DNA from: Faecalibacterium prausnitzii
GTDB taxonomy: Bacteria > Bacillota > Clostridia > Oscillospirales > Ruminococcaceae
Reading direction: 5' to 3'
DNA: 64,000 nucleotides
Assembly (NCBI RefSeq): GCF_003287405.1
Contig: NZ_PRLD01000003.1
Span: forward strand, 1 to 64,000
The notes under the pieces are model-generated. The model saw only the letters and a program-made list of their open reading frames with translations. It was not told where the DNA came from and searched no databases. Below, piece after piece: positions 1 through 64,000 of the stretch. How positions within the stretch are numbered: position 1 is the stretch's first letter; every line of letters begins with the position of its first letter. The position numbers and the translations under genes were made by a program.

Positions 1-459
1 CGCTTCAAGATGAACATCGTCAACTGCGCAATGCTCGGCGCGTTCATCCTCTCCATGCCGCAACGTCCGGAGGTGGAAAGGCTGACGGATTACTACGCAA
101 AGTCCATGATGACAGCGCCCATGCAGTGGTTCTGCCGCAAGAGCGGAAAAAGCAAGTTCACCGCAAAGGACATTGCCGCTATGAAGGCAACCGCCACTCT
201 GAAAGCCGCCGACCGCAACCCCTACTCGTGGAACATGGAGTTTTACGAATACCCGGATGGCAGCGGCTACGAGGGACGCTTTACCAAGTGCGGCATCTGT
301 GTGCTGATGAAGGAGCTGGGGCTGTACGACCTGACCCCTGCTTTGTGCCGTCTGGACTACACCATGAGCGAAGCGGGCGGCGTGACCGACTTTGTGCGGC
401 AGTATACCCTTGCCTCCGGCGGACCCTACTGCGACTGCGGGTACAAAAAGAAGGGGTAA
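1..459 (+). CDS. L-2-amino-thiazoline-4-carboxylic acid hydrolase-like protein (5' partial)
   Basis: The frame is already open at base 1, so this is the C-terminal part of a longer protein; 152 residues are visible and the first ATG (base 10) need not be the start. Segments such as RNPYSWNMEFYEY and KCGICVLMKELGL and the Cys-rich tail PYCDCGYKKKG match the L-2-amino-thiazoline-4-carboxylate (ATC) hydrolase-like family (Pfam ATC_hydrolase), recognised from memory. The founding Pseudomonas enzyme opens the thiazoline ring of ATC to a carbamoyl-cysteine on the route to cysteine. Most Firmicutes members have no tested substrate. A second member follows after 6 bases, so the two are probably co-transcribed. 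No signal peptide can be judged because the N-terminus is outside the window. Confidence 0.75.
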   Translation, partial: RFKMNIVNCAMLGAFILSMPQRPEVERLTDYYAKSMMTAPMQWFCRKSGKSKFTAKDIAAMKATATLKAADRNPYSWNMEFYEYPDGSGYEGRFTKCGICVLMKELGLYDLTPALCRLDYTMSEAGGVTDFVRQYTLASGGPYCDCGYKKKG

Positions 460-465
460 CGGACG

Positions 466-1068
466 ATGAAGAGAAAGGAAACCTATCTTTCCCGTGACTT
501 TCGGGAGACTGCGGCACTGCGCTTTCCCGCGCAGGCAAAGGAACTGAACACCGCTTTCGATATGCGCCTGAGTGCGCTGCTGGCTGAAAATGCAGATGCA
601 AGCAAGGAAAAGCAATACCACCTCAAGCGGCAGATCTTGCCGGGCATTTCGGCCTACGAGACCTTGCAGCGGGTCATGCCGAAAGAGGAGGCACTGCAAA
701 CCGTTCACGGCTATGTGGAGCGCTTGGCGAGAACGAGCCACAAACAGCTTGCCGCCCTGCTGCACATACCGGGGCTTTACCGCCTTGTTCCCGGCGTTTT
801 CGTCAAATCCACCCGGAGCGTTTTCGGCCCGGCGGCGGGCTTTGCCCCAAAAGAACTGCAGACCGGCAACGGCGTCTGGCGTGTGGATATGATGAAGTGT
901 CCCTATCACGACACCTGTGCGGACTACGGCTGTCCGGAGCTGTGCCGCTGCTTTTGCGACAGTGATGACATCAGCTATACCGGGCTGCATCCGAAGCTGA
1001 TCTGGGAGAGAAGCATGACGCTGGGGCGCGGAAATGACCGCTGCGATTTCTGCATGAAGGTTCGATAA
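466..1068 (+). CDS. L-2-amino-thiazoline-4-carboxylic acid hydrolase-like protein
   Basis: A 200-residue soluble protein of the same ATC hydrolase-like family as the gene before it, but quite diverged from it. The C-terminal half carries the conserved Cys/His-rich block: MKCPYHDTCADYGCPELCRCF (residues about 142-162), then HPKLIWERSMTLGRGNDRCDFC near the end. Its many Cys residues suggest metal or thiol chemistry, though no metal site has been shown for this family to my knowledge. Start ATG 466 lies 6 bases after the stop of the upstream paralogue, as in a tight operon. Two neighbouring paralogues may act on different thiazolines or form a heteromer; that is inference. It sits upstream of YbtPQ-like ABC genes. 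Confidence 0.75.
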   Translation: MKRKETYLSRDFRETAALRFPAQAKELNTAFDMRLSALLAENADASKEKQYHLKRQILPGISAYETLQRVMPKEEALQTVHGYVERLARTSHKQLAALLHIPGLYRLVPGVFVKSTRSVFGPAAGFAPKELQTGNGVWRVDMMKCPYHDTCADYGCPELCRCFCDSDDISYTGLHPKLIWERSMTLGRGNDRCDFCMKVR

Positions 1069-1088
1069 TAGCGGGGAGACAGATTGGT

Positions 1089-1202
1089 ATGGAAATCAAA
1101 CGATTCGGTACATGGTATTTCTGGCATACTTTCTTGTTTTGTATGAACCACGATGGAAGGCGAAGGAAATGGGAGCATATGCCCGATTCGCACCCAGACT
1201 GA
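1089..1202 (+). CDS. possible 37-residue peptide
   Basis: ATG at 1089 follows a GGGGAGAC ribosome-binding-like stretch and opens 37 codons ending in TGA at 1200-1202. The peptide is rich in aromatic and basic residues (YFWHTFLFC, then DGRRRKW). I do not recognise it. It lies between the hydrolase genes and a membrane protein and may be a real small gene, a gene remnant or chance. Confidence 0.25.
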   Translation: MEIKRFGTWYFWHTFLFCMNHDGRRRKWEHMPDSHPD

Positions 1203-1215
1203 GAGGAGAAAAACA

Positions 1216-1695
1216 ATGATCGTACTGCAACTGCTGCTTTATTGTCTGCTGTTTACCGCAATGGTAAAAATCGCTGTGATCGGTGGTGCTGTCAATGGAC
1301 TGTACTTTTATCCCAAGGAGGTGCAGGATCGCGCCATCGAACTGGGACTGATCGACCGCAATACGATGAACCGAAAACGAAAATGCTTTATGATACCGTT
1401 CTTTATCGTGATGCTTGCTGCTCTTGTGCTGATTATCGGTTTGTGGAACGGGGCTTCCTCCTTTGGTGAGGCCTATTGGCAGGCGCTGCTGTTTCTTGAG
1501 GTCATGAATATCTATGACGGCGTTGTAATCGACAAGCTATGGGTCGGGCACAGCCAGTTTTGGGTGCTGCCAGGGCTTGAAGATGCGCCGTTCGTGCAGA
1601 CCTGGAGGCAGGTGCTGAAAAAGCGAAGCATACTGGCGCTGATCTGGGTTGCGGGAGCGGCAATTGTCGGCGGTATTGTCCATTTGATTTTCTAA
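1216..1695 (+). CDS. small integral membrane protein, function unknown
   Basis: A 159-residue protein with about four hydrophobic segments: residues 1-25 (IVLQLLLYCLLFTAMVKIAV), about 58-78 (IPFFIVMLAALVLIIGLW), about 90-105 and the C-terminal 140-159 (WVAGAAIVGGIVHLIF). The start is set at ATG 1216 because GAGAGGAG stands 8 bases upstream; an in-frame ATG at 1153 would add 21 polar residues with no ribosome-binding site. I do not recognise the family. Its position between thiazoline hydrolase-like genes and a metal-transport stub suggests a membrane role in the same cassette, but nothing in its sequence shows a substrate. Confidence 0.65.
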   Translation: MIVLQLLLYCLLFTAMVKIAVIGGAVNGLYFYPKEVQDRAIELGLIDRNTMNRKRKCFMIPFFIVMLAALVLIIGLWNGASSFGEAYWQALLFLEVMNIYDGVVIDKLWVGHSQFWVLPGLEDAPFVQTWRQVLKKRSILALIWVAGAAIVGGIVHLIF

Positions 1696-1755
1696 GAAGT
1701 TGGAAATTGCCCAAATGAAAAGCAGAATCATGAACTGCAATCGGAGGCAAAAAAG

Positions 1756-2013
1756 ATGAAGACGGAGAAACCGAAAAAGCTGATTCGATGGTACATTCTC
1801 GGTGTGATCGGGGCAGTATTGACGATCCTGGCGGCAGGCATTGTGGTGCCCGCTTTGTCCTATCTGCTCAGCTTTGCCGCCGGAGCCATGCTGTATGTGG
1901 TGGTGGAGGAGCTGATCCCGGAAATGTCGCAGGGGCAGCACTCTAACGTCGGCACGGTTTTTTTTGCGGTAGGCTTCAGCATGATGATGGTACTGGATGT
2001 GGCACTGGGATAG
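1756..2013 (+). pseudogene. C-terminal fragment of a ZIP-family metal transporter
   Basis: Eighty-five residues whose second half (ALSYLLSFAAGAMLYVVVEE, then LIPE and, near the end, GFSMMMVLDVALG) matches the last two membrane helices of ZIP/ZupT metal ion carriers. Intact members run about 250-270 residues with eight helices, so roughly two thirds are missing. The HxxxE metal-site helices typical of earlier ZIP segments are absent, and the 60 bases upstream do not encode them. A good ribosome-binding site (TCGGAGGC) precedes ATG 1756, so a short protein may still be made. It could be a remnant or a regulatory stub; loss of function as a carrier is the simpler reading. Confidence 0.65.
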
Positions 2014-2060
2014 CGCATGGTTGAGAAAATTGCGATGCAAGGGGCGAAGAAAGGAAAAAT

Positions 2061-2156
2061 ATGAAAGACAGAGATCTGCCAGTTGACCACAGCTGCCATT
2101 CCAAGCCCTGCAAAAGACGGATTGTGGAGATCGGATTGAATAAACAGTATGATTGA
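2061..2156 (+). CDS. possible 31-residue His/Cys leader peptide before araC-type gene
   Basis: ATG 2061 follows AGAAAGGAAAA at good spacing and opens 31 codons whose stop (TGA 2154-2156) overlaps the regulator's start ATG at 2149. The peptide carries the cluster HSCHSKPC. The regulator start itself lacks a close ribosome-binding site, so translational coupling through this peptide is plausible. No homologue is known to me; it may be chance. Confidence 0.3.
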   Translation: MKDRDLPVDHSCHSKPCKRRIVEIGLNKQYD

Positions 2157-3126
2157 TATCATTTTTCATGACAAAACGGGGGTCACTCCCTATAATCCCG
2201 GACAAACAGGCGGCTTTGAAAATGCGGCCGGAAGTGGAGAAATTCACTATTACCGGCTGTTTGATGGCGTGGGGATCATGCTGCTGCGGCTGGAGATGGA
2301 GACCTATACGGAAATCCGCACGCAGATCGGTATGATAGAGATCAATTTCTGCATCAATGGCCGTTTTGAAACCAGCTTTTCCATGCGTGATAGCGTTCTG
2401 CTAAAGCCGGGGGATATGGCCGTCAGCTGCTACGACGGACGGCATGGAACACGTTCAGAGTCACGGTTCCCGCTGGGCTGTTACGAAGGGCTGTGTCTGG
2501 AAGTTGATCCAGCAGCCGCTCAGAACTGGCTTGAGAAGAACGCACCGGGCTTTTCGGTGGATTTTGCGGTACTGAAGCAGAATCTTCTGGGAAACCGATG
2601 GTTCATGTTCGGTACGGCAGGACCCCGCTGTGAGCACGTTTTCCGGGAATTGTACGAAAATGCGCCCTACATGGATCTCCGGTTCCTGCGGCTCAAGGTG
2701 GTGGAGCTGTTGATGCTGCTGAGCCGCATTCCGCAGGAGGAAGGAACGGACTTGTACTGTTCTACCGAACAGACCGAACTGGCACACCATCTCCGGGATC
2801 ACCTTCTGACAAACCGGGAGGGGTATGTCTCCCTTGCGCAGCTGGCAGAAGAACACGGGATCTCGGTTTCGCACCTGCAAAAAATGTTCAAACAGGTCTA
2901 CGGTGTGCCAGTATACCACTATATCAAGGAATACCGTCTGGAACAGGCTGCCGTAGAGCTTGTCCGGAGCGCAAAGCCCATTACGCAGATCGCACAGAAT
3001 GCAGGATATGACAACGCCAGCAAGTTTTCGGAGGCTTTCCGGAAACGATATGGAACGACCCCGTCGCAGTACCGCACCCACGCAAATGGACTCGCAAAAC
3101 GGAGCAGGGAAATCAGAATGGAGTAG
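2149..3126 (+). CDS. AraC-family transcriptional regulator (YbtA-like context)
   Basis: A 325-residue regulator. The N-terminal ~200 residues are a ligand-sensing region of the kind seen in regulators of siderophore and metal genes. The C-terminal ~100 residues are a double helix-turn-helix: YVSLAQLAEEHGISVSHLQK (first HTH) and AKPITQIAQNAGYDNASKFS followed by EAFRKRYGTTPSQYR, the AraC signature. In Yersinia, the AraC protein YbtA binds a siderophore and activates the ybtPQ-type ABC genes; here the regulator likewise precedes a similar ABC pair, so it probably controls 3200-7524. The chosen ATG overlaps the stop of a possible 31-residue peptide, and no strong ribosome-binding site is adjacent, so the exact start is uncertain. 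The ligand is unknown. Confidence 0.88.
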   Translation: MIDIIFHDKTGVTPYNPGQTGGFENAAGSGEIHYYRLFDGVGIMLLRLEMETYTEIRTQIGMIEINFCINGRFETSFSMRDSVLLKPGDMAVSCYDGRHGTRSESRFPLGCYEGLCLEVDPAAAQNWLEKNAPGFSVDFAVLKQNLLGNRWFMFGTAGPRCEHVFRELYENAPYMDLRFLRLKVVELLMLLSRIPQEEGTDLYCSTEQTELAHHLRDHLLTNREGYVSLAQLAEEHGISVSHLQKMFKQVYGVPVYHYIKEYRLEQAAVELVRSAKPITQIAQNAGYDNASKFSEAFRKRYGTTPSQYRTHANGLAKRSREIRME

Positions 3127-3199
3127 TCCACGGCCGAAAAATATGCTAAAGTACAGAGCGGTTAGAACAAACTTACTTTAAAACCGGAGGTACTTTCAT

Positions 3200-3955
3200 A
3201 TGATGATGAAAAAGAAATTTGTTGCAGTGGCCTTGTCTGCGGTCTGCCTGCTGTCTGCTGTCGGCTGCGGCCAGCAGAGCGCAAGCACAGCGTCTTCGGC
3301 ATCCAGCGTTTCCTCCTCGGTGGCTTCTTCGGCTTCCGCAAGTCAGGTAATGGATGCGGAGGATTATCTGTCTGGTATCAGCGGGACTTATGTGGAACTG
3401 TTCCCGGAGATGGCAAAGAGTGAATACCGGAATTTGTGGATCGACGCTGCGACTCCGCTGGTAGGCGAGGACAATGCGGAATCGGCTACGGATATGCTGC
3501 TGGGAATGTGCATGGCAGAGCCGTATGGCGAGGAGGCTGTTGAAAAATATGCAGCAGATCCGGACAGCACGGCGTTCAACTGCTATTTTCTGGGCGGCGT
3601 GGAAAAATTCGTGATGAATGGCGACACTATCACCGGTCTGGATGCGCAAGGACAGGAAGTGTTTGCACACACCTACCAGAAACTGGATGTGGACAATGAA
3701 AACAGCTTCCTCTTCTACCAGAGCGAGGATGCGGATTCCGGGGAGTTTACCTACTTTGCCTTTGCGCCCGATACGATGGAAACGACGTATCATCTGGAAT
3801 TCCGCTATGCAGAGGATCTCGACGACCTGCAGAGCTGGTATGAAGGAAATTATGCTTATTGGAATGCTGCCGCCATCGCAGAGGACTATGATCAGGCAAC
3901 TATGGAAAATGTCATTGAACTTTTCGTCACGGAAAATTTGTCTGAGGCAGAATAA
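3200..3955 (+). CDS. lipoprotein with ZinT-like metal-binding lipocalin domain
   Basis: 251 residues. A lipoprotein signal (KKKFVAVALSAVCLLSAVGC, lipobox AVGC) is followed by a Ser/Ala linker to about residue 48. The rest has the layout of ZinT/YodA and the C-terminal half of AdcA: an opening GISGTYVELFP like the ZinT GxWxSVYP start, and a closing FTYFAFAPDT...YHLEFRYAEDLDDLQSWYEGN like the ZinT segment around its HFHIFFG metal histidines. Here the HxH pair is reduced to a single His (TYHLEF), so zinc affinity may differ. ZinT-type proteins capture Zn or Cd outside the membrane and hand it to importers. The ribosome-binding site GGAGGT precedes ATG 3200. ZinT assignment is by pattern, moderate certainty. 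Confidence 0.6.
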   Translation: MMMKKKFVAVALSAVCLLSAVGCGQQSASTASSASSVSSSVASSASASQVMDAEDYLSGISGTYVELFPEMAKSEYRNLWIDAATPLVGEDNAESATDMLLGMCMAEPYGEEAVEKYAADPDSTAFNCYFLGGVEKFVMNGDTITGLDAQGQEVFAHTYQKLDVDNENSFLFYQSEDADSGEFTYFAFAPDTMETTYHLEFRYAEDLDDLQSWYEGNYAYWNAAAIAEDYDQATMENVIELFVTENLSEAE

Positions 3956-4023
3956 ACGGCACATGCGCACCCGATCATGTCAGGCGGTACGCATGGCAAT
4001 ATTACGGTAAGGATGTGATTTGA

Positions 4024-5793
4024 TTGAAAAAACGATCGGACTTTTCCCGGCTGATGGGCTATGCAGGTGGACATCGGGTATTCACCTATGCTTCACTGGT
4101 GCTCTCCGCTGTCAGCGCACTGATGGCGCTGATCCCGTTCCTCTATATCTGGATGATCTTGCGGGATGTGCTGGCTGTCGCACCGGACTATGCGCAGGCG
4201 GTGAACATCCCCCATTACGGCTGGATGGCAGTGTTGTTTGCAGTGCTGTCTTACCTTATTTACATTGCAGCGCTGATGTGCTCCCACCTGTCGGCGTTCC
4301 GGGTGGCGACCAATCTGCGGCTGGCGGTGTCGGAGCATTTGGCGGTGCTGCCGCTGGGCTTTGCCGAGACCTTCGGCAGCGGCAAGCTGCGGAAGATCAT
4401 CCATGAGAGCACCGGAGCCGCCGAGACCTATCTGGCCCACCAGCTGCCAGACCAGTACAACGCCATCGCCACCCCGGTGGGGCTGCTGGTTTTGCTGCTG
4501 GCGTTCGACTGGCGGCTGGGGCTGCTGAGCCTTGCGCCGGTGGTGTTGGCGTTTCTCATCATGGCGACCATGACCGGCAAGCGGATGGCCGAAAAAATGC
4601 GGCAGTACGGCAACGCACTGGAATCCATGTCCAACGAGGCCGTGGAGTACGTCCGGGGTATCCCGGTGGTCAAGACCTTCGGGCAATCGGTATTTTCCTT
4701 CAAAAAGTTCAAGACCACCATTGATGAGTATGAAAAGTGGGTCATCTCCTACACCAAAGACCTGCGCCTGCCCATGATGTTCTATACCGCTGCCGTCAAC
4801 GGTGTGTTCGCCTTTCTGATCGCGGGCGGGCTGCTGTTCACGACCCACGGCGTGACCACGGAATTTCTGCTGAACCTGCTGTTCTATATCATCATCACGC
4901 CGGTGATCTCCCTGACCCTGACCCGCATCATGTACATGAGCGAAAATGAACTCGTTGTGGCAGATGCGCTGGCTCGTGTGGATTCGGTTCTGGATGCGGA
5001 ACCTGTGCCAGAAAACGATCATCCGCAGCATCCGAAAGATGCCTCTGTGTCCCTGAAGGATGTGCATTTCAGCTATGATGGCAAAACGGATGTTATCGAG
5101 GGCGTTTCGCTGAAAATTCAGCCGGGTCAGACGGTGGCTTTCGTTGGACCCTCCGGCGGCGGCAAATCCACACTGGCAAACCTGATCTGTCGGTTCTTCG
5201 ATGTGCAGAGCGGCAGCGTCCGGGTGGGCGGAGCGGATGTGCGGGACATCCCCAAGGAAGAGTTGATGGACACCATCTCCTTTGTGTTCCAGAACAGCCG
5301 CCTGCTCAAGGGCAGCATTCTGGACAACGTCCGTCTGGGTAGGCCGCAGGCCACCGAAGCCGAGGTGCTGGCGGCGCTGAAAGCTGCACAGTGCATGGAT
5401 ATCGTGGAGAAGTTCCCGGCGGGCATCCACACGGTCATCGGCACCAAGGGCGTGTATCTTTCCGGCGGCGAGCAGCAGCGCATTGCCATTGCCCGCGCCA
5501 TGCTGAAAAATGTGCCCATCCTGATCCTGGACGAGGCCACCGCCTTTGCCGACCCGGACAATGAAGCAAAGGTGCAGGCAGCCTTTGCCCAGCTTGCCAA
5601 GGGCAAAACGGTGCTGATGATCGCGCACCGCCTGTCCACAGTCGCCAACGCCGACTGCATCTATGTGGTGCAGGATGGGCAGATTGTGGAATCCGGCACA
5701 AAGGACGAACTGTGTGCGCAGAACGGTCTGTTTGCCCGGATGTGGCAGGAGTATCAGGCGTCGGTGCAGTGGAAGGTCGCAAAGGAGGGGTAA
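4024..5793 (+). CDS. ABC half-transporter, YbtP/IrtA-like
   Basis: 589 residues: six-helix exporter-type membrane domain (about 1-320) fused to an ATPase domain (about 345-575). The ATPase has Walker A GPSGGGKST, Q-loop VFQNSR, signature LSGGEQQR, Walker B ILILDEATAFADPDNE and switch His in IAHRLST. The ATAFADP wording instead of the common ATSALD/ATASLD is what I remember from the IrtAB/YbtPQ siderophore importers, which have an exporter fold yet import. Translation probably starts at TTG 4024, after TAAGGATG; the first in-frame ATG would cut into the N-terminal MKKRSDFSRLM. It is followed after 3 bases by a second half-transporter, so the working unit is a heterodimer. The substrate is inferred to be a metal chelate, not shown. 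Confidence 0.85.
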   Translation: MKKRSDFSRLMGYAGGHRVFTYASLVLSAVSALMALIPFLYIWMILRDVLAVAPDYAQAVNIPHYGWMAVLFAVLSYLIYIAALMCSHLSAFRVATNLRLAVSEHLAVLPLGFAETFGSGKLRKIIHESTGAAETYLAHQLPDQYNAIATPVGLLVLLLAFDWRLGLLSLAPVVLAFLIMATMTGKRMAEKMRQYGNALESMSNEAVEYVRGIPVVKTFGQSVFSFKKFKTTIDEYEKWVISYTKDLRLPMMFYTAAVNGVFAFLIAGGLLFTTHGVTTEFLLNLLFYIIITPVISLTLTRIMYMSENELVVADALARVDSVLDAEPVPENDHPQHPKDASVSLKDVHFSYDGKTDVIEGVSLKIQPGQTVAFVGPSGGGKSTLANLICRFFDVQSGSVRVGGADVRDIPKEELMDTISFVFQNSRLLKGSILDNVRLGRPQATEAEVLAALKAAQCMDIVEKFPAGIHTVIGTKGVYLSGGEQQRIAIARAMLKNVPILILDEATAFADPDNEAKVQAAFAQLAKGKTVLMIAHRLSTVANADCIYVVQDGQIVESGTKDELCAQNGLFARMWQEYQASVQWKVAKEG

Positions 5794-5796
5794 GGA

Positions 5797-7524
5797 ATGA
5801 TCGAAAAAATTCAACACGCCACAGCCAGCTCCCCGGAGGGCGCAAAGGGGCTTGTAAAGGGCGTTCTGGCCTGTGCGTTCCAGAACATGGCGTTCATGCT
5901 GCCCACCGGGCTGCTGTATCTTCTGGTAAAAGACCTGCTGGCAGGCTCTACGAGCGGGAGAAGCACCTTTTATCTGGTGGGATGCGTTGCCTGCTTTGTG
6001 TTGATTTTGCTGACCACATGGTTCCAGTACAACGGCACCTATTTTACTACCTATAAAGAGAGCGGCACCCGCCGCCTGACCCTTGCAGAGCGGCTGCGGA
6101 AGCTGCCTCTGTCCTTTTTCGGCAAGCGAGACCTTGCCGACCTGACAAGCACCATCATGGCGGACTGCGAGGTACTGGAAAAGGACTGCTCCCACTTCAT
6201 CCCCGGTCTGTTCGGCTCCCTCATTTCCACGGTGCTCATTGCCCTGAGCCTGTTCGCCTTTGAGTGGCGGATGGCACTGGCGGCTCTGTGGGTCATTCCG
6301 GTATCCGCTGCCATCGTGGTGGGCAGCTATCGGGTACAGGATAAGGTGCAGGCCAGGACCATGGCGGCGAAAATGGCCTGTGCGGACGGTATTCAGGAGT
6401 ACATCGAGACTCTCCGGGACCTGAAAGCCAGCAATGCGGAGCAGCAGTATCTGTCCGGCCTTTCCGGCAAAATTCGGGCAGTGGAAAAGCAGTCTATTGT
6501 GGCAGAGCTGGAAACAGCGCTGTTTGTGTCCTCCGCCGGCATGGTGCTCAAGCTGGGCATTGCATCGGTGGCGCTCACCGGTTCGGTGCTGCTGGTGCAG
6601 GGCAGCATCGACGTACTGACCCTGTTTCTGTTCCTGATGGCGGCATCCCGGATGTACGACCCCATGCAGGGGGCTTTGCAGAATCTGGCGGCGGTCATCG
6701 CCATGCGTACCAATGTGGGGCGGATGAATGAGATTCTGGACGCTCCCCTGCAGACCGGCAGCGAGCAGCTGACCAATCAGGGCTGCGATATCGTGTTCGA
6801 CCATGTGGGCTTTGCCTATGACTCCGGTGAAGCGGTGCTGCGGGATGTCTCCTTTACCGCAAAGCAGGGGGAGGTTACGGCGCTGGTGGGCCCCTCCGGC
6901 AGCGGCAAGACCACTGTTTCCCGGCTGGCAGCACGGTTCTGGGATTACCAGAAGGGCAGTATCACCGTGGGCGGCATGGATGTCTCCCGAATCGACCCGG
7001 AAAAACTCATGAGCCTGTATTCCATCGTCTTTCAGGATGTGACCCTGTTTGACAACACAATCCTCGAAAACATCCGTCTGGGGCGCAAAGGTGCCACCGA
7101 CGAGGAGGTCCTTACGGCGGCAAAGCTGGCAAACTGCGAGGAATTTGCCGAGAAGCTGCCGGACAAGTGGAACACCAATATCGGCGAGAATGGCTGCGCT
7201 CTTTCCGGCGGTGAGCGTCAGCGCATTTCCATCGCCCGTGCTTTTCTGAAGGATGCGCCCATCATTCTGCTGGACGAGGCCACCGCAAGTCTGGATGTTG
7301 AGAACGAAACGGCGATTCAGGAGGCTCTGTCCCGCCTCATCAAAAACAAGACCGTTCTCATCATCGCTCACCGGATGCGTACCGTGGCCGGTGCGGATCA
7401 GGTGGTGGTGCTGTCGGGTGGCATCGTGGCCGAGCAGGGCAGCCCGGCAGAGCTGTACGCCCGGAAGGGACTGTACACCCACATGGTGGATCTGCAGTCG
7501 GCAAGCCAGAACTGGACGATCTGA
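5797..7524 (+). CDS. ABC half-transporter, YbtQ/IrtB-like
   Basis: 575 residues with the same membrane-ATPase layout as its upstream partner. Walker A GPSGSGKTT (about residue 366), signature LSGGERQR, Walker B IILLDEATASLDVENE and IAHRMRTV are all intact, so both ATP sites of the heterodimer should be able to work. The IAHRMRT wording is shared with YbtQ-type proteins as I recall them. ATG 5797 lies 3 bases after the preceding stop with AGGGGTAAGG as ribosome-binding site, indicating one operon. It is the last gene before the recombinase and has no clear terminator after it. The pair could instead export a drug or peptide; the AraC and ZinT-like neighbours favour metal uptake. Confidence 0.85.
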   Translation: MIEKIQHATASSPEGAKGLVKGVLACAFQNMAFMLPTGLLYLLVKDLLAGSTSGRSTFYLVGCVACFVLILLTTWFQYNGTYFTTYKESGTRRLTLAERLRKLPLSFFGKRDLADLTSTIMADCEVLEKDCSHFIPGLFGSLISTVLIALSLFAFEWRMALAALWVIPVSAAIVVGSYRVQDKVQARTMAAKMACADGIQEYIETLRDLKASNAEQQYLSGLSGKIRAVEKQSIVAELETALFVSSAGMVLKLGIASVALTGSVLLVQGSIDVLTLFLFLMAASRMYDPMQGALQNLAAVIAMRTNVGRMNEILDAPLQTGSEQLTNQGCDIVFDHVGFAYDSGEAVLRDVSFTAKQGEVTALVGPSGSGKTTVSRLAARFWDYQKGSITVGGMDVSRIDPEKLMSLYSIVFQDVTLFDNTILENIRLGRKGATDEEVLTAAKLANCEEFAEKLPDKWNTNIGENGCALSGGERQRISIARAFLKDAPIILLDEATASLDVENETAIQEALSRLIKNKTVLIIAHRMRTVAGADQVVVLSGGIVAEQGSPAELYARKGLYTHMVDLQSASQNWTI

Positions 7525-7556
7525 GAATGATGGCGGCTTTTATTTGGGAAAAAGTC

Positions 7557-7585
7557 TTGCATTCAGTTAAAAACTGTGGTATATC
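7557..7585 (+). promoter_or_regulatory. possible promoter for the serine recombinase
   Basis: TTGCAT (7557-7562) and TATATC (7580-7585) are 17 bases apart, about 70 bases before the recombinase start. Weak match; listed because the recombinase is otherwise separated from the ABC operon. Confidence 0.3.
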
Positions 7586-7653
7586 CATTATACGAAACAT
7601 TGCTTTGAAAAAACGATCCACCGTTCAATGATGTATAAATGGAGGTGCCTGCC

Positions 7654-9300
7654 ATGACCGCCGTGATCTATGCCCGCTATTCTACTGACAGTCAGCGCGA
7701 AGAATCCATTGAAGGTCAGATCCGGGAATGCACCGCCTATGCGGAAAAGAACGGCTTCACGGTGGTGAAGCATTACATTGACCGTGCCATCTCCGCCAAG
7801 ACCGATAACCGCCCGCAGTTCCAGCAGATGATCAAGGACAGTGAGCGTGGCATCTTTGACGTCATCATTGTCTGGAAGCTCGACCGCTTTGCCCGAAACC
7901 GCTATGACAGTGCCCGGTACAAGACCCAACTGAAGCGGAACGGCGTGAAACTGGTGTCGGCAACGGAAGTCATTTCGGCTGGCCCGGAGGGTATTATTCT
8001 GGAGTCGGTGCTGGAGGGCTATGCCGAATATTACTCGGCTGACCTGTCCGAAAAGGTCGTGCGCGGCATGACCGAAAATGCTCTCAAGGGTATTTATAAT
8101 GGCGGCACGATTCCGTTCGGCTACATGATCGATGAGACCCGGCATTACCAGCCAGACCCGCTGCTGGCTCCGTATGTGGAGCAGACGTTCCAGAAGTATG
8201 CGGACGGTGCGACCATGACTGACTTGCGGGATTGGTTGAAGGCGCACAACATCAAAAATTCGATGGGCGGAGAGATGTCCTATAACACAATTCAGCGGAT
8301 GCTGAGTAATCGCCGGTACATCGGCGAATTGCGTTTGCGGGATGTGGTACAGCCCAATGCGATCCCGGCTCTCGTGTCAGAGGACTTGTTCAACAAGGTG
8401 CAGGAAAAGCTGGCGAAAAATAAAAAGGCCCCTGCCCGTCATAAGGCAGAGGAAAGCTATCTGCTCACAACCAAGCTGTACTGCGGCAAGTGCGGTGCAC
8501 TGATGTTCGGAGAAAGCGGTGTCAGCCACACCGGGAAAATGTATACCTATTACAAGTGTGCCGCCGCCAAGAAGAAAAAGACCTGCGATAAAAAGGCCGT
8601 GCGGAAACAGTGGCTGGAAGATCTAGTGGTCAACGAGACCATGAAGCTGGTGGAAGATGACGCTTCCATGAATGCCATCATTGCCAAAGTCATGGAATTG
8701 CAAAATCAGGAAAGCACGGATTTGCCCATCTATGAAAAGCAGTTGAAAGAAACGGAAACCGGCATCACCAATATGCTGAACGCTATCCAGATGGGCATTC
8801 TGACCAGTTCCACCAAGGAGCGGCTGGAAGCGCTGGAAGAACAGCGAAAAGAACTGCAAGCCCGCATTGCAGAGGAACGGCTGGCTAAGCCAAAGATGAA
8901 AGAGGAGTTCGTCCGGTTCAATCGCAAGGGCAGGTTTGGAATACTGTTCTAACCGGCATATTTTGCGATATGCAATCCAACGATGTTGCAAACGATTGAA
9001 AAAGTTGGATTGCGATGGCTGCTTCGCTTCCGCAAGCTGGATATGACCCAGCCGGAGCAGCGGCAGGCACTGGTGGATACTTTCATCAATGCCATCTATC
9101 TCTATGATGATAAGGTTCTCATCACCTTTAATTATAAGGAAGGTACGGAAACGGTCGCTTTCGGAGAAGCCGTGAAAGCGGAGAAAAGTTCGGATATGAG
9201 TGCGCGAGGTGCACCACAAGAGAGACAGCTTTTGATAGCTGTCTTTTTTGTTTTATACGGCAATTTCTCTTTAACAGCAACAGCGGATAAGAGGACTTGA
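7654..9300 (+). pseudogene. large serine recombinase, interrupted near the C-terminus
   Basis: ATG 7654 (GGAGGTG upstream; an ATG at 7639 would include the ribosome-binding site) opens a large serine recombinase. Residues 1-150 form the catalytic resolvase domain with the nucleophile Ser in YARYSTDSQ. A recombinase domain follows (PFGYMIDE; LRDWLKAHNIKNSMGGEMSY), then a zinc ribbon (LYCGKCGALMFG ... YYKCAAAKKKKTC) and a coiled coil. A TAA at 8950-8952 stops it, but the usual C-terminal block (RFRKLDMTQPEQRQALVDTF, DKVLITFNYKEGTETVAF) resumes in the same frame and ends at 9300. Removing bases 8920-9015 restores the family sequence VRF-WLLRFRKLD. Such enzymes integrate and excise mobile elements; it probably moved the segment to its left. 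A protein truncated at 8952 may or may not work. Confidence 0.8.
8920..9015 (+). mobile_element. 96-base structured insertion within the recombinase gene
   Basis: Compared with the family sequence as I remember it, 96 bases (32 codons, frame kept) separate the codons for VRF and WLLRF. The insert contains a stop (8950-8952) and three inverted repeats: GGTT..GAA/TTC.AACC (about 8934-8955), CATAT/ATATG (about 8957-8972) and GCAATCCAAC (8972-8981) with GTTGGATTGC (9004-9013). No gene fits in it. Its origin is unknown. Confidence 0.5.
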
Positions 9301-9306
9301 ACAGCA
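9280..9306 (+). repeat. direct repeat A, copy 1
   Basis: A 27-base block (starts ACAGCGGATAAG, ends TTGAACAGCA) identical to 9439-9465. This copy contains the last codons and stop of the recombinase (TADKRT stop), so copy 2 may be the leftover end of an earlier recombinase. Confidence 0.75.
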
Positions 9307-9308
9307 CG

Positions 9309-9327
9309 GCCCCACCGCAGGTGGGGC
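9309..9327 (+). terminator. GC hairpin after recombinase (first of two)
   Basis: GCCCCACC, loop GCA, GGTGGGGC: a perfect 8-base stem starting 9 bases after the recombinase stop and directly abutting a second hairpin. Confidence 0.5.
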
Positions 9328-9354
9328 AACAAAAGCCCCAGTGGGGCTTTTGTT
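9328..9354 (+). terminator. perfect 12-base-stem hairpin after recombinase
   Basis: AACAAAAGCCCC, loop AGT, GGGGCTTTTGTT. The T-rich descending arm suits a rho-independent terminator for the recombinase, and by symmetry could work on both strands. Confidence 0.6.
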
Positions 9355-9359
9355 AGTGC

Positions 9360-9420
9360 GCGGTTCCCAACCCGTAGGAATGTCTAACGGGAGGACTGCC
9401 GCTGATTTATTTCACTGTAT
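9360..9420 (+). repeat. direct repeat B, copy 1
   Basis: A 61-base block (starts GCGGTTCCCAAC, ends TTCACTGTAT) repeated at 9585-9645 with two differences. Together with repeat A it outlines two successive units of the order A-hairpin-B, as expected from repeated integration at one site. Confidence 0.75.
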
Positions 9421-9438
9421 ACTCCCTCTTCAGCTGTA

Positions 9439-9465
9439 ACAGCGGATAAGAGGACTTGAACAGCA
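9439..9465 (+). repeat. direct repeat A, copy 2
   Basis: Identical to 9280-9306 over 27 bases. Here it is preceded by TCTTCAGCTGTA rather than recombinase codons. Confidence 0.75.
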
Positions 9466-9520
9466 ACGACGACGACCGCTGCCTGCGGCAGAAACAGGGA
9501 GGAGTTGCCCGAGTAGCGTT

Positions 9521-9562
9521 CTGATTTTTCAAAGCCCTGCCAAGGGGCTGCGGAAAAATCAG
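9521..9562 (+). repeat. inverted repeat between repeat blocks
   Basis: CTGATTTTTC (9521-9530) pairs with GAAAAATCAG (9553-9562), with an inner AGCCC/GGGGCT helix. It holds the place that the tandem hairpins hold in the first repeat unit. Confidence 0.5.
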
Positions 9563-9584
9563 CAAACGCAACCCGTAAGGCCCC

Positions 9585-9645
9585 GCGGTTCCCAACTCAT
9601 AGGAATGTCTAACGGGAGGACTGCCGCTGATTTATTTCACTGTAT
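9585..9645 (+). repeat. direct repeat B, copy 2
   Basis: 59 of 61 bases match 9360-9420. It ends 12 bases before the stop of the truncated AraC gene, marking the probable right edge of the integrated segment. Confidence 0.75.
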
Positions 9646-9657
9646 TGAGACCAATTT

Positions 9658-9972
9658 TTATAGTGCAAAATGCTTTGCACGATAGTCCCGTGGGCTGATG
9701 CCATATACGTTTTTGAACGCACGGGAAAAGTGAAGCTGATTGGGATAGCTGACCATGGTGCCGATGGTGCTGATGGGCAGGCGGCTTTCAGTCAGCAGCT
9801 GTGCCGCCCGTGCCATGCGGTAGTGCAGCAGGAACCCCTGTGGGCTTTCGCCCATGGTATCTCGGAACACCTTGCTGAAATAGCTGCGGTTCAGTCCGCA
9901 GAAGGAGGAGATATCCTCGATGGAAATATCTTCGCTGTAATGCTGCTCTATGAAAGACAGAGCCTCTTTCAT
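9658..9972 (-). pseudogene. AraC-family regulator, only the DNA-binding C-terminus remains
   Basis: 104 codons from the ATG at 9972 encode an AraC double helix-turn-helix: YSEDISIEDISSFCGLNRSY and ISTIGTMVSYPNQLHFSRAF, ending KNVYGISPRDYRAKHF. The ~180-residue sugar-sensing N-terminal domain is missing. Upstream in the same frame there is only sequence that mirrors the divergent alpha-galactosidase gene. In intact raffinose/melibiose clusters such a regulator is divergent from the sugar-binding protein and galactosidase genes, exactly as the remnants are placed here. Likely non-functional or a ligand-independent DNA binder. Its end lies 12 bases from repeat B. Confidence 0.7.
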
Positions 9973-10212
9973 AATAATTCGCAGTATTCCTTCAAATTGA
10001 GATATAACAAGTCGCATTTTTGCATTTACGAAACCACTGGCAGATAGTATAATAATGGCACAACAAGAGAAAAGAAACTGTGCAATGTGATGATGCACAA
10101 AATTTTCTCGCTGCTTTTGTAAGAGCTGACAAAAAGCAGAAAAATCGACCCGGCCGGTACGACACAGTACGAAGATCACCCTACGGAATAAGGACTTTGG
10201 AGGAGAACAAAA

Positions 10213-10320
10213 ATGAAAATCTCTCGCAGACAATTCGTAAAGGCAATGGCAGCAATGAGCGCCGCCGACAGGCGGGTAGCCGTTCCGACACGACCGCCTG
10301 CCTGTCGGCATTTCTATTAA
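10213..10320 (+). pseudogene. signal-peptide stub of a sugar ABC binding lipoprotein
   Basis: After an excellent GGAGGAG, ATG 10213 encodes KISRRQFVKAMAAMSAA, the start of a Tat-type exported binding protein as in other SRR-type lipoproteins of this window. The frame then runs out of homology and stops at 10318-10320. A binding protein of about 430 residues and two permeases would be expected here in a raffinose operon. The join lies in a hairpin (10264-10309), suggesting that a deletion fused the gene start to a distant terminator. Confidence 0.55.
10264..10309 (+). terminator. hairpin at the end of the binding-protein stub
   Basis: GCCGACAGGC (10264-10273) pairs with GCCTGTCGGC (10300-10309), then ATTTCTATT. 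Probably the terminator of the lost downstream gene, now joined to the stub and upstream of the galactosidase. Confidence 0.5.
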
Positions 10321-10347
10321 AAATAATCTCGTTGAGGTATAGGATCC

Positions 10348-12594
10348 ATGAGTATTCGATTTGATTCCGAGGCACGCATTTTTGTATTGGAGACTGCCCA
10401 TACCAGCTACCACATGAAGGTGGATGCGCTGGGGCACCTGCTGCATCTGTACTACGGCAAAACCATCGGCACCGGGGACCTGATGCAGCTGTATCCTCGC
10501 ACAGACCGGGGATTCTCGCCGGATTACTACGCTTACCGCACCCACCGGGGCGTTTCCCCGGATCTGCTCCCGCAGGAGTATACCGGCTGCAATGTGGGCG
10601 ATTTCCGTCTATCCTGCCTGACGGTGGCCGACAGCCGTGGCGCCTTTGGCGCAGACTTTACCTATGTGAGCCACACGGTGGAGGCGGGCAAATATCAGCT
10701 GACCGGTCTGCCCTGTGCCCACGCAGAGGAAAACGATGCCGAGACCCTGATCGTCCGAATGCAGGACGAGACAACCGGTCTGACGCTGGAGCTGCTGTAC
10801 GGCGTGTTTGCACAGCAGGATGTCATCACCCGTGCGGCGCGGCTGACAAACCACGGAGATACCCCGCTGCGGCTGGACAAGGCGGCATCTGCCTGTCTGG
10901 ATCTGCCCTTTGGCAGATGGGATCTGCTGCATTTCCATGGCAGACACGCTATGGAACGGCAGCTGGAGCGGGAAGCTGTGGGCACCAATATCCAGACCAT
11001 TTCTTCGGTGCGGGGCAGCTCCAGCCACCACAATAATCCCTTCCTGATCCTCTGCCAGCAGGATGCAACGGAGACCAGCGGTGCCTGCTACGGGGTGATG
11101 ATGGTCTATTCCGGCAGCTACCAGATGGACGTGGAGCGCTCTCAGACCGGGCTTGTCCGGGTAGTGAGCGGCATTCAGGAGGAGCGCTTTGCGTGGAACC
11201 TGAAGCCGGGCGAGACCTTTGATACCCCGGAGGTGATCCTCTCCTTTGCGGCAGAGGGTCTGACCCCGCTTTCCCAGCAGTACCACCGCTTTTTGCGGCG
11301 CAACATCTGCCGCGGCCCGTGGAAGGACAAACGCCGCCCGGTGCTGATCAACAACTGGGAGGCCACCTATTTTGATTTCAACACCGAAAAGATCGTAAAA
11401 ATCGCTGAAAAAGCGGCCTCTCTCGGCGTGGAGATGATGGTGCTGGACGATGGCTGGTTCGGCACCCGGAATGACGACAATCAGGGTCTGGGCGACTGGA
11501 CCGTGAACTGCGAAAAGCTGCCCGGCGGACTGGATCCGCTGATCGGGCAGATCAATGCGCTGGGCATGAAATTCGGCCTGTGGAGCGAACCGGAAATGGT
11601 CAACGAGAACTCCCAGCTGTACCGCACCCATCCGGACTGGGCGCTGACCCTGCCCGGACGCAAGCCTGCCATGGGGCGCAACCAGCTGGTGCTGGATCTT
11701 TCCCGCCCGGAGGTGGTGGACTATCTGGCAGGGGTTATCAGCAAGCTGCTGCGGGAGCATCACATTGAGTATATCAAGTGGGATATGAACCGCAGCATGA
11801 GCGATGTGTACAGCCGTGCTTTCCCTGCCGAGCAGCAGGGTGAGATCATGCACCGCTATATGCTGGGCGTTTATGCGCTGGCAGAGCGGCTGACGCAGGG
11901 CTTCCCGGAGGTGCTGTTCGAGGGCTGCGCAGGCGGCGGCGGACGCTTTGATGCCGGAATGCTGTGCTACTATCCCCAGATCTGGTGCAGTGATGATACC
12001 GATGCCATTGAACGGTTGACCATCCAGCACGGCACCTCCTTTGGCTACCCGGTCTGCACCATGGGTGCTCATGTTTCTGCCTGCCCCAACCACCAGACCG
12101 GCCGTACTACGCCCATCGATACCCGTGCTGTGGTGGCGATGAGCGGCACCTTTGGCTACGAGCTGGATCTGGGCAAATTGAAGCGCGCCGAGTGCACTGC
12201 AGTGAAAAACCAGATCAAGCGGTTCAAACGGCTGAACGACCTGATCCGCACCGGCGATTATTACCGGCTGACCGACCCGGCAGAAAACGCATATTTCACG
12301 GCATGGCAGTTTGCCGCAGAGGACGGCAGCGAGGCACTGCTGAATCTGGTGGTGACCCATCCGCAGGCGAATCCCTTGCCCATCCACCTGTGCTTCCGTG
12401 GGCTGGAAGAAGATGCTGTGTATGAACTGGATGGCATCGACTATTTCGGCTCCCGGTATGCCCACGACGTAGAGGACGGCATTCACAAGGGGATGCGGTT
12501 CAGCGGCAGCACCCTGCTGTATGCGGGACTTGTCCTGCCGCAGCTGTTTGGCGATTACCCCAGCGTGCAGCTTCATCTTACGCGAAAAGGATAA
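10348..12594 (+). CDS. alpha-galactosidase, GH36
   Basis: 748 residues, the full length of bacterial GH36 alpha-galactosidases, which release galactose from raffinose, stachyose and melibiose. N-terminal beta-supersandwich (to about 330), then the catalytic barrel with MVLDDGWFGTRNDDNQGLGD. The nucleophile is Asp479 in KWDMNRSMS and the acid/base is Asp549 in CSDDTDAIERL, 70 residues apart as in known members. FEGCAGGGGRFDAGM is also conserved. No signal peptide, so cytoplasmic. ATG 10348 lies after GAGGTATAGGA. It is the only intact gene of a sugar cluster whose regulator, binding protein, GH13 enzyme and fructokinase are fragments. With no permease left beside it, it depends on uptake by another system. 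Confidence 0.95.
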   Translation: MSIRFDSEARIFVLETAHTSYHMKVDALGHLLHLYYGKTIGTGDLMQLYPRTDRGFSPDYYAYRTHRGVSPDLLPQEYTGCNVGDFRLSCLTVADSRGAFGADFTYVSHTVEAGKYQLTGLPCAHAEENDAETLIVRMQDETTGLTLELLYGVFAQQDVITRAARLTNHGDTPLRLDKAASACLDLPFGRWDLLHFHGRHAMERQLEREAVGTNIQTISSVRGSSSHHNNPFLILCQQDATETSGACYGVMMVYSGSYQMDVERSQTGLVRVVSGIQEERFAWNLKPGETFDTPEVILSFAAEGLTPLSQQYHRFLRRNICRGPWKDKRRPVLINNWEATYFDFNTEKIVKIAEKAASLGVEMMVLDDGWFGTRNDDNQGLGDWTVNCEKLPGGLDPLIGQINALGMKFGLWSEPEMVNENSQLYRTHPDWALTLPGRKPAMGRNQLVLDLSRPEVVDYLAGVISKLLREHHIEYIKWDMNRSMSDVYSRAFPAEQQGEIMHRYMLGVYALAERLTQGFPEVLFEGCAGGGGRFDAGMLCYYPQIWCSDDTDAIERLTIQHGTSFGYPVCTMGAHVSACPNHQTGRTTPIDTRAVVAMSGTFGYELDLGKLKRAECTAVKNQIKRFKRLNDLIRTGDYYRLTDPAENAYFTAWQFAAEDGSEALLNLVVTHPQANPLPIHLCFRGLEEDAVYELDGIDYFGSRYAHDVEDGIHKGMRFSGSTLLYAGLVLPQLFGDYPSVQLHLTRKG

Positions 12595-12600
12595 AGAAAG

Positions 12601-12802
12601 ATGACAAGTCAAGATAATTTTGCAGTCCGGTTCGCCAAGCACAAGGACGAGCTGGAATGGCTGTTCATGGAACTGTACCGAGTACCCGGCAGGAGCAAGT
12701 CTGGACGCTCTGGGCGGCAGGTACAAGACCGCCGATGGCAAGACCGTCTGGCTGGCAGACGTGGAGCTGGAACCCTATCAGGCGCTGCTGGTGCACCGCT
12801 GA
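12601..12802 (+). pseudogene. GH13 glycosidase remnant with internal deletion
   Basis: Two ends of one gene joined out of frame. From ATG 12601 the frame gives an N-terminus (FAVRFAKHKDELEWLFMELY) like GH13 sucrose- or glucan-active enzymes of gut Firmicutes. From about 12690 the +1 frame gives a C-terminus ending ELEPYQALLVHR then TGA, the usual close of the family's terminal beta domain. Roughly 500 residues in between, including the catalytic barrel, are gone. Family assignment is by pattern only, moderate. Confidence 0.5.
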
Positions 12803-12813
12803 AAGGAGCAGCC

Positions 12814-12969
12814 ATGGATATTGTAACGATTGGTGAAGTTTTGATCGACCTGACCCCTTCCGCACCGTTACGCTGGATGCTGCCGCCTGCGCCAAAAAGC
12901 TGAGCGCTGTCACTACTTATGACCCGAATTACCGTGCAAACCTCTGGAAAAACAAAGAGGATATAGAAA
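12814..12969 (+). pseudogene. PfkB-family fructokinase remnant
   Basis: AAAGGAGCAGCC precedes ATG 12814, which encodes MDIVTIGEVLIDLT, the standard start of bacterial fructokinases. Homology then jumps: in another frame from about 12858 the segment KKLSAVTTYDPNYRANLWKN matches the middle of the same family (the DPNYR motif). The ATP-site GAGD motif and the rest are missing. Intact fructokinases have about 320 residues. It completes the picture of a sucrose/raffinose operon reduced by repeated internal deletions. Confidence 0.6.
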
Positions 12970-13179
12970 CTACAGACGCTCGCTATTCCGCCATACAGAT
13001 TCATCAGTGACTTCGGCGCATCTGCCCCGGCATACCTTCCCATTACGCAGGGCTTTTTGTCCAACTACGCAATGGAAACGCCCAGTTGCGCAGGATGATT
13101 GCAACTCTTTCCTGAAATTGCTATTCTTTTGTCAATCGCCGTATACGAACGGAACAACATACCAAAAGGAGAAGATTTC
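12970..13179 (+). other. non-coding stretch between decayed operon and flavoprotein
   Basis: About 210 bases with no recognisable gene on either strand. It must hold the promoter of the flavoprotein gene; no clear -35/-10 pair was seen. AAAAGGAGAAG just before 13180 is that gene's ribosome-binding site. Confidence 0.5.
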
Positions 13180-15177
13180 ATGGCAAACAAGGTTTCCAGA
13201 AGACAGTTCCTGCACACCGCATCCATTGGTGCGCTGGGGGCTGCTATGGCAGGGGCTCTGGTGGGCTGCTCCGGTTCCTCCGGCAGTTCCAGCACTGCTT
13301 CTGCCAGCGGTACTTACACTCCCGGCAGTTATTCTGCTACCTCCAAGGGCATCAGCTCAGACGTTACCGTCACCATGACCTTTGACGCTGAGAGCATCAC
13401 GGATGTGACCATTGATGTTTCCGGTGAAACCGAGGGCTTTGGCAAGGACATTGGCGATGAGCTGAAGGAGCAGATCCTCAAGGCTCAGAGCGCCGAGATC
13501 GACGGTCATTCCGGTGCGACCATTACCTCGGATGCTGTTAAGGATGCTGTTGCAAACTGCGTGGCACAGGCCAAGGGCGAACCGGTGGTCAGCACCACTC
13601 CCGGCCAGAGCACCGCAGAAGGTGAGAGCTGGCGCACCGCTCCCGATGCGATCACCGAATTTGCAAAGGAGTACACCGCCGATGTTGTCATCGTGGGCGG
13701 CGGTCAGGCCGGTACGCCGGCTGCCCGTGCCGCTATTGAAGCCGGTGCCAGCGTGATCGTGATCGAGAGCCAGACCGAGGACGCCATGAGCTTCCGCGGC
13801 GGCGGACAGATCGGCCACCTGAACAGCGAGTTTTTGGCCAGCAAGGGCATTCCCCAGATCGACATACAGGAGTTTGTTACCGACTGGCAGCTGCGCACCA
13901 ACAATCGCAGCCGCTGCGGCCTGATCATGGCCTATGCCAAGAACAGCGGCAAGTGCTTTGACTGGATGACCGACAGCTTTACCGCAGAGGAAAAGGACAG
14001 CTGGAGTGTACGTCAGTGGCCGCTGAGCAGCAACTACACCCAGAAGAAGAGCGGCATCAGCACCTGGGTGGGCACCCCCACCCTGAACGGTGATGCTTCG
14101 CCGGTCAAGCGCTGCATGGAGATCGCCCGCGAGAAGGGCGCAGACTACCACTTTGGCACCAAGGCCTGCCAGCTGATCAAGGACGGCGATGCCGTTGTTG
14201 GCGTGGTGGGCAAGGAGGCCGATGGCAGCTACATCAAGTTCACCGCCAAGAAGGGCGTGATCCTTTGCGGCGGCGGCTTTGGCGGCAACGCTGAAATGTG
14301 CCGTGACCTGCTGATTGAGATCAGCGATTACTGCTCTGACGATACCGCTATTGGCGGCATGGACGACGATGGCTCCGGCATTCAGCTGGGCTACTGGGCT
14401 GGCGGCCGTCTGGAGAGCCGTCCGCTGTCCAGCATGGGCGGTAACTACGTCTACCCCTGCAACAGCCCCGGAGACCCTATTGGCACCACCGCTGCACTGT
14501 GGGTCAACTGCCACGGTAAGCGCTACTGCAATGAGGGCTTTGGCGATATCGTGCTTGCAGCAATGGCCGGTGCAAAGGAACCGCAGGGTAAGATTTTTAC
14601 GGTATTCAACGATACCATCCGCACCGATCTTACCTATCAGGCACCCGGCCACATGGCTGTTGATTATGCCAACGGCGAGGACGAGAAGCTGGATGATATC
14701 ATGCAGGGTGCCATTGACGGCGGCGATGCCGGCTACGAGGTGACCGGCATGAGCACTGTAACCGTGTATGCCGGCGAGGATGCCCAGCAGCTGGGTCAGC
14801 GTCTGGGCTTTACCGGCACCGATCTGGAAAATTTTGTTGCCACCGTAGCACGCTACAACGAACTGTGTGAAAAGGGCGTGGACGAGGATTTTGCTAAGGA
14901 GCCGGTGCTGCTGCGTCCGCTGAACGGCAAGCATATCTTTGCCTACGGTGCTGAGAAATCCATGGGCAGTATGCTGGTGACCACCGGCGGCCTGTTGACC
15001 GATGATAACAGTCAGGTGCTGGGCGAGGACTTTGAGCCGATCAAGGGTCTGTTTGCAGCTGGCAACAACTGCGGCGGCCGCTTTGGCTTCCAGTATTCTA
15101 CCTCCATCCCCGGCGAGAGTCTGGGTCTGGCCAACACGCAGGGCATGATGGTTGGTCAGTACGTTGCTGCACTGTAA
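13180..15177 (+). CDS. exported FMN-binding, FAD-dependent fumarate reductase-like flavoprotein
   Basis: 665 residues. Twin-arginine lipoprotein signal SRRQFLHTASIGALGAAMAG with lipobox LVGC near residue 28. A small FMN-binding domain follows (about 45-130) with DGHSGATITSDAV, where the SGAT threonine takes covalent FMN. Then comes a flavocytochrome-c/fumarate reductase FAD domain starting ADVVIVGGGQAGTPAARAA and ending in GLFAAGNNCGGRFGFQYSTS. No heme motifs are present. Such proteins reduce an unsaturated acid (fumarate, urocanate, cinnamate or similar) outside the cell, usually fed by extracellular electron transfer. The substrate cannot be read from sequence. ATG 13180 is preferred to an upstream ATG (13099) because AAAAGGAGAAG and the signal peptide fit it. 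A terminator follows. Confidence 0.88.
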   Translation: MANKVSRRQFLHTASIGALGAAMAGALVGCSGSSGSSSTASASGTYTPGSYSATSKGISSDVTVTMTFDAESITDVTIDVSGETEGFGKDIGDELKEQILKAQSAEIDGHSGATITSDAVKDAVANCVAQAKGEPVVSTTPGQSTAEGESWRTAPDAITEFAKEYTADVVIVGGGQAGTPAARAAIEAGASVIVIESQTEDAMSFRGGGQIGHLNSEFLASKGIPQIDIQEFVTDWQLRTNNRSRCGLIMAYAKNSGKCFDWMTDSFTAEEKDSWSVRQWPLSSNYTQKKSGISTWVGTPTLNGDASPVKRCMEIAREKGADYHFGTKACQLIKDGDAVVGVVGKEADGSYIKFTAKKGVILCGGGFGGNAEMCRDLLIEISDYCSDDTAIGGMDDDGSGIQLGYWAGGRLESRPLSSMGGNYVYPCNSPGDPIGTTAALWVNCHGKRYCNEGFGDIVLAAMAGAKEPQGKIFTVFNDTIRTDLTYQAPGHMAVDYANGEDEKLDDIMQGAIDGGDAGYEVTGMSTVTVYAGEDAQQLGQRLGFTGTDLENFVATVARYNELCEKGVDEDFAKEPVLLRPLNGKHIFAYGAEKSMGSMLVTTGGLLTDDNSQVLGEDFEPIKGLFAAGNNCGGRFGFQYSTSIPGESLGLANTQGMMVGQYVAAL

Positions 15178-15222
15178 AAGCGGCATTTCTGAGCGTTTTT
15201 CTTTTTTCTTCTTTTTCAGGAG

Positions 15223-15257
15223 AGCTGCCCCGGTGTCGTTTGCGCATCGGGGCAGCT
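15223..15257 (+). terminator. terminator after the flavoprotein gene
   Basis: AGCTGCCCCGGTG pairs with CATCGGGGCAGCT around a short loop, followed by TTCCC. T runs also lie before it, so it could serve the minus strand as well. Confidence 0.55.
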
Positions 15258-15296
15258 TTCCCTGTCCGGCTGTCTTTGTGCGAAAGGAGTTTTGCC

Positions 15297-16178
15297 ATGT
15301 CTGCCCCGCTGCATCTTTATCTGCACGTTCCGTTCTGCGTCCGGCGCTGCACCTTCTGCAACCAAAAAATCTATCCCGCCACGCCGGAGACCTGTAAGGC
15401 CTATGCAAATGCACTGCTGGCTGAGCTGGAAGCTACCGCACCGGATTTTTCCGGCGACCCGGTGCAGACGGTCTACTGGGGTGGCGGCAGCCCTACGGCG
15501 CTGTCGCAGGACGATTTTGCACGGATCATGCGCCGGATCAGGGAGCTGTTCTCTCTGTCTGCGGATACCGAGGTCACCGTGGAAGCATTGCCCAACCGTG
15601 TGGATGCCTCGTGGATGGTCGCCTTCCAGAACACCGGGGTCAACCGGCTGGTGCTGGGGCTGGCTACTGCTCGCATCCCAGAGCTGGAACGCATTGGCAG
15701 CGCAAACAATATGCCTAGTTCCGAGACCAGCCTGATCCTTCCGCAGCTGTTCCATTTGCCCGGGTATGAGGCAACGCTGCTGTATGGGATTCCGGGGCAG
15801 ACGGCGGCAAATTTTGCCACCAGCCTGCGGTTCGCAGTCAAGTACAAGGTGTCTGCCTTGCGGCTGGACCCCTTGACCCTGCCGAAGGGCGTGGAAGAAA
15901 CCGTGTGCAGGGACGAGGTTCCGGCGATGCTGGACTATGCTGCCCGCCACCTGACCGAGAAGGGCTACCATGAGTATCTGCCCGGACGCTGGGCAAAACC
16001 CGGGCAGGAATGCCGGGACCTGCTGGCGCGCCAAAGCACGGAAAACTACCTGAGTTTTGGCCCGGGCACTACCACCCGGGTAGACGGAGATCTGTCCCGC
16101 ACCACAGAGAATATTGCCGTGTACACCCTGCACCCGCAGGAGCCGGAACTGCTGTATAAGCCGGTGACCGGGGCATAA
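15297..16178 (+). CDS. short HemW/HemN-like radical SAM protein
   Basis: 293 residues. The N-terminus HLYLHVPFCVRRCTFCN has the CxxxCxxC cluster that binds the [4Fe-4S]/SAM centre. VYWGGGSPTAL and EALPNRVD are the next conserved strands, and YGIPGQT is close to HemW. HemW proteins are about 380 residues; here the C-terminal HemN_C-like part is shortened. True coproporphyrinogen oxidase (HemN) motifs are not visible, so heme insertion or another radical reaction is as likely. The start at ATG 15297 is supported by GAAAGGAG. It lies directly after the exported flavoprotein but beyond a terminator, so joint regulation is uncertain. Confidence 0.75.
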   Translation: MSAPLHLYLHVPFCVRRCTFCNQKIYPATPETCKAYANALLAELEATAPDFSGDPVQTVYWGGGSPTALSQDDFARIMRRIRELFSLSADTEVTVEALPNRVDASWMVAFQNTGVNRLVLGLATARIPELERIGSANNMPSSETSLILPQLFHLPGYEATLLYGIPGQTAANFATSLRFAVKYKVSALRLDPLTLPKGVEETVCRDEVPAMLDYAARHLTEKGYHEYLPGRWAKPGQECRDLLARQSTENYLSFGPGTTTRVDGDLSRTTENIAVYTLHPQEPELLYKPVTGA

Positions 16179-16184
16179 AAGGCA

Positions 16185-16220
16185 CCAGAGGCCGCTGCAC
16201 AAATGCGCAGCGACCTCTGG
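16185..16220 (+). terminator. bidirectional terminator
   Basis: CCAGAGGCCGCTGC pairs with GCAGCGACCTCTGG, followed by TTTTATTTTTT on the plus strand. It sits between convergent genes and ends 2 bases before the kinase stop, so it probably serves both. Confidence 0.75.
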
Positions 16221-16222
16221 TT

Positions 16223-17524
16223 TTATTTTTTCTCCGGGAACAGCAGGGTGAGCACGAACTCTCCGTTCTCGCTCCGCAGACTCATCTGTCCGCCGTATTT
16301 TTCGGTGGCCGAGCGGATACTGGTAAGGCCGAAGCCGTGATTCTCCGGGTCGTCCTTGGTGGTTTTGGGCAGGGCATCTACCGGCAGATGCTGCTGCAGG
16401 CAGGCGTTGCGGAAATTGAGCACCACAAACCCGCCCCGCTTCTGGCATCGCACACTCAGGGCGCGGCTGTCCGGATCCGGCAGCGCAGAGCAGGCTTCGA
16501 TGGCGTTGTCCATGGCGTTGCCAAAAATGACGCAAAGGTCGATGGGCTGTATAAAATTCAGCAGCTTGCCGTCCACTGTAATGGTGCAGGCGATCTGTGC
16601 CTGTTGGCATCGTGCCAGCTTTTCACCCAGCAGGATGTCCACGGTCTCGTTGCCGGTGGCGGTCATCTGCTCATAGGGCTGCACCTCCTGCAAGATCTGC
16701 CGGATGTGCGCCTGCACGGTTGCCTGATCGCTGCTCTGCTCCAGATAGAGCAGAATATTTTTCAGGTCGTGGTACTTGCATCGTACCGAGTCCACCGCTG
16801 TTTTGCGCAGCAGGTATTGCTGCTGTTGCTGCTCTGCGGCGATGCGCAGCTGCAGCATGGTGCGCTTTTCCTCCTCGGCGATGGCATAGCTCAGAAAGCT
16901 GATGTTTACCAGCAGCGCCAGCACACAGCACCCGGTCAGAAGCACCGGCACGGCGGTGGTCAGTTCTTCATTGGTCAACGGCAGCCAATAGGTGAGCCGA
17001 CAGACAAACAGATAGGGAACAGCGGCCAGAACATACAATGCAAGTGCAGCGCTGCGAAGGATGCGCAGCTTTTCAGCCGGGCAGAAACTGCGCAGCAGCC
17101 ACAGCAGCGTTCCCTGCACGGTTGTCAGTGGCAGATACGCCAGCAGCGCTGCCCAGAATGTGCCGGAGCGTAGAGGGTCGTATCCCAGCAGCCGCATATT
17201 AGCAAACCGCATGATGGTGTCGGTGCAGTCGGTGAGCAGAAAAAAGCACAGTGCTTGCTGTAGGGCCAGCCCGATGCTACGGCGCAGCAGGGCATAGGCA
17301 GTAATGGCATAAAGGGCGATGGAGCAGACGATGCCGACATACTGTCCACCGAGGGTGGCAAAGGTCTGCTCCCACTGCAATATCACCGTCAGTGCCAGCA
17401 CCAGCACCACCGGCTGCAAGCCCTGACGTTGCAGACTGCGTCGCAGCTCGGTGCCGCAGACGTAAAAGGGGAGCAGCAGTCCATAGCTGACTGCCCGCAA
17501 AAAAGTACACAGGCTGATGGTCAT
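16223..17524 (-). CDS. AgrC-type GHKL sensor histidine kinase
   Basis: 433 residues: about six membrane helices in the first 215 residues, then a coiled linker with a Q-rich run, the phosphoacceptor region YHDLKNILLYLEQSSD, and a GHKL ATPase domain with N-box GNAMDNAIEAC and G-box NHGFGLTSIRSATEKYGG. This is the layout of AgrC/ComD-like receptors for peptides, but no agrB or agrD-like gene is adjacent, so the signal is unknown. The start at 17524 overlaps the response regulator stop in the string TGATG, which couples translation. A start six codons earlier is possible. Transcribed with the regulator gene from the right. Confidence 0.88.
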   Translation of the reverse strand: MTISLCTFLRAVSYGLLLPFYVCGTELRRSLQRQGLQPVVLVLALTVILQWEQTFATLGGQYVGIVCSIALYAITAYALLRRSIGLALQQALCFFLLTDCTDTIMRFANMRLLGYDPLRSGTFWAALLAYLPLTTVQGTLLWLLRSFCPAEKLRILRSAALALYVLAAVPYLFVCRLTYWLPLTNEELTTAVPVLLTGCCVLALLVNISFLSYAIAEEEKRTMLQLRIAAEQQQQQYLLRKTAVDSVRCKYHDLKNILLYLEQSSDQATVQAHIRQILQEVQPYEQMTATGNETVDILLGEKLARCQQAQIACTITVDGKLLNFIQPIDLCVIFGNAMDNAIEACSALPDPDSRALSVRCQKRGGFVVLNFRNACLQQHLPVDALPKTTKDDPENHGFGLTSIRSATEKYGGQMSLRSENGEFVLTLLFPEKK

Positions 17525-18228
17525 CACAGTGCCTCCCCCCAACAGGCTGCCAGCGCGGCAAGCAGCATCTTGCGGCGGTATTTGCTTACCGGCAATCGCT
17601 CACTGCCCAGCACAACATCAGCACCGTCCAGCCGGGTCACCTGCTCCAGATTGATCAGAAAGGAGCTGTGGCAACGGAAAAATCCGTTTCCTAAATCCTT
17701 TTCCAGTGCGGCAAGGGTGCCGCTGTAGCTCACCACACCCGCTGTGGTATGCAGTACCAGCCGGTGGCTGAACACCTCCACATAGACAAGGTCCTTTGCA
17801 CGCAGACGGAATACCCCATCGTTGTTTTTAATGGTCAGGATGTGCTCTGCCTGTTGGCAGATCCGGCGGCAGGCACGCTCAAGGCTGCGGCAAAACCGCG
17901 GATAGCTGACCGGTTTGACCAGATAATCCAGTGCAGCGACCTCGTAGCTTTCCAGCGCATAGCCGGTAAGGCTGGTGATAAACACGATCTCCAACTCCGG
18001 CAGCGTTCCCCGCAGGCGGTGGGCAGTCTCCATGCCGGAAAGCCCTGGCATCTGGATGTCCAGCAATGCCAGCTGCAACCCTTGGGGAATGTTTTCCAGC
18101 AGCTGAGAGCCGCTTTCAAAAAACACCGCCTGCACCGGCTGGCCGTTTTCTGCTTGCCAGCGGTCAAGATATTCCTTTAATGCAGTCTGCGCGCTGGTCT
18201 CATCCTCTGCGATTGCAATCTTCAGCAT
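17524..18228 (-). CDS. LytTR response regulator (AgrA-type)
   Basis: 234 residues: receiver domain (1-120) with acidic pocket AEDE and phosphoacceptor Asp57 in LALLDIQMPGLSG, then a LytTR DNA-binding domain (about 135-230; VFRLRAKDLVYVEVFSHRLV, FFRCHSSFLINLEQVTRLDG). LytTR regulators bind pairs of short direct repeats upstream of target promoters. It is the first gene of the operon with the sensor kinase. No obvious repeat pair was found in the 415 bases between it and ilvA, so targets may lie elsewhere. Confidence 0.9.
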   Translation of the reverse strand: MLKIAIAEDETSAQTALKEYLDRWQAENGQPVQAVFFESGSQLLENIPQGLQLALLDIQMPGLSGMETAHRLRGTLPELEIVFITSLTGYALESYEVAALDYLVKPVSYPRFCRSLERACRRICQQAEHILTIKNNDGVFRLRAKDLVYVEVFSHRLVLHTTAGVVSYSGTLAALEKDLGNGFFRCHSSFLINLEQVTRLDGADVVLGSERLPVSKYRRKMLLAALAACWGEAL

Positions 18229-18578
18229 TAATCTTCACCGTTACCCATATCCATAGCGTTTTTTCTATTCTACCATATTTATGCTTGCAGGAAAAGCGCT
18301 AAAAACATCCTTATAGAATAGAAAACCGAACCCTAAGAAAGCAGGTAGAGTAAACCGAAAATAGGGTGCGCATCAAGAGATGCACTCTGCCGTAGACAAG
18401 CTCTGGCTCATTTCAAACGGTTGTGTGTCCAAAACCTTATAGTCATCCTCTTTGCTATAATTGTTGCTATGATCGTACTGGCCGATTTGCTCCATCTTGT
18501 TTATTAAAAACAAAAAACAGGGTGCGCCCTGCCCTTGCCTTTCTCTTTTTTATGCCGTTTATCGTGAATGAAATTCAT
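18229..18578. other. long intergenic region upstream of the LytTR operon and ilvA
   Basis: 350 bases without a gene. It contains two small hairpins: GTGCGCATC/GATGCAC near 18370-18392 and CAGGG-TGCG-CCCTG near 18520-18533. I see no riboswitch or T-box here. Confidence 0.5.
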
Positions 18579-18607
18579 TTGACAAAACAATTTTTGTAAC
18601 TTATACT
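18579..18607 (+). promoter_or_regulatory. promoter of ilvA
   Basis: TTGACA (18579-18584), 17 bases, TATACT (18602-18607): a near-consensus vegetative promoter 37 bases before ilvA, leaving a very short leader. Confidence 0.85.
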
Positions 18608-18643
18608 GAATGACATCACGAAAAAATAAAGGAAGTATCTGTC

Positions 18644-19849
18644 ATGCTGACTCTGGATAAGATCTACCACGCCGCCTTTGTGCTGAAGGACGTTGCCCGC
18701 AAGACCGACCTCATCGAAGCCCCCAAGCTGTCCAAGGACTGCCAGCTGTACCTCAAGACTGAGAACCTGCAGGTCACCGGCAGCTTTAAGGTGCGGGGCG
18801 CTTATTATAAGATCAGCCAGCTTTCCGAGGAGGAGAGCGCCAAGGGCGTCATTGCCTGCTCTGCGGGCAACCATGCGCAGGGCGTGGCGCTGGCGGCTAC
18901 CCGGCGCGGCATCCGCAGCATCGTCTGTATGCCGGACGGCGCACCCCTGATGAAGGTGGAAAACACCAAAAATCTGGGCGCGGAGGTCTGCCTTGTGCCC
19001 GGCACCTACGACGAAGCCCACGACAAGGCCGTGCAGCTGCAAAAGGAGTACGACATGACCTTTATCCACCCCTACGATGACGAGCAGGTCATCGCCGGGC
19101 AGGGAACCATTGGCTTGGAGATCCTCGACCAGCTGCCGGATGTGGACGCTGTGGTGGTGCCGGTGGGCGGCGGCGGACTGATCTCCGGCATCGCCTTTGC
19201 CATCAAGACCCTGCGGCCGGAGGTCAAGGTGTACGGCGTACAGGCCGAGGGTGCCCCCAGTATGTACCGCAGCCTGCACGAGCACAAGTACCAGACCCTG
19301 AAATCTGCTTCCACCTTTGCGGACGGCATTCAGGTCAAGACCCCGGGCGAGCTGACCTACCAGCTGTGCGAGCAGTATGTGGACGATATCGTTACCGTGA
19401 CCGAGGACGAGACGGCAGCGGCTATCCTCTCCCTGATGGAGAACCAGAAGCTGGTGGCCGAGGGTGCAGGCGCTGTGCCGGTGGCGGCGGTGCTGTTCCA
19501 CAAGCTGCCGGTGGAGGGCAAAAAGGTGGCCTGCGTCATCTCCGGCGGCAACATTGATGTGAACATCCTGAACCGCGTCATCACCCGCGGCCTTGTGATG
19601 AGCGGCCGCAAGGCAAACCTGACCATCGCACTGGAGGACAAACCCGGCCAGTTGAAAAAGGTGGCCGAGGTGGTGTCCCGCTGCGGAAGCAATGTGGTGT
19701 CGGTGCAGCATGACGGCTCCGACCCCAATATGCCCATTTCCAGCTGCTTCCTCAAGCTGACGCTGGAGACCCGCGATGCTGCCCAGATCGAGCAGATCCG
19801 CACCGAGCTGACCAAGGCCGGTTTCCAGCTGGTCACCGAAAGAGTATAA
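18644..19849 (+). CDS. ilvA: threonine ammonia-lyase with ACT domain
   Basis: 401 residues. Deaminates threonine to 2-oxobutanoate and ammonia, the first committed step to isoleucine. PLP-binding Lys in TGSFKVRGAYYK (about residue 51); PLP phosphate loop VPVGGGGLISG; SAGNHAQGVALAA. The C-terminal ~75 residues (KANLTIALEDKPGQLKKVAE) are a single ACT domain, so it may be allosterically controlled. It is the 400-residue class; the 500-residue E. coli IlvA has a longer double regulatory domain. Its own promoter lies just upstream. A catabolic (TdcB-like) role cannot be excluded, but ridA and the ilvBNCD genes nearby favour biosynthesis. Confidence 0.93.
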   Translation: MLTLDKIYHAAFVLKDVARKTDLIEAPKLSKDCQLYLKTENLQVTGSFKVRGAYYKISQLSEEESAKGVIACSAGNHAQGVALAATRRGIRSIVCMPDGAPLMKVENTKNLGAEVCLVPGTYDEAHDKAVQLQKEYDMTFIHPYDDEQVIAGQGTIGLEILDQLPDVDAVVVPVGGGGLISGIAFAIKTLRPEVKVYGVQAEGAPSMYRSLHEHKYQTLKSASTFADGIQVKTPGELTYQLCEQYVDDIVTVTEDETAAAILSLMENQKLVAEGAGAVPVAAVLFHKLPVEGKKVACVISGGNIDVNILNRVITRGLVMSGRKANLTIALEDKPGQLKKVAEVVSRCGSNVVSVQHDGSDPNMPISSCFLKLTLETRDAAQIEQIRTELTKAGFQLVTERV

Positions 19850-19865
19850 TAGAGATAATTGGACG

Positions 19866-20134
19866 ATTTAGAATAGCCGACGCGTTCGCTCTGGCTATAT
19901 TCAGCGGAAATTTTATTTTTATATTTGCAATCCAGAAAAGCCTGCGGGCTTTTCTGGATTGCCTTTTCACGAGAAAGGCCATGGTTGAAATGGCAGCGAT
20001 TGAGATGCCGCTTCATGTGCCGACCCCTTCGGTGAAAAATGCGTTTGTCGTGCCCCGCAGGGCACGACAAACGCAAAATAAAAAAGAATGATTCCGCTAT
20101 TTATGGCCAGAGCGAAGCGGAGGCCATTCTAAAT
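19866..20134. mobile_element. 269-base MITE-like element with terminal inverted repeats
   Basis: The ends form an imperfect inverted repeat of about 43 bases: left 19866-19909 (starts ATTTAGAATAGCC, contains TTCGCTCTGGC, ends AGCGGAA), right 20092-20134 (reverse complement starts ATTTAGAATGGCC, contains TTCGCTCTGGC, ends AGCGGAA). Inside are two perfect hairpins: GCAATCCAGAAAAGCC-TGCG-GGCTTTTCTGGATTGC (19927-19962, 16-base stem) and one at 20041-20074 (15-base stem, loop CGCA). No open frame of note, and no clear target-site duplication. It separates ilvA from ridA, and the first hairpin could terminate ilvA transcription. Confidence 0.65.
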
Positions 20135-20165
20135 TGTGATTTTATAACAAAGGAGAACTGCTACT

Positions 20166-20540
20166 ATGAAAGTCGTATCTACCACCAACGCACCTGCCGC
20201 CATCGGCCCTTACAGTCAGGCACTGGATCTGGGCAATATGGTGTTTGTGTCCGGGCAGATCCCGGTAGACCCCGCCACCGGCACCATGGCCGATACCGTG
20301 GAGCAGCAGGCCGCACAGAGCCTTGCCAACCTGAAGGCGATTCTGGCCGAGGCGGGGCTTTCCATGAACAACGTGGTCAAGACGGTGATCTTTCTGGCTG
20401 ACATCAACGATTTTGCCGCAGTGAACGCAGAGTATGCCAAGGCTTTTGCCGAGCCGTTCCCCGCCCGCAGCTGCGTGCAGGTGGCAGCCATCCCCAAGGG
20501 TGCAAAGCTGGAGATCGAGTGCATCGCCGTGCGGGACTGA
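20166..20540 (+). CDS. ridA: RidA family enamine/imine deaminase
   Basis: 124 residues, the standard length of the trimeric RidA/YjgF family. Conserved IGPYSQALDLGNMVFVSGQI at the start, and the C-terminal PARSCVQVAAIPKGAKLEIE includes the Arg that grips the substrate carboxylate. RidA hydrolyses 2-aminoacrylate and 2-aminocrotonate, toxic enamines released by PLP enzymes such as the threonine ammonia-lyase encoded just upstream, so the pairing makes biochemical sense. ATG 20166 follows AAAGGAG. An inverted-repeat element now lies between ilvA and ridA, so ridA may rely on readthrough or a promoter in that element. Confidence 0.92.
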   Translation: MKVVSTTNAPAAIGPYSQALDLGNMVFVSGQIPVDPATGTMADTVEQQAAQSLANLKAILAEAGLSMNNVVKTVIFLADINDFAAVNAEYAKAFAEPFPARSCVQVAAIPKGAKLEIECIAVRD

Positions 20541-20558
20541 GCGAAAAATAAGACAAGA

Positions 20559-20606
20559 AAAACGGGACATCGGAGCATCTGCGGATGCTTCGGTGTCCCG
20601 TTTTTT
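20559..20606. terminator. bidirectional terminator between ridA and the AAA gene
   Basis: AAAACGGGACATCGGAGCAT pairs almost fully with ATGCTTCGGTGTCCCGTTTT around CTGCGG. T runs occur on the 3' side of both strands. Confidence 0.85.
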
Positions 20607-20631
20607 GGCATTACGTTCGGAAAACCGGTTT

Positions 20632-21849
20632 TTACTTCTGCACACCGGCTTCGCATTGCTCGATGAACTGCTTGGCTACCCGGGGGCTGCGGCCACCGGC
20701 ACGCAGGGCGAAGGCCTCGGCCTTGAGCAGCAGCTGCTCGATGGGCATCTGGATGTTGTGCTGCTTGGCAAGCTCTTCCAGAATGGTCTCGAACCGGGCT
20801 TTTTCCGGCCGCTGGAAGGTGACCGTCAGGCCAAACCGGGCGGAAAGGCTCATCAGCTCCTGCCGGGTGTCGGCTTCGTGGATGTCGTCGCCGGTGCGGT
20901 CCGAGAGGGTCTCTTTGATGAGGTGGCGGCGGTTGGAGGTGGCGTACACCGCAATGTTCTGGGCGCGTCCGCCTACACTGCCCTCCAAGATGGCTTTCAG
21001 GGCGGCAAAGTTGTCGTCGTTGGCGGTAAAGCTCAGGTCGTCGATGAACAGGATGAACTTGAGCGGGTTTGCCGCCAGCTTGTCCATCAGGTCGGGGATC
21101 TGGTACAGCTGGTTCTTTTTTACCTCTACCAGCCGCAGTCCCTCGGGCGCAAACTCGTTGGCAATGGCCTTTACCGCGCTGGATTTGCCGGTACCGGCGT
21201 CGCCGTACAGCAGCACGTTGTTGGCGGGCATCCCGGCCAGTAGTGCCTTTGTGTTGGCAATCACCTTTTCCCGCTCCTTCTCGTAGCCGGGCAGCTCCGA
21301 AAGGCGCTGGGGGTCGGGGTATTTTACCGGCACAAGCTGGCCGTTCTCCACCGTGAATACATGGTGCTTTGCAAACATACCGTAGCCCTTTTTGCCCACC
21401 TCACTCATGCGCTGGGCGTAGGCGGCGGCAAGGTCGAGCTCACAGGTCTGCCACCGGGGCAGGAAAGCCAGTTCCGGCCGCTGCGCCTGCTCCGAGTAGG
21501 CGGTCTGGAACAGCTCGTCCAGCGTCAGCCCGCACAGCTGCTGCAAAAACTGCAGCTCGCTGTCCAGGGCGCTTTGCAGCAGCGCGTCCAGCTGTCCGGC
21601 AGCGGCCTGCCGCACGCAGATGGTCTCGGCCTCCAGCACAGCATTGCTCAGGTAGCTGCCCCAGTTGGTGGTGTACTCGAACAAAGCAGCCTCAAAGGCG
21701 GCTACGGCATCGCACACCGGGCCGTAGGAGGAGCAGCCCGCCTCCATGCGGTCGGTCAGGTCTAAAAGCCTTGCCACAACAGGGTCGTTCAGCAGGGCGC
21801 GGAATACAACAAGCCCATGCAGATGGGCATTCCATTCTCTTAATTTCAT
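20632..21849 (-). CDS. DUF815-type AAA+ ATP-binding protein
   Basis: 405 residues. The C-terminal half is an AAA+ ATPase: Walker A NVLLYGDAGTGKSSAVKAIA, Walker B KFILFIDDLSF, sensor-like YATSNRRHLI. The N-terminal ~190 residues are helical and not recognised. Proteins of this type (DUF815) are common single-copy genes in Firmicutes with no established role; they resemble chaperone-like ATPases. The start is set at 21849 (MKLREWN), with AAAGGG upstream; an ATG 8 codons earlier is possible. It is alone on this strand, back-to-back with the T-box-ilv operon. Confidence 0.8.
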   Translation of the reverse strand: MKLREWNAHLHGLVVFRALLNDPVVARLLDLTDRMEAGCSSYGPVCDAVAAFEAALFEYTTNWGSYLSNAVLEAETICVRQAAAGQLDALLQSALDSELQFLQQLCGLTLDELFQTAYSEQAQRPELAFLPRWQTCELDLAAAYAQRMSEVGKKGYGMFAKHHVFTVENGQLVPVKYPDPQRLSELPGYEKEREKVIANTKALLAGMPANNVLLYGDAGTGKSSAVKAIANEFAPEGLRLVEVKKNQLYQIPDLMDKLAANPLKFILFIDDLSFTANDDNFAALKAILEGSVGGRAQNIAVYATSNRRHLIKETLSDRTGDDIHEADTRQELMSLSARFGLTVTFQRPEKARFETILEELAKQHNIQMPIEQLLLKAEAFALRAGGRSPRVAKQFIEQCEAGVQK

Positions 21850-21994
21850 AGGTCGATCCCTTTTCCTCTCCATTGGCACATACCCTACAAAACGCAGGTA
21901 CGCGGATATCAAAAGTATACAGCGGTTCGGGCGGGGATGCAAGGGGTGTTAAAAATGCTTCATCTTTGGGCTGATTCAGGTTACAAATTGTCGA

Positions 21995-22022
21995 TTGACA
22001 AAAGCCCGGTTTATAGTATAAT
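21995..22022 (+). promoter_or_regulatory. promoter of the ilv T-box operon
   Basis: TTGACA (21995-22000), 16 bases, TATAAT (22017-22022): both hexamers are perfect. Transcription would begin about 22029, ahead of the T-box leader. Confidence 0.88.
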
Positions 22023-22059
22023 TTACATCAACAAATGCGCAGATGGGAAAAAGTACCAC

Positions 22060-22322
22060 ACGATCCCCACTGTTCAGAGAGCTGCCGTCTGGTGCAAGGC
22101 AGTCAGCGTTTCGTGCGGAAAATCATCCCGGAGCAGCCTGCCCAACGGGTGCAAAACCCTTGTAAGCAGCGCCGGTTGCAGCCGTTACCGTGCAGGGCTT
22201 TGTTGGAAGCCCGTGAGAGGGTGTGCACAGCACGCCAACGAGAGTGGTACCGCAGAGAGCTTGATGTTACAAGGTCTTTGTCTCTTGAAAGGAACAGGGG
22301 ACAAGGGCTTTTTCTTTTTCGG
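22060..22322 (+). promoter_or_regulatory. T-box riboswitch, probably isoleucine-sensing
   Basis: The leader has the T-box core AGAGTGGTACCGCAGA (22241-22256), an antiterminator region and a terminator (about 22273-22322; CTTTGTCTC pairing with GGGACAAGG, then CTTTTTCTTTTTC). Upstream, GTGCGGAAAATCATCCCGG followed by GAGCAGCC has the stem I layout GAA-codon-AYC-CGGAG. That places the specifier at ATC (22122-22124), isoleucine. Uncharged tRNA-Ile would pair and switch transcription on into ilvB-ilvN-ilvC-ilvD. The T-box class is clear; the specifier codon is inferred. Confidence 0.85.
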
Positions 22323-22375
22323 AAGCTCTCCCCGAGGGAATGGATAAGAAGTGGAACAGGAATAGGAGCAACACC

Positions 22376-24040
22376 ATGCAGTTGAATGGTTCTCAGATCT
22401 TTGTAGAGGTCCTGTGCGAGCAGGGAGTGGACACTCTTTTTGGCTACCCCGGCGGCGCTGTGCTGAACCTTTACGACGAGCTGTATAAGAATGCCGACCG
22501 CATCACCCATGTGCTTACCGCCCACGAGCAGGGCGCAGCCCATGCAGCGGACGGCTACGCTCGCGCCACCGGCCGCACCGGTGTGGTGCTGGCCACCAGC
22601 GGCCCGGGTGCCACCAATCTGGTCACCGGCATTGCTACCGCCTATATGGACTCGGTGCCCATGGTGGCCTTTACCGGCAACGTGCCTACCAGCAGCATCG
22701 GCAAGGACGGCTTTCAGGAAGCGTACATTGAGGGCATCACGGTGCCCATCACAAAGCATAACTTCACGGTGCGCCGGGTAGAGGACTTGGCTGACACCAT
22801 GCGGGCAGCTTTCCGCATTGCACAGAGCGGCCGCAAGGGCCCGGTGCTGGTGGATATCCCCAAGGACGTGACCGCAGCAGTGTGCGAGTTCACCCCCAAG
22901 CAGCCGGAGCCCATCCGCACCGTGACTACCTATAATGAGGAGCAGGTGCACTGGGCGGCAGACCTCATCAATGCCGCACAGCGTCCGCTGGTGTACTTTG
23001 GCGGCGGCGTGCGCAGCGCAGCCAGCTGCCAGCCGTTGCGGGATCTGCTGCACAAGGCGGAGATCCCCGCCACCTACACCCTGATGGCCGCAGGCGTTGT
23101 GCCCTATGGCGACCCGATGAATCTGGGGATGCTGGGGATGCACGGCTGCTACACCTCCAACCGGGCGGTGGCAGAGTGCGATGTACTCATCGCGGTGGGT
23201 ACCCGCTTTTCCGACCGCGTGGCGCTGAACCCCAAGACCTTTGCCAAAAACGCCACCATCATCCAGATCGATATTGACGCCAGCGAGCTGGGCAAGAACG
23301 TGGATGTGGATCTTTCCATCGTGGGCGATGCAGCCTATGTGCTGAACGCCATGCTGCCCCAGATCAAGCCCGCCAAGCACCCGGACTGGATGACGATGAT
23401 CCAGAGCTGGCAGGCACAGGATTACCACCCTGTGTCCGACCCCACCCGGCTGATGCCCCATCAGGTCATCGGCGAGGTGTGCAACCAGTGCGGCCCCGAC
23501 GCCGTGTATGTTACCGATGTGGGTCAGCACCAGATGTGGGCGGCGCAGTACCTGCGCCACACCAAGAGCCGCGGCTTTATCACCAGCGGCGGCCTTGGCA
23601 CCATGGGCTTTGGCTACGGTGCCGCCATTGGTGCCCAGATGGCACTGGGACGCCAGCAGCGTGTGGTGATGTTTACCGGTGACGCCTCCTTCCACATGAA
23701 CCTGAACGAAGCCTGCACCGCTGTCAGCTACGAGCTGCCTATCATCACGGTCATCTTCAACAACTCGGTGCTGGGCATGGTACGCCAGTGGCAGACCAGC
23801 TTTTACGGCAAGCGTTACAGCCAGACCGACCCCCACCGCAAGACCGATTTTGTCAAGCTGGCAGACGGCTTTGGCCTGAAGGGCTACCGCTGCACCAATC
23901 TGCCGGAGTTTCAGGAAGCCTTTGCAGATGCCTTGCAGCAGAAAGGCCCCACCTGGATCGAGTGCATCATCGACAAAGACGAAAAGGTGCTGCCTATGAT
24001 CCCCGGCGGCGGCGATATCAACGACATCATCATGGAATAA
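22376..24040 (+). CDS. ilvB: acetolactate synthase, large (catalytic) subunit
   Basis: 554 residues. Condenses pyruvate with pyruvate or 2-oxobutanoate, the first shared step to valine, leucine and isoleucine. The ThDP-activating Glu lies in LTAHEQGAAHAADGYARATG. The FAD-associated and central domains follow, and the ThDP/Mg motif GDASFHMNLNEACTA continues to NNSVLG. The conserved VRQWQ and YSQTD near the end mark a true biosynthetic AHAS. ATG 22376 is chosen because AGGAATAGGAG stands at proper distance; an upstream in-frame ATG (22340) lies in the leader. First gene of the T-box operon; ilvN follows after 15 bases. Confidence 0.96.
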   Translation: MQLNGSQIFVEVLCEQGVDTLFGYPGGAVLNLYDELYKNADRITHVLTAHEQGAAHAADGYARATGRTGVVLATSGPGATNLVTGIATAYMDSVPMVAFTGNVPTSSIGKDGFQEAYIEGITVPITKHNFTVRRVEDLADTMRAAFRIAQSGRKGPVLVDIPKDVTAAVCEFTPKQPEPIRTVTTYNEEQVHWAADLINAAQRPLVYFGGGVRSAASCQPLRDLLHKAEIPATYTLMAAGVVPYGDPMNLGMLGMHGCYTSNRAVAECDVLIAVGTRFSDRVALNPKTFAKNATIIQIDIDASELGKNVDVDLSIVGDAAYVLNAMLPQIKPAKHPDWMTMIQSWQAQDYHPVSDPTRLMPHQVIGEVCNQCGPDAVYVTDVGQHQMWAAQYLRHTKSRGFITSGGLGTMGFGYGAAIGAQMALGRQQRVVMFTGDASFHMNLNEACTAVSYELPIITVIFNNSVLGMVRQWQTSFYGKRYSQTDPHRKTDFVKLADGFGLKGYRCTNLPEFQEAFADALQQKGPTWIECIIDKDEKVLPMIPGGGDINDIIME

Positions 24041-24055
24041 GGAGGACACAGCATC

Positions 24056-24619
24056 ATGGAATCTGATCAGCGCAGGGTCATCAGCCTGCTGGTGGACAAC
24101 CAGAGCGGCGTTCTGGCCCGGGTGTCCAGCCTGTTCTGCCGCCGCGGCTTCAATATCGACAGCCTTACGGTGTCCGCCACCAACGACCCGGCAGTCAGCC
24201 GCATCACAGTGACCATTACCAGCGATGAAAAGGCCTTGCAGCAGCTGGTATTGCAGACCGAGCGGCTGGAAGTCACCCGGCAGGTGTTCGTGCTGGACAG
24301 CGAAAAAGCGCTGGAGCGGGAGCTGCTGCTGCTCAAGGTGGAATCGGACGTGCACAACCGCACAGAGCTGCGGGAGATCGCTTGCATCTACAAGGCAAAG
24401 ATCATTGATCTTTCCCCGGACAGTATGGTGTTTGAACTCATCGGCCGGCCGGACAAGCTGGACGCATTTTTGAAAATGTTCGAGGGCTACAATATTCTTG
24501 AGCAGTGCCGCACCGGCGTTACTGCACTGGAGCGCGGCGGGATGCACCAGCATATCCAGAAGCCGCCGCAGGAGGTGCGCTCCGTCCAGCTGCCCCCGCC
24601 GGGCGCAAGACGGGCATAA
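24056..24619 (+). CDS. ilvN: acetolactate synthase, small (regulatory) subunit
   Basis: 187 residues. N-terminal ACT domain (RRVISLLVDNQSGVLARVSS, RRGFNIDSLTVSATNDPAVS) that binds valine and activates the catalytic subunit, and a C-terminal domain (about 85-160; SDVHNRTELREIACIYKAK, ELIGRPDKLDAFLKMF). The last ~20 residues are a Pro/Arg-rich tail. The start follows GGAGGACACAGC. Same operon as ilvB. The length and domains fit the IlvH/IlvN long small-subunit class. Confidence 0.95.
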   Translation: MESDQRRVISLLVDNQSGVLARVSSLFCRRGFNIDSLTVSATNDPAVSRITVTITSDEKALQQLVLQTERLEVTRQVFVLDSEKALERELLLLKVESDVHNRTELREIACIYKAKIIDLSPDSMVFELIGRPDKLDAFLKMFEGYNILEQCRTGVTALERGGMHQHIQKPPQEVRSVQLPPPGARRA

Positions 24620-24697
24620 ATCACATTGCTTTTCCGCTCAGGGTGAGCGAAAGATAGAACAGAGCATACAAGACCGGAAGATAAACCAACCAGTTAA

Positions 24698-25738
<1,041 letters not shown>

Positions 25739-25747
25739 GAGGAGAAC

Positions 25748-25879
25748 CCTCTCAGGCCGCCTTTCGGCGGCAGCTCCCCCGAAAGGGGGAGCTTTTGTTG
25801 AAAAGAGAGCCTTATAGCTTCTCCGCGAAAACCTCTCCCCCTCGGGAGAGGTGGCACGGCGCAGCCGTGACGGAGAGGG
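25748..25879. repeat. dispersed palindromic repeat, copy 1
   Basis: Starts CCCTCTCAGGCCGCC and ends TGACGGAGAGGG, so the outer ends are inverted. Inner hairpins are GCCGCC/GGCGGC, GCTCCCCC/GGGGGAGC and CCTCTCCC/GGGAGAGG. It lies between ilvC and ilvD and may weaken readthrough. Three relatives occur at 37839, 43866 and 47860. Confidence 0.7.
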
Positions 25880-25903
25880 TTTTATCAGAAAAGAGGATTT
25901 GCA

Positions 25904-27562
25904 ATGAGAAGTGACAACGTGACCAAAGGCTCGGAGCGCGCGCCCAACCGCAGCCTGTTTTATGCGCTGGGCTATACCCCGGAGGAGCTGGAGCGCCCGC
26001 TCATCGGCGTAGTGAGCGCCCACAGCGAGATCGTGCCCGGGCACATGAATCTGGACAAGATCGCCGATGCCGTCAAGGCCGGTGTGCAGATGGCCGGTGG
26101 TACCCCCATCCTGATCCCCGCCATCGGCGTGTGCGACGGCATCGCCATGGGTCATGTGGGCATGAAGTACTCTCTGGCCTCCCGCGAGCTGATCTGCGAC
26201 AGCGTGGAGACCATGCTGATGGCACACCAGCTGGACGGCCTTGTGCTGGTGCCCAACTGCGATAAGATCGTGCCCGGCATGGTAATGGCAGCGGTGCGCA
26301 TGGATGTGCCCGCTGTGGTCTGCTCCGGCGGCCCTATGCTGGCCGGTACTTACGGCGGCGAGGAAGTGAGCCTTTCCAAGATGTTCGAGGCCGTGGGTGC
26401 CTATAAGGCCGGTATGATCACCGACGAGCAGCTGGAGGATTGTACCTGCAACTGCTGTCCCAGCTGCGGCAGCTGCTCCGGTATGTACACTGCCAACAGC
26501 ATGAACTGCCTGTGCGAGGCCATCGGCATCGCCCTGCCCGGCAACGGCACCATCCCGGCTGTGTACTCCAAGCGCCTGCAGCTGGCAAAGCACGCCGGTA
26601 TGGCTGTGATGGAGATGGTGCGCAAGGGCATCACCGCACGCCAGATCATCAACGAGCGCTCCATCCGCAACGCGCTGACCTGTGATATGGCGCTGGGCTG
26701 CTCCACCAACACGGTGCTGCACCTGCTGGCTATCGCCTACGAGGCCGGTGTGCCCATCGACCTGAAGCTGTTCAACGAGATCAGCGCCAAGACCCCCAAC
26801 CTGTGCCATCTGGCACCGGCAGGCCCCACCCATATGCCGGATCTGTACGCAGCGGGCGGCATCCCGGCGGTGCAGGCAGAGCTGGCCAAGAAGGGCTTGC
26901 TGGATTTGGATGTGCCCACCGTCACCGGCAAGACCCTTGGCGAGAACATCAAGGGTGCCCATATCCTGAACGAAAAGGCCATTCGTCCCATCGAGAACCC
27001 CTACTCCCAGACCGGCGGTCTGCAGATCCTGTGGGGCAACATTGCCCCGGACGGCTGCGTTGTCAAGCGCAGCGCCGTCGCCCCGGAGATGCAGCAGCAT
27101 TCCGGCCCGGCGCGGGTGTTCAACAGCGAAGAGGAAGCCATTGCCGCTATCTACGCGGGCAAGATCGTCCCGGGCGATGTGGTGGTCATCCGCTACGAAG
27201 GCCCCAAGGGCGGCCCGGGTATGCGGGAGATGCTCAACCCCACCTCTGCGCTGGCAGGCATGAAGCTGGATAAGACGGTTGCTCTTATCACGGACGGCCG
27301 CTTCTCCGGTGCATCCCGCGGCGCTGCCATCGGCCACGTCAGCCCGGAAGCAGCTTCCGGAGGCCCTATCGGCCTGATCGAGGAAGGGGATACCATTACC
27401 ATCGACATCCCCAATGCTTCCATCACACTGGAGGTCAGCGATGCAGTGTTGGCTGAGCGCAAGGCAAAGTACGTTGCGCCCGAGCCCAACATCAAGACTG
27501 GCTGGCTGAGCCGCTATGCCCGCATGGTCACCAGTGCAAATCTGGGTGCGGTGCTGAAATAA
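25904..27562 (+). CDS. ilvD: dihydroxy-acid dehydratase
   Basis: 552 residues, full length. Dehydrates 2,3-dihydroxy-isovalerate or -methylvalerate to the keto acids before the final transamination. Iron-sulfur cysteines are in [11 protein letters not shown] and [31 protein letters not shown], the Lys in [15 protein letters not shown] and the [14 protein letters not shown] motif are conserved. It follows ilvC by 165 bases holding a palindromic repeat, and completes the T-box operon. No ilvE or leu genes lie in the window. The start follows AGAGGATTTGC. Confidence 0.96.
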
Positions 27563-27582
27563 GCTGAAGGAAACACAAACAA

Positions 27583-27626
27583 CAAGACCGCTGCACGGTA
27601 TGGCACTGTGCAGCGGCCTTGTTTTG
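27583..27626 (+). terminator. terminator of the ilv operon
   Basis: CAAGACCGCTGCAC pairs with GTGCAGCGGCCTTG (one mismatch), followed by TTTTG. A further perfect 14-base hairpin (27622-27655, TTTTGCTGTGCGCT and its complement) abuts it. Confidence 0.8.
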
Positions 27627-27657
27627 CTGTGCGCTCCCGGAAGCGCACAGCAAAAAC

Positions 27658-27680
27658 GCCGTCTCCGGGCAGGAGACGGC
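27658..27680 (-). terminator. terminator of upp
   Basis: GCCGTCTCC/GGAGACGGC around a five-base loop. On the minus strand it is followed by GTTTTTG. Confidence 0.8.
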
Positions 27681-27703
27681 GGGGAAGAAGCTTTATGCTG
27701 TTT

Positions 27704-28330
27704 TTACTTGGTGCCGTAGATACGGTCGCCGGCATCGCCCAGACCGGGTACGATGTAGCCGTTCTCGTTCAGGCGGTCGTCCTGTGCGCCCAGATAGATG
27801 TCCACATCGGGGTGTGCTTCGTGCAGAGCTTTGATGCCCTCCGGTGCACCCAGCAGACCGATGAACTTGATGCGCTTTGCGCCGTGCTTCTTGATCTGGG
27901 TGATGGCGTCGATGGCGCTGCCGCCGGTAGCCAGCATGGGATCCAGCACCAGAACGTCACGCTCGGCGATATCCTGCGGCAGCTTGCAGAAGTACTCCAC
28001 GGGCTGCAGGGTCTTTTCATCGCGGTACAGACCGATGAAGCCAACCTTAGCAGCGGGCAGCAGGGTCAGCATACCGTCCAGCATACCCATGCCGGCACGC
28101 AGGATGGGCACCAGAGCCAGCTTGCGGCCTGCCAGCACCTTGGTCTTTGCCATGGTGATAGGAGTCTCGATCTCCACCTCTTCCAGCGGCAGATCGCGGG
28201 TAGCTTCGTAGCACAGCAGGGTAGCGATCTCGCCAACGAGGTCACGGAACTCCTTGGTGCCGGTCTGTTTGTTGCGCAGCAGGCTGATCTTGTGCTGCAG
28301 CAGCGGATGTTCAACGATCATCGGGGTCAT
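27704..28330 (-). CDS. upp: uracil phosphoribosyltransferase
   Basis: 208 residues, typical length. Converts uracil and PRPP to UMP in pyrimidine salvage. PRPP-binding loop [16 protein letters not shown] (about 123-138), N-terminal [20 protein letters not shown], and the uracil-binding C-terminus [18 protein letters not shown] are all intact. Last gene in the minus-strand run tsaE-tsaB-rpiB-upp; 104 bases separate it from rpiB, so it may also have its own promoter. No uraA permease is adjacent. Confidence 0.96.
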
Positions 28331-28434
28331 AAAAACACGCTCCTTAATTTATATAGAACATTCTATCGGGTACTTGTCTGTAGCCTTGCCCGCCCGGTGG
28401 GCGCACAAAAGCTCGATTTCCACTTCAGGGGAAA

Positions 28435-28881
28435 TCAGCGGTTTTCCAGTGCGGTCAGCTTGTCGATGCGGCGCTGATGGCGGCCGCCCTCAAACTGGGT
28501 GTTCAGGAAGATGTCCACCAGCTGGCAGGCAAGTCCTGCGCCCACCACGCGGCCGCCCATGCACAGGGCGTTGGCGTCGTTGTGGCGGCGGGTATACTCA
28601 CAGCTGAAGCTGTCGGAACAGCAGCAGGCGCGGATGCCCTTGATCTTGTTGGCTGCCATGCTGATGCCCACACCGGTGCCGCAGAACAGCAGTGCCTTCT
28701 CGCACTGGCCGCTCACCACTGCGTCACAGGCGGGCACAGCCATATCGGGGTAGTCCACGCTGTCGGTGCTGTGGGTGCCAAAGTCGATATACTCCAGACC
28801 AAGCTCCTCCAGATGTGCCTTGACAGCCTCTTTCAGTTCAAATCCGCCGTGATCGGCGGCAAGTGCGATGGGTTTTGCCAT
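28435..28881 (-). CDS. rpiB: ribose-5-phosphate isomerase B
   Basis: 148 residues. Interconverts ribose 5-phosphate and ribulose 5-phosphate in the pentose phosphate pathway. N-terminal IALAADHGGFELKEAVKAHL. The active-site Cys is in LLFCGTGVGISMAANK, and the His/Arg pair in YTRRHNDANALCMGGR matches RpiB rather than the allose or galactose isomerase relatives. The start follows AAAGGACG. It lies 41 bases downstream of tsaB and 104 bases upstream of upp, on the same strand. Confidence 0.93.
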   Translation of the reverse strand: MAKPIALAADHGGFELKEAVKAHLEELGLEYIDFGTHSTDSVDYPDMAVPACDAVVSGQCEKALLFCGTGVGISMAANKIKGIRACCCSDSFSCEYTRRHNDANALCMGGRVVGAGLACQLVDIFLNTQFEGGRHQRRIDKLTALENR

Positions 28882-28922
28882 GGAAAAACGTCCTTTCCCT
28901 GTGAGTGGTCACAGCTCCGTTT

Positions 28923-29633
28923 TTATTGTTTGTTTGCTGCGGCTTCGGCAGCCAGACGCTCCGCCCGCTCCCGCTCCGCCTGACTCAGGCGGTGGTAGTC
29001 CGGCAGCAGCGCTTCCGGCAGCACAGCCTGCCCGGCTGCTGCCATCTGCTTTGCCACAAGTGCCACGGCAGCAGCACGGCCGCCCCGCAGCGCCGGGGGT
29101 GTTTGCAGCACACCCGGCACATTGCTGTATTTATTATAGCACAGACCCGCGCCATCACCAACAAAAAACAGGGGCTTTTTGCAATTTTCTACAAAATCAG
29201 CCAGATCTGTCACCGCCCGGGCGTCATCGTCCAGCAGGCGGGTGTGGGTGGCAAGGTCGAAAGCCGCACTGTATACCTGTGCGCGGCGGGCGTCCAGTGC
29301 GCAGAGCACCGTACCCTCGCCGGTGTGGGCAGCGGCCAGCGCTTCCAAGGTAGACACCGGGGCGCACAGGGTCTCGCGCGGGAAGGCCAGCCCCTTGACG
29401 GCAGCCAGCCCGATGCGCAGGCCGGTAAAGCTGCCAGGGCCTGCATTGACGGCATACAGATCGATGTCCGCGCAGGTCAGCCCGCACATCTTTAAACAGG
29501 TGTCGATCATGGGCATCAGCGTTTCGCTGTGGGTCATGCCGCCGTCCAGATACACCTCGTACAGCAGGCGGTCGTCCTGCAACAGCGCCACACCGGCGGT
29601 CTTGCCCGCCGTATCCACGGCCAGAATATTCAT
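28923..29633 (-). CDS. tsaB: tRNA t6A synthesis protein TsaB
   Basis: 236 residues. An inactive relative of TsaD that scaffolds the complex making N6-threonylcarbamoyladenosine at position 37 of ANN-decoding tRNAs. ASKHA-fold motifs MNILAVDTAGKTAGVALLQD and VNAGPGSFTGLRIGLAAVKG are clear. The C-terminal ~70 residues are rich in Ala/Arg. Its start overlaps the tsaE stop by 4 bases (ATGA), so the two are translated together. tsaD and rimI, often next to this pair, are not in the window. Confidence 0.92.
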   Translation of the reverse strand: MNILAVDTAGKTAGVALLQDDRLLYEVYLDGGMTHSETLMPMIDTCLKMCGLTCADIDLYAVNAGPGSFTGLRIGLAAVKGLAFPRETLCAPVSTLEALAAAHTGEGTVLCALDARRAQVYSAAFDLATHTRLLDDDARAVTDLADFVENCKKPLFFVGDGAGLCYNKYSNVPGVLQTPPALRGGRAAAVALVAKQMAAAGQAVLPEALLPDYHRLSQAERERAERLAAEAAANKQ

Positions 29634-30055
29634 ACCGTCACCCCCTCAATGGTGATCCTGCGGGTGGTATCGTCCAGACGTTCGATGTTCACCCGGATGG
29701 GGTTTTCCAGCGCCAGCAGGTCGGCAAAATTTTCGCTCCACTCTGCCGCCACGACAGCGCCCTGATCCAGATAATCGTAGAAGCCTGCCGCACACAGATC
29801 GTTCTCGGTGGAGATGCGGTACAGGTCAAAGTGCGCCAGCGGGCGCGGGCCCCGGTAGTAGTTCACGATGGCAAAGGTGGGGCTGGACACCGGGTCGGTG
29901 CAGCCCAGACCCTCGGCAAGACCCTCGGTAAAGGCGGTCTTGCCAGCGCCCAGACCGCCGGTAAAGGCGATCAGCGCCCCGGGAGCCAGCACAGCGGCCA
30001 TCCGCTTGCCCAGCGCCACCGTCTCGGCGCGGGAATGGGTGATATATTCTGACAT
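29630..30055 (-). CDS. tsaE: tRNA t6A synthesis ATPase TsaE
   Basis: 141 residues. Small P-loop ATPase that resets the TsaB-TsaD complex in t6A formation. Walker A ALIAFTGGLGAGKTAFTEGL; DPVSSPTFAIVNYY and LAHFDLYRI are family hallmarks. First gene of the run tsaE-tsaB-rpiB-upp. The ribosome-binding site is weak (AGGTTACCTTC-like, before 30055), and an alternative start could exist, but the N-terminus fits the family length. Confidence 0.92.
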   Translation of the reverse strand: MSEYITHSRAETVALGKRMAAVLAPGALIAFTGGLGAGKTAFTEGLAEGLGCTDPVSSPTFAIVNYYRGPRPLAHFDLYRISTENDLCAAGFYDYLDQGAVVAAEWSENFADLLALENPIRVNIERLDDTTRRITIEGVTV

Positions 30056-30081
30056 GAAGGTTACCTCATCGTTTCAAAAAA

Positions 30082-30106
30082 GGGATGGCAGACGCTCTGC
30101 CATCCC
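30082..30106 (-). terminator. terminator after the clan CD protease-like gene
   Basis: GGGATGGCAGA-CGC-TCTGCCATCCC on the plus strand; on the minus strand it is followed by TTTTTTG. Confidence 0.85.
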
Positions 30107-30140
30107 TAAGTATAATATAAAACGTACAAAAGTGCAATGG

Positions 30141-31352
30141 TCAGGCGGCGGCAGGGGTCTGCTGCTCTGCAGCACTGTTCGTTGCCGTGCCGAGCGCGGT
30201 GAGCCGAGCGGTGCCGTCGCCCTGAATGATGGGATAGGACGCCGCCGGGTGGGGACGCCGCCCGGTGTTCTGGTTGAGATACCACACGATGTCGTTTTCG
30301 CCGTAGACCTCAAGGCCGTAATCAATGGCCTGCTGCAAAGTCTCACCCTCGATCAGGCGGTTCACGGTCGCCCACAGCATACTGCGGGAGTACACGCTGT
30401 ACACGTTGTTCACAAAGCCCGCCACAGCTGCTGCCCCGCCGGAGAGCAGCCCGTCCGAAAGGGCGGTGTCCACATGGCCGCTGCGGCCGTAGAACTCGCA
30501 GGTCTCCGAGAGCACGATGGTGCCGTTCAGCCTGCCGCCCCGGTAGGCATTGCGGAAAAAGTCTCCGGTGACGGCGTAGCAGCCGTTCACCTTGATGACC
30601 CGGTGGCTGAGCAGATCCATGCCGTAGCGCAGGTCGTTCCAGAAATCCGATTTTTCCAGCAGCAGGAGGATGGGCGCGGTGGCCTGCTTTTTCCACAGCC
30701 AGCCGTACTCATAGGTATAGTACGCGCCGTGGGCACTGAGGATGGCAAGGTCGTAGTCTGCCATCCGCTTCAGGTCGGAGACGGTCACCATCATGTCCAG
30801 ATGGGTGTCCAGCCCGAAACCGTTCCAGTAGTCCTTCATATAAGAATAGTAGGGGTAGCGGTTGCTGTTGACCCCGTTATCAAAGGCATAGTAGATGACC
30901 GCATTGCCCACGGTGCCGTTCTCGGCGGCGAGCAGGGCGGGCGCATCCTCCAGCTCCGGCCCGGGCAGGGCGGCGTCCGCCTCGCTCTCGGTGTCGGTGA
31001 GCAGAATGCCGCCCAGCGCGCCGCAGCGGTAAGCAAAGCTTACCATGCCGTTTTCCGCATCCACATAGATACTGTCCTTTTCCACAAGCCCCTGCGCCGC
31101 CAGCACGTCCAGCTGCGCCAGCGCAGCAGCCTGACGCTCTTCCTCCGACATTCCGGCGTAAGCGGCACTGTCGGTCAGGGCGGTGACGGCGGCATCCGTC
31201 TGCTGCATCTCCTGCACCTCGGAGACAGTCAGGGTTTGAGGGGTGCCGGTGGTGTCCTCCGGTGCGGCGGCTACTGCCGGGCACACTGCCGTGAAGGCCA
31301 GCGCAATGGCACACACTGCACTGAGCAGGCGGCGATAAAATGTATGCTCCAT
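30141..31352 (-). CDS. secreted protein with caspase-like (clan CD) cysteine peptidase fold
   Basis: 403 residues from ATG 31352 (GGAACGGAAAAGAAG upstream; a GTG ten codons earlier is possible). Signal peptide RRLLSAVCAIALAFTAVCPA with cleavage near AVAAAP. The middle of the protein has DYDLAILSAHGAYYTYEYG, a strand followed by the His-Gly of clan CD peptidases. About 85 residues on comes TIVLSETCEFYGRSG with a candidate catalytic Cys. After that DGLLSGGAAAVAGFVNNVYS and RLIEGETLQQAIDYG copy the end of CHAT/gingipain-type domains. Overall it looks like an exported CHAT- or C25-like protease. The His/Cys roles are inferred, and no partner or substrate is evident. It stands alone with its own terminator. 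Confidence 0.6.
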   Translation of the reverse strand: MEHTFYRRLLSAVCAIALAFTAVCPAVAAAPEDTTGTPQTLTVSEVQEMQQTDAAVTALTDSAAYAGMSEEERQAAALAQLDVLAAQGLVEKDSIYVDAENGMVSFAYRCGALGGILLTDTESEADAALPGPELEDAPALLAAENGTVGNAVIYYAFDNGVNSNRYPYYSYMKDYWNGFGLDTHLDMMVTVSDLKRMADYDLAILSAHGAYYTYEYGWLWKKQATAPILLLLEKSDFWNDLRYGMDLLSHRVIKVNGCYAVTGDFFRNAYRGGRLNGTIVLSETCEFYGRSGHVDTALSDGLLSGGAAAVAGFVNNVYSVYSRSMLWATVNRLIEGETLQQAIDYGLEVYGENDIVWYLNQNTGRRPHPAASYPIIQGDGTARLTALGTATNSAAEQQTPAAA

Positions 31353-31493
31353 TTCTTCTTTTCCGTTCCTCTCCCCCGACACGCTGCCGGGGCTGTTGTA
31401 CGCAAGGCTGCGTCTACAGGTTCATTGTAGAATGCAGCCGGGGCTTTGTCAAGCTTCCCGGCAATGTTTTACCATTCCGTCACACCCGGCGCA

Positions 31494-31522
31494 TTGCATT
31501 GGCGCAGGGATTTGTGTATAAT
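31494..31522 (+). promoter_or_regulatory. promoter of the FtsW/RodA-like gene
   Basis: TTGCAT (31494-31499), 17 bases, TATAAT (31517-31522), about 75 bases before the start codon. Confidence 0.7.
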
Positions 31523-31598
31523 AGCGATATGCTGGGTTTTTATCGCCTGTACGCAGGCACGCCCCGGCAGACTGTTCTGACGAAAGGCGGTGCTTTCC

Positions 31599-32816
31599 TT
31601 GGATAGCATTCGACAATATTTTAAGCGCACCGATAAGATGTATCTGCTGCTGTGCATTTTCAGCAGCGTGATGGCGGTGCTGGCGCTGTCCTCGTGGGCA
31701 GCCAAGCAGGGCAGCGGCTTTGCTACTGACGAGGTGACCGGAGCCATCATCGGCATTGGCGACTACCGCCGCGCAATGGTGCAGGCGGGCGCTGCCGCCA
31801 TTGGCATCGTGATCGCGCTGCTGCTCTCCTGCGTGGACTACCGCAGCCTTGTAAAGGTGTGGCCGGTGCACGTTGTGCTGACGTGGGGTCTGGTGCTGCC
31901 CACGCTGGTCATCCGCAACGTATCCATCGGCCCGCTGACCATCGGCTACAATGCCGGCGACACCGACAACTACTCGTGGTACAAGCTGGGCGGCTTTACC
32001 TTTCAGCCCACAGAGCTGGCAAAGATCAGCTTTATCCTGACCTTTGCCATGCACCTGAACAATGTGCGCAGCCGCATCAACGAGCCAAAGGAGCTGGCAA
32101 AGCTGTTGCTGCACCTGCTGGTGCCCATTGCCATCATTCATGTGCAGGGCGATGACGGCACGGCCATCATCTACGGCATCATCGGCTGCTGCATGATGTT
32201 TGCGGCGGGGCTGAGCTGGAAGTATATCTTTGCGGCCTTTGCGGCGGCGGGCGCTGCCGTAGCGGTGGCCTTTGCCTTTTTCAGTGATAAGATCGGCAAG
32301 GGGTACCAGTGGTACCGCATTCTGGCGGTGCTGGACCCGGAAAACACCACCGGCTGGGCACCCAGCGAGACGGTGTGGAAGAACATCATCTACCAGCAGC
32401 AGCGCGGCGAGATCGCGCTGGGCTCCGGCGGCATCTTTGGCAACGGCTTATTCGGCGGCCGGTATTACAGCGTGCCCAACGCTCACAACGACTTCATCCT
32501 CAGCTGGATCGGCAACGTGGCGGGCTTTGTGGGCTGCTGCGTGGTGCTGGGCGTTCTGCTGGCGCTGGTGATCAAGACCTTTACCACCGGTGCCCGCAGC
32601 GAGGATCTGCTGGGCAGCTACATCTGCGCCGGTATCGGCGGTGCTCTGATGGCGCAGATCGCGGTGAACGTAGGCATGAACCTGCGGGTGCTGCCAGTCA
32701 TCGGCGTCACCCTGCCTTTCTACTCTGCCGGCGGCAGTTCAGTGCTTATGCTGTATATCTGCGTTGGCTTAGTACTGTCTGTATACTCTCACAACACAAA
32801 AAGCCTGTTCGGATAA
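31599..32816 (+). CDS. FtsW/RodA/SpoVE (SEDS) family peptidoglycan polymerase-like protein
   Basis: About 405 residues, around ten membrane helices. SEDS proteins polymerise glycan strands from lipid II together with a class B penicillin-binding protein. The conserved region FTFQPTELAKISFILTFAMH holds the catalytic-type Asp/Glu neighbourhood. AHNDFILSWIGN and the C-terminal GVTLPFYSAGGSSVLMLYIC are SEDS signatures. TTG 31599 is preferred because AAAGGCGG lies 8 bases upstream; a GTG at 31590 sits on that site. It is a lone gene, so RodA (elongation), FtsW (division) or SpoVE-like cannot be told apart here; the RodA-like GIFGNGLFGG loop leans to RodA. Confidence 0.85.
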   Translation: MDSIRQYFKRTDKMYLLLCIFSSVMAVLALSSWAAKQGSGFATDEVTGAIIGIGDYRRAMVQAGAAAIGIVIALLLSCVDYRSLVKVWPVHVVLTWGLVLPTLVIRNVSIGPLTIGYNAGDTDNYSWYKLGGFTFQPTELAKISFILTFAMHLNNVRSRINEPKELAKLLLHLLVPIAIIHVQGDDGTAIIYGIIGCCMMFAAGLSWKYIFAAFAAAGAAVAVAFAFFSDKIGKGYQWYRILAVLDPENTTGWAPSETVWKNIIYQQQRGEIALGSGGIFGNGLFGGRYYSVPNAHNDFILSWIGNVAGFVGCCVVLGVLLALVIKTFTTGARSEDLLGSYICAGIGGALMAQIAVNVGMNLRVLPVIGVTLPFYSAGGSSVLMLYICVGLVLSVYSHNTKSLFG

Positions 32817-32836
32817 CAGAATAAAGGGCTTATTCA

Positions 32837-32874
32837 GAGGGCGCTGCACCGTGCTGGGTGCAGCGCCCTCTTTT
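32837..32874 (+). terminator. terminator of the SEDS gene
   Basis: GAGGGCGCTGCACC-GTGCTG-GGTGCAGCGCCCTC, then TTTTG: perfect 14-base stem. Confidence 0.9.
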
Positions 32875-32901
32875 GCCGTTACACCCTTCCGCGAAAATAC
32901 G

Positions 32902-32933
32902 AATGCCGGAGTGTCCGCAGACGCTCCGGCATT
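32902..32933 (-). terminator. terminator of the MATE gene
   Basis: AATGCCGGAG/CTCCGGCATT with an inner GT/AC pair, placed 14 bases after the MATE stop when read on the minus strand. Confidence 0.75.
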
Positions 32934-32946
32934 GCTCTTTATATTC

Positions 32947-34275
32947 TTACATCTCGCTGCTGCGCAGAAAACGCACCAGCATGGGCAGCTCGTACAGCAG
33001 CATCAGCAGCCAGCCCACGGCGTAGCTGAAGGGCAGGGCTTCAATATCCATCTTCATCACCAGCACAAACAGCGCAGCGGCGGCGACGCGGCCGCCCATG
33101 TTCAGCATACTGCTGTTCAGGGTGACCTTCAAATCGCCCATGCCGCGGAAAAAGCCTTGTATTCCGTTGGTGGCAGCGGGCAGCATATAGAACAGGGCGC
33201 TGGTGCGCAAGAACCGCACGCCCAAGTCCACCACAGCCGGGTCGGTGGCAAACAGCCGGATGATGGGCTGGGCAAACAGCAGGCAGACGGCGGTAAGCAG
33301 GATGCCGTAGGCAAACTCGATGCGCATACCGCAGTGGTAGCCCTGCCGTACCCGGTCGGTCTTGCCCGCGCCACGGTTCTGCGCCATCAGGGTGGTCATG
33401 GCGTGGCCGATGTTCTGCTGCGGGGTATAGGCGAAGTCGTCGATGCGGGAGGCGGCGGTAAAAGCTGCCATGGCGTTGACGCCCATGGTGTTCACGATGG
33501 CCTGCACCGCAATTTTGCCCAGCTGCACCGTGGCCTGCTGCATGGCGCTGGCCCAGCCGTAGTTTACGGTCTTGCGCAGCAGCTTGCCGTCATACACCAG
33601 CCACCGTCTGCCCAGCTGCAGGACCGGCACTTTGTAACGGATGTACACCACGCACAGCAGACAGCAGGCGGCTTCGCTGAGCACGGTGGAAAAGGCACAG
33701 CCCTCGCTGCCCCAGCCCAGTGCTTCCACAAAAAACAGGTCGCCGCCAATGTTCAGCACGGCGCTGATCATCAAAAAATACAACGCGCTCTTGCTGTCGC
33801 CCAGCGCACGCATGGTGGCAGCAAGAAAATTATAGAAGAAGGTGAAGATCAGCCCCGCAAACACGATGCGCAGGTAGTTCACCGCAATGGGCAGAATGGC
33901 GGTGGGCACTTGCAGCAGCCGCAGCAGCGGGTCTGCCAGCAGCACGCACAAGGCAGAAAAGGTCAAAGAGAACACCGTGCCCGCAATGGCGGTGGTGGAG
34001 ACCTGACGCTCCACCAGCTTGGTATCTCCCGCGCCAAAGGCGGTGCTGACCAGAATGCCCGCGCCCAGACACATTCCGTTGATGAACAGGATGGCAAGGG
34101 TCATCAGGGGGTTCGAGGTGCCCACGGCAGCCAGTGCGTCCTCGCCCACAAACTTGCCCACGATGATGCTGTCGGCGGCGTTGTAGGTAAGCTGGAACAG
34201 GTTGCCCAGCACCAGCGGAATGGTGAATTTGATCAGCAGCGGCGTAATAGCACCGCTGGTCATGTCCTTGGTCAT
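32947..34275 (-). CDS. MATE family multidrug/cation antiporter
   Basis: 442 residues, twelve hydrophobic segments in two repeats, normal MATE length. The N-terminal MTSGAITPLLIKFTIPLVLG and NLFQLTYNAADSIIVGKFVG are the family hallmark; the second half repeats as GHAMTTLMAQNRGAGKTDRV. These proteins export drugs, flavins or other organic cations using Na or H gradients. The DinF/NorM subgroup cannot be set from sequence. The start 34275 has AAGGACG upstream. The CysK-fold protein gene ends 38 bases before its start on the same strand, so the two may be co-transcribed. Confidence 0.93.
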   Translation of the reverse strand: MTKDMTSGAITPLLIKFTIPLVLGNLFQLTYNAADSIIVGKFVGEDALAAVGTSNPLMTLAILFINGMCLGAGILVSTAFGAGDTKLVERQVSTTAIAGTVFSLTFSALCVLLADPLLRLLQVPTAILPIAVNYLRIVFAGLIFTFFYNFLAATMRALGDSKSALYFLMISAVLNIGGDLFFVEALGWGSEGCAFSTVLSEAACCLLCVVYIRYKVPVLQLGRRWLVYDGKLLRKTVNYGWASAMQQATVQLGKIAVQAIVNTMGVNAMAAFTAASRIDDFAYTPQQNIGHAMTTLMAQNRGAGKTDRVRQGYHCGMRIEFAYGILLTAVCLLFAQPIIRLFATDPAVVDLGVRFLRTSALFYMLPAATNGIQGFFRGMGDLKVTLNSSMLNMGGRVAAAALFVLVMKMDIEALPFSYAVGWLLMLLYELPMLVRFLRSSEM

Positions 34276-34313
34276 GAAAGACGTCCTTCTTTCCTATTTA
34301 TGGAAGCAGCCGC

Positions 34314-35225
34314 TTACACGATGCTGGCGCGTCCGCTGAAAATGGCCAGCGCAGCGCGGCTGTTGCAGTTGGCCAGCAGCTGGGCGGCGGCGTGCAGGGC
34401 AGCACCGGCGCTGACCGAAGCGGGGATGGCATCGGTGCGCAGTACCTGCTGGGCAGCCCGCTGGGCGTCCCGGCTTGCCACGGCGGAAACATTATCCACC
34501 ACATAGCTGTTGTAGTTTTCCGGCACGATGCCGTAGCCGATATCCGGGATGCCGTGGGGGCCGGTAAGCCCGCCGCCCAGCACCTGATTTTCGTACGGCT
34601 CTACCGCCACGATGCGCACATCGTTCGTCCATGCCTTGATGGTCTCGCCCACGCCGGTCACCGTACCGGCGCTGCCCACGCCAATGGTAATGGCGTCCAC
34701 AAGGCTCTGGTTCTGCCGGGCAATGCTTTGCACGATGGCGGGGCCGGTGACCCGGCGGTGATATTCCGGGTTATCGTCGTTGGCCAGCCAGTTCATATAG
34801 TACCAGCCGTTTGCGGCGGCGGTCTGCGCCGCCAGCGCCCGCGCCCCGGCCAGACCGCTGCGGGCGGGGCTGTGCCGGATCTGTGCACCCAGCCGCAGCA
34901 GGTACTCCTGCCGCAGGGCAGGGGCGTCCTCCGGCATCACCAGCACGATAGGGTGCCCGGCGGTCAGGCTGGCCAGCGTCAGGGCGGTGGCAAAGGGGCC
35001 GGAGGCCGCCTCGATGATGGGCTGCCCCGGGGCAAGCTGCTTTTTTTCAATGGCAAGCGCCAGCATCCCCTCGGCAAGGCCGTCCCGGGCGGTGCCGGTG
35101 GGGCCGTAAAAATCCAGATACGCATACAGATGCCCCTTCAGCCCGCAGGCGGCGGCATAGCCCCGCAGCTCCACAATGGGACAGGCGGTGGTAAGGGTCT
35201 GGTAAAAATTAGAGTAGATCGGCAC
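34314..35225 (-). CDS. cysteine synthase-fold protein lacking the PLP lysine
   Basis: 303 residues aligned along the whole of O-acetylserine sulfhydrylase/cystathionine beta-synthase enzymes. Where those have N-P-x-x-S-V-K-D-R with the PLP Lys, this protein has GPTGTARDG: the Lys is Arg47 (codon CGG on the minus strand). The substrate loop TSGNTG is ASGPFA, and the C-terminal PSSGERY is FSGRASI. The phosphate-cradle loop GVGSAGTVTGVGETIK is kept, as is VAVEPYENQVLGGG. It therefore should not form the normal Schiff base. A sensor, scaffold or altered enzyme role is possible. ATG 35225 follows AAAGGAGTGCC. It lies just upstream of the MATE gene. Confidence 0.75.
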   Translation of the reverse strand: MPIYSNFYQTLTTACPIVELRGYAAACGLKGHLYAYLDFYGPTGTARDGLAEGMLALAIEKKQLAPGQPIIEAASGPFATALTLASLTAGHPIVLVMPEDAPALRQEYLLRLGAQIRHSPARSGLAGARALAAQTAAANGWYYMNWLANDDNPEYHRRVTGPAIVQSIARQNQSLVDAITIGVGSAGTVTGVGETIKAWTNDVRIVAVEPYENQVLGGGLTGPHGIPDIGYGIVPENYNSYVVDNVSAVASRDAQRAAQQVLRTDAIPASVSAGAALHAAAQLLANCNSRAALAIFSGRASIV

Positions 35226-35353
35226 AAGGGCACTCCTTTCTCTTGGGATACAACACTATTATCCTAACGCAAAGCCCCCGGCTGCGTCAAGATGCCTTTT
35301 GGCAAAAACAGCGAATTTCAGGCAGATATTTCAGAAAAAACTCCAAAATCCCC

Positions 35354-35382
35354 TTGACAAGGGGCAGGGGTTCTGGTATACT
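35354..35382 (+). promoter_or_regulatory. promoter of the ylxM-ffh operon
   Basis: TTGACA (35354-35359), 17 bases, TATACT (35377-35382), about 70 bases before ylxM. Confidence 0.88.
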
Positions 35383-35451
35383 CCATCCGTAAAGCAAAAA
35401 AACTTTACAACACAGCAAGTACAGACAGCAGAGCACCGGGGGTCAACAGCA

Positions 35452-35835
35452 ATGGCAAAAGATCTGGAAATGGGGTATCTGCTGGATTTTTACGGCGAGG
35501 TGCTTACCCAGAAGCAGCGCGAGATGCTGCGCCAGTATTACAACGATGATCTTTCGCTGAGCGAGATCGGCGAGAACTTCGGCATCACCCGGCAGGGCGC
35601 ACGGGACGCCATCAAGCATGGCGAGACCACCCTGAAGGAGCTGGAAGAAAAGGTAGGCTTTGCAGCCCGCTACCGGCGGGTGCAGCAGAAGCTGGAACAG
35701 CTGGAACAGCTGGTCATCGACACCCGTTTCGAGTGCACCGGCCCCCGCGCCAATATCACCACCACGGAGTATGTGGAAACGCTGACAAAAATGCTGGAGA
35801 TCATCCGCTCGATGGATGAAGCAAACGAAAGCTGA
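35452..35835 (+). CDS. ylxM: YlxM/p13-like SRP-associated helix-turn-helix protein
   Basis: 127 residues. Sigma-factor region 4-like HTH (LTQKQREMLRQYYNDDLSLS then EIGENFGITRQGARDAI) followed by a coiled C-terminus. In Firmicutes this gene sits directly before ffh, as here (26-base gap), and in streptococci its product stimulates Ffh/FtsY. The start is set at ATG 35452 (GGGGGTC upstream), since the frame before it runs through the promoter. Confidence 0.9.
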   Translation: MAKDLEMGYLLDFYGEVLTQKQREMLRQYYNDDLSLSEIGENFGITRQGARDAIKHGETTLKELEEKVGFAARYRRVQQKLEQLEQLVIDTRFECTGPRANITTTEYVETLTKMLEIIRSMDEANES

Positions 35836-35861
35836 TCGAATTTTGAAAGGAGCACCGCACA

Positions 35862-37217
35862 ATGGCATTTGAATCCCTGACCGACCGCCTTGCCGGTGTA
35901 TTCAAAAAGCTGCGCGGTCACGGTAAGCTGACCGAAGCAGATATCAAGGCCGCCATGCGCGAGGTACGGATGGCTTTGCTGGAAGCTGATGTCAACTATA
36001 AGGTTGCCAAGGACTTCTGCGCAAAGGTGTCTGAGCGCGCCATGGGTCAGGAGGTCATGGAGAGCCTGACCCCCGCCCAGCAGGTGGTCAAGATCGTCAA
36101 TGAGGAGCTGGTAGCCCTCATGGGCGGCAGCGAAGCCGCCCGCCTGAACATCAAGAACAAGGGGCAGACGGTCATTATGCTCTGCGGCCTGCAGGGCAAC
36201 GGTAAAACCACCCACGCGGCAAAGCTTGCCAAGTTTTATATCAAGCAGGGCCGCCGCCCCATGCTGGTAGCCTGCGATATCTACCGTCCTGCGGCTATTG
36301 ACCAGCTGCAGGTGGTGGGCAAGCAGGCCGGTGCGCCGGTGTTCACCCTGCCCGGCGCAAAGCCGCCGGAGATCGCCCGCAAGGCGCTGGCGCACGCCAA
36401 GGACTACGGCAACGATATCGTCATTCTGGATACGGCAGGCCGTTTGCAGATCGACGAAGTGCTGATGCAGGAGCTGGTGGACATCAAGGCCGCCGTTCCC
36501 GTGGACGAGACCCTGCTGGTGGTGGACGCCATGGCCGGTCAGGATGCCGTCAACGTGGCCAAGACCTTCAACGAGACGGTGGGCGTGGATGGCATCATCC
36601 TCACCAAGACCGACGGCGATACCCGCGGCGGTGCAGCGCTTTCCGTGCTGGCCGTTACCGGCAAGCCCATCAAGTTCCAGGGCACCGGCGAAAAGCTGGA
36701 TGATCTGGATGTGTTCCACCCGGACCGCATGGCAAGCCGTATCCTTGGCATGGGCGATGTGCTCAGCCTGATCGAGCGCGCACAGGATGCCGCCGACGAA
36801 AAGGCCGCCGAGGAGACCGCCAAGCGGCTGATGGAAAACAAGTTCGATATGAACGATATGCTGGAGCAGTTCGCCCAGATCCGCAAGATGGGCGGCGCAG
36901 GCGCAATGCTGAGTATGCTGCCCGGCGCATCCGGCATCGATGCCAGCCAGATCGACGAAAAAGCCTTTGACCGCATCGAGGCCATGATCTATTCCATGAC
37001 CAAAGAAGAGCGGGAAAAGCCCTCCATCATCAACCCCAAGCGCAAGCGCCGCATTGCCGCAGGCAGCGGTACCCGCGTAGAGGACGTGAACAAGCTGCTC
37101 AAGCAGTACGAGATGATGCAGAAGATGATGAAGCAGTTCAAGAAGAGCCCCAAGGGCTTTGCCCGCCGTCTGGGCGGCATGATGGGCAACCCCAACGCCT
37201 TCCGCGGACTGAAATAA
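35862..37217 (+). CDS. ffh: signal recognition particle GTPase Ffh (SRP54)
   Basis: 451 residues. Binds signal peptides emerging from ribosomes and, with SRP RNA and FtsY, delivers them to the membrane. N domain (1-90), G domain with P-loop CGLQGNGKTTHAAKLAKFYI, DTAGRLQIDE and TKTDGDTRGGAALSV, then the Met-rich M domain (about 300-451; EMMQKMMKQFKKSPKGFARR). ATG 35862 follows GAAAGGAG. The 4.5S/6S-type SRP RNA gene is not in the window. Confidence 0.97.
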   Translation: MAFESLTDRLAGVFKKLRGHGKLTEADIKAAMREVRMALLEADVNYKVAKDFCAKVSERAMGQEVMESLTPAQQVVKIVNEELVALMGGSEAARLNIKNKGQTVIMLCGLQGNGKTTHAAKLAKFYIKQGRRPMLVACDIYRPAAIDQLQVVGKQAGAPVFTLPGAKPPEIARKALAHAKDYGNDIVILDTAGRLQIDEVLMQELVDIKAAVPVDETLLVVDAMAGQDAVNVAKTFNETVGVDGIILTKTDGDTRGGAALSVLAVTGKPIKFQGTGEKLDDLDVFHPDRMASRILGMGDVLSLIERAQDAADEKAAEETAKRLMENKFDMNDMLEQFAQIRKMGGAGAMLSMLPGASGIDASQIDEKAFDRIEAMIYSMTKEEREKPSIINPKRKRRIAAGSGTRVEDVNKLLKQYEMMQKMMKQFKKSPKGFARRLGGMMGNPNAFRGLK

Positions 37218-37286
37218 CAACGGTATACAACCCCGGCGGGGTTTGTAACATATATCAAATACAACAATTTTTGGAGGATATCTATT

Positions 37287-37529
37287 ATGGCAGTTAAGAT
37301 TCGTCTGCGCCGCGTTGGCGCCAAGAAGGCTCCCTTCTATCGTGTTGTCGTTGCTGACAGCCGCTTCCCCCGCGATGGCCGCTTCATTGAGGAGATCGGC
37401 ACTTACGATCCCAACAAGGAGCCCTCTGAGGTGAAGATCGATGCCGAGAAGGCAAAGCAGTGGATCGCTAACGGCGCTCAGCCCACTGATACCGTTCGTG
37501 TCCTGCTGAAGAAGTCCAACATTCTGTAA
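37287..37529 (+). CDS. rpsP: 30S ribosomal protein S16
   Basis: 80 residues, start [20 protein letters not shown] and conserved [20 protein letters not shown], full length. Part of the 30S body. ATG 37287 follows TTGGAGGAT. A small AACCCC/GGGGTT hairpin lies between ffh and this gene. khpA starts 18 bases downstream. Codon use is strongly biased, as in ribosomal protein genes. Confidence 0.98.
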
Positions 37530-37546
37530 GTAGGGAGGGCTGACTC

Positions 37547-37780
37547 ATGCAGGAGCTGTTGCTGGCAGTTGCCCGCGGTCTCGTGGAGGATAAGGACGCC
37601 GTTAAGGTCACGGTGGACGAGCCCCGCGAGGACGGTACCATCGTCTACCACCTGAGCGTGGCAGAGGGAGATATGGGCCGTGTCATCGGCAAGCAGGGCC
37701 GGATCGCAAAAGCCATTCGTGTGGTGATGCGCGCGGCTGCTGTGCGGGTCGATGAAAAGGTCCTTGTTGAGATCGACTGA
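37547..37780 (+). CDS. khpA: KH-domain RNA-binding protein
   Basis: 77 residues forming one KH domain; the GxxG loop is IGKQGR in GRVIGKQGRIAKAIRVVMRA. KhpA (YlqC) pairs with KhpB/Jag and binds many RNAs; in streptococci it affects cell elongation. Its place between rpsP and rimM is the standard one. ATG 37547 follows GGGAGG. A terminator follows directly, so rimM-trmD may be read at lower level or from another promoter. Confidence 0.93.
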   Translation: MQELLLAVARGLVEDKDAVKVTVDEPREDGTIVYHLSVAEGDMGRVIGKQGRIAKAIRVVMRAAAVRVDEKVLVEID

Positions 37781-37790
37781 GCACCCTACG

Positions 37791-37823
37791 GGCCCTTTGC
37801 CTTTGCGGCAAGGGGCCTTTTTG
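37791..37823 (+). terminator. terminator after khpA
   Basis: GGCCCTTTGCC-TTTGC-GGCAAGGGGCC (one mismatch), then TTTTTG. Confidence 0.85.
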
Positions 37824-37838
37824 TTATTAACAGGCTCA

Positions 37839-37954
37839 CCCTCTCCGGCATTGCTTGCGCAATGCCACCTCTCCCAAAGGGAGAGGCAAGAGCCTGACCG
37901 CAACATTCTTGGCTCTCCCTCTGGGAGAGCTGTCACCGCAGGTGACTGAGAGGG
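37839..37954. repeat. dispersed palindromic repeat, copy 2
   Basis: Starts CTCACCCTCTCCGGCATTG (outer arm from 37836) and ends GTGACTGAGAGGGCGAG. Inner hairpins are GGCATTGC-TT-GCGCAATGCC, CCTCTCCC/GGGAGAGG, CTCTCCC/GGGAGAG and GTCACC/GGTGAC. It lies between khpA and rimM. Confidence 0.75.
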
Positions 37955-37980
37955 CGAGGATGCTACACAGGAGCGAATTT

Positions 37981-38517
37981 ATGCAGCAATATCTGGAAGC
38001 CGGAAAAGTTGTTACCACCCACGGTGTGCGCGGGGAAATGAAGCTGGAGCTTTGGTGCGACGGGGTGGATTTTTTGAAAAAAGTGGGCCGCCTGTACCCT
38101 TCGGCACAGGGCGGCAAGGCATATAAGATCCTTTCCATCCGTCCGCAGGGGCAGATGGCGCTGCTCCAGCTGGAGGGGGTCAGCGATATGGATGCCGCCC
38201 GGGCGCTGCGCGGGCAGGTGTTCTACTTTGACCGCAACGATGCCACCCTGCCCGCAGGCCGGTGGTATGTGGCAGACCTCATCGGGTGCGAAGTGCGGGA
38301 TGCCGACACCGGCAAGGTGTACGGTGTGGTGACCAGCGTGGATCACCCGGGTGCGCAGGATATCTACACCGTCAAGGCACCCGGCGGCAAGGAGTATATG
38401 TTCCCCGGGGTGGATGCCTTTTTGAAAGAGCGCAACCCGCCGGAGGGGTATATCCTTGTTACCCCCATCCCCGGTCTGCTGGATGACGATTTTGACAGCG
38501 AGCGGGAGGAGGAGTAA
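37981..38517 (+). CDS. rimM: 16S rRNA processing protein RimM
   Basis: 178 residues. Assists maturation of the 30S head and binds S19. N-terminal RimM domain (YLEAGKVVTTHGVRGEMKLE), linker, and C-terminal PRC barrel (DLIGCEVRDADTGKVYGVV; VDAFLKERNPPEGYILVTPI). ATG 37981 has CACAGGAGCG upstream; longer upstream frames run through the palindromic repeat. The gap to trmD is only 3 bases. Confidence 0.94.
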   Translation: MQQYLEAGKVVTTHGVRGEMKLELWCDGVDFLKKVGRLYPSAQGGKAYKILSIRPQGQMALLQLEGVSDMDAARALRGQVFYFDRNDATLPAGRWYVADLIGCEVRDADTGKVYGVVTSVDHPGAQDIYTVKAPGGKEYMFPGVDAFLKERNPPEGYILVTPIPGLLDDDFDSEREEE

Positions 38518-38520
38518 GCC

Positions 38521-39768
38521 ATGGGAATGCGTGTGGATATCGTGACCCTGTTCCCGGAGATGTGCCAGCAGGTGCTGGATGCCAGCATCATCGGCCGGGC
38601 GGCAAAGCGGGGCTATATTGAGACCCACTGCCACCAGATCCGGGACTACACCCTGAACAAGCAGAAGCAGACCGACGATTACCCCTACGGCGGTGGCTGC
38701 GGCATGGTGCTGTACGCCCAGCCCATCGCGGACTGCCTGCGGGCGGTGCAGCGCGAGGTGGCCGAGCAGGGACGCTCCGCCCCGCATATCGTGTTCCTGA
38801 CGGCGGGCGGGCAGCGCTACACCGAGGAGCACGCAAAGCGCTTGGCACAGTACGACAACCTGACGCTGGTCTGCGGCCACTACGAGGGCATTGACGAGCG
38901 TGTCATCGATGCTTTTGCGGACGAGGAGATCTCCATTGGTGATTATATCCTGACCGGCGGCGAGCTTGCCAGCCTTGTGGTGGCAGACAGCGTGCTGCGC
39001 CTGAAGCCCGGCGTATTGGCCGAGCAGAAGGGTTATGAGGAGGAAAGCTACTGGGACGGTCTGCTGGAATACCCCCAGTACACCCGCCCCGAGGTGTGGG
39101 AAGGTCGTGCCGTGCCCGAGGTGCTGCTGGGCGGCGACCATGCAAAAATCGACGCATGGCGCGGTGAGCAGAGCCGCACCCGTACCCGTCTGCGCCGCCC
39201 GGAGCTGTACGAGCAGTGGTGCACGAGCCACCCCATTGCCGAAGTGCCCAAGTGGAAGCGGGGCGAGAATGTCCGGCTGGTAAAGACCGCTGAACAGTTT
39301 GCCGCCGCCGCAAAGCTGTTTGCCGAGGGACGGCAGGCTGTCTGTGCCGATAACTGGACGCCGGAATACTGCCGCACCCTGACCGAGCCGCAGTTTTTGC
39401 TGCAATTGCAGCAGGAAAAGGCGGCGGGCTGGGTGTGCTACCTGCACACCACCAAGGACGTGCCGGACGGCATGGTGTGCGTCAGCCATAAGGCGGGGCA
39501 TATCGAGCACCTGTTCGTCACGGAAAAAGCCCGGGGCAACGGCATCGGCGCAAAGCTGCTGGATTTTGCCCGCAAAAAGCTGCCGGAGCACGCACACCCG
39601 GTGCTGAGTGTTCTGAACACCAACACCCGCGCCATTGCGCTGTATACCCGCATGGGCTGGCAGCTGGACGGCAGCACCAGTCTGGAATTTGACCCGCAGC
39701 AATACCCCACTGTGACGCGTAAATGCGCACTGGTGCAGATGCGCTACGCAGGCCCTGCGCAGGAGTGA
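38521..39768 (+). CDS. trmD: tRNA (guanine-N1)-methyltransferase TrmD fused to a GNAT acetyltransferase
   Basis: 415 residues, against about 240-250 for TrmD alone. Residues 1-240 are a full TrmD, which methylates G37 of tRNAs: MRVDIVTLFPEMCQQVLDAS, GGCGMVLYAQPI, the knot region YEGIDERVIDAFADEEISIG, DYILTGGELA and the C-terminal RRPELYEQW. After a linker (KWKRGENVRLVKTAEQFAAA), residues about 265-410 are a GNAT domain: HIEHLFVTEKARGNGIGAKL carries the RxxGxG/A acetyl-CoA loop, and VLNTNTRAIALYTRMGW the closing strands. No frameshift or internal start is evident. What the GNAT part acetylates is unknown. Confidence 0.92.
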   Translation: MGMRVDIVTLFPEMCQQVLDASIIGRAAKRGYIETHCHQIRDYTLNKQKQTDDYPYGGGCGMVLYAQPIADCLRAVQREVAEQGRSAPHIVFLTAGGQRYTEEHAKRLAQYDNLTLVCGHYEGIDERVIDAFADEEISIGDYILTGGELASLVVADSVLRLKPGVLAEQKGYEEESYWDGLLEYPQYTRPEVWEGRAVPEVLLGGDHAKIDAWRGEQSRTRTRLRRPELYEQWCTSHPIAEVPKWKRGENVRLVKTAEQFAAAAKLFAEGRQAVCADNWTPEYCRTLTEPQFLLQLQQEKAAGWVCYLHTTKDVPDGMVCVSHKAGHIEHLFVTEKARGNGIGAKLLDFARKKLPEHAHPVLSVLNTNTRAIALYTRMGWQLDGSTSLEFDPQQYPTVTRKCALVQMRYAGPAQE

Positions 39769-40050
39769 GCCGGCACCGGAAATGTCGGTGAAAATACACA
39801 AAATTCAGAGGAAAACTCCCCGGCGGTCTAAAAGTTGTTGAAAACTTTTGTATTACCCCTCTAACCTTCGGGGTATAATTTTATTGTCTTTGTACAAAAC
39901 CTGAAAAATGCTCTCGGTTTCATTGGGAAAACCGCCAAAAATGCAAAAGGGGACTGTACAACCGTTTCGACTTGCGCTAAAATGAGTGTAACACAACAGG
40001 CACACTATGCTTTTGTACACCAAAACGATATTAGATAGGAGCGCTTTACT
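39769..40050 (+). promoter_or_regulatory. intergenic region with ptsH promoter
   Basis: 282 bases without a gene. CCCC-TCTAACCTTC-GGGG (39856-39873) abuts TATAAT (39874-39879), the best -10; a matching -35 is weak. The remaining leader of about 165 bases shows no recognised riboswitch. TAGGAGCG is the ptsH ribosome-binding site. Confidence 0.45.
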
Positions 40051-40314
40051 ATGTACGTAAAAGAAGTTACCGTTGAAAATCAGGTTGGTCTGCACGCTCG
40101 TCCGGCTACCTTCTTTATCCAGAAGGCAAACGAGTTCAAGTCTTCCATCTGGGTCGAAAAGGAAGAACGCCGCGTGAACGCAAAGAGCCTGCTGGGCGTT
40201 CTGTCTCTGGGTATCGTTGGCGGCACTACCATCCGCATCATCGCTGACGGCGCTGATGAGCAGGCTGCCGTGGACGGCCTGATCAAGCTGGTGGAGTCCG
40301 GCTTTGCAGAGTAA
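40051..40314 (+). CDS. ptsH: phosphocarrier protein HPr
   Basis: 87 residues. Carries phosphate from enzyme I on His15 (GLHARPATFF) to sugar-specific EII proteins. Ser46 (NAKSLLGVLSLG) is the HPr kinase site used for carbon catabolite repression in Firmicutes. Both sites are intact, so it is a true HPr rather than a Crh (Crh lacks His15). ptsI is not adjacent. A terminator follows. Confidence 0.95.
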   Translation: MYVKEVTVENQVGLHARPATFFIQKANEFKSSIWVEKEERRVNAKSLLGVLSLGIVGGTTIRIIADGADEQAAVDGLIKLVESGFAE

Positions 40315-40335
40315 GTCTGTATCACAAGCAACAGA

Positions 40336-40365
40336 AAGCGGCGGGGGCTCCCTGCCGCTTTTTTG
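40336..40365 (+). terminator. terminator of ptsH
   Basis: AAGCGGCGGG-GGCTC-CCTGCCGCTT (one G-T pair), ending in TTTTTT. Confidence 0.85.
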
Positions 40366-40440
40366 GTACGCTTTTTACCGGGAACAAAGGGCTTTCCATT
40401 GCGGGAAGCCTCATCCCGCAAATACGGAGGAAGGTGCTGC

Positions 40441-42294
40441 ATGACTAAGGCCGAGCTCTATCAAAAAGCCTGTATGCTGCCGCTGCTGCCCGGGGTGTAT
40501 ATCATCCGGGACAAAAGCGACACCATCATTTATATCGGCAAGGCCAAGCGCCTGCGCATCCGGGTGAGCCAGTATTTCCGCGAGGGCGTGCCACACGATA
40601 ACAAGGTCAGCCAGATGATCGCCCATGCCTACGCCTTTGACGTTATCGTCTGTCAGAGCGAGTTCGAGGCGCTGGTACTGGAAGCCAGCCAGATCAAGGC
40701 GCACACCCCCAAGTACAACATCCTGCTCAAGGATGACAAGGGTTACAGCTATATCCGCGTCACCCGGGAGGACTGGCCGCGCCTTTCCTTCACCCTGCAA
40801 AAGGAGGAGGACGGGGCAGAGTATATCGGCCCCTACACCTCCAGCTTTGCGGCGCGGCAGATGGCGGAAACGGCCATGGATGCCTTTCTGCTGCCGCGCT
40901 GCTCCAAGCGCTTCCCGCAGGAGATCGGCAAAGGCCGCCCCTGCCTGAACGCCCATATCGGCAAGTGCATGGCAGTGTGCAGCGGAAAAATCAGCTGCGA
41001 GACCTACAATCAGGCGGTCAAAAACGCGGTGCACCTCATCCGCTACGGCAAAAAGGATATCCTGAAAACCCTCAACGAGCGGATGCAGGAAGCCTCCGAC
41101 CGGCTGGAATTTGAGACCGCTGCCCTTCTGCGGGATCAGATCAATGCCATCACCAAGCTGACGGCAGGGCAGAAGGTGGTGGTAGACCCGGACGTGGAGA
41201 TGGACGTGGTGGCGCTGGCGGGTACGCCGGACAGTGTGTGCGCGGCGGTGCTGCGCTTCCGGGAGGGACGGCTGACCGACAAGCGGGAGTTTTTGTTCCA
41301 CGATACCTCGGATATCGATGCGGTGCGGGAGGAATTTCTGCCCCGGTACTATCTGGACGATGAACAAATTCCGAAAATCATCGCGGTGGACGCGCTGCCG
41401 CCGGACATGGACGCCTTGCAGCAGGCGCTGAACCAGAAGCGGGGCAGCGAGGTACAGCTGTATGTGCCCCAGCGGGGCGATAAAGCGCATCTGGTAGAGA
41501 TGGCGCACACCAACGCGGTGGAGCGTCTGGCGCGGGAGAGTGGCCGCTACGCCCGGGAGGAAAAGCTGCTGGACGAGCTGGCGCAGGTGCTGGGGCTTTC
41601 AAAGCCGCCCCGCGCTATTGAAAGCTACGATATCTCCAACTGGGGTGATGGCAGCAGCGTCTGCGGCATGGTCACCTTCAAGGACGGCAAGCCCTTCAAG
41701 GCGGGCTACCGCAAGTTCAAAATGAAAACCGTGGCGGGCACGGACGACTACGCTTCGCTGGCAGAGACTGTTTCCCGCCGGGCGGCAGAGTACGAAAAAT
41801 ACGCTGCACAGGCCGAAAACGGCCAGCTAAGCGGCAACTGGTTCGGGCAGAAGCCGGATCTTTTGCTGATGGATGGCGGCAGGGGACAGGTGAGCGCCGC
41901 AAAGGAAGCACTTGCCGGTACGGCACTGGCAGATGTGCCGCTGTACGGCATGGTAAAGGATGACCACCACCGCACCCGCGCCATCGTGGACAGCGACGGG
42001 CGGGAAATTGCCATCAACATGAACCGCGGCACCTTTACCTTCATCACCGCCATTCAGGACGAAACCCACCGCTTTGCCAACGCTTACCGCAAGCAGCAGA
42101 TGAAGCAGAAAAGCTACTCCTCCACCCTGACCGAAGTACCGGGCGTAGGCCCCAAAACAGCCAAAGCCCTGCTGGCGCAGTTCAAGAGCGTGGGCGCGGT
42201 GAAGGAAGCCACCCCCGACCAGCTGGAAAACACCCCCGGTGTGGGCAGGCAGCTGGCGCAGACCATCTACGAGTATTTTCACAGGGAAGCATAA
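40441..42294 (+). CDS. uvrC: excinuclease ABC subunit C
   Basis: 617 residues. Makes both incisions in nucleotide excision repair after UvrAB marks the lesion. N-terminal GIY-YIG nuclease (LPGVYIIRDKSDTIIYIGKA), UVR motif that contacts UvrB (NERMQEASDRLEFETAALLR), RNase H-like C-terminal nuclease (SYDISNWGDGSSVCGMV, LLMDGGRGQVSAA) and a helix-hairpin-helix tail (LTEVPGVGPKTAKALL). ATG 40441 has ACGGAGGAAGG upstream; the longer frame from 40363 runs through the ptsH terminator area. Alone in its transcript, with a strong terminator. Confidence 0.96.
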   Translation: MTKAELYQKACMLPLLPGVYIIRDKSDTIIYIGKAKRLRIRVSQYFREGVPHDNKVSQMIAHAYAFDVIVCQSEFEALVLEASQIKAHTPKYNILLKDDKGYSYIRVTREDWPRLSFTLQKEEDGAEYIGPYTSSFAARQMAETAMDAFLLPRCSKRFPQEIGKGRPCLNAHIGKCMAVCSGKISCETYNQAVKNAVHLIRYGKKDILKTLNERMQEASDRLEFETAALLRDQINAITKLTAGQKVVVDPDVEMDVVALAGTPDSVCAAVLRFREGRLTDKREFLFHDTSDIDAVREEFLPRYYLDDEQIPKIIAVDALPPDMDALQQALNQKRGSEVQLYVPQRGDKAHLVEMAHTNAVERLARESGRYAREEKLLDELAQVLGLSKPPRAIESYDISNWGDGSSVCGMVTFKDGKPFKAGYRKFKMKTVAGTDDYASLAETVSRRAAEYEKYAAQAENGQLSGNWFGQKPDLLLMDGGRGQVSAAKEALAGTALADVPLYGMVKDDHHRTRAIVDSDGREIAINMNRGTFTFITAIQDETHRFANAYRKQQMKQKSYSSTLTEVPGVGPKTAKALLAQFKSVGAVKEATPDQLENTPGVGRQLAQTIYEYFHREA

Positions 42295-42299
42295 AAACA

Positions 42300-42338
42300 C
42301 CCCCGGCATCCGTTTTCGTTTCGTTCGGATGCCGGGGG
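42300..42338. terminator. terminator between convergent uvrC and the HAAS-domain gene
   Basis: CCCCCGGCATCCG pairs perfectly with CGGATGCCGGGGG, followed by CGTTCT. It can fold on both strands. Confidence 0.8.
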
Positions 42339-42355
42339 CGTTCTGGGTTCAGGGG

Positions 42356-43462
42356 TCAATTGGCATAGGAGATGGAGAAATCGCCGGTGGTGGTACTGAG
42401 GGAGATTTTACGAGAGGGATTGGCCTTGCCATCTTGGATGGAAGAGCCCATAAGCCCATTGGTGACGAGGGTATAGTCCGAGGCACTGCCCTCCAGGGTC
42501 AAGGCGGCCTTGCCAAGGGTGACCGAGATGTTGACATCCTGAGCACCGGACAACATACCGATGGTGCAGTCCCCCATGGCAAGTTCGGCATCGAATTCCG
42601 GTGCGGACAGATGGTCAATGTGACAGCCGCCCATGGCAAGATCAAAATCTGCATCCTTCACAGTTAGGCTGTCGGCAGAGACGCTCCCCATGGCAAGTTC
42701 CAGATCCAGTTCATCCAGAGAGAGGGTGCCAAGGTCAACGTCCCCCATAGCAAGATCAATGTCCACCTCATGCAGGATATTTTCCGGAACGGTAATGGTG
42801 AGCAAAGCGCTGTCGGAATCAGGGAGAGCGTTGTATTTGGGAATATGGTAGGAAAACTCTGTGGTCCCAGCTTTTTCGCTGGAATGGGTGAGGTACCGGG
42901 TCCTAAAGCCATCAAACTGTAGCGTGATATCGGAAGCGTTTGGGTCAACAACAAAGAGAACAGTACCATAATCCAACGTCAGCGATAGTTTATCGCTGAC
43001 CATCTCAGCAGAGAGGGAGAAAGTCAAGCCGTCTGGAGTGGAAACGGGAACGGCGGGCTGCGTAGAGGAACTTTCGGCAGGCACTTCCGCAGAGGAAGCA
43101 GGAATTTCTGAGGAAGAAGAAACGGGCTCCACCGGCTGCACCGGGGTAGCTTTGGAGTGCTGGAAGAAAAAGCAAACCAGCACCAGCACCGCCAGTCCGC
43201 CGCCCAGCACCATACGCCAGCGGGAATGCGGCTTGCGGGCAGGGGATGCCGGGGCGGCAGAGCTGCCTGCCGGGGTCTGTTCGTCCAGAATCTTACGGGC
43301 GACCTCCTCGGGGCTGCCCAGCTCCGCAATGGCGCGGGCTTCGTTTTCCGGCCCGGCGGCGTCCAGATAATCTTCGTAATAACTCAAAGCGTCCTTGCGC
43401 TCGGACTCCGGCAAGGGAGCCAGAAGCTGCTCCAGCGCAGCAAGAAATGCAGTACGGGTCAT
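42356..43462 (-). CDS. HAAS (DUF1700) membrane protein with DUF4097-like beta-repeat domain
   Basis: 368 residues. Residues 1-65 form a HAAS helical domain (RKDALSYYEDYLDAAGPENE, ELGSPEEVARKIL). A single membrane helix follows (MVLGGGLAVLVLVCFFFQ), then a Ser/Pro-rich linker and an outside beta domain like the DUF4097 putative adhesins. Within it four 19-residue repeats run back to back, each with LAMG (DIDLAMGDVDLGTLS, DLELAMGSVSADSLT, DFDLAMGGCHIDHLS, DAELAMGDCTIGMLS), as in a parallel beta solenoid. Its start is 3 bases from the stop of a PadR gene, the usual partner of HAAS proteins, which supports envelope-stress sensing. The function is unproven. Confidence 0.8.
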   Translation of the reverse strand: MTRTAFLAALEQLLAPLPESERKDALSYYEDYLDAAGPENEARAIAELGSPEEVARKILDEQTPAGSSAAPASPARKPHSRWRMVLGGGLAVLVLVCFFFQHSKATPVQPVEPVSSSSEIPASSAEVPAESSSTQPAVPVSTPDGLTFSLSAEMVSDKLSLTLDYGTVLFVVDPNASDITLQFDGFRTRYLTHSSEKAGTTEFSYHIPKYNALPDSDSALLTITVPENILHEVDIDLAMGDVDLGTLSLDELDLELAMGSVSADSLTVKDADFDLAMGGCHIDHLSAPEFDAELAMGDCTIGMLSGAQDVNISVTLGKAALTLEGSASDYTLVTNGLMGSSIQDGKANPSRKISLSTTTGDFSISYAN

Positions 43463-43465
43463 AGA

Positions 43466-43783
43466 TCATTCCACCTCTCTGAAAAATGTGTCAATGGAAG
43501 AACGGTAGCGGCTCCACTCCTGCGCGTAGGCGGCAAGCTGCGCCCGCCCAGCGGAGGTGATCTGATAATAGCGGCGGTTGCGGCCATTGAAGGGCGCATC
43601 GTAGACCGCGAGCAGCTGATCTTTCTGCAACCGGCGCAGCACCGGGTACAGGGTGGATTCGCTTAGTTCCAGCGTGTGGGTGACCTGTTGGGTGATCTTG
43701 TAGCCGTAGGTACCTTCCGGCTCCTGCGCCACCACGGACAGCACAATGGCATCCAGCAGCGCGGCACTGATGGGAAAACTCAT
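43466..43783 (-). CDS. PadR-family transcriptional regulator
   Basis: 105 residues, the short PadR-s2 class: winged helix (LDAIVLSVVAQEPEGTYGYK; LSESTLYPVLRRLQKDQLLA; RYYQITSAGRAQLAAYAQEW) and one dimerisation helix. It is the first gene of an operon with the HAAS membrane protein. A perfect 27-base palindrome lies 35 bases upstream over its promoter, so it is probably autoregulated. ATG 43783 follows AAAGGAGGC. Confidence 0.92.
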   Translation of the reverse strand: MSFPISAALLDAIVLSVVAQEPEGTYGYKITQQVTHTLELSESTLYPVLRRLQKDQLLAVYDAPFNGRNRRYYQITSAGRAQLAAYAQEWSRYRSSIDTFFREVE

Positions 43784-43818
43784 GTGGGAACAGCCTCCTT
43801 TCGATATGGTGTGTTTCC

Positions 43819-43845
43819 GTAATATTATATATCATATAATATTAC
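43819..43845 (-). promoter_or_regulatory. PadR operator palindrome over the padR promoter
   Basis: GTAATATTATAT, centre ATC, ATATAATATTAC: a perfect 12-base inverted repeat. On the minus strand a -35 TTGACT (43849-43854) precedes it, and its right part supplies the -10 (TATATA or TATAAT). Placement between and over the hexamers suits repression. Confidence 0.75.
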
Positions 43846-43865
43846 AGAAGTCAATAGTGAATTTA

Positions 43866-44037
43866 CCCCTTCAGCCGCCTGCGGCGTCAGCTCCCCCAAG
43901 GGGGCGCCTTTGGCATGGCGGTACAGTTTCTGGTGCAAGCGCAAAGTTTCCGGTTTCGCCAGAGGGAGTTCGTTCCTAACAAAAAAGCTCCCCCTTTCGG
44001 GGGAGCTGGATGCGAACGAAGTGAGCAGACTGAGAGG
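43866..44037. repeat. dispersed palindromic repeat, copy 3
   Basis: Starts CCCCTTCAGCCGCCTGCGG and ends AGACTGAGAGGG. Inner hairpins are GCCGC/GCGGC, GCTCCCCC/GGGGGC-type and AGCTCCCCC/GGGGGAGCT. The least regular of the four, and the longest. Confidence 0.6.
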
Positions 44038-44047
44038 GTCGAGTTTC

Positions 44048-44875
44048 TCAGTTTTCAGAAGAGATGTCCTGTCCGAAGTACTTTTCGCTCAGGGTCTTTA
44101 AGGTGCCGTCGGCGCGCAGTTCCTCAATAGCAGTATTCAGTGCGTCCAGATAGGCGGTGTCCTCGCTCTTGAGCACCGGGATGGCCACATGAGAGGCCTC
44201 GGCGGTCTGTGCCACCAGCTTGAAGTCTGCGTCCGGGTGGACATTCAGGTAATCGTAGAAGGAAACGTCCGCGTTCAGGGTGGCGTCAATGCGGCCTGCA
44301 GTCAGCAGCTGGATGGTCTCTTCCAGCGTGTCGATACCCTGCACGGTAGCACCGTAGCTTTCAGCCAGCTCCATGTAAGTGGAAGCCAGACTGTTGGCGG
44401 TGGTCTTGCCCTTCAGGTCCTCAAAGCTGGTAATGTCGGTATTGTCCTTGCGTACAGCCAGCGCAGTGTGGATGTAGCCGTAGGGGGTGGTGAAAGCGTA
44501 GGTCTTAGCACGCTCCTCGGTTACCTCCACGCCGTTGCACACCATGTCGTAGCGGCCGGCGTCCAGACCAGCAAACAGGCTGTCCCAGTCGCTCTCCACA
44601 TACTCCGGCTCTACGCCCAGCTTTTCGGCAATGGCGCGGGATACCTCCACGTCATAGCCCACCAGCGTGTCGGAGGAATCGTGGTAGCTCCACGGCTGCC
44701 ATGCGCCCTCCAGCGCTACCACCAGCTTGCCGCTCTTCTGGATGCTGTCCAGCTTATTCAGCGTTGCGGAACTGGCAGTGCTGGCGGCGGTGTCCTTGGA
44801 GGAGCAGCCGGTCAGGCCCAGCACCCCGGCTGCGGCCATAACGCCCATCAGAGAGATAAAGGTTCTGCGTTTCAT
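44048..44875 (-). CDS. polar amino acid ABC transporter substrate-binding lipoprotein
   Basis: 275 residues. Lipoprotein signal RRTFISLMGVMAAAGVLGLTGC (lipobox LTGC), short linker, then a family-3 solute-binding fold: LVVALEGAWQPWSYHDSSDT, VGYDVEVSRAIAEKLGVEPE, YVESDWDSLFAGLDAGRYDM, and the hinge region FEDLKGKTTANSLASTYMEL. The closest relatives in memory are cystine/cysteine binders (FliY/TcyA-like), but the ligand cannot be settled. It is the last gene of a three-gene importer operon (permease, ATPase, binding protein). Confidence 0.9.
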   Translation of the reverse strand: MKRRTFISLMGVMAAAGVLGLTGCSSKDTAASTASSATLNKLDSIQKSGKLVVALEGAWQPWSYHDSSDTLVGYDVEVSRAIAEKLGVEPEYVESDWDSLFAGLDAGRYDMVCNGVEVTEERAKTYAFTTPYGYIHTALAVRKDNTDITSFEDLKGKTTANSLASTYMELAESYGATVQGIDTLEETIQLLTAGRIDATLNADVSFYDYLNVHPDADFKLVAQTAEASHVAIPVLKSEDTAYLDALNTAIEELRADGTLKTLSEKYFGQDISSEN

Positions 44876-44923
44876 AAGTAAAAATTCCTTTCTGTCGTAA
44901 AAAATGCAAAAAGAGAAGTGGTT

Positions 44924-45724
44924 TTATTCCGTATGGGCGATCCTGCGCAGGAAAGCCCGGGTGCGCTCCTCCTTGGGGGATGCAAAGAACTGCTGAGAGG
45001 GTGCCTGCTCCACCACCACACCGTTTTCCATAAACACGGTCTTGGAGGAAACGTTGCGGGCAAAGCCCATCTCGTGAGTGACCACCAGCATGGTCATGCC
45101 CTCTTCGGCCAGCTGCCGCATCACGCTGAGCACCTCGCCGGTCAGCTCCGGGTCAAGGGCGCTGGTGGGCTCGTCAAAGTAAATAATTTCCGGGTCGGCG
45201 GCAAGGGCACGGGCAATCGCCACCCGCTGCTGCTGCCCGCCGGAAAGCTGGCGGGGGTAGTAGTCGGCACGGTCTGCAAGGCCTACCTTGGCAAGCATCT
45301 TCATGCCGATTTCATCCGCCTGCTCCTTGGGCAGCTTCCGCGCCACAATGAGCCCCTCGGTCACGTTTTGCAGGGCGGTCTTGTTGCGGAACAGGTTGTA
45401 GTTCTGGAACACAAAGGCGGTCTTTTTGCGCAGCCGGGCAATGTCGGCGCGGCTGGCATGGGCAAGGTCGAAGCTTTCGCCGTCAAATACCAGCTGCCCG
45501 GCATCGGCAGTTTCCAGAAAGTTCAAACAGCGCAGCAGGGTGGTCTTGCCGGAGCCGGACGGCCCCAGAATGGCCACCACATCGCCTTTTTCCACGGTCA
45601 GGTCTACCCCGCGCAGCACGGGCAGCTCGCTGGCGACCTTCCGTGCACCGGGGCGGTGGAAAAAGCCGGGCTTTGCGTAGGTGCGGAAGGTCTTTTGCAC
45701 ATTGCGGATCTCAAGCATAGCCAT
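44924..45724 (-). CDS. amino acid ABC transporter ATP-binding protein
   Basis: 266 residues, GlnQ/TcyC class. Walker A AILGPSGSGKTTLLRCLNFL, signature LSGGQQQRVAIARALA, Walker B EIIYFDEPTSALDPEL, switch VVTHEMGFAR. An N-terminal insertion (FRTYAKPGFFHRPGARKVAS) relative to most GlnQ proteins is unusual. It lies 18 bases after the permease gene and 48 before the binding protein. Confidence 0.93.
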   Translation of the reverse strand: MAMLEIRNVQKTFRTYAKPGFFHRPGARKVASELPVLRGVDLTVEKGDVVAILGPSGSGKTTLLRCLNFLETADAGQLVFDGESFDLAHASRADIARLRKKTAFVFQNYNLFRNKTALQNVTEGLIVARKLPKEQADEIGMKMLAKVGLADRADYYPRQLSGGQQQRVAIARALAADPEIIYFDEPTSALDPELTGEVLSVMRQLAEEGMTMLVVTHEMGFARNVSSKTVFMENGVVVEQAPSQQFFASPKEERTRAFLRRIAHTE

Positions 45725-45742
45725 AAGTGCTCACCCTCCCTT

Positions 45743-46426
45743 TTACTGGAAGCCGCGGGCGTTGAGCTGACGTTCCAGCAGCGCCTGCAGCTTGGTGATG
45801 ACGGTACAGAACAGCAGATACACCACAGCCACCTCGCAGTAGATGGGCAAAAAGATGTAGGTGCGGGCGGCTACCCGCTGCCCCGCCATGAACAGCTCTG
45901 CCACCGTGATATTGGACGCCAGCGAGGTGTCCTTGATCATGCCGATAAGGGAGTTGGACAGCGCAGGCACGGCGGTGCGCAGCGCCTGTGGCAGCACGAT
46001 GCGGCGCATGATCTGCCACCAGCTCATGCCCACGCAGTAACCGGCTTCCAGCTGCCCCTGCGGCACGCTTTCCAGCGCGCCGCGCATGGTCTCGGCGCAG
46101 TAAGCACCCTCGTTGAAGGCAAAGGCGATGACCGCCGCCGGAAAGGCGTCCAGCATGATGCCCACGCTGGGCAGACCGTAAAAGATGATGAACAGCTGCA
46201 CCAGCAGCGGGGTGCCCCGGATGACCCAGATGTAGAACCGGGCGATCTGCCGCAGCACCGGCACATTGGCGTACTGCACCAGCGCCACCGCCACTGCGAT
46301 GATCATGGCAAAAAAGAAGGAGAGAAGGGTCAGCGGAATGGTCATGGTCAGGCCTGCCGTCAGGATGCGGGGCAGCGCCTCCACCAGCACGCCGACCGTG
46401 CGGTTGGATAAAAGTGCTTCAAACAT
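45743..46426 (-). CDS. amino acid ABC transporter permease
   Basis: 227 residues with five membrane helices. The HisMQ-type signature is APSVPQGQLEAGYCVGMSWW-like (here ESVPQGQLEAGYCVGMSWWQ), and FIWVIRGTPLLVQLFIIFYG-like residues form the first cytoplasmic contact. The start is set at 46426 (GAGGAAAAACCG upstream); the frame extends 13 codons further without a ribosome-binding site. One permease gene implies a homodimer. First gene of the operon. Confidence 0.93.
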   Translation of the reverse strand: MFEALLSNRTVGVLVEALPRILTAGLTMTIPLTLLSFFFAMIIAVAVALVQYANVPVLRQIARFYIWVIRGTPLLVQLFIIFYGLPSVGIMLDAFPAAVIAFAFNEGAYCAETMRGALESVPQGQLEAGYCVGMSWWQIMRRIVLPQALRTAVPALSNSLIGMIKDTSLASNITVAELFMAGQRVAARTYIFLPIYCEVAVVYLLFCTVITKLQALLERQLNARGFQ

Positions 46427-46486
46427 CGGTTTTTCCTCAAAACTAAAAAATGCACAAGCCGGCAAAGCTTTTGCCGACTAAGGCAG

Positions 46487-46515
46487 TATATACCTTAAAG
46501 TAGGGTCAAAGTCAA
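46487..46515 (-). promoter_or_regulatory. promoter of the amino acid ABC operon
   Basis: On the minus strand TTGACT (46515-46510), 17 bases, TATATA (46492-46487; TATACT two bases on). A small GGCAAAG-C-TTTTGCC hairpin lies in the short leader. Confidence 0.65.
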
Positions 46516-46661
46516 GAGACTGAATCACCAATCCCTACAAAACCTACCAGAATACTATAATAGCATGAAATGCCCCGCAACGCAAACGGTTTGCACAAAA
46601 CGCGTGATGTGACCGAAAAATTGCATAAACTTGTTAAATATTTGTGCAATGCGGCAGATGC

Positions 46662-46690
46662 TTGACGCTGTGGGTGCTTTCGTGTACAAT
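46662..46690 (+). promoter_or_regulatory. promoter of gpsA
   Basis: TTGACG (46662-46667), 17 bases, TACAAT (46685-46690). The ~95-base leader is GC-rich and may fold, but matches no riboswitch I know. Confidence 0.75.
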
Positions 46691-46791
46691 GAACATAACA
46701 GTGCGCAGCTGCGGGGCAACGGCCCGGCGCGGCGCAAATCCACCGGCAGGGGGCTTGCCCTTGGCCCGGTGCAGACACGGAGGATACGAAC

Positions 46792-47826
46792 GTGAAAAAG
46801 TTTAGTATTGGTGTTCTGGGTGCAGGCACCTGGGGCATGGCTCTGGCACGGATGCTGACCGTCAGCGGCAACGATGTGCAGGTGTGGTCGGCCATTGAGG
46901 CCGAGGTGGACAACCTTTCCGCCACCCGGGTGCACCCCAATCTGCCGGGGATGGTCATCCCGCAGGAACTGCGTTTTACCAAAAGCATAGAGGAAGTGTG
47001 CACCGGCAAGGACGTGCTGCTGTTTGCAGTGCCGTCGGTGTTTGTGCGCTCCACGGCAGCCAAGGCGCGGCCTTATATCCGCTCCGGCCAGATCATTGTG
47101 GACGTGGCAAAGGGCATTGAGCCTGATACCTTATATACCATGACCGAGATCCTTGCCGACGAGCTGAGCCACGAGAACGGCCCCCGTGCGGTGCGTCTGG
47201 TGGCGCTCAGCGGCCCCACCCACGCCGAGGAGGTGGCGCTGGATCTGCCCACCACCATCGTTTCCGCCAGCCCGGATCTGGAAGCTGCCGAGGTGGTGCA
47301 GGAGGTGTTCAGCAACACCTGTATGCGCGTGTACACCAACTCTGATATCAAGGGCGTGGAGCTGAGCGGTGCCATGAAGAACGTTATCGCGCTGGGCGTT
47401 GGCATCTCCACCGGCCTTGGCTACGGCGATAACGCCCGCGCCGCCCTGATCACCCGCGGCATTGCCGAGATCGCCCGGCTGGGCGTGGCGATGGGCTGCA
47501 ATGTCCAGACCTTTGCGGGTCTGGCCGGTATCGGCGACCTGATCGTTACCGCCACCAGTATGCACAGCCGCAACAACCGCGCCGGTATCCTGATCGGCAA
47601 GGGCGAAAGCCCGGAGCAGGCCGTGAAGGAGGTAGGCATGGTGGTGGAGGGCATCAACGCCCTGCCCGCCGCCATGGAACTGGCGGAGAAGTACCATGTG
47701 GAAATGCCCATCGCCCAGACGGTGAACGCCATCGTCAAGGAGGGCATGAGCGCCAGCGACGCGCTGCGCAACCTGATGTCCCGCGACCGCAAGAGCGAGA
47801 TGCCGCAGGGCTATGAGAGCGTGTGA
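46792..47826 (+). CDS. gpsA: glycerol-3-phosphate dehydrogenase [NAD(P)+]
   Basis: 344 residues. Reduces dihydroxyacetone phosphate to sn-glycerol 3-phosphate for phospholipids. N-terminal GVLGAGTWGMALARMLTVSG binds NAD(P)H; LSGPTHAEEVALDLPT and the catalytic Lys region ELSGAMKNVIALGVGIST are intact, and the C-terminal GDLIVTATSMHSRNN is conserved. Starts at GTG 46792 after GGAGGATACGAAC. It is usually next to plsY, which is absent here. A palindromic repeat and a long terminator hairpin follow. Confidence 0.95.
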   Translation: MKKFSIGVLGAGTWGMALARMLTVSGNDVQVWSAIEAEVDNLSATRVHPNLPGMVIPQELRFTKSIEEVCTGKDVLLFAVPSVFVRSTAAKARPYIRSGQIIVDVAKGIEPDTLYTMTEILADELSHENGPRAVRLVALSGPTHAEEVALDLPTTIVSASPDLEAAEVVQEVFSNTCMRVYTNSDIKGVELSGAMKNVIALGVGISTGLGYGDNARAALITRGIAEIARLGVAMGCNVQTFAGLAGIGDLIVTATSMHSRNNRAGILIGKGESPEQAVKEVGMVVEGINALPAAMELAEKYHVEMPIAQTVNAIVKEGMSASDALRNLMSRDRKSEMPQGYESV

Positions 47827-47859
47827 GCCTGAAGGGTTTTGTTGCACAAGGTCAGCGTC

Positions 47860-48002
47860 CTCGCCCTCTCAGTCATCGCTGCGCGATGCCAGCTCCCCCA
47901 AAGTGGGAGCCTTTGGCAGTCCACGCGAAGTTTATCTTTTTGCCAAGGGCTCTCCCTTTGGGAGAGCTGTCAAGGCCGATAGGCATTGACTGAGAGGGCG
48001 AG
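47860..48002. repeat. dispersed palindromic repeat, copy 4 (perfect 16-base ends)
   Basis: CTCGCCCTCTCAGTCA (47860-47875) and its exact complement TGACTGAGAGGGCGAG (47987-48002). Inner hairpins are ATCGC-TGC-GCGAT, GCTCCC/GGGAGC and GCTCTCCC/GGGAGAGC. The clearest example of the family in this window. Confidence 0.8.
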
Positions 48003-48014
48003 CCATCTGAAAAC

Positions 48015-48082
48015 AAAAGCATCTGCAAAAAAGTTCGCTGATTTTCTGAAAATTCAGAAGCGAATGTTGCGGATGCTTTTTT
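48015..48082 (+). terminator. long hairpin terminator downstream of gpsA
   Basis: AAAAGCATC (48015-48023) pairs with GATGCTTTT (48072-48080). Further in are GCA/TGC, TTCGCT/AGCGAA and ATTTTCTGAAAAT. Oligo-T follows on the plus strand. Confidence 0.75.
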
Positions 48083-48284
48083 GTTTTGCATGATTTTGCC
48101 TTTTTACAGATGGATGGGATGGTTGCCACTGTGCAGCAAAATTATTAAAACTTTTTACAGAAAACAGACACAAAAGGGTAGAAGGTCGGCAAACTTTCTG
48201 CTATACTGAAAACGATAGGATTATTGGTCAGTGCAGCCGGAACAGGGCGGCGGGCGCTGGCACTGCAAGAAGGAGGAATGAGAG
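48083..48284 (+). other. intergenic region before phospholipase C-like gene
   Basis: About 200 AT-richer bases. A TATACT near 48202 is a possible -10 without a clear -35. GAAGGAGGAATGAGAG is the ribosome-binding region. Confidence 0.4.
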
Positions 48285-49082
48285 ATGCCCTCTACCTACG
48301 CACACCGCCGCTTTGGCGCAAATGTGCTGGACCATCTGCCCGCGCCGCTGCGGGAAAAGCTGGAAGCGCACCGGGAGCTGTACGATATCGGTCTGCATGG
48401 GCCAGACCTGCTGTTCTATTACCATGCGGAAAAGTCCACCCCGGTCGCCGCGCTGGGCAATGCCATGCACGACGAGCCGGGCAGAACGTTCTTTGACCGT
48501 GCACGGCGGGTGGTGCACGAGGAAGCCGACCGCGAGGCTGCGCTGGCCTACGCGCTGGGCTTTGTGTGCCATTTTGCGCTGGACAGCACCTGCCACCCCT
48601 TTGTGGAGCAGTTCACCCGGGAGAGCGGTGTGACCCACTGCGAGATCGAGACGGAGTTCGACAATATGCTGCTGCGCCGGGACGGCTATGACCCGCTGAC
48701 CTTCTTTACCGCCAGCCATATCCACCCCAGCGCGGAAAACGCCCGGGTCATTGCGCCGTTCTACAGGGATATCTCGGAGCAGACCGCGCTGGAAGCCATG
48801 AAGGGGATGATCACGGTGCATAAGGTGCTGCAGGCTTCGAACCCGGTCAAGCGCTGGGTGGTGCTGACCGGCATGAAGATGCTGGGCAAGTATGATGGGA
48901 TGCACGGCCTTGTGGCAAACCCGCAGCCGAACCCGCAGTGCACCGAGAGCAACCGCAAGCTGGACGCGCTGTACGCCAAGGCGCTGCCGCTGGCAGAGCG
49001 GCTGATTTTAGAGTATGTGGCAAAGCTGGATACGGACGAGCCGCTGGATGCCGCCTACGACCACACCTTTGGGGAATTTTAA
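48285..49082 (+). CDS. zinc-dependent phospholipase C-like protein
   Basis: 265 residues. The spaced His/Asp pattern of the zinc-dependent phospholipase C fold (Pfam Zn_dep_PLPC) is present: YAHRRFG, GLHGPDLLFYYH, NAMHDEP, GFVCHFALDSTCHPFVEQ and THCEIETEFD, which together could bind three zinc ions. There is no signal peptide, unlike secreted PLC toxins. Many gut Firmicutes carry such cytoplasmic relatives with no tested activity, so phosphodiesterase action is inferred. ATG 48285 follows AAGGAGGAATG. The MFS gene starts 42 bases downstream, probably in the same transcript. Confidence 0.75.
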   Translation: MPSTYAHRRFGANVLDHLPAPLREKLEAHRELYDIGLHGPDLLFYYHAEKSTPVAALGNAMHDEPGRTFFDRARRVVHEEADREAALAYALGFVCHFALDSTCHPFVEQFTRESGVTHCEIETEFDNMLLRRDGYDPLTFFTASHIHPSAENARVIAPFYRDISEQTALEAMKGMITVHKVLQASNPVKRWVVLTGMKMLGKYDGMHGLVANPQPNPQCTESNRKLDALYAKALPLAERLILEYVAKLDTDEPLDAAYDHTFGEF

Positions 49083-49124
49083 AAACGCGCCGCCCGGCGG
49101 TGCAAGGGGAAAAGGGAAAACACG

Positions 49125-50381
49125 ATGAAAACTGAAAAATTCAAGGTGACACCGCTGGAGCGGGCATGGATCTTATACGACGTGGGCAACTCGGCCTTTG
49201 TGCTGATGATCGCCACGCTGGTGCCCATCTTCTTCAATGCACTGGCCGAGGCCGGTGGGGTGAGCAAGGTGGACTATCTGGCCTACTGGGGCTATGCAAG
49301 CTCCATCGTCACGGTGGTCACCGCCATTCTGGGCCCCATTCTGGGCACGCTGGCCGACACCAAGGGCTTTAAAAAGCCCATCTTCATGCTCTGCCTTTTT
49401 GTGGGCGTCATCGGCTGCTGCGCCATGGGTCTGGCGGGCACATGGCTGGCCTTTCTGGTCATTTTTATCATTGCCAAGATCGGCTACTCCGGCAGTCTGG
49501 TGTTCTACGACTCCATGCTGGGCGATGTGACCACCCCGGAGCGGATGGACATGGTGTCCTCCCGCGGGTACGCGTGGGGCTATATCGGCAGCTGCGTGCC
49601 CTTTGTGGTCTGTCTGGCGCTGGTGCTGGGCAGCAGTGCAGTGGGGCTCAGCCAGATGACTGCTTTGTCCATCGCGCTGGTCATTACCGCCGTATGGTGG
49701 CTGGTGGTCACCCTGCCGCTGCTGAAAAAGTACCGCCAGATCAACTATGTGGAGGTGGAGCAGCACGCCATCCGCCAGAGCTTTGTGCGCATTGGGCAGA
49801 CTTTGAAGCACCTGCCGCAGGACAAGCAGGTGTTCTGGTTCCTGCTGGCTTTCTTCTGCTATATCGACGGTGTGTATACCATCATTGACATGGCCACCGC
49901 CTACGGCACGGCATTGGGTCTGGACACCACCGGCCTGCTGCTGGCGCTGCTGGTCACCCAGATCGTGGCTTTCCCCTCGGCGCTGATCTTCGGCCGCCTG
50001 AGCCAGAAATATGAATCCAAGATCCTGATCCCGGTGTGCATTGCGGCCTATACCGGCATTGCCGTCTTTGCCTTCTTCCTGAAGAGCCAGTGGCAGTTCT
50101 GGGTGCTGGCTGTTGTGGTGGGGATGTTCCAGGGCGGTGTGCAGGCGCTGAGCCGCAGCCACTTTGCCAAGATCATCCCGCAGGAAAAATCCGGCGAATA
50201 CTTTGGCCTGTTCGATATCTGCGGCAAGGGCGCTTCCTTCCTTGGCACCATGATCGTCAGCGTGGGCAGCCAGCTGACCGGCAGCGCCAACGTGGGCGTT
50301 GGCTCCATTGCCATCCTGTTCGTCATCGGCTTTGTGCTGTTCGGTATTTCTACCCGGACGGAAGAGACGAAGCGGGTCTGA
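49125..50381 (+). CDS. MFS transporter, UMF1 (Atg22-like) family
   Basis: 418 residues, twelve membrane helices. RAWILYDVGNSAFVLMIATL at the start and GVQALSRSHFAKIIPQEKSG near the end are the marks of the UMF1/Atg22-like major facilitator group. A conserved GYSGSLVFYDSMLGD loop follows helix 4. Yeast Atg22 exports vacuolar amino acids, but bacterial members have no known substrate. The ribosome-binding site AAGGGGAAAAGGG precedes ATG 49125. It follows the phospholipase C-like gene, and a strong terminator ends the unit. Confidence 0.88.
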   Translation: MKTEKFKVTPLERAWILYDVGNSAFVLMIATLVPIFFNALAEAGGVSKVDYLAYWGYASSIVTVVTAILGPILGTLADTKGFKKPIFMLCLFVGVIGCCAMGLAGTWLAFLVIFIIAKIGYSGSLVFYDSMLGDVTTPERMDMVSSRGYAWGYIGSCVPFVVCLALVLGSSAVGLSQMTALSIALVITAVWWLVVTLPLLKKYRQINYVEVEQHAIRQSFVRIGQTLKHLPQDKQVFWFLLAFFCYIDGVYTIIDMATAYGTALGLDTTGLLLALLVTQIVAFPSALIFGRLSQKYESKILIPVCIAAYTGIAVFAFFLKSQWQFWVLAVVVGMFQGGVQALSRSHFAKIIPQEKSGEYFGLFDICGKGASFLGTMIVSVGSQLTGSANVGVGSIAILFVIGFVLFGISTRTEETKRV

Positions 50382-50414
50382 GCCTTCGCGGTGAAACGCT
50401 CTTTATAACGGTAC

Positions 50415-50455
50415 AAAGGACTGCTGCACGGCATCTGGTGCAGCGGTCCTTTTTT
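50415..50455 (+). terminator. terminator of the MFS gene
   Basis: AAAGGACTGCTGCAC pairs with GTGCAGCGGTCCTTT (one mismatch) and ends in TTTTTT. Confidence 0.9.
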
Positions 50456-50582
50456 GCTGCAGGCGGCACAAAACAGAAGCTTTTTCGGAAAAAATAAAAA
50501 CAGGTGATTGATTTTCACCTTTGACTTGCTTATAATTGAAGAAAAATCATCTGCTGCACTGCGGCGGCAGAGAGAATGCGGG

Positions 50583-51560
50583 GTGCAAACATTGAAACAC
50601 AAAGGAATTGCGGTGCTGCTGGTGGGAATTATGCTGGCGGCGCTGCTGCTGGCGGGCTGCACGTCTGCCGACACTGCCCGGCGGATGCGCATGGGCGTAG
50701 CCGGAGAGGGCGGCGTATACCACGCCTTTGGCGAGGGCTTTGCGGCGCTGGAAAATGACAGCGGGAATGGCGCTGTGGAACTGAAGAATACCGCCGGGTC
50801 TGCGGCAAACCTGCGTCTGCTGATGGGGGATTACCTGCAGTTGGCGGTGGCACAGGCAGACCTTGTGCAGGATGCCTACGAGCAGAGCGGCATTTTTCAG
50901 GATGAAGAGATGGAAAACAAATTCTGCGCGGTCGCTGCACTGTATACCGAGGCCTGTCAGGTGATCGTGCGGGCGGATTCTGATATCCAGTCCGTAGAAG
51001 AATTGCAGGGTAAAACGGTGAGTATCGGTGCAGAGGAGTCCGGTTCAGAGCAGAACGCATGGCAGATCCTGTCTGCCTACGGTCTGAACGAAAAACTGGT
51101 AGAGACCATCAACCTGAATTACGAGGATGCCGCTGCGCAGCTGAAAGCTGGCAGGATCGATGCCATGTTCATCACGGCCGGTGCGCCCAGTGCGGTGGTG
51201 ACCGCGCTGGCGGAGGACTGCGGCATCCGGCTGCTGTATGTGGACGGTGCGGCTGCAAAGCGTCTGCAGGACAGCTGCAGCAGCTACAGCGTGTGCACCA
51301 TTCCGGCGGGCACTTACCCCGGACAGGAAGAGGAAGTGCAGACGGTAGGCGTAAAAGCGGTGCTGCTGGCCAGCGCGGCGCTGCCGGAAAAGCAGGTGGA
51401 GCAGCTGACAATGCTGTTGTTCGACGGGCGCGAAAACCTGAGCACGCAGCTGGGTATCCGGCTGGATACCGAAGCCGAAGCGACCGAGGGCGTGGGCATC
51501 CCGTTCCACAAGGGAGCTGCCGCCTACTATAAGACGGCAGACATCACGGTGGCATCCTGA
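50583..51560 (+). CDS. TAXI-type (TRAP-associated) solute-binding lipoprotein
   Basis: About 325 residues. Lipoprotein signal GIAVLLVGIMLAALLLAGC, then a TAXI fold: MGVAGEGGVYHAFGEGFAAL, NTAGSAANLRLLMGDYLQLA, VAQADLVQDAYEQSG, VEELQGKTVSIGAEESGSEQ, AAAQLKAGRIDAMFITAGAP. TAXI proteins feed TRAP carriers with a fused DctQM; none is near. Instead a GltS glutamate carrier starts 34 bases later. Because a studied TAXI protein (Vibrio VC0430) binds glutamate, this one may hand glutamate to GltS, which would be a new pairing. The start is GTG 50583 or TTG 50592; the signal peptide is complete with either. Confidence 0.82.
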   Translation: MQTLKHKGIAVLLVGIMLAALLLAGCTSADTARRMRMGVAGEGGVYHAFGEGFAALENDSGNGAVELKNTAGSAANLRLLMGDYLQLAVAQADLVQDAYEQSGIFQDEEMENKFCAVAALYTEACQVIVRADSDIQSVEELQGKTVSIGAEESGSEQNAWQILSAYGLNEKLVETINLNYEDAAAQLKAGRIDAMFITAGAPSAVVTALAEDCGIRLLYVDGAAAKRLQDSCSSYSVCTIPAGTYPGQEEEVQTVGVKAVLLASAALPEKQVEQLTMLLFDGRENLSTQLGIRLDTEAEATEGVGIPFHKGAAAYYKTADITVAS

Positions 51561-51594
51561 ATGCTGCCGGGAAACAGAGGGAAAGAAAGACGAT

Positions 51595-52779
51595 ATGAAG
51601 ATAGAACTGGATATGTATCAGACACTGGCACTTTCGGTGCTGGTGCTGCTGCTGGGCAAATTTTTGCGGGAGCGGGTGCGGGTGCTGGAAAAATTCTGCA
51701 TCCCGGCTCCGGTCATCGGCGGCGTGCTGTTCGCCATTTTTACCTGTGTGTGCTACGTTACCGGCGTGGCAGAGTTCGCCTTTGACGACATCCTCAAGGA
51801 GGTCTGCATGGTGATGTTCTTCACCTCAGTAGGCTTTCAGGCAAACCTGAAGGTGCTGAAAAGCGGCGGCAGGGCGATGATCGTATTTCTGGGCGTGGTC
51901 ATTGTGCTGATCGTCAGCCAGAACTTTATTGCAGTGGGGCTGGCAAGCCTGCTGCAGGTGGACCCGCTGGTGGGGCTGTGCACCGGCTCCATTCCCATGG
52001 TGGGCGGCCACGGCACGGCGGGTGCCTTCGGCCCGGTGCTGGAGGATTTTGGCATCCGGGGCGCAACCACCCTGTGCACCGCCGCCGCCACCTATGGACT
52101 GATCGCGGGCAGCATGATGGGCGGTCCTATCGGCAAAATGCTTATTGAGCGGCACCATCTGCTGGACACTGCGGTGACAGAGGATGACAGCCTGCTGGTG
52201 GAGGAGGAGATCAAGCACGAGCGGCACAGTATGTACCCTGCGGCCAGCTTTCAGCTGATCCTTGCCATGGGCATCGGCACAGTGCTTTCCAAGCTGCTGT
52301 CCCTGACCGGGATGACCTTCCCCATCTATATCGGTGCTATGATCGCGGCGGCCATCATCCGCAACGTGGGCGAGTACGGCGGCGGCTACACCGTATATAT
52401 GGGCGAGATCAACGATATCGGCGGTATCTGCCTGTCGCTGTTCTTAGGCATGGCAATGATCACCCTGAAGATCTGGCAGCTGGCAGAGCTGGCGCTGCCG
52501 CTGGTCATCCTGCTGGCAGGGCAGACGCTGTTCATGATCGTGTATGTCATTGTGGTGGCGTACAACGTGATGGGAAGGGACTACGATGCGGCGGTCATCG
52601 TTTCGGGTCTGTGCGGCTTCGGCATGGGTGCTACTCCCAATGCCATGGCCAATATGCAGGCTGTGTGCGACAGGTATGCACCTTCCGTCAAGGCATATCT
52701 GCTGATCCCGCTGGTGGGCAGCCTGTTTGCGGACTTCCTGAACAGTCTGGTCATTACGGTATTTATCAACTTTATCTGA
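51595..52779 (+). CDS. gltS: sodium/glutamate symporter
   Basis: 394 residues, about ten helices plus two re-entrant loops, the normal GltS length. Conserved FCIPAPVIGGVLFAIFTCVC near the start, the substrate loops GSIPMVGGHGTAGAFGPVLE and GLCGFGMGATPNAMANMQAV, and AATYGLIAGSMMGGPIGKML. GltS imports glutamate with Na. ATG 51595 follows AGGGAAAGAAAG. It follows the TAXI binding protein gene in the same operon and is followed by a 68-residue gene. Confidence 0.93.
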   Translation: MKIELDMYQTLALSVLVLLLGKFLRERVRVLEKFCIPAPVIGGVLFAIFTCVCYVTGVAEFAFDDILKEVCMVMFFTSVGFQANLKVLKSGGRAMIVFLGVVIVLIVSQNFIAVGLASLLQVDPLVGLCTGSIPMVGGHGTAGAFGPVLEDFGIRGATTLCTAAATYGLIAGSMMGGPIGKMLIERHHLLDTAVTEDDSLLVEEEIKHERHSMYPAASFQLILAMGIGTVLSKLLSLTGMTFPIYIGAMIAAAIIRNVGEYGGGYTVYMGEINDIGGICLSLFLGMAMITLKIWQLAELALPLVILLAGQTLFMIVYVIVVAYNVMGRDYDAAVIVSGLCGFGMGATPNAMANMQAVCDRYAPSVKAYLLIPLVGSLFADFLNSLVITVFINFI

Positions 52780-52837
52780 GACGTCCGGTGTGCGCACGGA
52801 GGGAGAAAATCCTCCGTGCCGGAAAGGAGAAAAGGCT

Positions 52838-53044
52838 ATGGCCATCCATCAGCGGCTGAAAAACTGGTTCCGGCAGAAGAGCCGGAGCAGAAAGAACGGA
52901 CAGGAAGAAACGGTGGCGGTGCCGGAGGTGCATACCGGCAAGGTGCGGCACGAAGCGGCGGACAGCACCCCGGAGGCAGACTGTCCCATCCATTACGACA
53001 ATGTAGCCATCCCGGAGATCCATATTCATCCGCGGAAAAAATAA
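52838..53044 (+). CDS. small basic protein of unknown function
   Basis: 68 residues. Basic N-terminus (HQRLKNWFRQKSRSRKNGQE) and an acidic, His-containing tail (PIHYDNVAIPEIHIHPRKK). No membrane helix. I do not recognise it. GAAAGGAGAAAAGG before ATG 52838 is a strong ribosome-binding site, and it shares the transcript of gltS, ending at the operon terminator. It may be an accessory or regulator of the carrier, but nothing in sequence proves that. Confidence 0.6.
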   Translation: MAIHQRLKNWFRQKSRSRKNGQEETVAVPEVHTGKVRHEAADSTPEADCPIHYDNVAIPEIHIHPRKK

Positions 53045-53056
53045 GGATACAAGAGC

Positions 53057-53098
53057 GCACAACAGCCGGGCCTGCGGGTCAGGCTGTTGTGCTTTTTT
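53057..53098 (+). terminator. terminator of the TAXI-gltS operon
   Basis: GCACAACAGCC pairs perfectly with GGCTGTTGTGC, then TTTTTTG. Confidence 0.9.
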
Positions 53099-53123
53099 GC
53101 GCTTTCTCCTCCCCAACAAAAAC

Positions 53124-53159
53124 ACCCCCTGCAGTCTGTACGGGCAGACCGCAGGGGGT
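53124..53159 (-). terminator. terminator of the purine permease gene
   Basis: ACCCCCTGCAGTCTG pairs with CAGACCGCAGGGGGT (one mismatch); on the minus strand TTTTTGTTGG follows. Confidence 0.88.
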
Positions 53160-53185
53160 GCTTGGCTTTTTAGATGCTCAAAGAA

Positions 53186-54556
53186 TTAGAGGAACACATA
53201 CTTGAGGATGAACAGCACGGTGAGCACATACATCAGCGGGCTGATCTTCTTCTCCTTTGCCTTGCCGGTGACCACGTTGATGATGGTCCAGGAGATGATG
53301 CCGATGGCGATACCCTCGGAGATGCTGTAAGCAGTGGGCATTGCCAGAATGGTCAGGAAGGCGGGGATGCCCTCGCTGGGATCGTTGAAGTCGATCTTGA
53401 CGGCAGAGCCCATCATGTAGAAGCCCACGATGATCAGAGCCGGAGCGGTAGCAAAGCTGGGGATGGTGAGGAACAGCGGGCTGAAGATGGTAGCCAGCAG
53501 GAACAGCACGCCGGTGGTCATAGCGGTCAGACCGGTGCGGCCGCCCTCGGTAACGCCGGAGGCGCTTTCCACGAAGGTGGTGGTGGTGGAAGTACCCAGC
53601 ACAGCGCCCACGCAGGTGCCGATGGAGTCTGCCATCAGTGCGCCCTTGATGTTGGGCAGACGGCCGTCCTCGTCCAGCATATCAGCCTTGGAGGCCACGC
53701 CGATCAGGGTACCCAGCGTGTCGAACAGATCCACGAACAGGAAGGAGAACATGACTGCGAAGAAGTTCAGCAGGCCGACACCGGAGAAGTCGGTCTTGAA
53801 CACCTGACCAAAGGTCTCGCCCAGTGCGGAAAAGTCGAAGCTGACAAAGGCGGTGGGGATGACGGAGTACATACCGGCTTCCACATCGGGGACGTAGATG
53901 CCGGTCAGCTCACACACGATGCCCAGCAGCCAGGTGATCAGGATACCGTACAGAATGCCGCCCTTGACCTTTTTGACCAGCAGGATGGCGGTGATGACCA
54001 CGCCCAGCAGCGCCAGAATAGCGCCCACGCCCACGCTGTGGAAGGTTGCGCCCTTGAAGTGCTGGTAGGTGACCAGCGTAGAATCGCTGTTGACGATCAG
54101 CTTGGCGTTCTGCAGGCCGACAAAGGCCACGAACAGGCCGATACCCACGCTGACGGCGCTCTTCAGGGTCATGGGAATGGCGTTGAAGATACCCTCGCGT
54201 ACATTGGTCAGGGACAGTGCGATGAAGATGACGCCCTCAACAAAGACGGCCATCAGAGCCAGCTGCCAGCTGTAGCCCATGGTCAGCACGACCGTGTAGG
54301 CAAAGTAGGCGTTCAGGCCCATGCCGGGAGCCAGTGCAAAGGGGTAGTTGGCCAGCACAGCCATCAGTGCGGTGGCAATGAAGGATGCCAGCGCGGTGGC
54401 GATCAGCACAGCCTTGGAATCCATGCCCGCTGCGGACAGGATGTTGGGGTTGACGGCAAGGATGTAAGCCATGGTCATGAAGGTGGTGATACCAGCCATG
54501 ATCTCGGTCTTTACATCGGTGTGGTTTTCTTTCAGGTGAAAGAACTTTTCTAACAT
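53186..54556 (-). CDS. NCS2 family purine (adenine/guanine/hypoxanthine) permease
   Basis: 456 residues, fourteen-helix NCS2 fold of the AzgA/PbuG/GhxP group. ENHTDVKTEIMAGITTFMTM at the start, then LAVNPNILSAAGMD, ALAPGMGLNAYFAYTVVLTM and TTFVESASGVTEGGRTGLTA are highly conserved and give high confidence in the family. These carriers bring in purine bases with H. Adenine versus guanine/hypoxanthine cannot be separated. ATG 54556 follows CAGGAGG. A leader hairpin lies upstream; no purine riboswitch was recognised. Confidence 0.94.
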   Translation of the reverse strand: MLEKFFHLKENHTDVKTEIMAGITTFMTMAYILAVNPNILSAAGMDSKAVLIATALASFIATALMAVLANYPFALAPGMGLNAYFAYTVVLTMGYSWQLALMAVFVEGVIFIALSLTNVREGIFNAIPMTLKSAVSVGIGLFVAFVGLQNAKLIVNSDSTLVTYQHFKGATFHSVGVGAILALLGVVITAILLVKKVKGGILYGILITWLLGIVCELTGIYVPDVEAGMYSVIPTAFVSFDFSALGETFGQVFKTDFSGVGLLNFFAVMFSFLFVDLFDTLGTLIGVASKADMLDEDGRLPNIKGALMADSIGTCVGAVLGTSTTTTFVESASGVTEGGRTGLTAMTTGVLFLLATIFSPLFLTIPSFATAPALIIVGFYMMGSAVKIDFNDPSEGIPAFLTILAMPTAYSISEGIAIGIISWTIINVVTGKAKEKKISPLMYVLTVLFILKYVFL

Positions 54557-54789
54557 GAGAAACCTCCTGCTTCCAATAAAACACTCCGCCGGTTGCGGAC
54601 GGCGGAGAAAGAACAGTTTCCATTCTATCAGCTGAAAACGTTTTTGTCCACATCAGAAACACACAAATTTCGCAATTTGTTCAAATTTTCTTAAATAAGT
54701 ATGACTTATCTGACAAAAAATCTGGCTTTTTTTGGTAGTTTGGACGGAATGCGGGCGCTTTGCGCAGAAAAAATGTGTGTGGAAAAAAA
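54557..54789 (-). promoter_or_regulatory. leader region of the purine permease gene
   Basis: 233 bases without a gene. CTCCGCCG-GTTGCGGA-CGGCGGAG (54584-54607) is a strong hairpin 13 bases before the AGGAGG, close enough to affect translation. AT-rich sequence at 54650-54720 probably holds the promoter. The conserved purine-aptamer bases were looked for and not found. Confidence 0.45.
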
Positions 54790-54826
54790 GTAGTTCCGAA
54801 ACATCCGCAGGGTGTTTCGGAACTAC
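54790..54826 (-). terminator. terminator of the M16C protease gene
   Basis: GTAGTTCCGAAACA pairs perfectly with TGTTTCGGAACTAC; on the minus strand TTTTTTT follows. Confidence 0.92.
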
Positions 54827-54856
54827 AAATAAAATATTTTTACAAATAACCGGCGC

Positions 54857-57610
54857 TTACAGCGTCTCTACCCGGTCGAACAGATCCTTCGCCGTTTCCA
54901 CGGCGTCCTTGCTGCCAAAGGCGACCCGCACGCCGCCGGAAAGTACGTCAGACAGGGTAGCGGCCTGCGCTTTGAGCAGGGCGACGTCCACGCTGCACAG
55001 CGCCTTGCGGTCGGCGGCGCGCATCTCGTCCGTGATGCCGCAGAAGTACCGGTGATCCAGTTCCCGCGCAGCGGCACGCGCCTTGCGGGGCGTGTCCAGC
55101 TTGGCGGCGGTGCCTACGATGAACTCGTCCAGATCCCGGGCGGTGTAGTCCCGGGCGGCAAGGGCGGCAGGGGCGGCGGCAAAGGTATCGTAGCTTTCCC
55201 GCAGGTGGGGGTCCCGGTAGGTGTACAAAAACTCGATGCCGTCTGCACAGAGCATTCCGGTGCCGTAGGCACCGCCCACCTCCCGGATGGTGTGCCACAG
55301 GTACTCGTAGCTCATCACCCGTGCCAGCACCCGGCGGCGGCTGTCCCGGGGCATGGGCCAAGCCAGCACATCGTAGTTCACGCCGCCGTCAATGATAAAG
55401 GCTTCGTTCACCGGGGGCGTCAGGGGCTGGGTGTAGGGCTGCGCCGGGGTGCGCCGGGCAGCGGCAAAGCGGCTTTCCGGCAGCAGGGTGCGCAGCTTTT
55501 CCAGTGCGTCCTCGGTGCCGTGCAGGCTGACGGTCAGGGCAGCGTTTTGCAGCACCCGGCTGCGCACAGCATCCAGCTTTGCGCCCAGCGCCGCCCAGTC
55601 GGCCTTTTCCAGCAGACCGCACAGGAAGTGATAATAGCTCACGCCGGTGCAGGCTTCGTCCGCAGCGCCCTCTACATAATAATGGGCGCGGGCACGGGTG
55701 GAAGCGAACTCGTTGCCCTGCTGGATAAACAGCTGCTCCATGCGCAGCTTCAGCTGACTGACCACCCGGGCATAGGCGGCTTCGGCAGCAGCGCCGGTAA
55801 GGACGGTGTCGTACAGCCACTCGCCGCCGATCTCCACCGCCTTTTCCAGGCTGCGCTCCAGCAGGCTCAGGCAGAGGGAAAGCTTCGCATGGCAGGGACT
55901 GCTCTCCTGCCGCCCGGTCCAGAGATCCAGCTGGGCGCGGCTGTCGCCCAGCCATGTGCTGCGCAGGGTGTTCAGCTGCTGGGCGGTATGGGTAGGGGTG
56001 TCCAGCTCGTCCAGCACATCGGTGAGCAGGTTCAGGTATTGCAGCTCCTCCGGGGTGATGCTGCCCAGATCATAGTAGAAATTCAGGTACAAGCTGCCGG
56101 CAGAGGGGTGACGCAGCAGGGTGGCACCGGCCAGCTGCTCGGCGCAGCCCTGCGGGGCGGTATCGCCCGCGCCAAGGTCAGCGGCGGTGAGGGGGTGCTC
56201 CAGCACCAGCTTGCCATCGGTGCGCGCCGGGGCGGCGGTTTCCTCGGTCTTGGGTGCGGTGGGGATCTGCAGCACCTGCACCGGGGCGGGGGCAAACAGC
56301 TCCCGCAGCAGGGTGTCGAACCAGCCCTCCTCCAGCTTGCTGCGCAGGGCGGCGAAAAGTTTGTCGGTGTGCAGCAGCAGGGCGGCATCGCCGGTATGCA
56401 GCCAGCCGGTGGCGGCGTTGATGGCGTCCAGCACACCGTCCGGCAGGCTGCCCGGGCGCTCCAGCGAGGCAAATTCGGCCTCGTTCAAAGCCGCCAGCAG
56501 CAGGTCGTGAGGAATGCCGGTCTTTAGCAGCTCGTCCACGGTCTTGCGCACAGCGGGGGCAAATTTGCGGGCAGAATCCACCGTAGCACCGCGCAGCAGC
56601 AGCTCCAAGGTGGGCTGCAGGGTACTGTCGTCAAAGCCGATGTCGATATCTGCGCCCAGCTGCTCGGCCAGCAGCGCGGCCTTGAGGGGAGAGCTGTTGG
56701 TGCTTAGCAGCGCACCCAGCAGGATCTCCACGCCCAGCTGCCGCTCCCGGTCGGCAAAGGCACCGGTGTACCATGCCAGTGCGCACTGCACCTCGTCCGG
56801 CTTGGGCTGGTCGGTGTAGTAGGGCAGCTCCACGAACGCGCCGGGCTGCTCGTCCTGCATGGTCAGGCGGGGACGGGCAGCGGCCTTGGGCATCTTGGAC
56901 AGGTAGTCCTGATCCAGCCGCGCCAGCTTGTCGGCCATATCCATCTTGCCGTACAGGGTGATGCAGCAGTTGTCGGCGCTGTAATGGCGGCGGTACACCC
57001 GCTGGTATTTCTCGTAGGTCAGGGCGGGGATGGACGCCGGGTCGCCGCCGGACACAAAGCCGTAGGCGGTATCCGGGAACATCGCCCGTTGCAGGGCGTT
57101 TTGCAACTGAGCATCCGGGGAAGCCAGTGCACCCTGCATTTCATTGTAGACCACACCGCTGACCGTGCCGTCCGCGTCCCGGTGCCAGCCCTCCTGCTCG
57201 AACACGGCAGAGTCCACCATAGCCAGCGGGCAGAACACAGCGTTCAGGTAGACATCCATCAGGTTGCAGAAATCGGTCTCGTTGGGGGTGGCAAAGGGGT
57301 AGACCGTTTTGTCCGGGAAGGTCATTGCATTGAGGAAGGATGCCATGCTGCTTTTGAGCAGCTGCACAAAGGGGGAACTGACCGGGTATTTTTCGCTGCC
57401 CGCCAGCACGGAGTGCTCCAGAATGTGGAACACGCCAGTGTCATCGGAGGGGAAGGTGCCGAAGCCGATGCCGAAGGCCTTGTTGACGTCCTCGTTCTCC
57501 ACCAGCAGCACGGCTGCGCCGCTGACGTCATGGGTGAGCAGGGTCAAAGTACCGTGCTGCTCGGGGCAGTCCTCGGTGCGCAGGACGGTATAACCGGGAT
57601 AGTGTGCCAT
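54857..57610 (-). CDS. M16C family zinc metallopeptidase (presequence protease-like)
   Basis: 917 residues, a little short of the usual ~970. The inverted zinc motif HxxEH is in GVFHILEHSVLAGSEKYPVS (about residue 62), with the distal Glu in FEQEGWHRD. KSSMASFLNAMTFPDKTVYP and YNEMQGALASPDAQLQNALQ are typical of PreP/Cym1-like M16C enzymes, which enclose and cut unfolded peptides up to about 65 residues. No signal peptide, so it probably clears peptides in the cytoplasm. ATG 57610 follows AAAGGAG. A small coiled-coil membrane protein gene lies 48 bases upstream on the same strand. Confidence 0.93.
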   Translation of the reverse strand: MAHYPGYTVLRTEDCPEQHGTLTLLTHDVSGAAVLLVENEDVNKAFGIGFGTFPSDDTGVFHILEHSVLAGSEKYPVSSPFVQLLKSSMASFLNAMTFPDKTVYPFATPNETDFCNLMDVYLNAVFCPLAMVDSAVFEQEGWHRDADGTVSGVVYNEMQGALASPDAQLQNALQRAMFPDTAYGFVSGGDPASIPALTYEKYQRVYRRHYSADNCCITLYGKMDMADKLARLDQDYLSKMPKAAARPRLTMQDEQPGAFVELPYYTDQPKPDEVQCALAWYTGAFADRERQLGVEILLGALLSTNSSPLKAALLAEQLGADIDIGFDDSTLQPTLELLLRGATVDSARKFAPAVRKTVDELLKTGIPHDLLLAALNEAEFASLERPGSLPDGVLDAINAATGWLHTGDAALLLHTDKLFAALRSKLEEGWFDTLLRELFAPAPVQVLQIPTAPKTEETAAPARTDGKLVLEHPLTAADLGAGDTAPQGCAEQLAGATLLRHPSAGSLYLNFYYDLGSITPEELQYLNLLTDVLDELDTPTHTAQQLNTLRSTWLGDSRAQLDLWTGRQESSPCHAKLSLCLSLLERSLEKAVEIGGEWLYDTVLTGAAAEAAYARVVSQLKLRMEQLFIQQGNEFASTRARAHYYVEGAADEACTGVSYYHFLCGLLEKADWAALGAKLDAVRSRVLQNAALTVSLHGTEDALEKLRTLLPESRFAAARRTPAQPYTQPLTPPVNEAFIIDGGVNYDVLAWPMPRDSRRRVLARVMSYEYLWHTIREVGGAYGTGMLCADGIEFLYTYRDPHLRESYDTFAAAPAALAARDYTARDLDEFIVGTAAKLDTPRKARAAARELDHRYFCGITDEMRAADRKALCSVDVALLKAQAATLSDVLSGGVRVAFGSKDAVETAKDLFDRVETL

Positions 57611-57658
57611 TTTTATTCTCCTTTACGGGATATTTTTCACAGAGGATACACCTGCGGC

Positions 57659-57970
57659 TCAGCCGCCGAACAGGCCGAAAAAGCTGGTGTGGGTCACGCC
57701 CAGCACAAGAAAAAGAGCAATCAGGGCGAACAGCACGCCGATGATGATGTCCATCTGGTGCACCGTGAGCGGAAATTTATCGTAAAGCTTTTCCTTGGGG
57801 TTTACAAAATCCTTGTTGCCGTTGTCCAGCAGGCGCTTTTTGCCCTGCTCAAAATCAGCCTTCTGCGCCTGCAATTCAGCCTGCTGGCGGGCAAGTTCTG
57901 CCTCGCGGGCGGCCAGTGCGGCCTCGCGGCGTTCAAGCTCGGTCTGGGTATCCGGGGTGGGCTGTGCCAT
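57659..57970 (-). CDS. small coiled-coil membrane protein
   Basis: 103 residues. Residues about 8-48 are a charged, Ala/Glu/Gln-rich coiled coil (LERREAALAAREAELARQQA and on). A linker follows, and one or two hydrophobic segments end the protein (IIIGVLFALIALFLVLGVTH, FFGLFGG). I know no family function. The start at 57970 has CAGGAGGGAC upstream; the frame extends 23 codons further with no ribosome-binding site. It precedes the M16C protease gene on the same strand and may share its transcript. Confidence 0.65.
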   Translation of the reverse strand: MAQPTPDTQTELERREAALAAREAELARQQAELQAQKADFEQGKKRLLDNGNKDFVNPKEKLYDKFPLTVHQMDIIIGVLFALIALFLVLGVTHTSFFGLFGG

Positions 57971-58035
57971 GGAAAGTCCCTCCTGTAAGCATAAGATGTT
58001 TTCCTTATGATACCACAAAAATGTGGACAAAAAAA

Positions 58036-58063
58036 GCACCCGCAGTGCAAAGACTGCGGGTGC
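58036..58063 (-). terminator. terminator of the mgl operon
   Basis: GCACCCGCAGT-GCAAAG-ACTGCGGGTGC, with TTTTTTT after it on the minus strand, 20 bases beyond the mglC stop. Confidence 0.92.
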
Positions 58064-58083
58064 AAAGGGGGATGATGAGGAGA

Positions 58084-59082
58084 TTACTTCTTAGCCAGAT
58101 ACTTGCGGATATCAATGGCGACAGCCACGATAATGACAAGGCCCTGAACGATGTAGGTGTAGGAGGAGTTGACGTTCATGAACTGCAGAGCGACCTTCAT
58201 CAGCTCAAAGACCAGAACGCCGACCAGAACGCCGGGAACAGTACCAACGCCGCCGGTGGTGGAAACACCGCCGATGGTGCAGGCTGCGATGGCGTCCAGC
58301 TCATAGCCCATTGCAGTGTTGACGGATGCGCCGCCGGACTTTGCAGCCAGCAGGCAGCCTGCCAGACCGAACATACAGGAGGCCAGGATGTAGATGCGGA
58401 TCTTGGTAGCGTGCACGTTGACACCGGCAACCTCAGCAGCAGCTTCGTTGCCGCCGATGGCGTACATATACTTGCCGTGACGGGTCTTGTTGTACAGGAA
58501 CCAGAAGCAGACAGCCACGATCAGGGCGATCCAGATCAGCACGGGGACCTTCAGGATGGTGTTGGAGGCCAGAGAGGTGAAGTTTTTGTTCAAAGAGCCG
58601 ATGGGGGTACCGCCGGTGTACACAAGGCAGATACCGTAGACCACCTGCTGCATACCCAAGGTAGCAATGAAGGGCTGCACCTTCAGGTAGCTGACCACCA
58701 GTCCGTTGCACAGACCCACGATGGCGCAGATGGCAATGACCAGAATGAACACCACGGGGGTGGACAGGGTGGGCATATTGGGGTAGAACTTGCCGGAAGC
58801 GCCTTCGGTCTGCGCAAAAATGCAGGCAAGGCAGGCGGCAAAACCAGCCAGACGGCCAGCGGACAGGTCGTTACCGGTGGTGATCAGGCAGCCGGAAATG
58901 CCCAGCGCGATGATGTAGCGGATGGACACGTTCTTGAACAGGTTGATCATGTTGGTGCCGGAGAAGAAGTTGGGGTGAATGATGCCAACGATCAGAGTGA
59001 TGGCCAGCATCATCATGATAATGGCGTTGTTGCTGAGCCACTTGCCCACAGCCTTGCCATTCAATTTTTTGGTAGCTTCCAC
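58084..59082 (-). CDS. mglC: galactose/methyl-galactoside ABC transporter permease
   Basis: 332 residues, about ten helices, RbsC/MglC type. GISGCLITTGNDLSAGRLAG is the MglC form of the helix-2 region, and AGVNVHATKIRIYILASCMF with YELDAIAACTIGGVSTTGGV the conserved EAA-like region. IRYIIALGISG and the C-terminal VNSSYTYIVQGLVIIVAVAI are also typical. It imports galactose and methyl-galactosides together with MglA and MglB. The gap after mglA is 18 bases. Last gene of the operon. Confidence 0.94.
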   Translation of the reverse strand: MEATKKLNGKAVGKWLSNNAIIMMMLAITLIVGIIHPNFFSGTNMINLFKNVSIRYIIALGISGCLITTGNDLSAGRLAGFAACLACIFAQTEGASGKFYPNMPTLSTPVVFILVIAICAIVGLCNGLVVSYLKVQPFIATLGMQQVVYGICLVYTGGTPIGSLNKNFTSLASNTILKVPVLIWIALIVAVCFWFLYNKTRHGKYMYAIGGNEAAAEVAGVNVHATKIRIYILASCMFGLAGCLLAAKSGGASVNTAMGYELDAIAACTIGGVSTTGGVGTVPGVLVGVLVFELMKVALQFMNVNSSYTYIVQGLVIIVAVAIDIRKYLAKK

Positions 59083-59100
59083 GATAGACAGCCTCCTTAA

Positions 59101-60642
59101 TTACTGATTTGCCGCAGCTGTGTCAGGTGCGGTCTCGAACTGGGTAGCCAGCGCCATGATGTTCTCCTGCGTGGCATCCTTACCGTTGATAAAGCCGGTG
59201 ATACGGCCATCGCACATGACCATGACACGGTTGGACATACCGATGATCTCGCTCATTTCAGAGGAGATCATGATAATGCTCTTGCCCTGCTTGGCCAGAT
59301 CGGCGATGATGCAGTAAATTTCATACTTTGCACCGACGTCGATGCCGCGGGTAGGCTCGTCCAGAATGAGCACATCGGGGTTGTTGGCAAGCCAGCGGGC
59401 GATCAGCACCTTCTGCTGGTTGCCGCCGGAAAGGCTCTTGATCTGGGTCTTGGGGCTGGGCACCTTGATGGCCATCTTTTCCTTGTTGGTAGCCACCAGA
59501 TCGAGGATCTTTTTGTTGTCCAGCATGATGGGGCCCTTGCGCAGGGCGTCCAGAGAAGCGATGGAGATATTATCGGCAACGCTCAGCACACCCAGAATGC
59601 CGGTAGCACGGCGATCCTCAGTCAGCAGAGCAACGCTCTTGCGGATGGCATCGCGGGGCTGCTTGATGGTAACTTCCTCGCCCTTGATCCACACCTTACC
59701 AGAGGTATGGGCACGCAGGCCGAAGATGCCTTCCATCAGCTCGGTACGCTGTGCGCCCACCAGACCGGCGACGCCCAGAATTTCGCCCTTTTTCAGCTCA
59801 AAGCTGCAATGGCGGAAGGAACGGGGATGGATGGAGGTGAAGTCCTCCACCTTCATCATGACCTCGTCCGAGGGCACGTTCTCCAGCGGGGGGAACAGGT
59901 TGGACAGCTCACGGCCGACCATCTTTGCAATGATCTCTTCCTTGGTCATGTTGGCAACGTCCCACTTGCCGATGTACTGGCCATCGCGCATGATGGTGAC
60001 TTCGTCCGCGATCACCTTGATCTCGTCCATCTTGTGGCTGATATAGACCAGAGCAACGCCCTGCTCCTTCAGATCCCGCATGATGCGGAACAGGCTCTCG
60101 ACCTCGTTCGCGGTCAGAGAAGAGGTGGGCTCGTCCAAAATCAGCACCTTACAGTTGGCGGAAACGGCCTTAGCGATTTCCACCATCTGCATCTGGGCGA
60201 TGCTCAAAGAGCCCAGCTTTGCATGGGGGTCGATGTCCAGCTTCAGTTTCTTCAGCAGTTCATCGGTATCTTTGTACATTTTGGCATGGTCCACAACAGT
60301 GACGATGCCGTATTTCTTGGTGGGGTAGCGTCCCAGCCAGATATTCTCGGCCACGGTACGGGCCGGAATGGGCTGCAGTTCCTGATGCACCATGGCGATG
60401 CCACGGTCCAGTGCATCCAGCGGGGTGGGGATGGTTACCTTCTGCCCCTCGTATTCGATCTCGCCCTCGTCCATCTTGTAAATGCCGAACATACATTTCA
60501 TCAGAGTGGACTTACCGGCGCCGTTTTCGCCCATCAGAGCCATGACTTTGCCGGGACGGAGTTCCAGCTGTGCATGATCCAGGGCTTTGACACCGGGGAA
60601 GGTCTTGACCACGCCTTTCATTACCAGACGGTATTCTGACAT
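59101..60642 (-). CDS. mglA: galactose/methyl-galactoside ABC transporter ATP-binding protein
   Basis: 513 residues with two ATPase domains. The first has Walker A ALMGENGAGKSTLMKCMFGI and Walker B KVLILDEPTSSLTANE. The second has the degenerate Walker A GVAGLVGAQRTELMEGIFGL seen in MglA/RbsA proteins, signature LSGGNQQKVLIARWLA and LILDEPTRGIDVGAKYEIY. One ATP site is therefore probably inactive, as in relatives. ATG 60642 follows AAAGGAGGC. A strong hairpin lies in the 155 bases between mglB and this gene. Confidence 0.95.
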   Translation of the reverse strand: MSEYRLVMKGVVKTFPGVKALDHAQLELRPGKVMALMGENGAGKSTLMKCMFGIYKMDEGEIEYEGQKVTIPTPLDALDRGIAMVHQELQPIPARTVAENIWLGRYPTKKYGIVTVVDHAKMYKDTDELLKKLKLDIDPHAKLGSLSIAQMQMVEIAKAVSANCKVLILDEPTSSLTANEVESLFRIMRDLKEQGVALVYISHKMDEIKVIADEVTIMRDGQYIGKWDVANMTKEEIIAKMVGRELSNLFPPLENVPSDEVMMKVEDFTSIHPRSFRHCSFELKKGEILGVAGLVGAQRTELMEGIFGLRAHTSGKVWIKGEEVTIKQPRDAIRKSVALLTEDRRATGILGVLSVADNISIASLDALRKGPIMLDNKKILDLVATNKEKMAIKVPSPKTQIKSLSGGNQQKVLIARWLANNPDVLILDEPTRGIDVGAKYEIYCIIADLAKQGKSIIMISSEMSEIIGMSNRVMVMCDGRITGFINGKDATQENIMALATQFETAPDTAAANQ

Positions 60643-60699
60643 TCCGCAAAAGCCTCCTTTTTGGTTGTTTACAGGCGGGCAGTTTTTTCCTAAAATAAG

Positions 60700-60735
60700 G
60701 CGCGTGCGTGGAGACGTTTTCTCGCACGCACGCGC
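60700..60735 (-). other. strong hairpin between mglB and mglA
   Basis: GCGCGTGCGTG (60700-60710) pairs perfectly with CACGCACGCGC (60725-60735). No T run follows directly on the minus strand, so it fits an mRNA-stabilising or partial terminator hairpin that keeps mglB messages more abundant than mglAC. Confidence 0.65.
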
Positions 60736-60797
60736 TTTTTAGCTTACATTCAAGCCGTTAAGGCCTGCTGCGCACCTTGCATTGGTTCCGGGAAACT

Positions 60798-61850
60798 TTA
60801 GTCTTCCTTCAGGTACTGAGAAGCGTTGTCCTTGGTGACCTTGACGTAGTCGACCCAGTAGTACTTCTCGACATCCTTGCCATCGACGAACAGCTTGGTA
60901 GCCTCGGCAGCCTTGGTAGCCTGGCCCACGTCGTCGTTCAGAACGGTACCGGTCATGTTGCCGTCCACAACGTTCTGGACAGCCTCTACCAGAGCATCGA
61001 CGCCGACCAGATAGATGTCCTTGCCGACGGTGCGGTTTGCCTGCTGGATGGACTGCAGAGCGCCCAGTGCCATTGCATCGTTGTTGCAGAAGACGACTTC
61101 GATCTTATCGCCGTACTGAGACAGAGCGTTTGCAACGTCCTGCTGAGCGGTGGTCTGATCCCAGTTGTCCAGGTACTCGTACAGGCACTCGACTTCCTTG
61201 CCTTTATCGGTCAGAGCCTTGATGGAGTACTCGGTGCGGTACTGAGCGTCGATGTTCTCGGGGTCGCCCTTGCACATGATGTAGGTGATCTTGCCGTCGC
61301 CGTTGATATCGCCCTGAGTCTCGGTCTCCAGGATCAGCTCGCCCTGATAAGTACCGGACTGACGTGCGTCAGCACCAACGTAGCAGCACTTGCCCTTGTA
61401 GGAATCCAGCACGCTCTCCTCGGGCTCACGGTTAATGAACACGATGGGGGTGCCGGAGGGAGAAACGGTGTCAACGATGGTCTGAGCGGAAGTGGTCTGG
61501 ACGGGGTTGATGACCAGCACGTCCACGCCCTGCTGCAGGAAGGTGTTGATCTGCTCGGTCTGGGTGTTCTGGTCGTTCTTGCCGTCCATGATGGTGACGG
61601 AGTAGCCCATATCCTTCAGGTAGCCTTCCAGATCGGAGCGGTACAGGGTCATGAAGTTATCAGCAAACTGATAGATGCAGACGCCGATGTTGGCGGAGCC
61701 GTTGGTAGCAGCGGCAGAAGCAGCGGTGGAAGAAGCAACGCTGGAAGCAGCGGTGCTGGTGGAGGAAGAGCCGCCGCAAGCGGTCATAGCAGCGGTAGCG
61801 CCCACAACAGCGGAAGCCTTCAGGAAGTCGCGACGAGAAATCATTTTCAT
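60798..61850 (-). CDS. mglB: galactose/methyl-galactoside ABC transporter binding lipoprotein
   Basis: 350 residues. SRRDFLKASAVVGATAAMTA with lipobox MTAC is a Tat-style lipoprotein signal, then a Ser/Ala linker to about residue 55 and a periplasmic-binding-protein type I fold (ANIGVCIYQFADNFMTLYRS; VDVLVINPVQTTSAQTIVDT; VEVVFCNNDAMALGALQSIQ-like). The EF-hand-like calcium loop GDINGDGKITYIMCKGDPEN matches the E. coli galactose-binding protein, which makes galactose or glucose the likely ligand. ATG 61850 is chosen because GAAGGAG stands 10 bases upstream. First gene of mglBAC. Confidence 0.95.
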   Translation of the reverse strand: MKMISRRDFLKASAVVGATAAMTACGGSSSTSTAASSVASSTAASAAATNGSANIGVCIYQFADNFMTLYRSDLEGYLKDMGYSVTIMDGKNDQNTQTEQINTFLQQGVDVLVINPVQTTSAQTIVDTVSPSGTPIVFINREPEESVLDSYKGKCCYVGADARQSGTYQGELILETETQGDINGDGKITYIMCKGDPENIDAQYRTEYSIKALTDKGKEVECLYEYLDNWDQTTAQQDVANALSQYGDKIEVVFCNNDAMALGALQSIQQANRTVGKDIYLVGVDALVEAVQNVVDGNMTGTVLNDDVGQATKAAEATKLFVDGKDVEKYYWVDYVKVTKDNASQYLKED

Positions 61851-61928
61851 AATAGTAATCTCCTTCATTTGTGTGTCACAGCATATTCACAGACGCATTT
61901 GTCGCATACGTCCGTAATCCCTGACAGT

Positions 61929-61958
61929 ATTATACCCTTGTATGGGGGTGTTCCGCAA
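61929..61958 (-). promoter_or_regulatory. promoter of mglBAC
   Basis: On the minus strand TTGCGG (61958-61953), 18 bases, TATAAT (61934-61929), about 80 bases before mglB. A CCCCCATACAAGGG stretch lies between the hexamers. No clear catabolite-repression (cre) site was identified. Confidence 0.6.
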
Positions 61959-62227
61959 GAGAATAAGTTCACAATATTGGTGCAAATGATTTGTTACGTT
62001 TCTACAAAAGCGGACCAAAGGTTACAAAATCTTTTCGCGAATTATCACAATTTTTCATGCCGATGCAACCAACATACAAATATGATGCAGGTATGTAAAA
62101 AAATATGCTTGAACATGACTGAATGTTGCATAACTGCTAAAAAACCGCGAAAAGGAGCGATACATTTTTTGAAAGATATTTTCAGGGATACTACGCAGCG
62201 GAAAGAAAATGCCTTTTATACAGCCTT

Positions 62228-62394
62228 GCCTAGCGAGAAAAACAACACAGGTCGAGAAAAGCTCTGCTCCCCGGGTGGGGGTGGTGCTGCGACCTTGGGG
62301 TACGGCGCCGCTGTACCTTTATAGTGATAGGACGTGCGGGACGCAGCGAACGTTTTTGTGGGAGGTGTCCGAAATACAAGCGGACGTTTTTTGC
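62228..62394 (+). ncRNA. candidate structured non-coding RNA
   Basis: No good gene fits here, but the plus strand is full of paired segments. GAGAAAAAC (about 62235) can pair with GTTTTT (about 62352). AGGTCG (62250) pairs with CGACCT (62290) around a CTCCCC/GGGGG hairpin. GGTACGGC-GCC-GCTGTACC (62299-62317) is an 8-base stem with one G-U. The end GTCCG-AAATACAAG-CGGAC is followed by GTTTTTT (to 62394), a terminator form. It is not SRP RNA, tmRNA or RNase P by their core motifs. A 6S-type RNA is possible but unproven. Confidence 0.4.
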
Positions 62395-62585
62395 GTGCCG
62401 CACCAGCTGGGAAAATAAATCTGACGCAGCTGCGTTGTGCCTTGAAAATATAAAATATACTATTTGGATAATACTTGCATGAAAATACCCGATGACCCCG
62501 CAAAAGTGCACACTGTCGGGCACGGCAGGCGGGTGATATCCTGTGTACAGAGCCCGGGACACCGGACGAAAGGAGGAAGAACATC
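62395..62585 (+). other. intergenic region before the phage genes
   Basis: About 190 bases without a gene. An AT-rich part (62440-62480, TTGAAA then TATACT/GATAAT) may hold a promoter; GAAAGGAGGAAG precedes the first phage gene. No integrase, repressor or att-like repeat was seen. Confidence 0.4.
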
Positions 62586-62873
62586 ATGGGGCAGACAAAG
62601 CCCGCCGCCGGGCTGAAGAGCCTGAACCGCGCCGCCGACACCCTGAGCACCCTGCTGGCGCAGGAGGTAAAGGAGCTGAACGAGCGTCAGAAGGCCGCCC
62701 GGCGGGAAAACACCCCCGACCCCGGGATGATGAAGGGGCTGAAGGAAGCCACCGCTGTGCTCAAGGATCTGGCGGGCGTGGTAAAGACCCTGAACGATCA
62801 GGGCACAGAACTGGAAGGGACAGAGTGCGGCGTGGTGCTGCTGCCGCCGGTGGAACAGGAGGAAAAGGCATGA
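62586..62873 (+). CDS. small phage protein preceding terminase (terminase small subunit-like position)
   Basis: 95 residues, helical and charged (TLSTLLAQEVKELNERQKAA, MMKGLKEATAVLKDLAGVVK). I cannot match it to a named family, but its stop overlaps the start of the terminase large subunit by 4 bases (ATGA), the usual place of a terminase small subunit, which recognises phage DNA for packaging. No clear helix-turn-helix is visible, so the role is inferred from position. ATG 62586 follows GAAAGGAGGAAG. Confidence 0.6.
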   Translation: MGQTKPAAGLKSLNRAADTLSTLLAQEVKELNERQKAARRENTPDPGMMKGLKEATAVLKDLAGVVKTLNDQGTELEGTECGVVLLPPVEQEEKA

Positions 62874-64000
62874 GCAGGACGGAGCGTGCAGTCATCGTGT
62901 GGAAGCCGCAGCCCCGGCAGCTGGAATTTATGCGCAGACCGGAACCGGAAGCGCTGTACGGCGGTGCGGCGGGCGGCGGCAAGAGCGATGCACTGCTGAT
63001 CGAAGCGCTGCGGCAGGTGCACATCCCGCATTACCGGGCGCTGATCCTGCGCAAGACCTACCCGCAGCTTTCCGACCTTGTGGATAAGAGCCAAATGTAT
63101 TACCGCCGGGCTTTCCCGGAGGCGCAGTACAACGCTACCTCCCATGTATGGGTCTTTCCCAGCGGGGCGAAGATCTGGTTCGGCTCTATGCAGTACACCA
63201 AGGACCGCACCAACTATCAGGGCAAAGCCTACGATTTTATCGGCTTTGACGAGCTGACCCACTTTGAGTGGGACGAGTACAGTTACATGATGAGCCGCAA
63301 CCGTCCCACCGGGCCGGGCACCCGGGTGTATATGCGTGCCACCACCAACCCCGGCGGCATCGGCCACGGCTGGGTGAAGGCGCGGTTCATCACCCCCGCC
63401 CCGCCCGGCACGCCCATTGTGGAAACGGTCACGGTGCGCCTGCCGGACGGCACCGACCAGCAGATGGAGCGGGCGCGGGTGTTCATCCCGTCCAGCGTGT
63501 TTGATAACCCTGCCCTGCTGGCCAACGACCCCGGGTATCTGGCAAGCCTTGCCAGCCTGCCGGAAGCGGAAAAGCAGGCGCTGCTCTACGGCAGCTGGGA
63601 CAGCTTTTCCGGGCAGGTGTTCACCGAATGGCGCAACGACCCGGCGCATTATCAGGATCAGCGCTGGACCCATGTCATCGCACCCTTTGCCATCCCCAAG
63701 CACTGGCCCATCTGGCGCGGGTACGACTTCGGCTTTTCCAAGCCCTTTTCGGTGGGGTGGTATGCAGTGGACGAGGAAGGGCGGCTGTACCGCATCAAGG
63801 AACTGTACGGCTGCACCGGACGTCCCAACGAGGGGCTGCGCATCGACCCGGTGGAGCAGGCAAAGCGCATCCGGGAAGCCGAGCAGAACGACCCGCTGCT
63901 GCGGGGCAGGGTGATCCACGGAGTGGCAGACCCCGCCATCTTCAACGAGAGTCAGGGCGAGAGCATTGCAGCCATGATGGAGCGCAGCCCGCATTTTCTG
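62870..64000 (+). CDS. phage terminase large subunit (3' partial)
   Basis: 377 codons are visible; the frame is open at the window end. The packaging ATPase comes first: an adenine-binding Q motif (KPQPRQLEFM), Walker A ALYGGAAGGGKSDALLIEAL, and Walker B YDFIGFDELTHFEWDEY followed by the coupling motif MRATTNPGG. The C-terminal nuclease begins at RGYDFGFSKPFSVGWYAVDE, whose first Asp is a metal ligand of the RNase H-like fold; ADPAIF near the edge would carry a second. This enzyme cuts and pumps phage DNA into capsids, so a prophage (or remnant) enters here from the right. Confidence 0.92.
   Translation, partial: MSRTERAVIVWKPQPRQLEFMRRPEPEALYGGAAGGGKSDALLIEALRQVHIPHYRALILRKTYPQLSDLVDKSQMYYRRAFPEAQYNATSHVWVFPSGAKIWFGSMQYTKDRTNYQGKAYDFIGFDELTHFEWDEYSYMMSRNRPTGPGTRVYMRATTNPGGIGHGWVKARFITPAPPGTPIVETVTVRLPDGTDQQMERARVFIPSSVFDNPALLANDPGYLASLASLPEAEKQALLYGSWDSFSGQVFTEWRNDPAHYQDQRWTHVIAPFAIPKHWPIWRGYDFGFSKPFSVGWYAVDEEGRLYRIKELYGCTGRPNEGLRIDPVEQAKRIREAEQNDPLLRGRVIHGVADPAIFNESQGESIAAMMERSPHFL

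What the first reader, a model, noticed from the sequence alone, without database searches (positions are those of the whole stretch)
1..7524. Possible thiazoline-metallophore uptake and opening cassette
Two ATC (thiazoline) hydrolase-like genes precede a YbtA-like AraC regulator, a ZinT-like metal lipoprotein and an ABC pair with the ATAFADP/HRMRT wording of YbtPQ/IrtAB importers. Yersiniabactin-type metallophores contain thiazoline rings. A set that imports such chelates and opens a thiazoline ring to free the metal (or to harvest cysteine) would join these families in one job. The gene order is seen; the family roles are known for distant relatives; the joint function is my inference.
Basis: partly seen in the sequence, partly recalled or inferred. 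Interest (0 to 1): 0.75.

Follow-up and report, generated by a model that had tools for sequence, protein, structure and literature searches.

The report
Iron-regulated chelate-uptake and enzyme array
In gut Faecalibacterium, a swappable gene cassette pairs a siderophore-type transporter with an array of poorly understood "ATC hydrolase" genes, and both appear to be switched by the same DNA signal as known iron-uptake genes, so the set probably handles an iron chelate, although the thiazoline part of the original idea is not shown.

Summary
The genes are real and in the stated order. ATC1 is cut by the contig start. The genus is Faecalibacterium. The ABC pair resembles siderophore importers YbtPQ/IrtAB (clear for subunit A, ambiguous for B). 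The lipoprotein is at best a distant ZinT relative and lacks ZinT's three-His pattern. The link between ATC genes and such ABC pairs recurs in other genera beyond chance, but most ATC loci lie elsewhere.

New result: a dyad, GTTAG-N6-CTAAC, stands before ATC arrays (30 of 55 runs; reversed control 0), before 19 of 25 related ABC pairs, and before feoAB, flavodoxin and P-type ATPase genes. The window's copy, with one mismatch, lies 23 bp before the lipoprotein gene. ATC arrays and ABC pairs therefore appear to share an iron regulon. ATC2's predicted fold resembles, weakly, H-NOX/V4R ligand-binding domains, with an invariant three-Cys cluster; this is no evidence of thiazoline chemistry.

Best reading: a mosaic, horizontally moving, iron-controlled cassette that transports and processes an iron chelate. 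Import is favoured but unproven (the related EqbKL pair was suggested to export). The thiazoline substrate is unsupported.

The parts
1..459 (+). ATC1: PF14196 'ATC hydrolase' domain protein, 5' end lost at the contig edge
   Evidence: relatives have about 55-60 more N-terminal residues (L080:11625, L083:10700)
466..1068 (+). ATC2: PF14196 protein, predicted fold weakly like H-NOX/V4R, invariant C145, C164, D167, R182, G189, C193, D194 in a 25-row alignment
1083..1200 (+). probable remnant of an alpha/beta hydrolase gene that stands here in relatives (start MEIKRFG shared with the c18 gene of L080)
   Evidence: read; not tested further
1216..1695 (+). small membrane protein (TMx), no Pfam family, recurrent member of the array
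1756..2013 (+). 85-aa chimera: start as in a neighbouring-type membrane protein (L084:2352), last ~68 residues as in the ZIP metal transporter of the array
   Evidence: (PF02535 25.6 bits, below cut-off 35.1)
2149..3126 (+). AraC-family regulator
3161..3176 (+). operator-like dyad GTTAGAACAAACTTAC, one mismatch from GTTAG-N6-CTAAC, 23 bp before the lipoprotein start; other Lipo promoter variants also carry a 1-mismatch site
   Evidence: shuffle P 0.003 for a 120-bp stretch; not in excess over the whole window (3 found, 2.3 expected)
3200..3955 (+). lipoprotein-like gene, remotely similar to ZinT, three-His pattern not kept; exists in variants swapped together with AraC
4024..5793 (+). ABC_A: YbtP/IrtA-like permease-ATPase half-transporter
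5797..7524 (+). ABC_B: partner half-transporter, nearest half-size PDB chain over full length YbtQ, transmembrane part ambiguous
7639..8952 (+). serine recombinase, shorter than its longest relatives; a relative, sometimes in pieces, follows the ABC pair in all 10 cassettes compared

Best explanation
The window starts inside an iron-regulated accessory gene array and contains its transport end. Shown here by computation: one operator (GTTAG-N6-CTAAC) precedes many ATC arrays, YbtPQ/IrtAB-like ABC pairs and classical iron genes (feoAB, flavodoxin). Inferred: when iron is short a metal-dependent repressor releases these promoters, and the AraC protein adds ligand-dependent activation. The remote ZinT-like lipoprotein helps capture an iron chelate at the cell surface, and the ABC pair imports it. 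In the cytoplasm the array enzymes (ATC proteins, alpha/beta hydrolases, metallo-beta-lactamase-fold hydrolase, PanE-type reductase, methyltransferases) bind and modify or open the chelate so that the iron is released; a ZIP transporter supplies metal in parallel. The chelate is not identified; thiazoline is only one option.
For: ABC_A transmembrane part: IrtA 85.5, YbtP 76.4, next 30 bits. Full length, best half-size chain: YbtP for A, YbtQ for B (two-domain P-glycoprotein-type chains score higher there, over two stretches). Genus: all 11 genomes with the cassette carry PF14196, 4 of the other 20 do (Fisher P 1.6e-5). Another genus (G160) has the array ending in the ABC pair, with an exact operator before ABC_A. 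Family: 11 of 44 ATC loci within 20 kb of an ABC_B relative, 1.1 expected. Operator: 11-16 forward matches in each of seven Faecalibacterium genomes, reversed control 0-7 in each of its two columns; before 30 of 55 ATC runs, control 0; before 23 of 57 ABC pairs, control 0, and before 19 of 25 when the cassette's own copies are set aside and only pairs of at least 650 bits are kept (5 of these 25 are other pairs of Faecalibacterium genomes). In the own genome it precedes a DUF3793 gene that stands before feoA and feoB, a FeoA-FeoB fusion, flavodoxin, a P-type ATPase, an HMA protein and a ZIP-type gene. DUF3793 lies within 12 kb of 7 of 40 ABC_B relatives, 0.31 expected. Neighbours of ABC orthologues include FecCD plus periplasmic binding protein, FeoB, NEAT and DtxR proteins (picked by eye).
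Against: Direction of transport is not shown. ABC_B's transmembrane part alone matches the exporter BmrA better than YbtQ, and most near orthologues examined are TetR-ABC-ABC units without ATC genes, an arrangement that also suits an efflux pump. EqbK/L were suggested to export. In a published F. prausnitzii co-expression network the ATC-hydrolase gene group is enriched in one module (with arginine biosynthesis), while the groups with FeoA and with flavodoxin are enriched in two other modules (PMC9674144 passages), which speaks against simple co-regulation in those conditions. ATC arrays also occur without the pair nearby (G003, G013). 25 of 55 ATC runs lack an exact operator. The pattern was read from promoters of some of the loci counted later, so the counts are not wholly independent of its discovery. 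The operator also precedes pyruvate formate-lyase, so it marks a wide response. The window's own copy has a mismatch and is not in excess window-wide. The lipoprotein model is poor (pLDDT 47). The position tests assume uniform gene positions and independent genomes.
Confidence: 0.42

Rival explanations
1. The array makes rather than breaks a chelator: methyltransferases, PanE-type reductase and hydrolases build or tailor a small NRPS-free metallophore, and the ABC pair exports it.
For: Iron operator before the arrays; several SAM methyltransferases and a PanE-type reductase in one run; EqbK/L were suggested to export (PMC3672683 passages); many orthologues are TetR-ABC-ABC.
Against: No condensing or ligating enzyme was recognised among the array genes scanned; gene content varies strongly between genomes, unusual for a fixed product; the ABC_A transmembrane part is IrtA/YbtP-like.
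Confidence: 0.2
2. The system handles heme or another tetrapyrrole rather than a siderophore: the ATC proteins, with a fold like H-NOX/V4R, carry or process it.
For: Top Foldseek hits of the ATC2 model are heme-binding H-NOX proteins (E 1.3e-3); a gene annotated as ATC hydrolase lies in the tolyporphin cluster (PMC8401325 passage); a NEAT protein near one ABC pair; one related pair was shown to sit beside a Trep_Strep protein and a CbiQ-type protein, i.e. an ECF-like module, and one ECF transporter (LhaSTA) is reported to scavenge heme (PMC7299338, title and abstract start, one passage; its subunit family was not compared with ours).
Against: The structural similarity is modest (TM normalised by the query 0.28-0.40 in the best 25 or so; no hit at E<=0.001). 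The invariant residues are three Cys and an Asp, more like the V4R cluster (PMC5847659 passage); no invariant His was seen.
Confidence: 0.15
3. One reading: import of a thiazoline metallophore and ring opening by the two ATC hydrolases.
For: PF14196 membership; ABC_A similarity to YbtP; iron operator.
Against: The family name comes from a distant enzyme; the nearest solved folds are mainly ligand-binding domains; the arrays hold many other enzymes; nothing points to a thiazoline.
Confidence: 0.1
4. The ABC pair is an ordinary drug or toxin exporter that happens to stand beside the array in a recombining region.
For: TetR-ABC-ABC layout; ABC_B transmembrane part close to BmrA; strong mosaicism and a serine recombinase; separate co-expression modules for ATC and Feo groups in one network.
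Against: Operator and iron neighbours of the orthologues; recurrence of the ATC link in other genera.
Confidence: 0.12

Closest known systems
YbtPQ / IrtAB siderophore-importing type IV ABC transporters
   Same: Tandem permease-ATPase half-transporters; A subunit matches YbtP and IrtA clearly; iron-linked operator and neighbours.
   Different: B subunit ambiguous; extra lipoprotein and enzyme array; import not shown.
Equibactin locus eqbHIJ + eqbK/eqbL of ICESe2 (PMC3672683, passages read)
   Same: YbtPQ-like pair in a Gram-positive on a mobile element, in a cluster with a DtxR-like repressor and an alpha/beta hydrolase; one related pair here (L049) also neighbours CbiQ- and Trep_Strep-type genes and a DtxR-type gene.
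   Different: No siderophore-synthesis gene was recognised among the array genes scanned (no dedicated NRPS search); here the pair stands with PF14196 arrays; eqbKL deletion did not remove the iron-toxicity phenotype.
PF14196 ATC hydrolase (Pseudomonas enzyme; reference seen)
   Same: Domain match over cut-off; Cys cluster.
   Different: Multi-paralogue arrays with an iron operator; activity untested.
V4R and H-NOX domains (PoxR/MopR/DmpR, H-NOX)
   Same: Weakly similar predicted fold; three-Cys cluster noted for V4R, MetOD1 and ATC domains (PMC5847659).
   Different: Stand-alone proteins, no output domain; sequence identity 8-16% in the listed hits.
ZinT
   Same: Weak colinear profile match; exported-type start.
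   Different: No Pfam or PDB match; three-His pattern absent.

Membership tests
YbtPQ/IrtAB-type importers | two tandem half-transporters with fused permease and ATPase | tested here: met
   PF00664 and PF00005 in both
YbtPQ/IrtAB-type importers | transmembrane part closer to YbtP/IrtA than to exporters, subunit A | tested here: met
   85.5/76.4 against 29.2 bits for the best exporter chain
YbtPQ/IrtAB-type importers | transmembrane part closer to YbtQ/IrtB than to exporters, subunit B | tested here: inconclusive
   BmrA 45.7, YbtQ 31.2; YbtP 64.0, BmrA 62.3, YbtQ 53.6
YbtPQ/IrtAB-type importers | iron-linked control and neighbourhood | tested here: met
   (mostly in relatives; the window site has one mismatch)
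YbtPQ/IrtAB-type importers | import of a metal chelate | not testable with these tools
   no direction can be read from sequence here
PF14196 ATC hydrolase | domain over the curated cut-off | tested here: met
   80.3 and 113.7 bits, cut-off 28.1
PF14196 ATC hydrolase | hydrolysis of a thiazoline ring | not testable with these tools
   no assay; no substrate evidence
V4R/H-NOX superfamily | shared fold | tested here: inconclusive
   H-NOX, DmpR/PoxR/MopR and Bet3-type chains fill most of the list, but best E is 1.3e-3 and TM stays at or below about 0.40 by query length
V4R/H-NOX superfamily | three-Cys cluster | tested here: met
   invariant C, C, C plus D; the V4R side rests on PMC5847659
ZinT | PF09223 match | tested here: not met
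ZinT | three-His zinc site (recalled) | tested here: not met
   DH and HFH of ZinT not kept; one His (YH[LI]E) remains
ZinT | shared fold | tested here: inconclusive
   (pLDDT 47)
YbtA-type AraC regulators | specific relation to YbtA | tested here: inconclusive
   only broad AraC hits among the 25 shown of 36
DtxR/IdeR-type iron regulon | shared dyad before iron genes | tested here: met
DtxR/IdeR-type iron regulon | binding by a DtxR-type repressor | not testable with these tools
   regulator assigned by resemblance (recalled)
Equibactin-type locus | siderophore NRPS genes | not tested
   no NRPS search was made; the array genes scanned hold none

The most novel reading that the evidence does not exclude
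A so far undescribed iron-regulated pathway of gut Firmicutes makes or dismantles an iron chelate with arrays of V4R/H-NOX-like 'ATC hydrolase' proteins as its core. The arrays move between species as swappable modules and couple to different transporters (YbtPQ-like pairs, ECF-like modules, ZIP) through one shared operator.
Probability: 0.38. Interest if true: 0.8.

Novelty: new variant of a known kind. Interest (0 to 1): 0.6.

Why it matters
Faecalibacterium is among the commonest human gut bacteria (recalled), and four searches of an open-access library listed no paper whose title or abstract start described its chelate uptake. Placing PF14196 genes in an iron regulon would give a large, little-characterised family a testable role and name a set of candidate xenosiderophore-processing enzymes. 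It would matter for how commensals compete for iron in the gut.

Tried and rejected
ZinT label: not met by Pfam, PDB profile or family search. Only a weak profile-profile match remains. The PDB hits of the lipoprotein profile to a toxin-component chain (best E 2e-4) cover the Ser/Ala-rich start and part of the domain at low score; I treat them as chance. In the genome search with the lipoprotein profile 67 of 297 genomes match; by their query ranges I take only G000, G015 and G124 as true, the rest matching mainly the Ser/Ala-rich start.

Riboswitch or other RNA control: one pemK match at L080:19146 outside the array in six loci, two meaningless matches in window 1-12000. Defence-system reading: of eight proteins scanned only the two ABC proteins matched, to ATPase-type models. 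Plasmid or phage carriage: plasmids gave one 2% match. Five unannotated 'Bacteriophage sp.' records matched, four around the recombinase and one only 59 bases inside ABC_B; not followed. Literature on the joint system: none seen (open-access library only; listings and abstract starts seen, passages only where stated).

The AlphaFold model of the lipoprotein was too poor for a fold search. The gene calls were wrong on GC-rich loci and were replaced by six-frame searches. Neighbour genes for searches were picked by eye, so they illustrate. In one search four of the 67 rows were left out because they are the second gene of a pair already counted. In one search six loci (L117, L118, L121, L122, L126, L127) repeat regions counted under other ids; without them I count 26 of 49 by hand. 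One search likewise holds repeats.
Full report
What is there. The window begins at base 1 of contig C38 of the assembly. Searches give: ATC1 (10-459, cut by the contig edge), ATC2 (466-1068), a small membrane protein (1216-1695), an 85-aa ZIP-tail chimera (1756-2013), AraC (2149-3126), a lipoprotein-like gene (3200-3955), ABC_A (4024-5793), ABC_B (5797-7524) and a serine recombinase (7639-8952).

Conservation and mosaicism. ABC_A at 88% identity or more occurs in 11 of 31 genus genomes including the own one. In the 10 relatives ABC_B and a relative of the recombinase (sometimes in pieces) follow; in 9 of the 10 fetched stretches ATC1 and ATC2 precede, and in the tenth (G003) the ATC pair lies about 518 kb away. 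Four relatives (L037, L038, L039, L043) carry a different AraC (33-34%) and lipoprotein (41-43%) in front of nearly the same ABC pair (88-98%). DNA identity jumps along the cassette: lipoprotein DNA 99-100% in six relatives in which 250-base bins of ABC_A lie at 79-100%, and 51-58% in the other four. The cassette is mosaic and recombines.

The larger array. In relatives the two ATC genes stand in a run that can hold a full ZIP transporter, SAM methyltransferases, a metallo-beta-lactamase-fold protein, a third PF14196 protein, alpha/beta hydrolases, an LCM-type methyltransferase, a PanE-type reductase and small membrane proteins. A like array ending in the ABC pair exists in another genus (G160) and in Gemmiger formicilis (L119, without the AraC and lipoprotein genes). 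ATC2 relatives at 84-97% identity occur in Lachnospiraceae GAM79, Gemmiger formicilis, Oscillospiraceae MH27-2, Clostridiales VE202-21 and Hominifimenecus, which points to horizontal movement. An ABC pair lies inside the fetched flank in 10 of the 21 loci: six Faecalibacterium, Gemmiger, and three with more distant pairs (L123, L124, L134). Several of the other loci are cut by contig ends.

Is the link to the ABC pair more than chance? In 198 family genomes PF14196 occurs in 66 and ABC_B relatives (E<=1e-90) in 41. In the 19 genomes with both, 11 of 44 ATC loci lie within 20 kb of an ABC_B relative, 1.12 expected under uniform placement (P 9e-9); 33 of 44 do not. In the genus, 11 of 11 cassette genomes hold PF14196, 4 of 20 others do.

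The ABC pair. Full length, the best half-size PDB chain is YbtP for A (334.5 bits; IrtA 323.6, YbtQ 255.4, MsbA 238.2) and YbtQ for B (301.4; Sav1866 251.7, YbtP 250.0); two-domain P-glycoprotein-type chains score higher in both searches, over two stretches. With the transmembrane part alone A remains IrtA/YbtP-like while B matches BmrA best; a 13-sequence profile of B gives YbtP 64.0, BmrA 62.3, YbtQ 53.6. Most near orthologues examined are TetR-ABC-ABC. Their neighbours, picked by eye and confirmed with Pfam, include FecCD with a periplasmic binding protein (L111), FeoB, HMA and flavodoxin (L115), DUF3793, flavodoxin and a P-type ATPase (L147), NEAT and a P-type ATPase (L112), DtxR and flavodoxin (L153), DtxR and a CbiQ-type protein (L049). 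A position test with DUF3793, which stands before feoA and feoB in the own genome, gives 7 of 40 ABC_B relatives within 12 kb, 0.31 expected; weaker relatives 5 of 23, 0.18 expected.

The operator. Reading promoters of ZIP, lipoprotein and ABC genes side by side showed a dyad GTTAG-N6-CTAAC. In seven Faecalibacterium genomes there are 11-16 forward matches of GTTAG-N6-YTAAC each, against 0-7 in each column of the reversed control. Exact sites stand within 300 bp before 30 of 55 ATC-containing runs that are not at a locus edge, reversed control 0 of 55, and within 350 bp before 23 of 57 ABC pairs, control 0. None of the cassette's ABC_A genes has one directly, because the lipoprotein gene is first there. 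With the 17 cassette rows (Faecalibacterium and Gemmiger) set aside, 23 of 40 pairs have one, and 19 of the 25 with at least 650 bits (five of the 25 are other pairs of Faecalibacterium genomes, L044-L047 and L049). Of the remaining six, L104 has its site in the adjoining stretch L103, L149 a shorter core, L115 and L147 sites before the DUF3793 gene that starts the run, L151 one about 310 bp before its DUF3793 gene, and one pair of L155 none. Some of the loci counted were those in which the pattern was first read. In the own genome the sites precede a DUF3793 gene followed by FeoA and FeoB, a FeoA-FeoB fusion, flavodoxin, a small gene and a P-type ATPase, an HMA protein, pyruvate formate-lyase (the named families Pfam-confirmed), a ZIP-type gene (379 bp on, recognised by its letters) and an alpha/beta hydrolase-MBL array fragment; one lies next to a ferritin gene but downstream of it. 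The window carries a one-mismatch copy 23 bp before the lipoprotein start, and the other promoter variants (L037-L039, L043) carry one-mismatch copies 39-42 bp before the positions I used as starts. Over the whole window the pattern with one mismatch is not in excess (3 found, 2.3 expected). I recall DtxR/IdeR boxes as similar; no call identifies the regulator.

A result against co-regulation. In a co-expression network of F. prausnitzii (PMC9674144, passages only) the gene group that includes ATC hydrolase is enriched in the 'green' module together with arginine biosynthesis, whereas groups with FeoA and with flavodoxin are enriched in the 'magenta' and 'lightyellow' modules. I saw no iron-limited condition in the passages, so this weakens but does not exclude a shared iron response.

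ATC proteins. Across ATC1, ATC2, ATC3 and distant paralogues (14 rows) the invariant residues are three Cys and an Asp, with Arg, Thr, Gly and Asp nearly so. The ATC2 model is confident (pLDDT 91.9). Its PDB neighbours are mostly H-NOX, V4R sensor domains (DmpR, PoxR, MopR) and Bet3-type proteins, all weak (best E 1.3e-3, none at 0.001). PMC5847659 (passages) links HNOB, V4R and ATC domains by sequence. This suggests a ligand- or metal-binding protein, enzymatic or not.

Lipoprotein. Outside the genus I found it only in G124, truncated, still directly before the ABC pair. ZinT is not met by family criteria but scores above 52 decoys in a profile comparison.

Conclusion. The thiazoline and the import steps stay open, and the equibactin pair EqbK/L (PMC3672683 passages) warns that such pairs may export.

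Noticed in passing
window 1756-2013; L040:16338-16601; L042:10833-11090: Short ZIP-derived genes: the window copy joins the start of a neighbouring-type membrane protein gene to the ZIP C-terminus, and L040 carries a ZIP with its middle missing. Described only.
   Followed up: partly
window 7639-8952 and 8983-9300: The serine recombinase is shorter than its longest relatives (e.g. 686 aa called in L042) and another open frame follows; it may be interrupted. Described only.
   Followed up: no
G000:C50:99761 and 100099 (L184); L192: The iron-type dyad precedes pyruvate formate-lyase, which may mean that iron limitation shifts pyruvate metabolism from Fe-S enzymes to the glycyl-radical enzyme.
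   Followed up: no
G000:C44:47849 (L182), L191: DUF3793 (PF12672) stands before FeoA/FeoB genes behind the dyad, so this unknown family looks iron-linked (present in 105 of 198 family genomes).
   Followed up: partly
L049, L097-L099, L101, L102, L114, L123, L124, L134: Related ABC pairs sit next to genes that match my profile of the Trep_Strep-type protein of L049/L052 (Pfam-confirmed in L049 only), a layout reminiscent of eqbHIJKL.
   Followed up: partly
L193 (G003:C1:2842000-2849000): An AraC-like gene followed by a dyad and a large lipoprotein-like gene with a GLUG motif: a possible further regulon surface protein.
   Followed up: no
phage-collection hits H2, H3: Unannotated gut 'Bacteriophage sp.' records match the recombinase region (88.6-95.7%), one including the end of ABC_B.
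   Followed up: no
G000 contigs C57 and C52: Small contigs of the own genome carry array fragments (C57: dyad, two alpha/beta hydrolases, MBL; C52: a PF14196 gene and small membrane proteins) that could belong upstream of window base 1; not placed.
   Followed up: no
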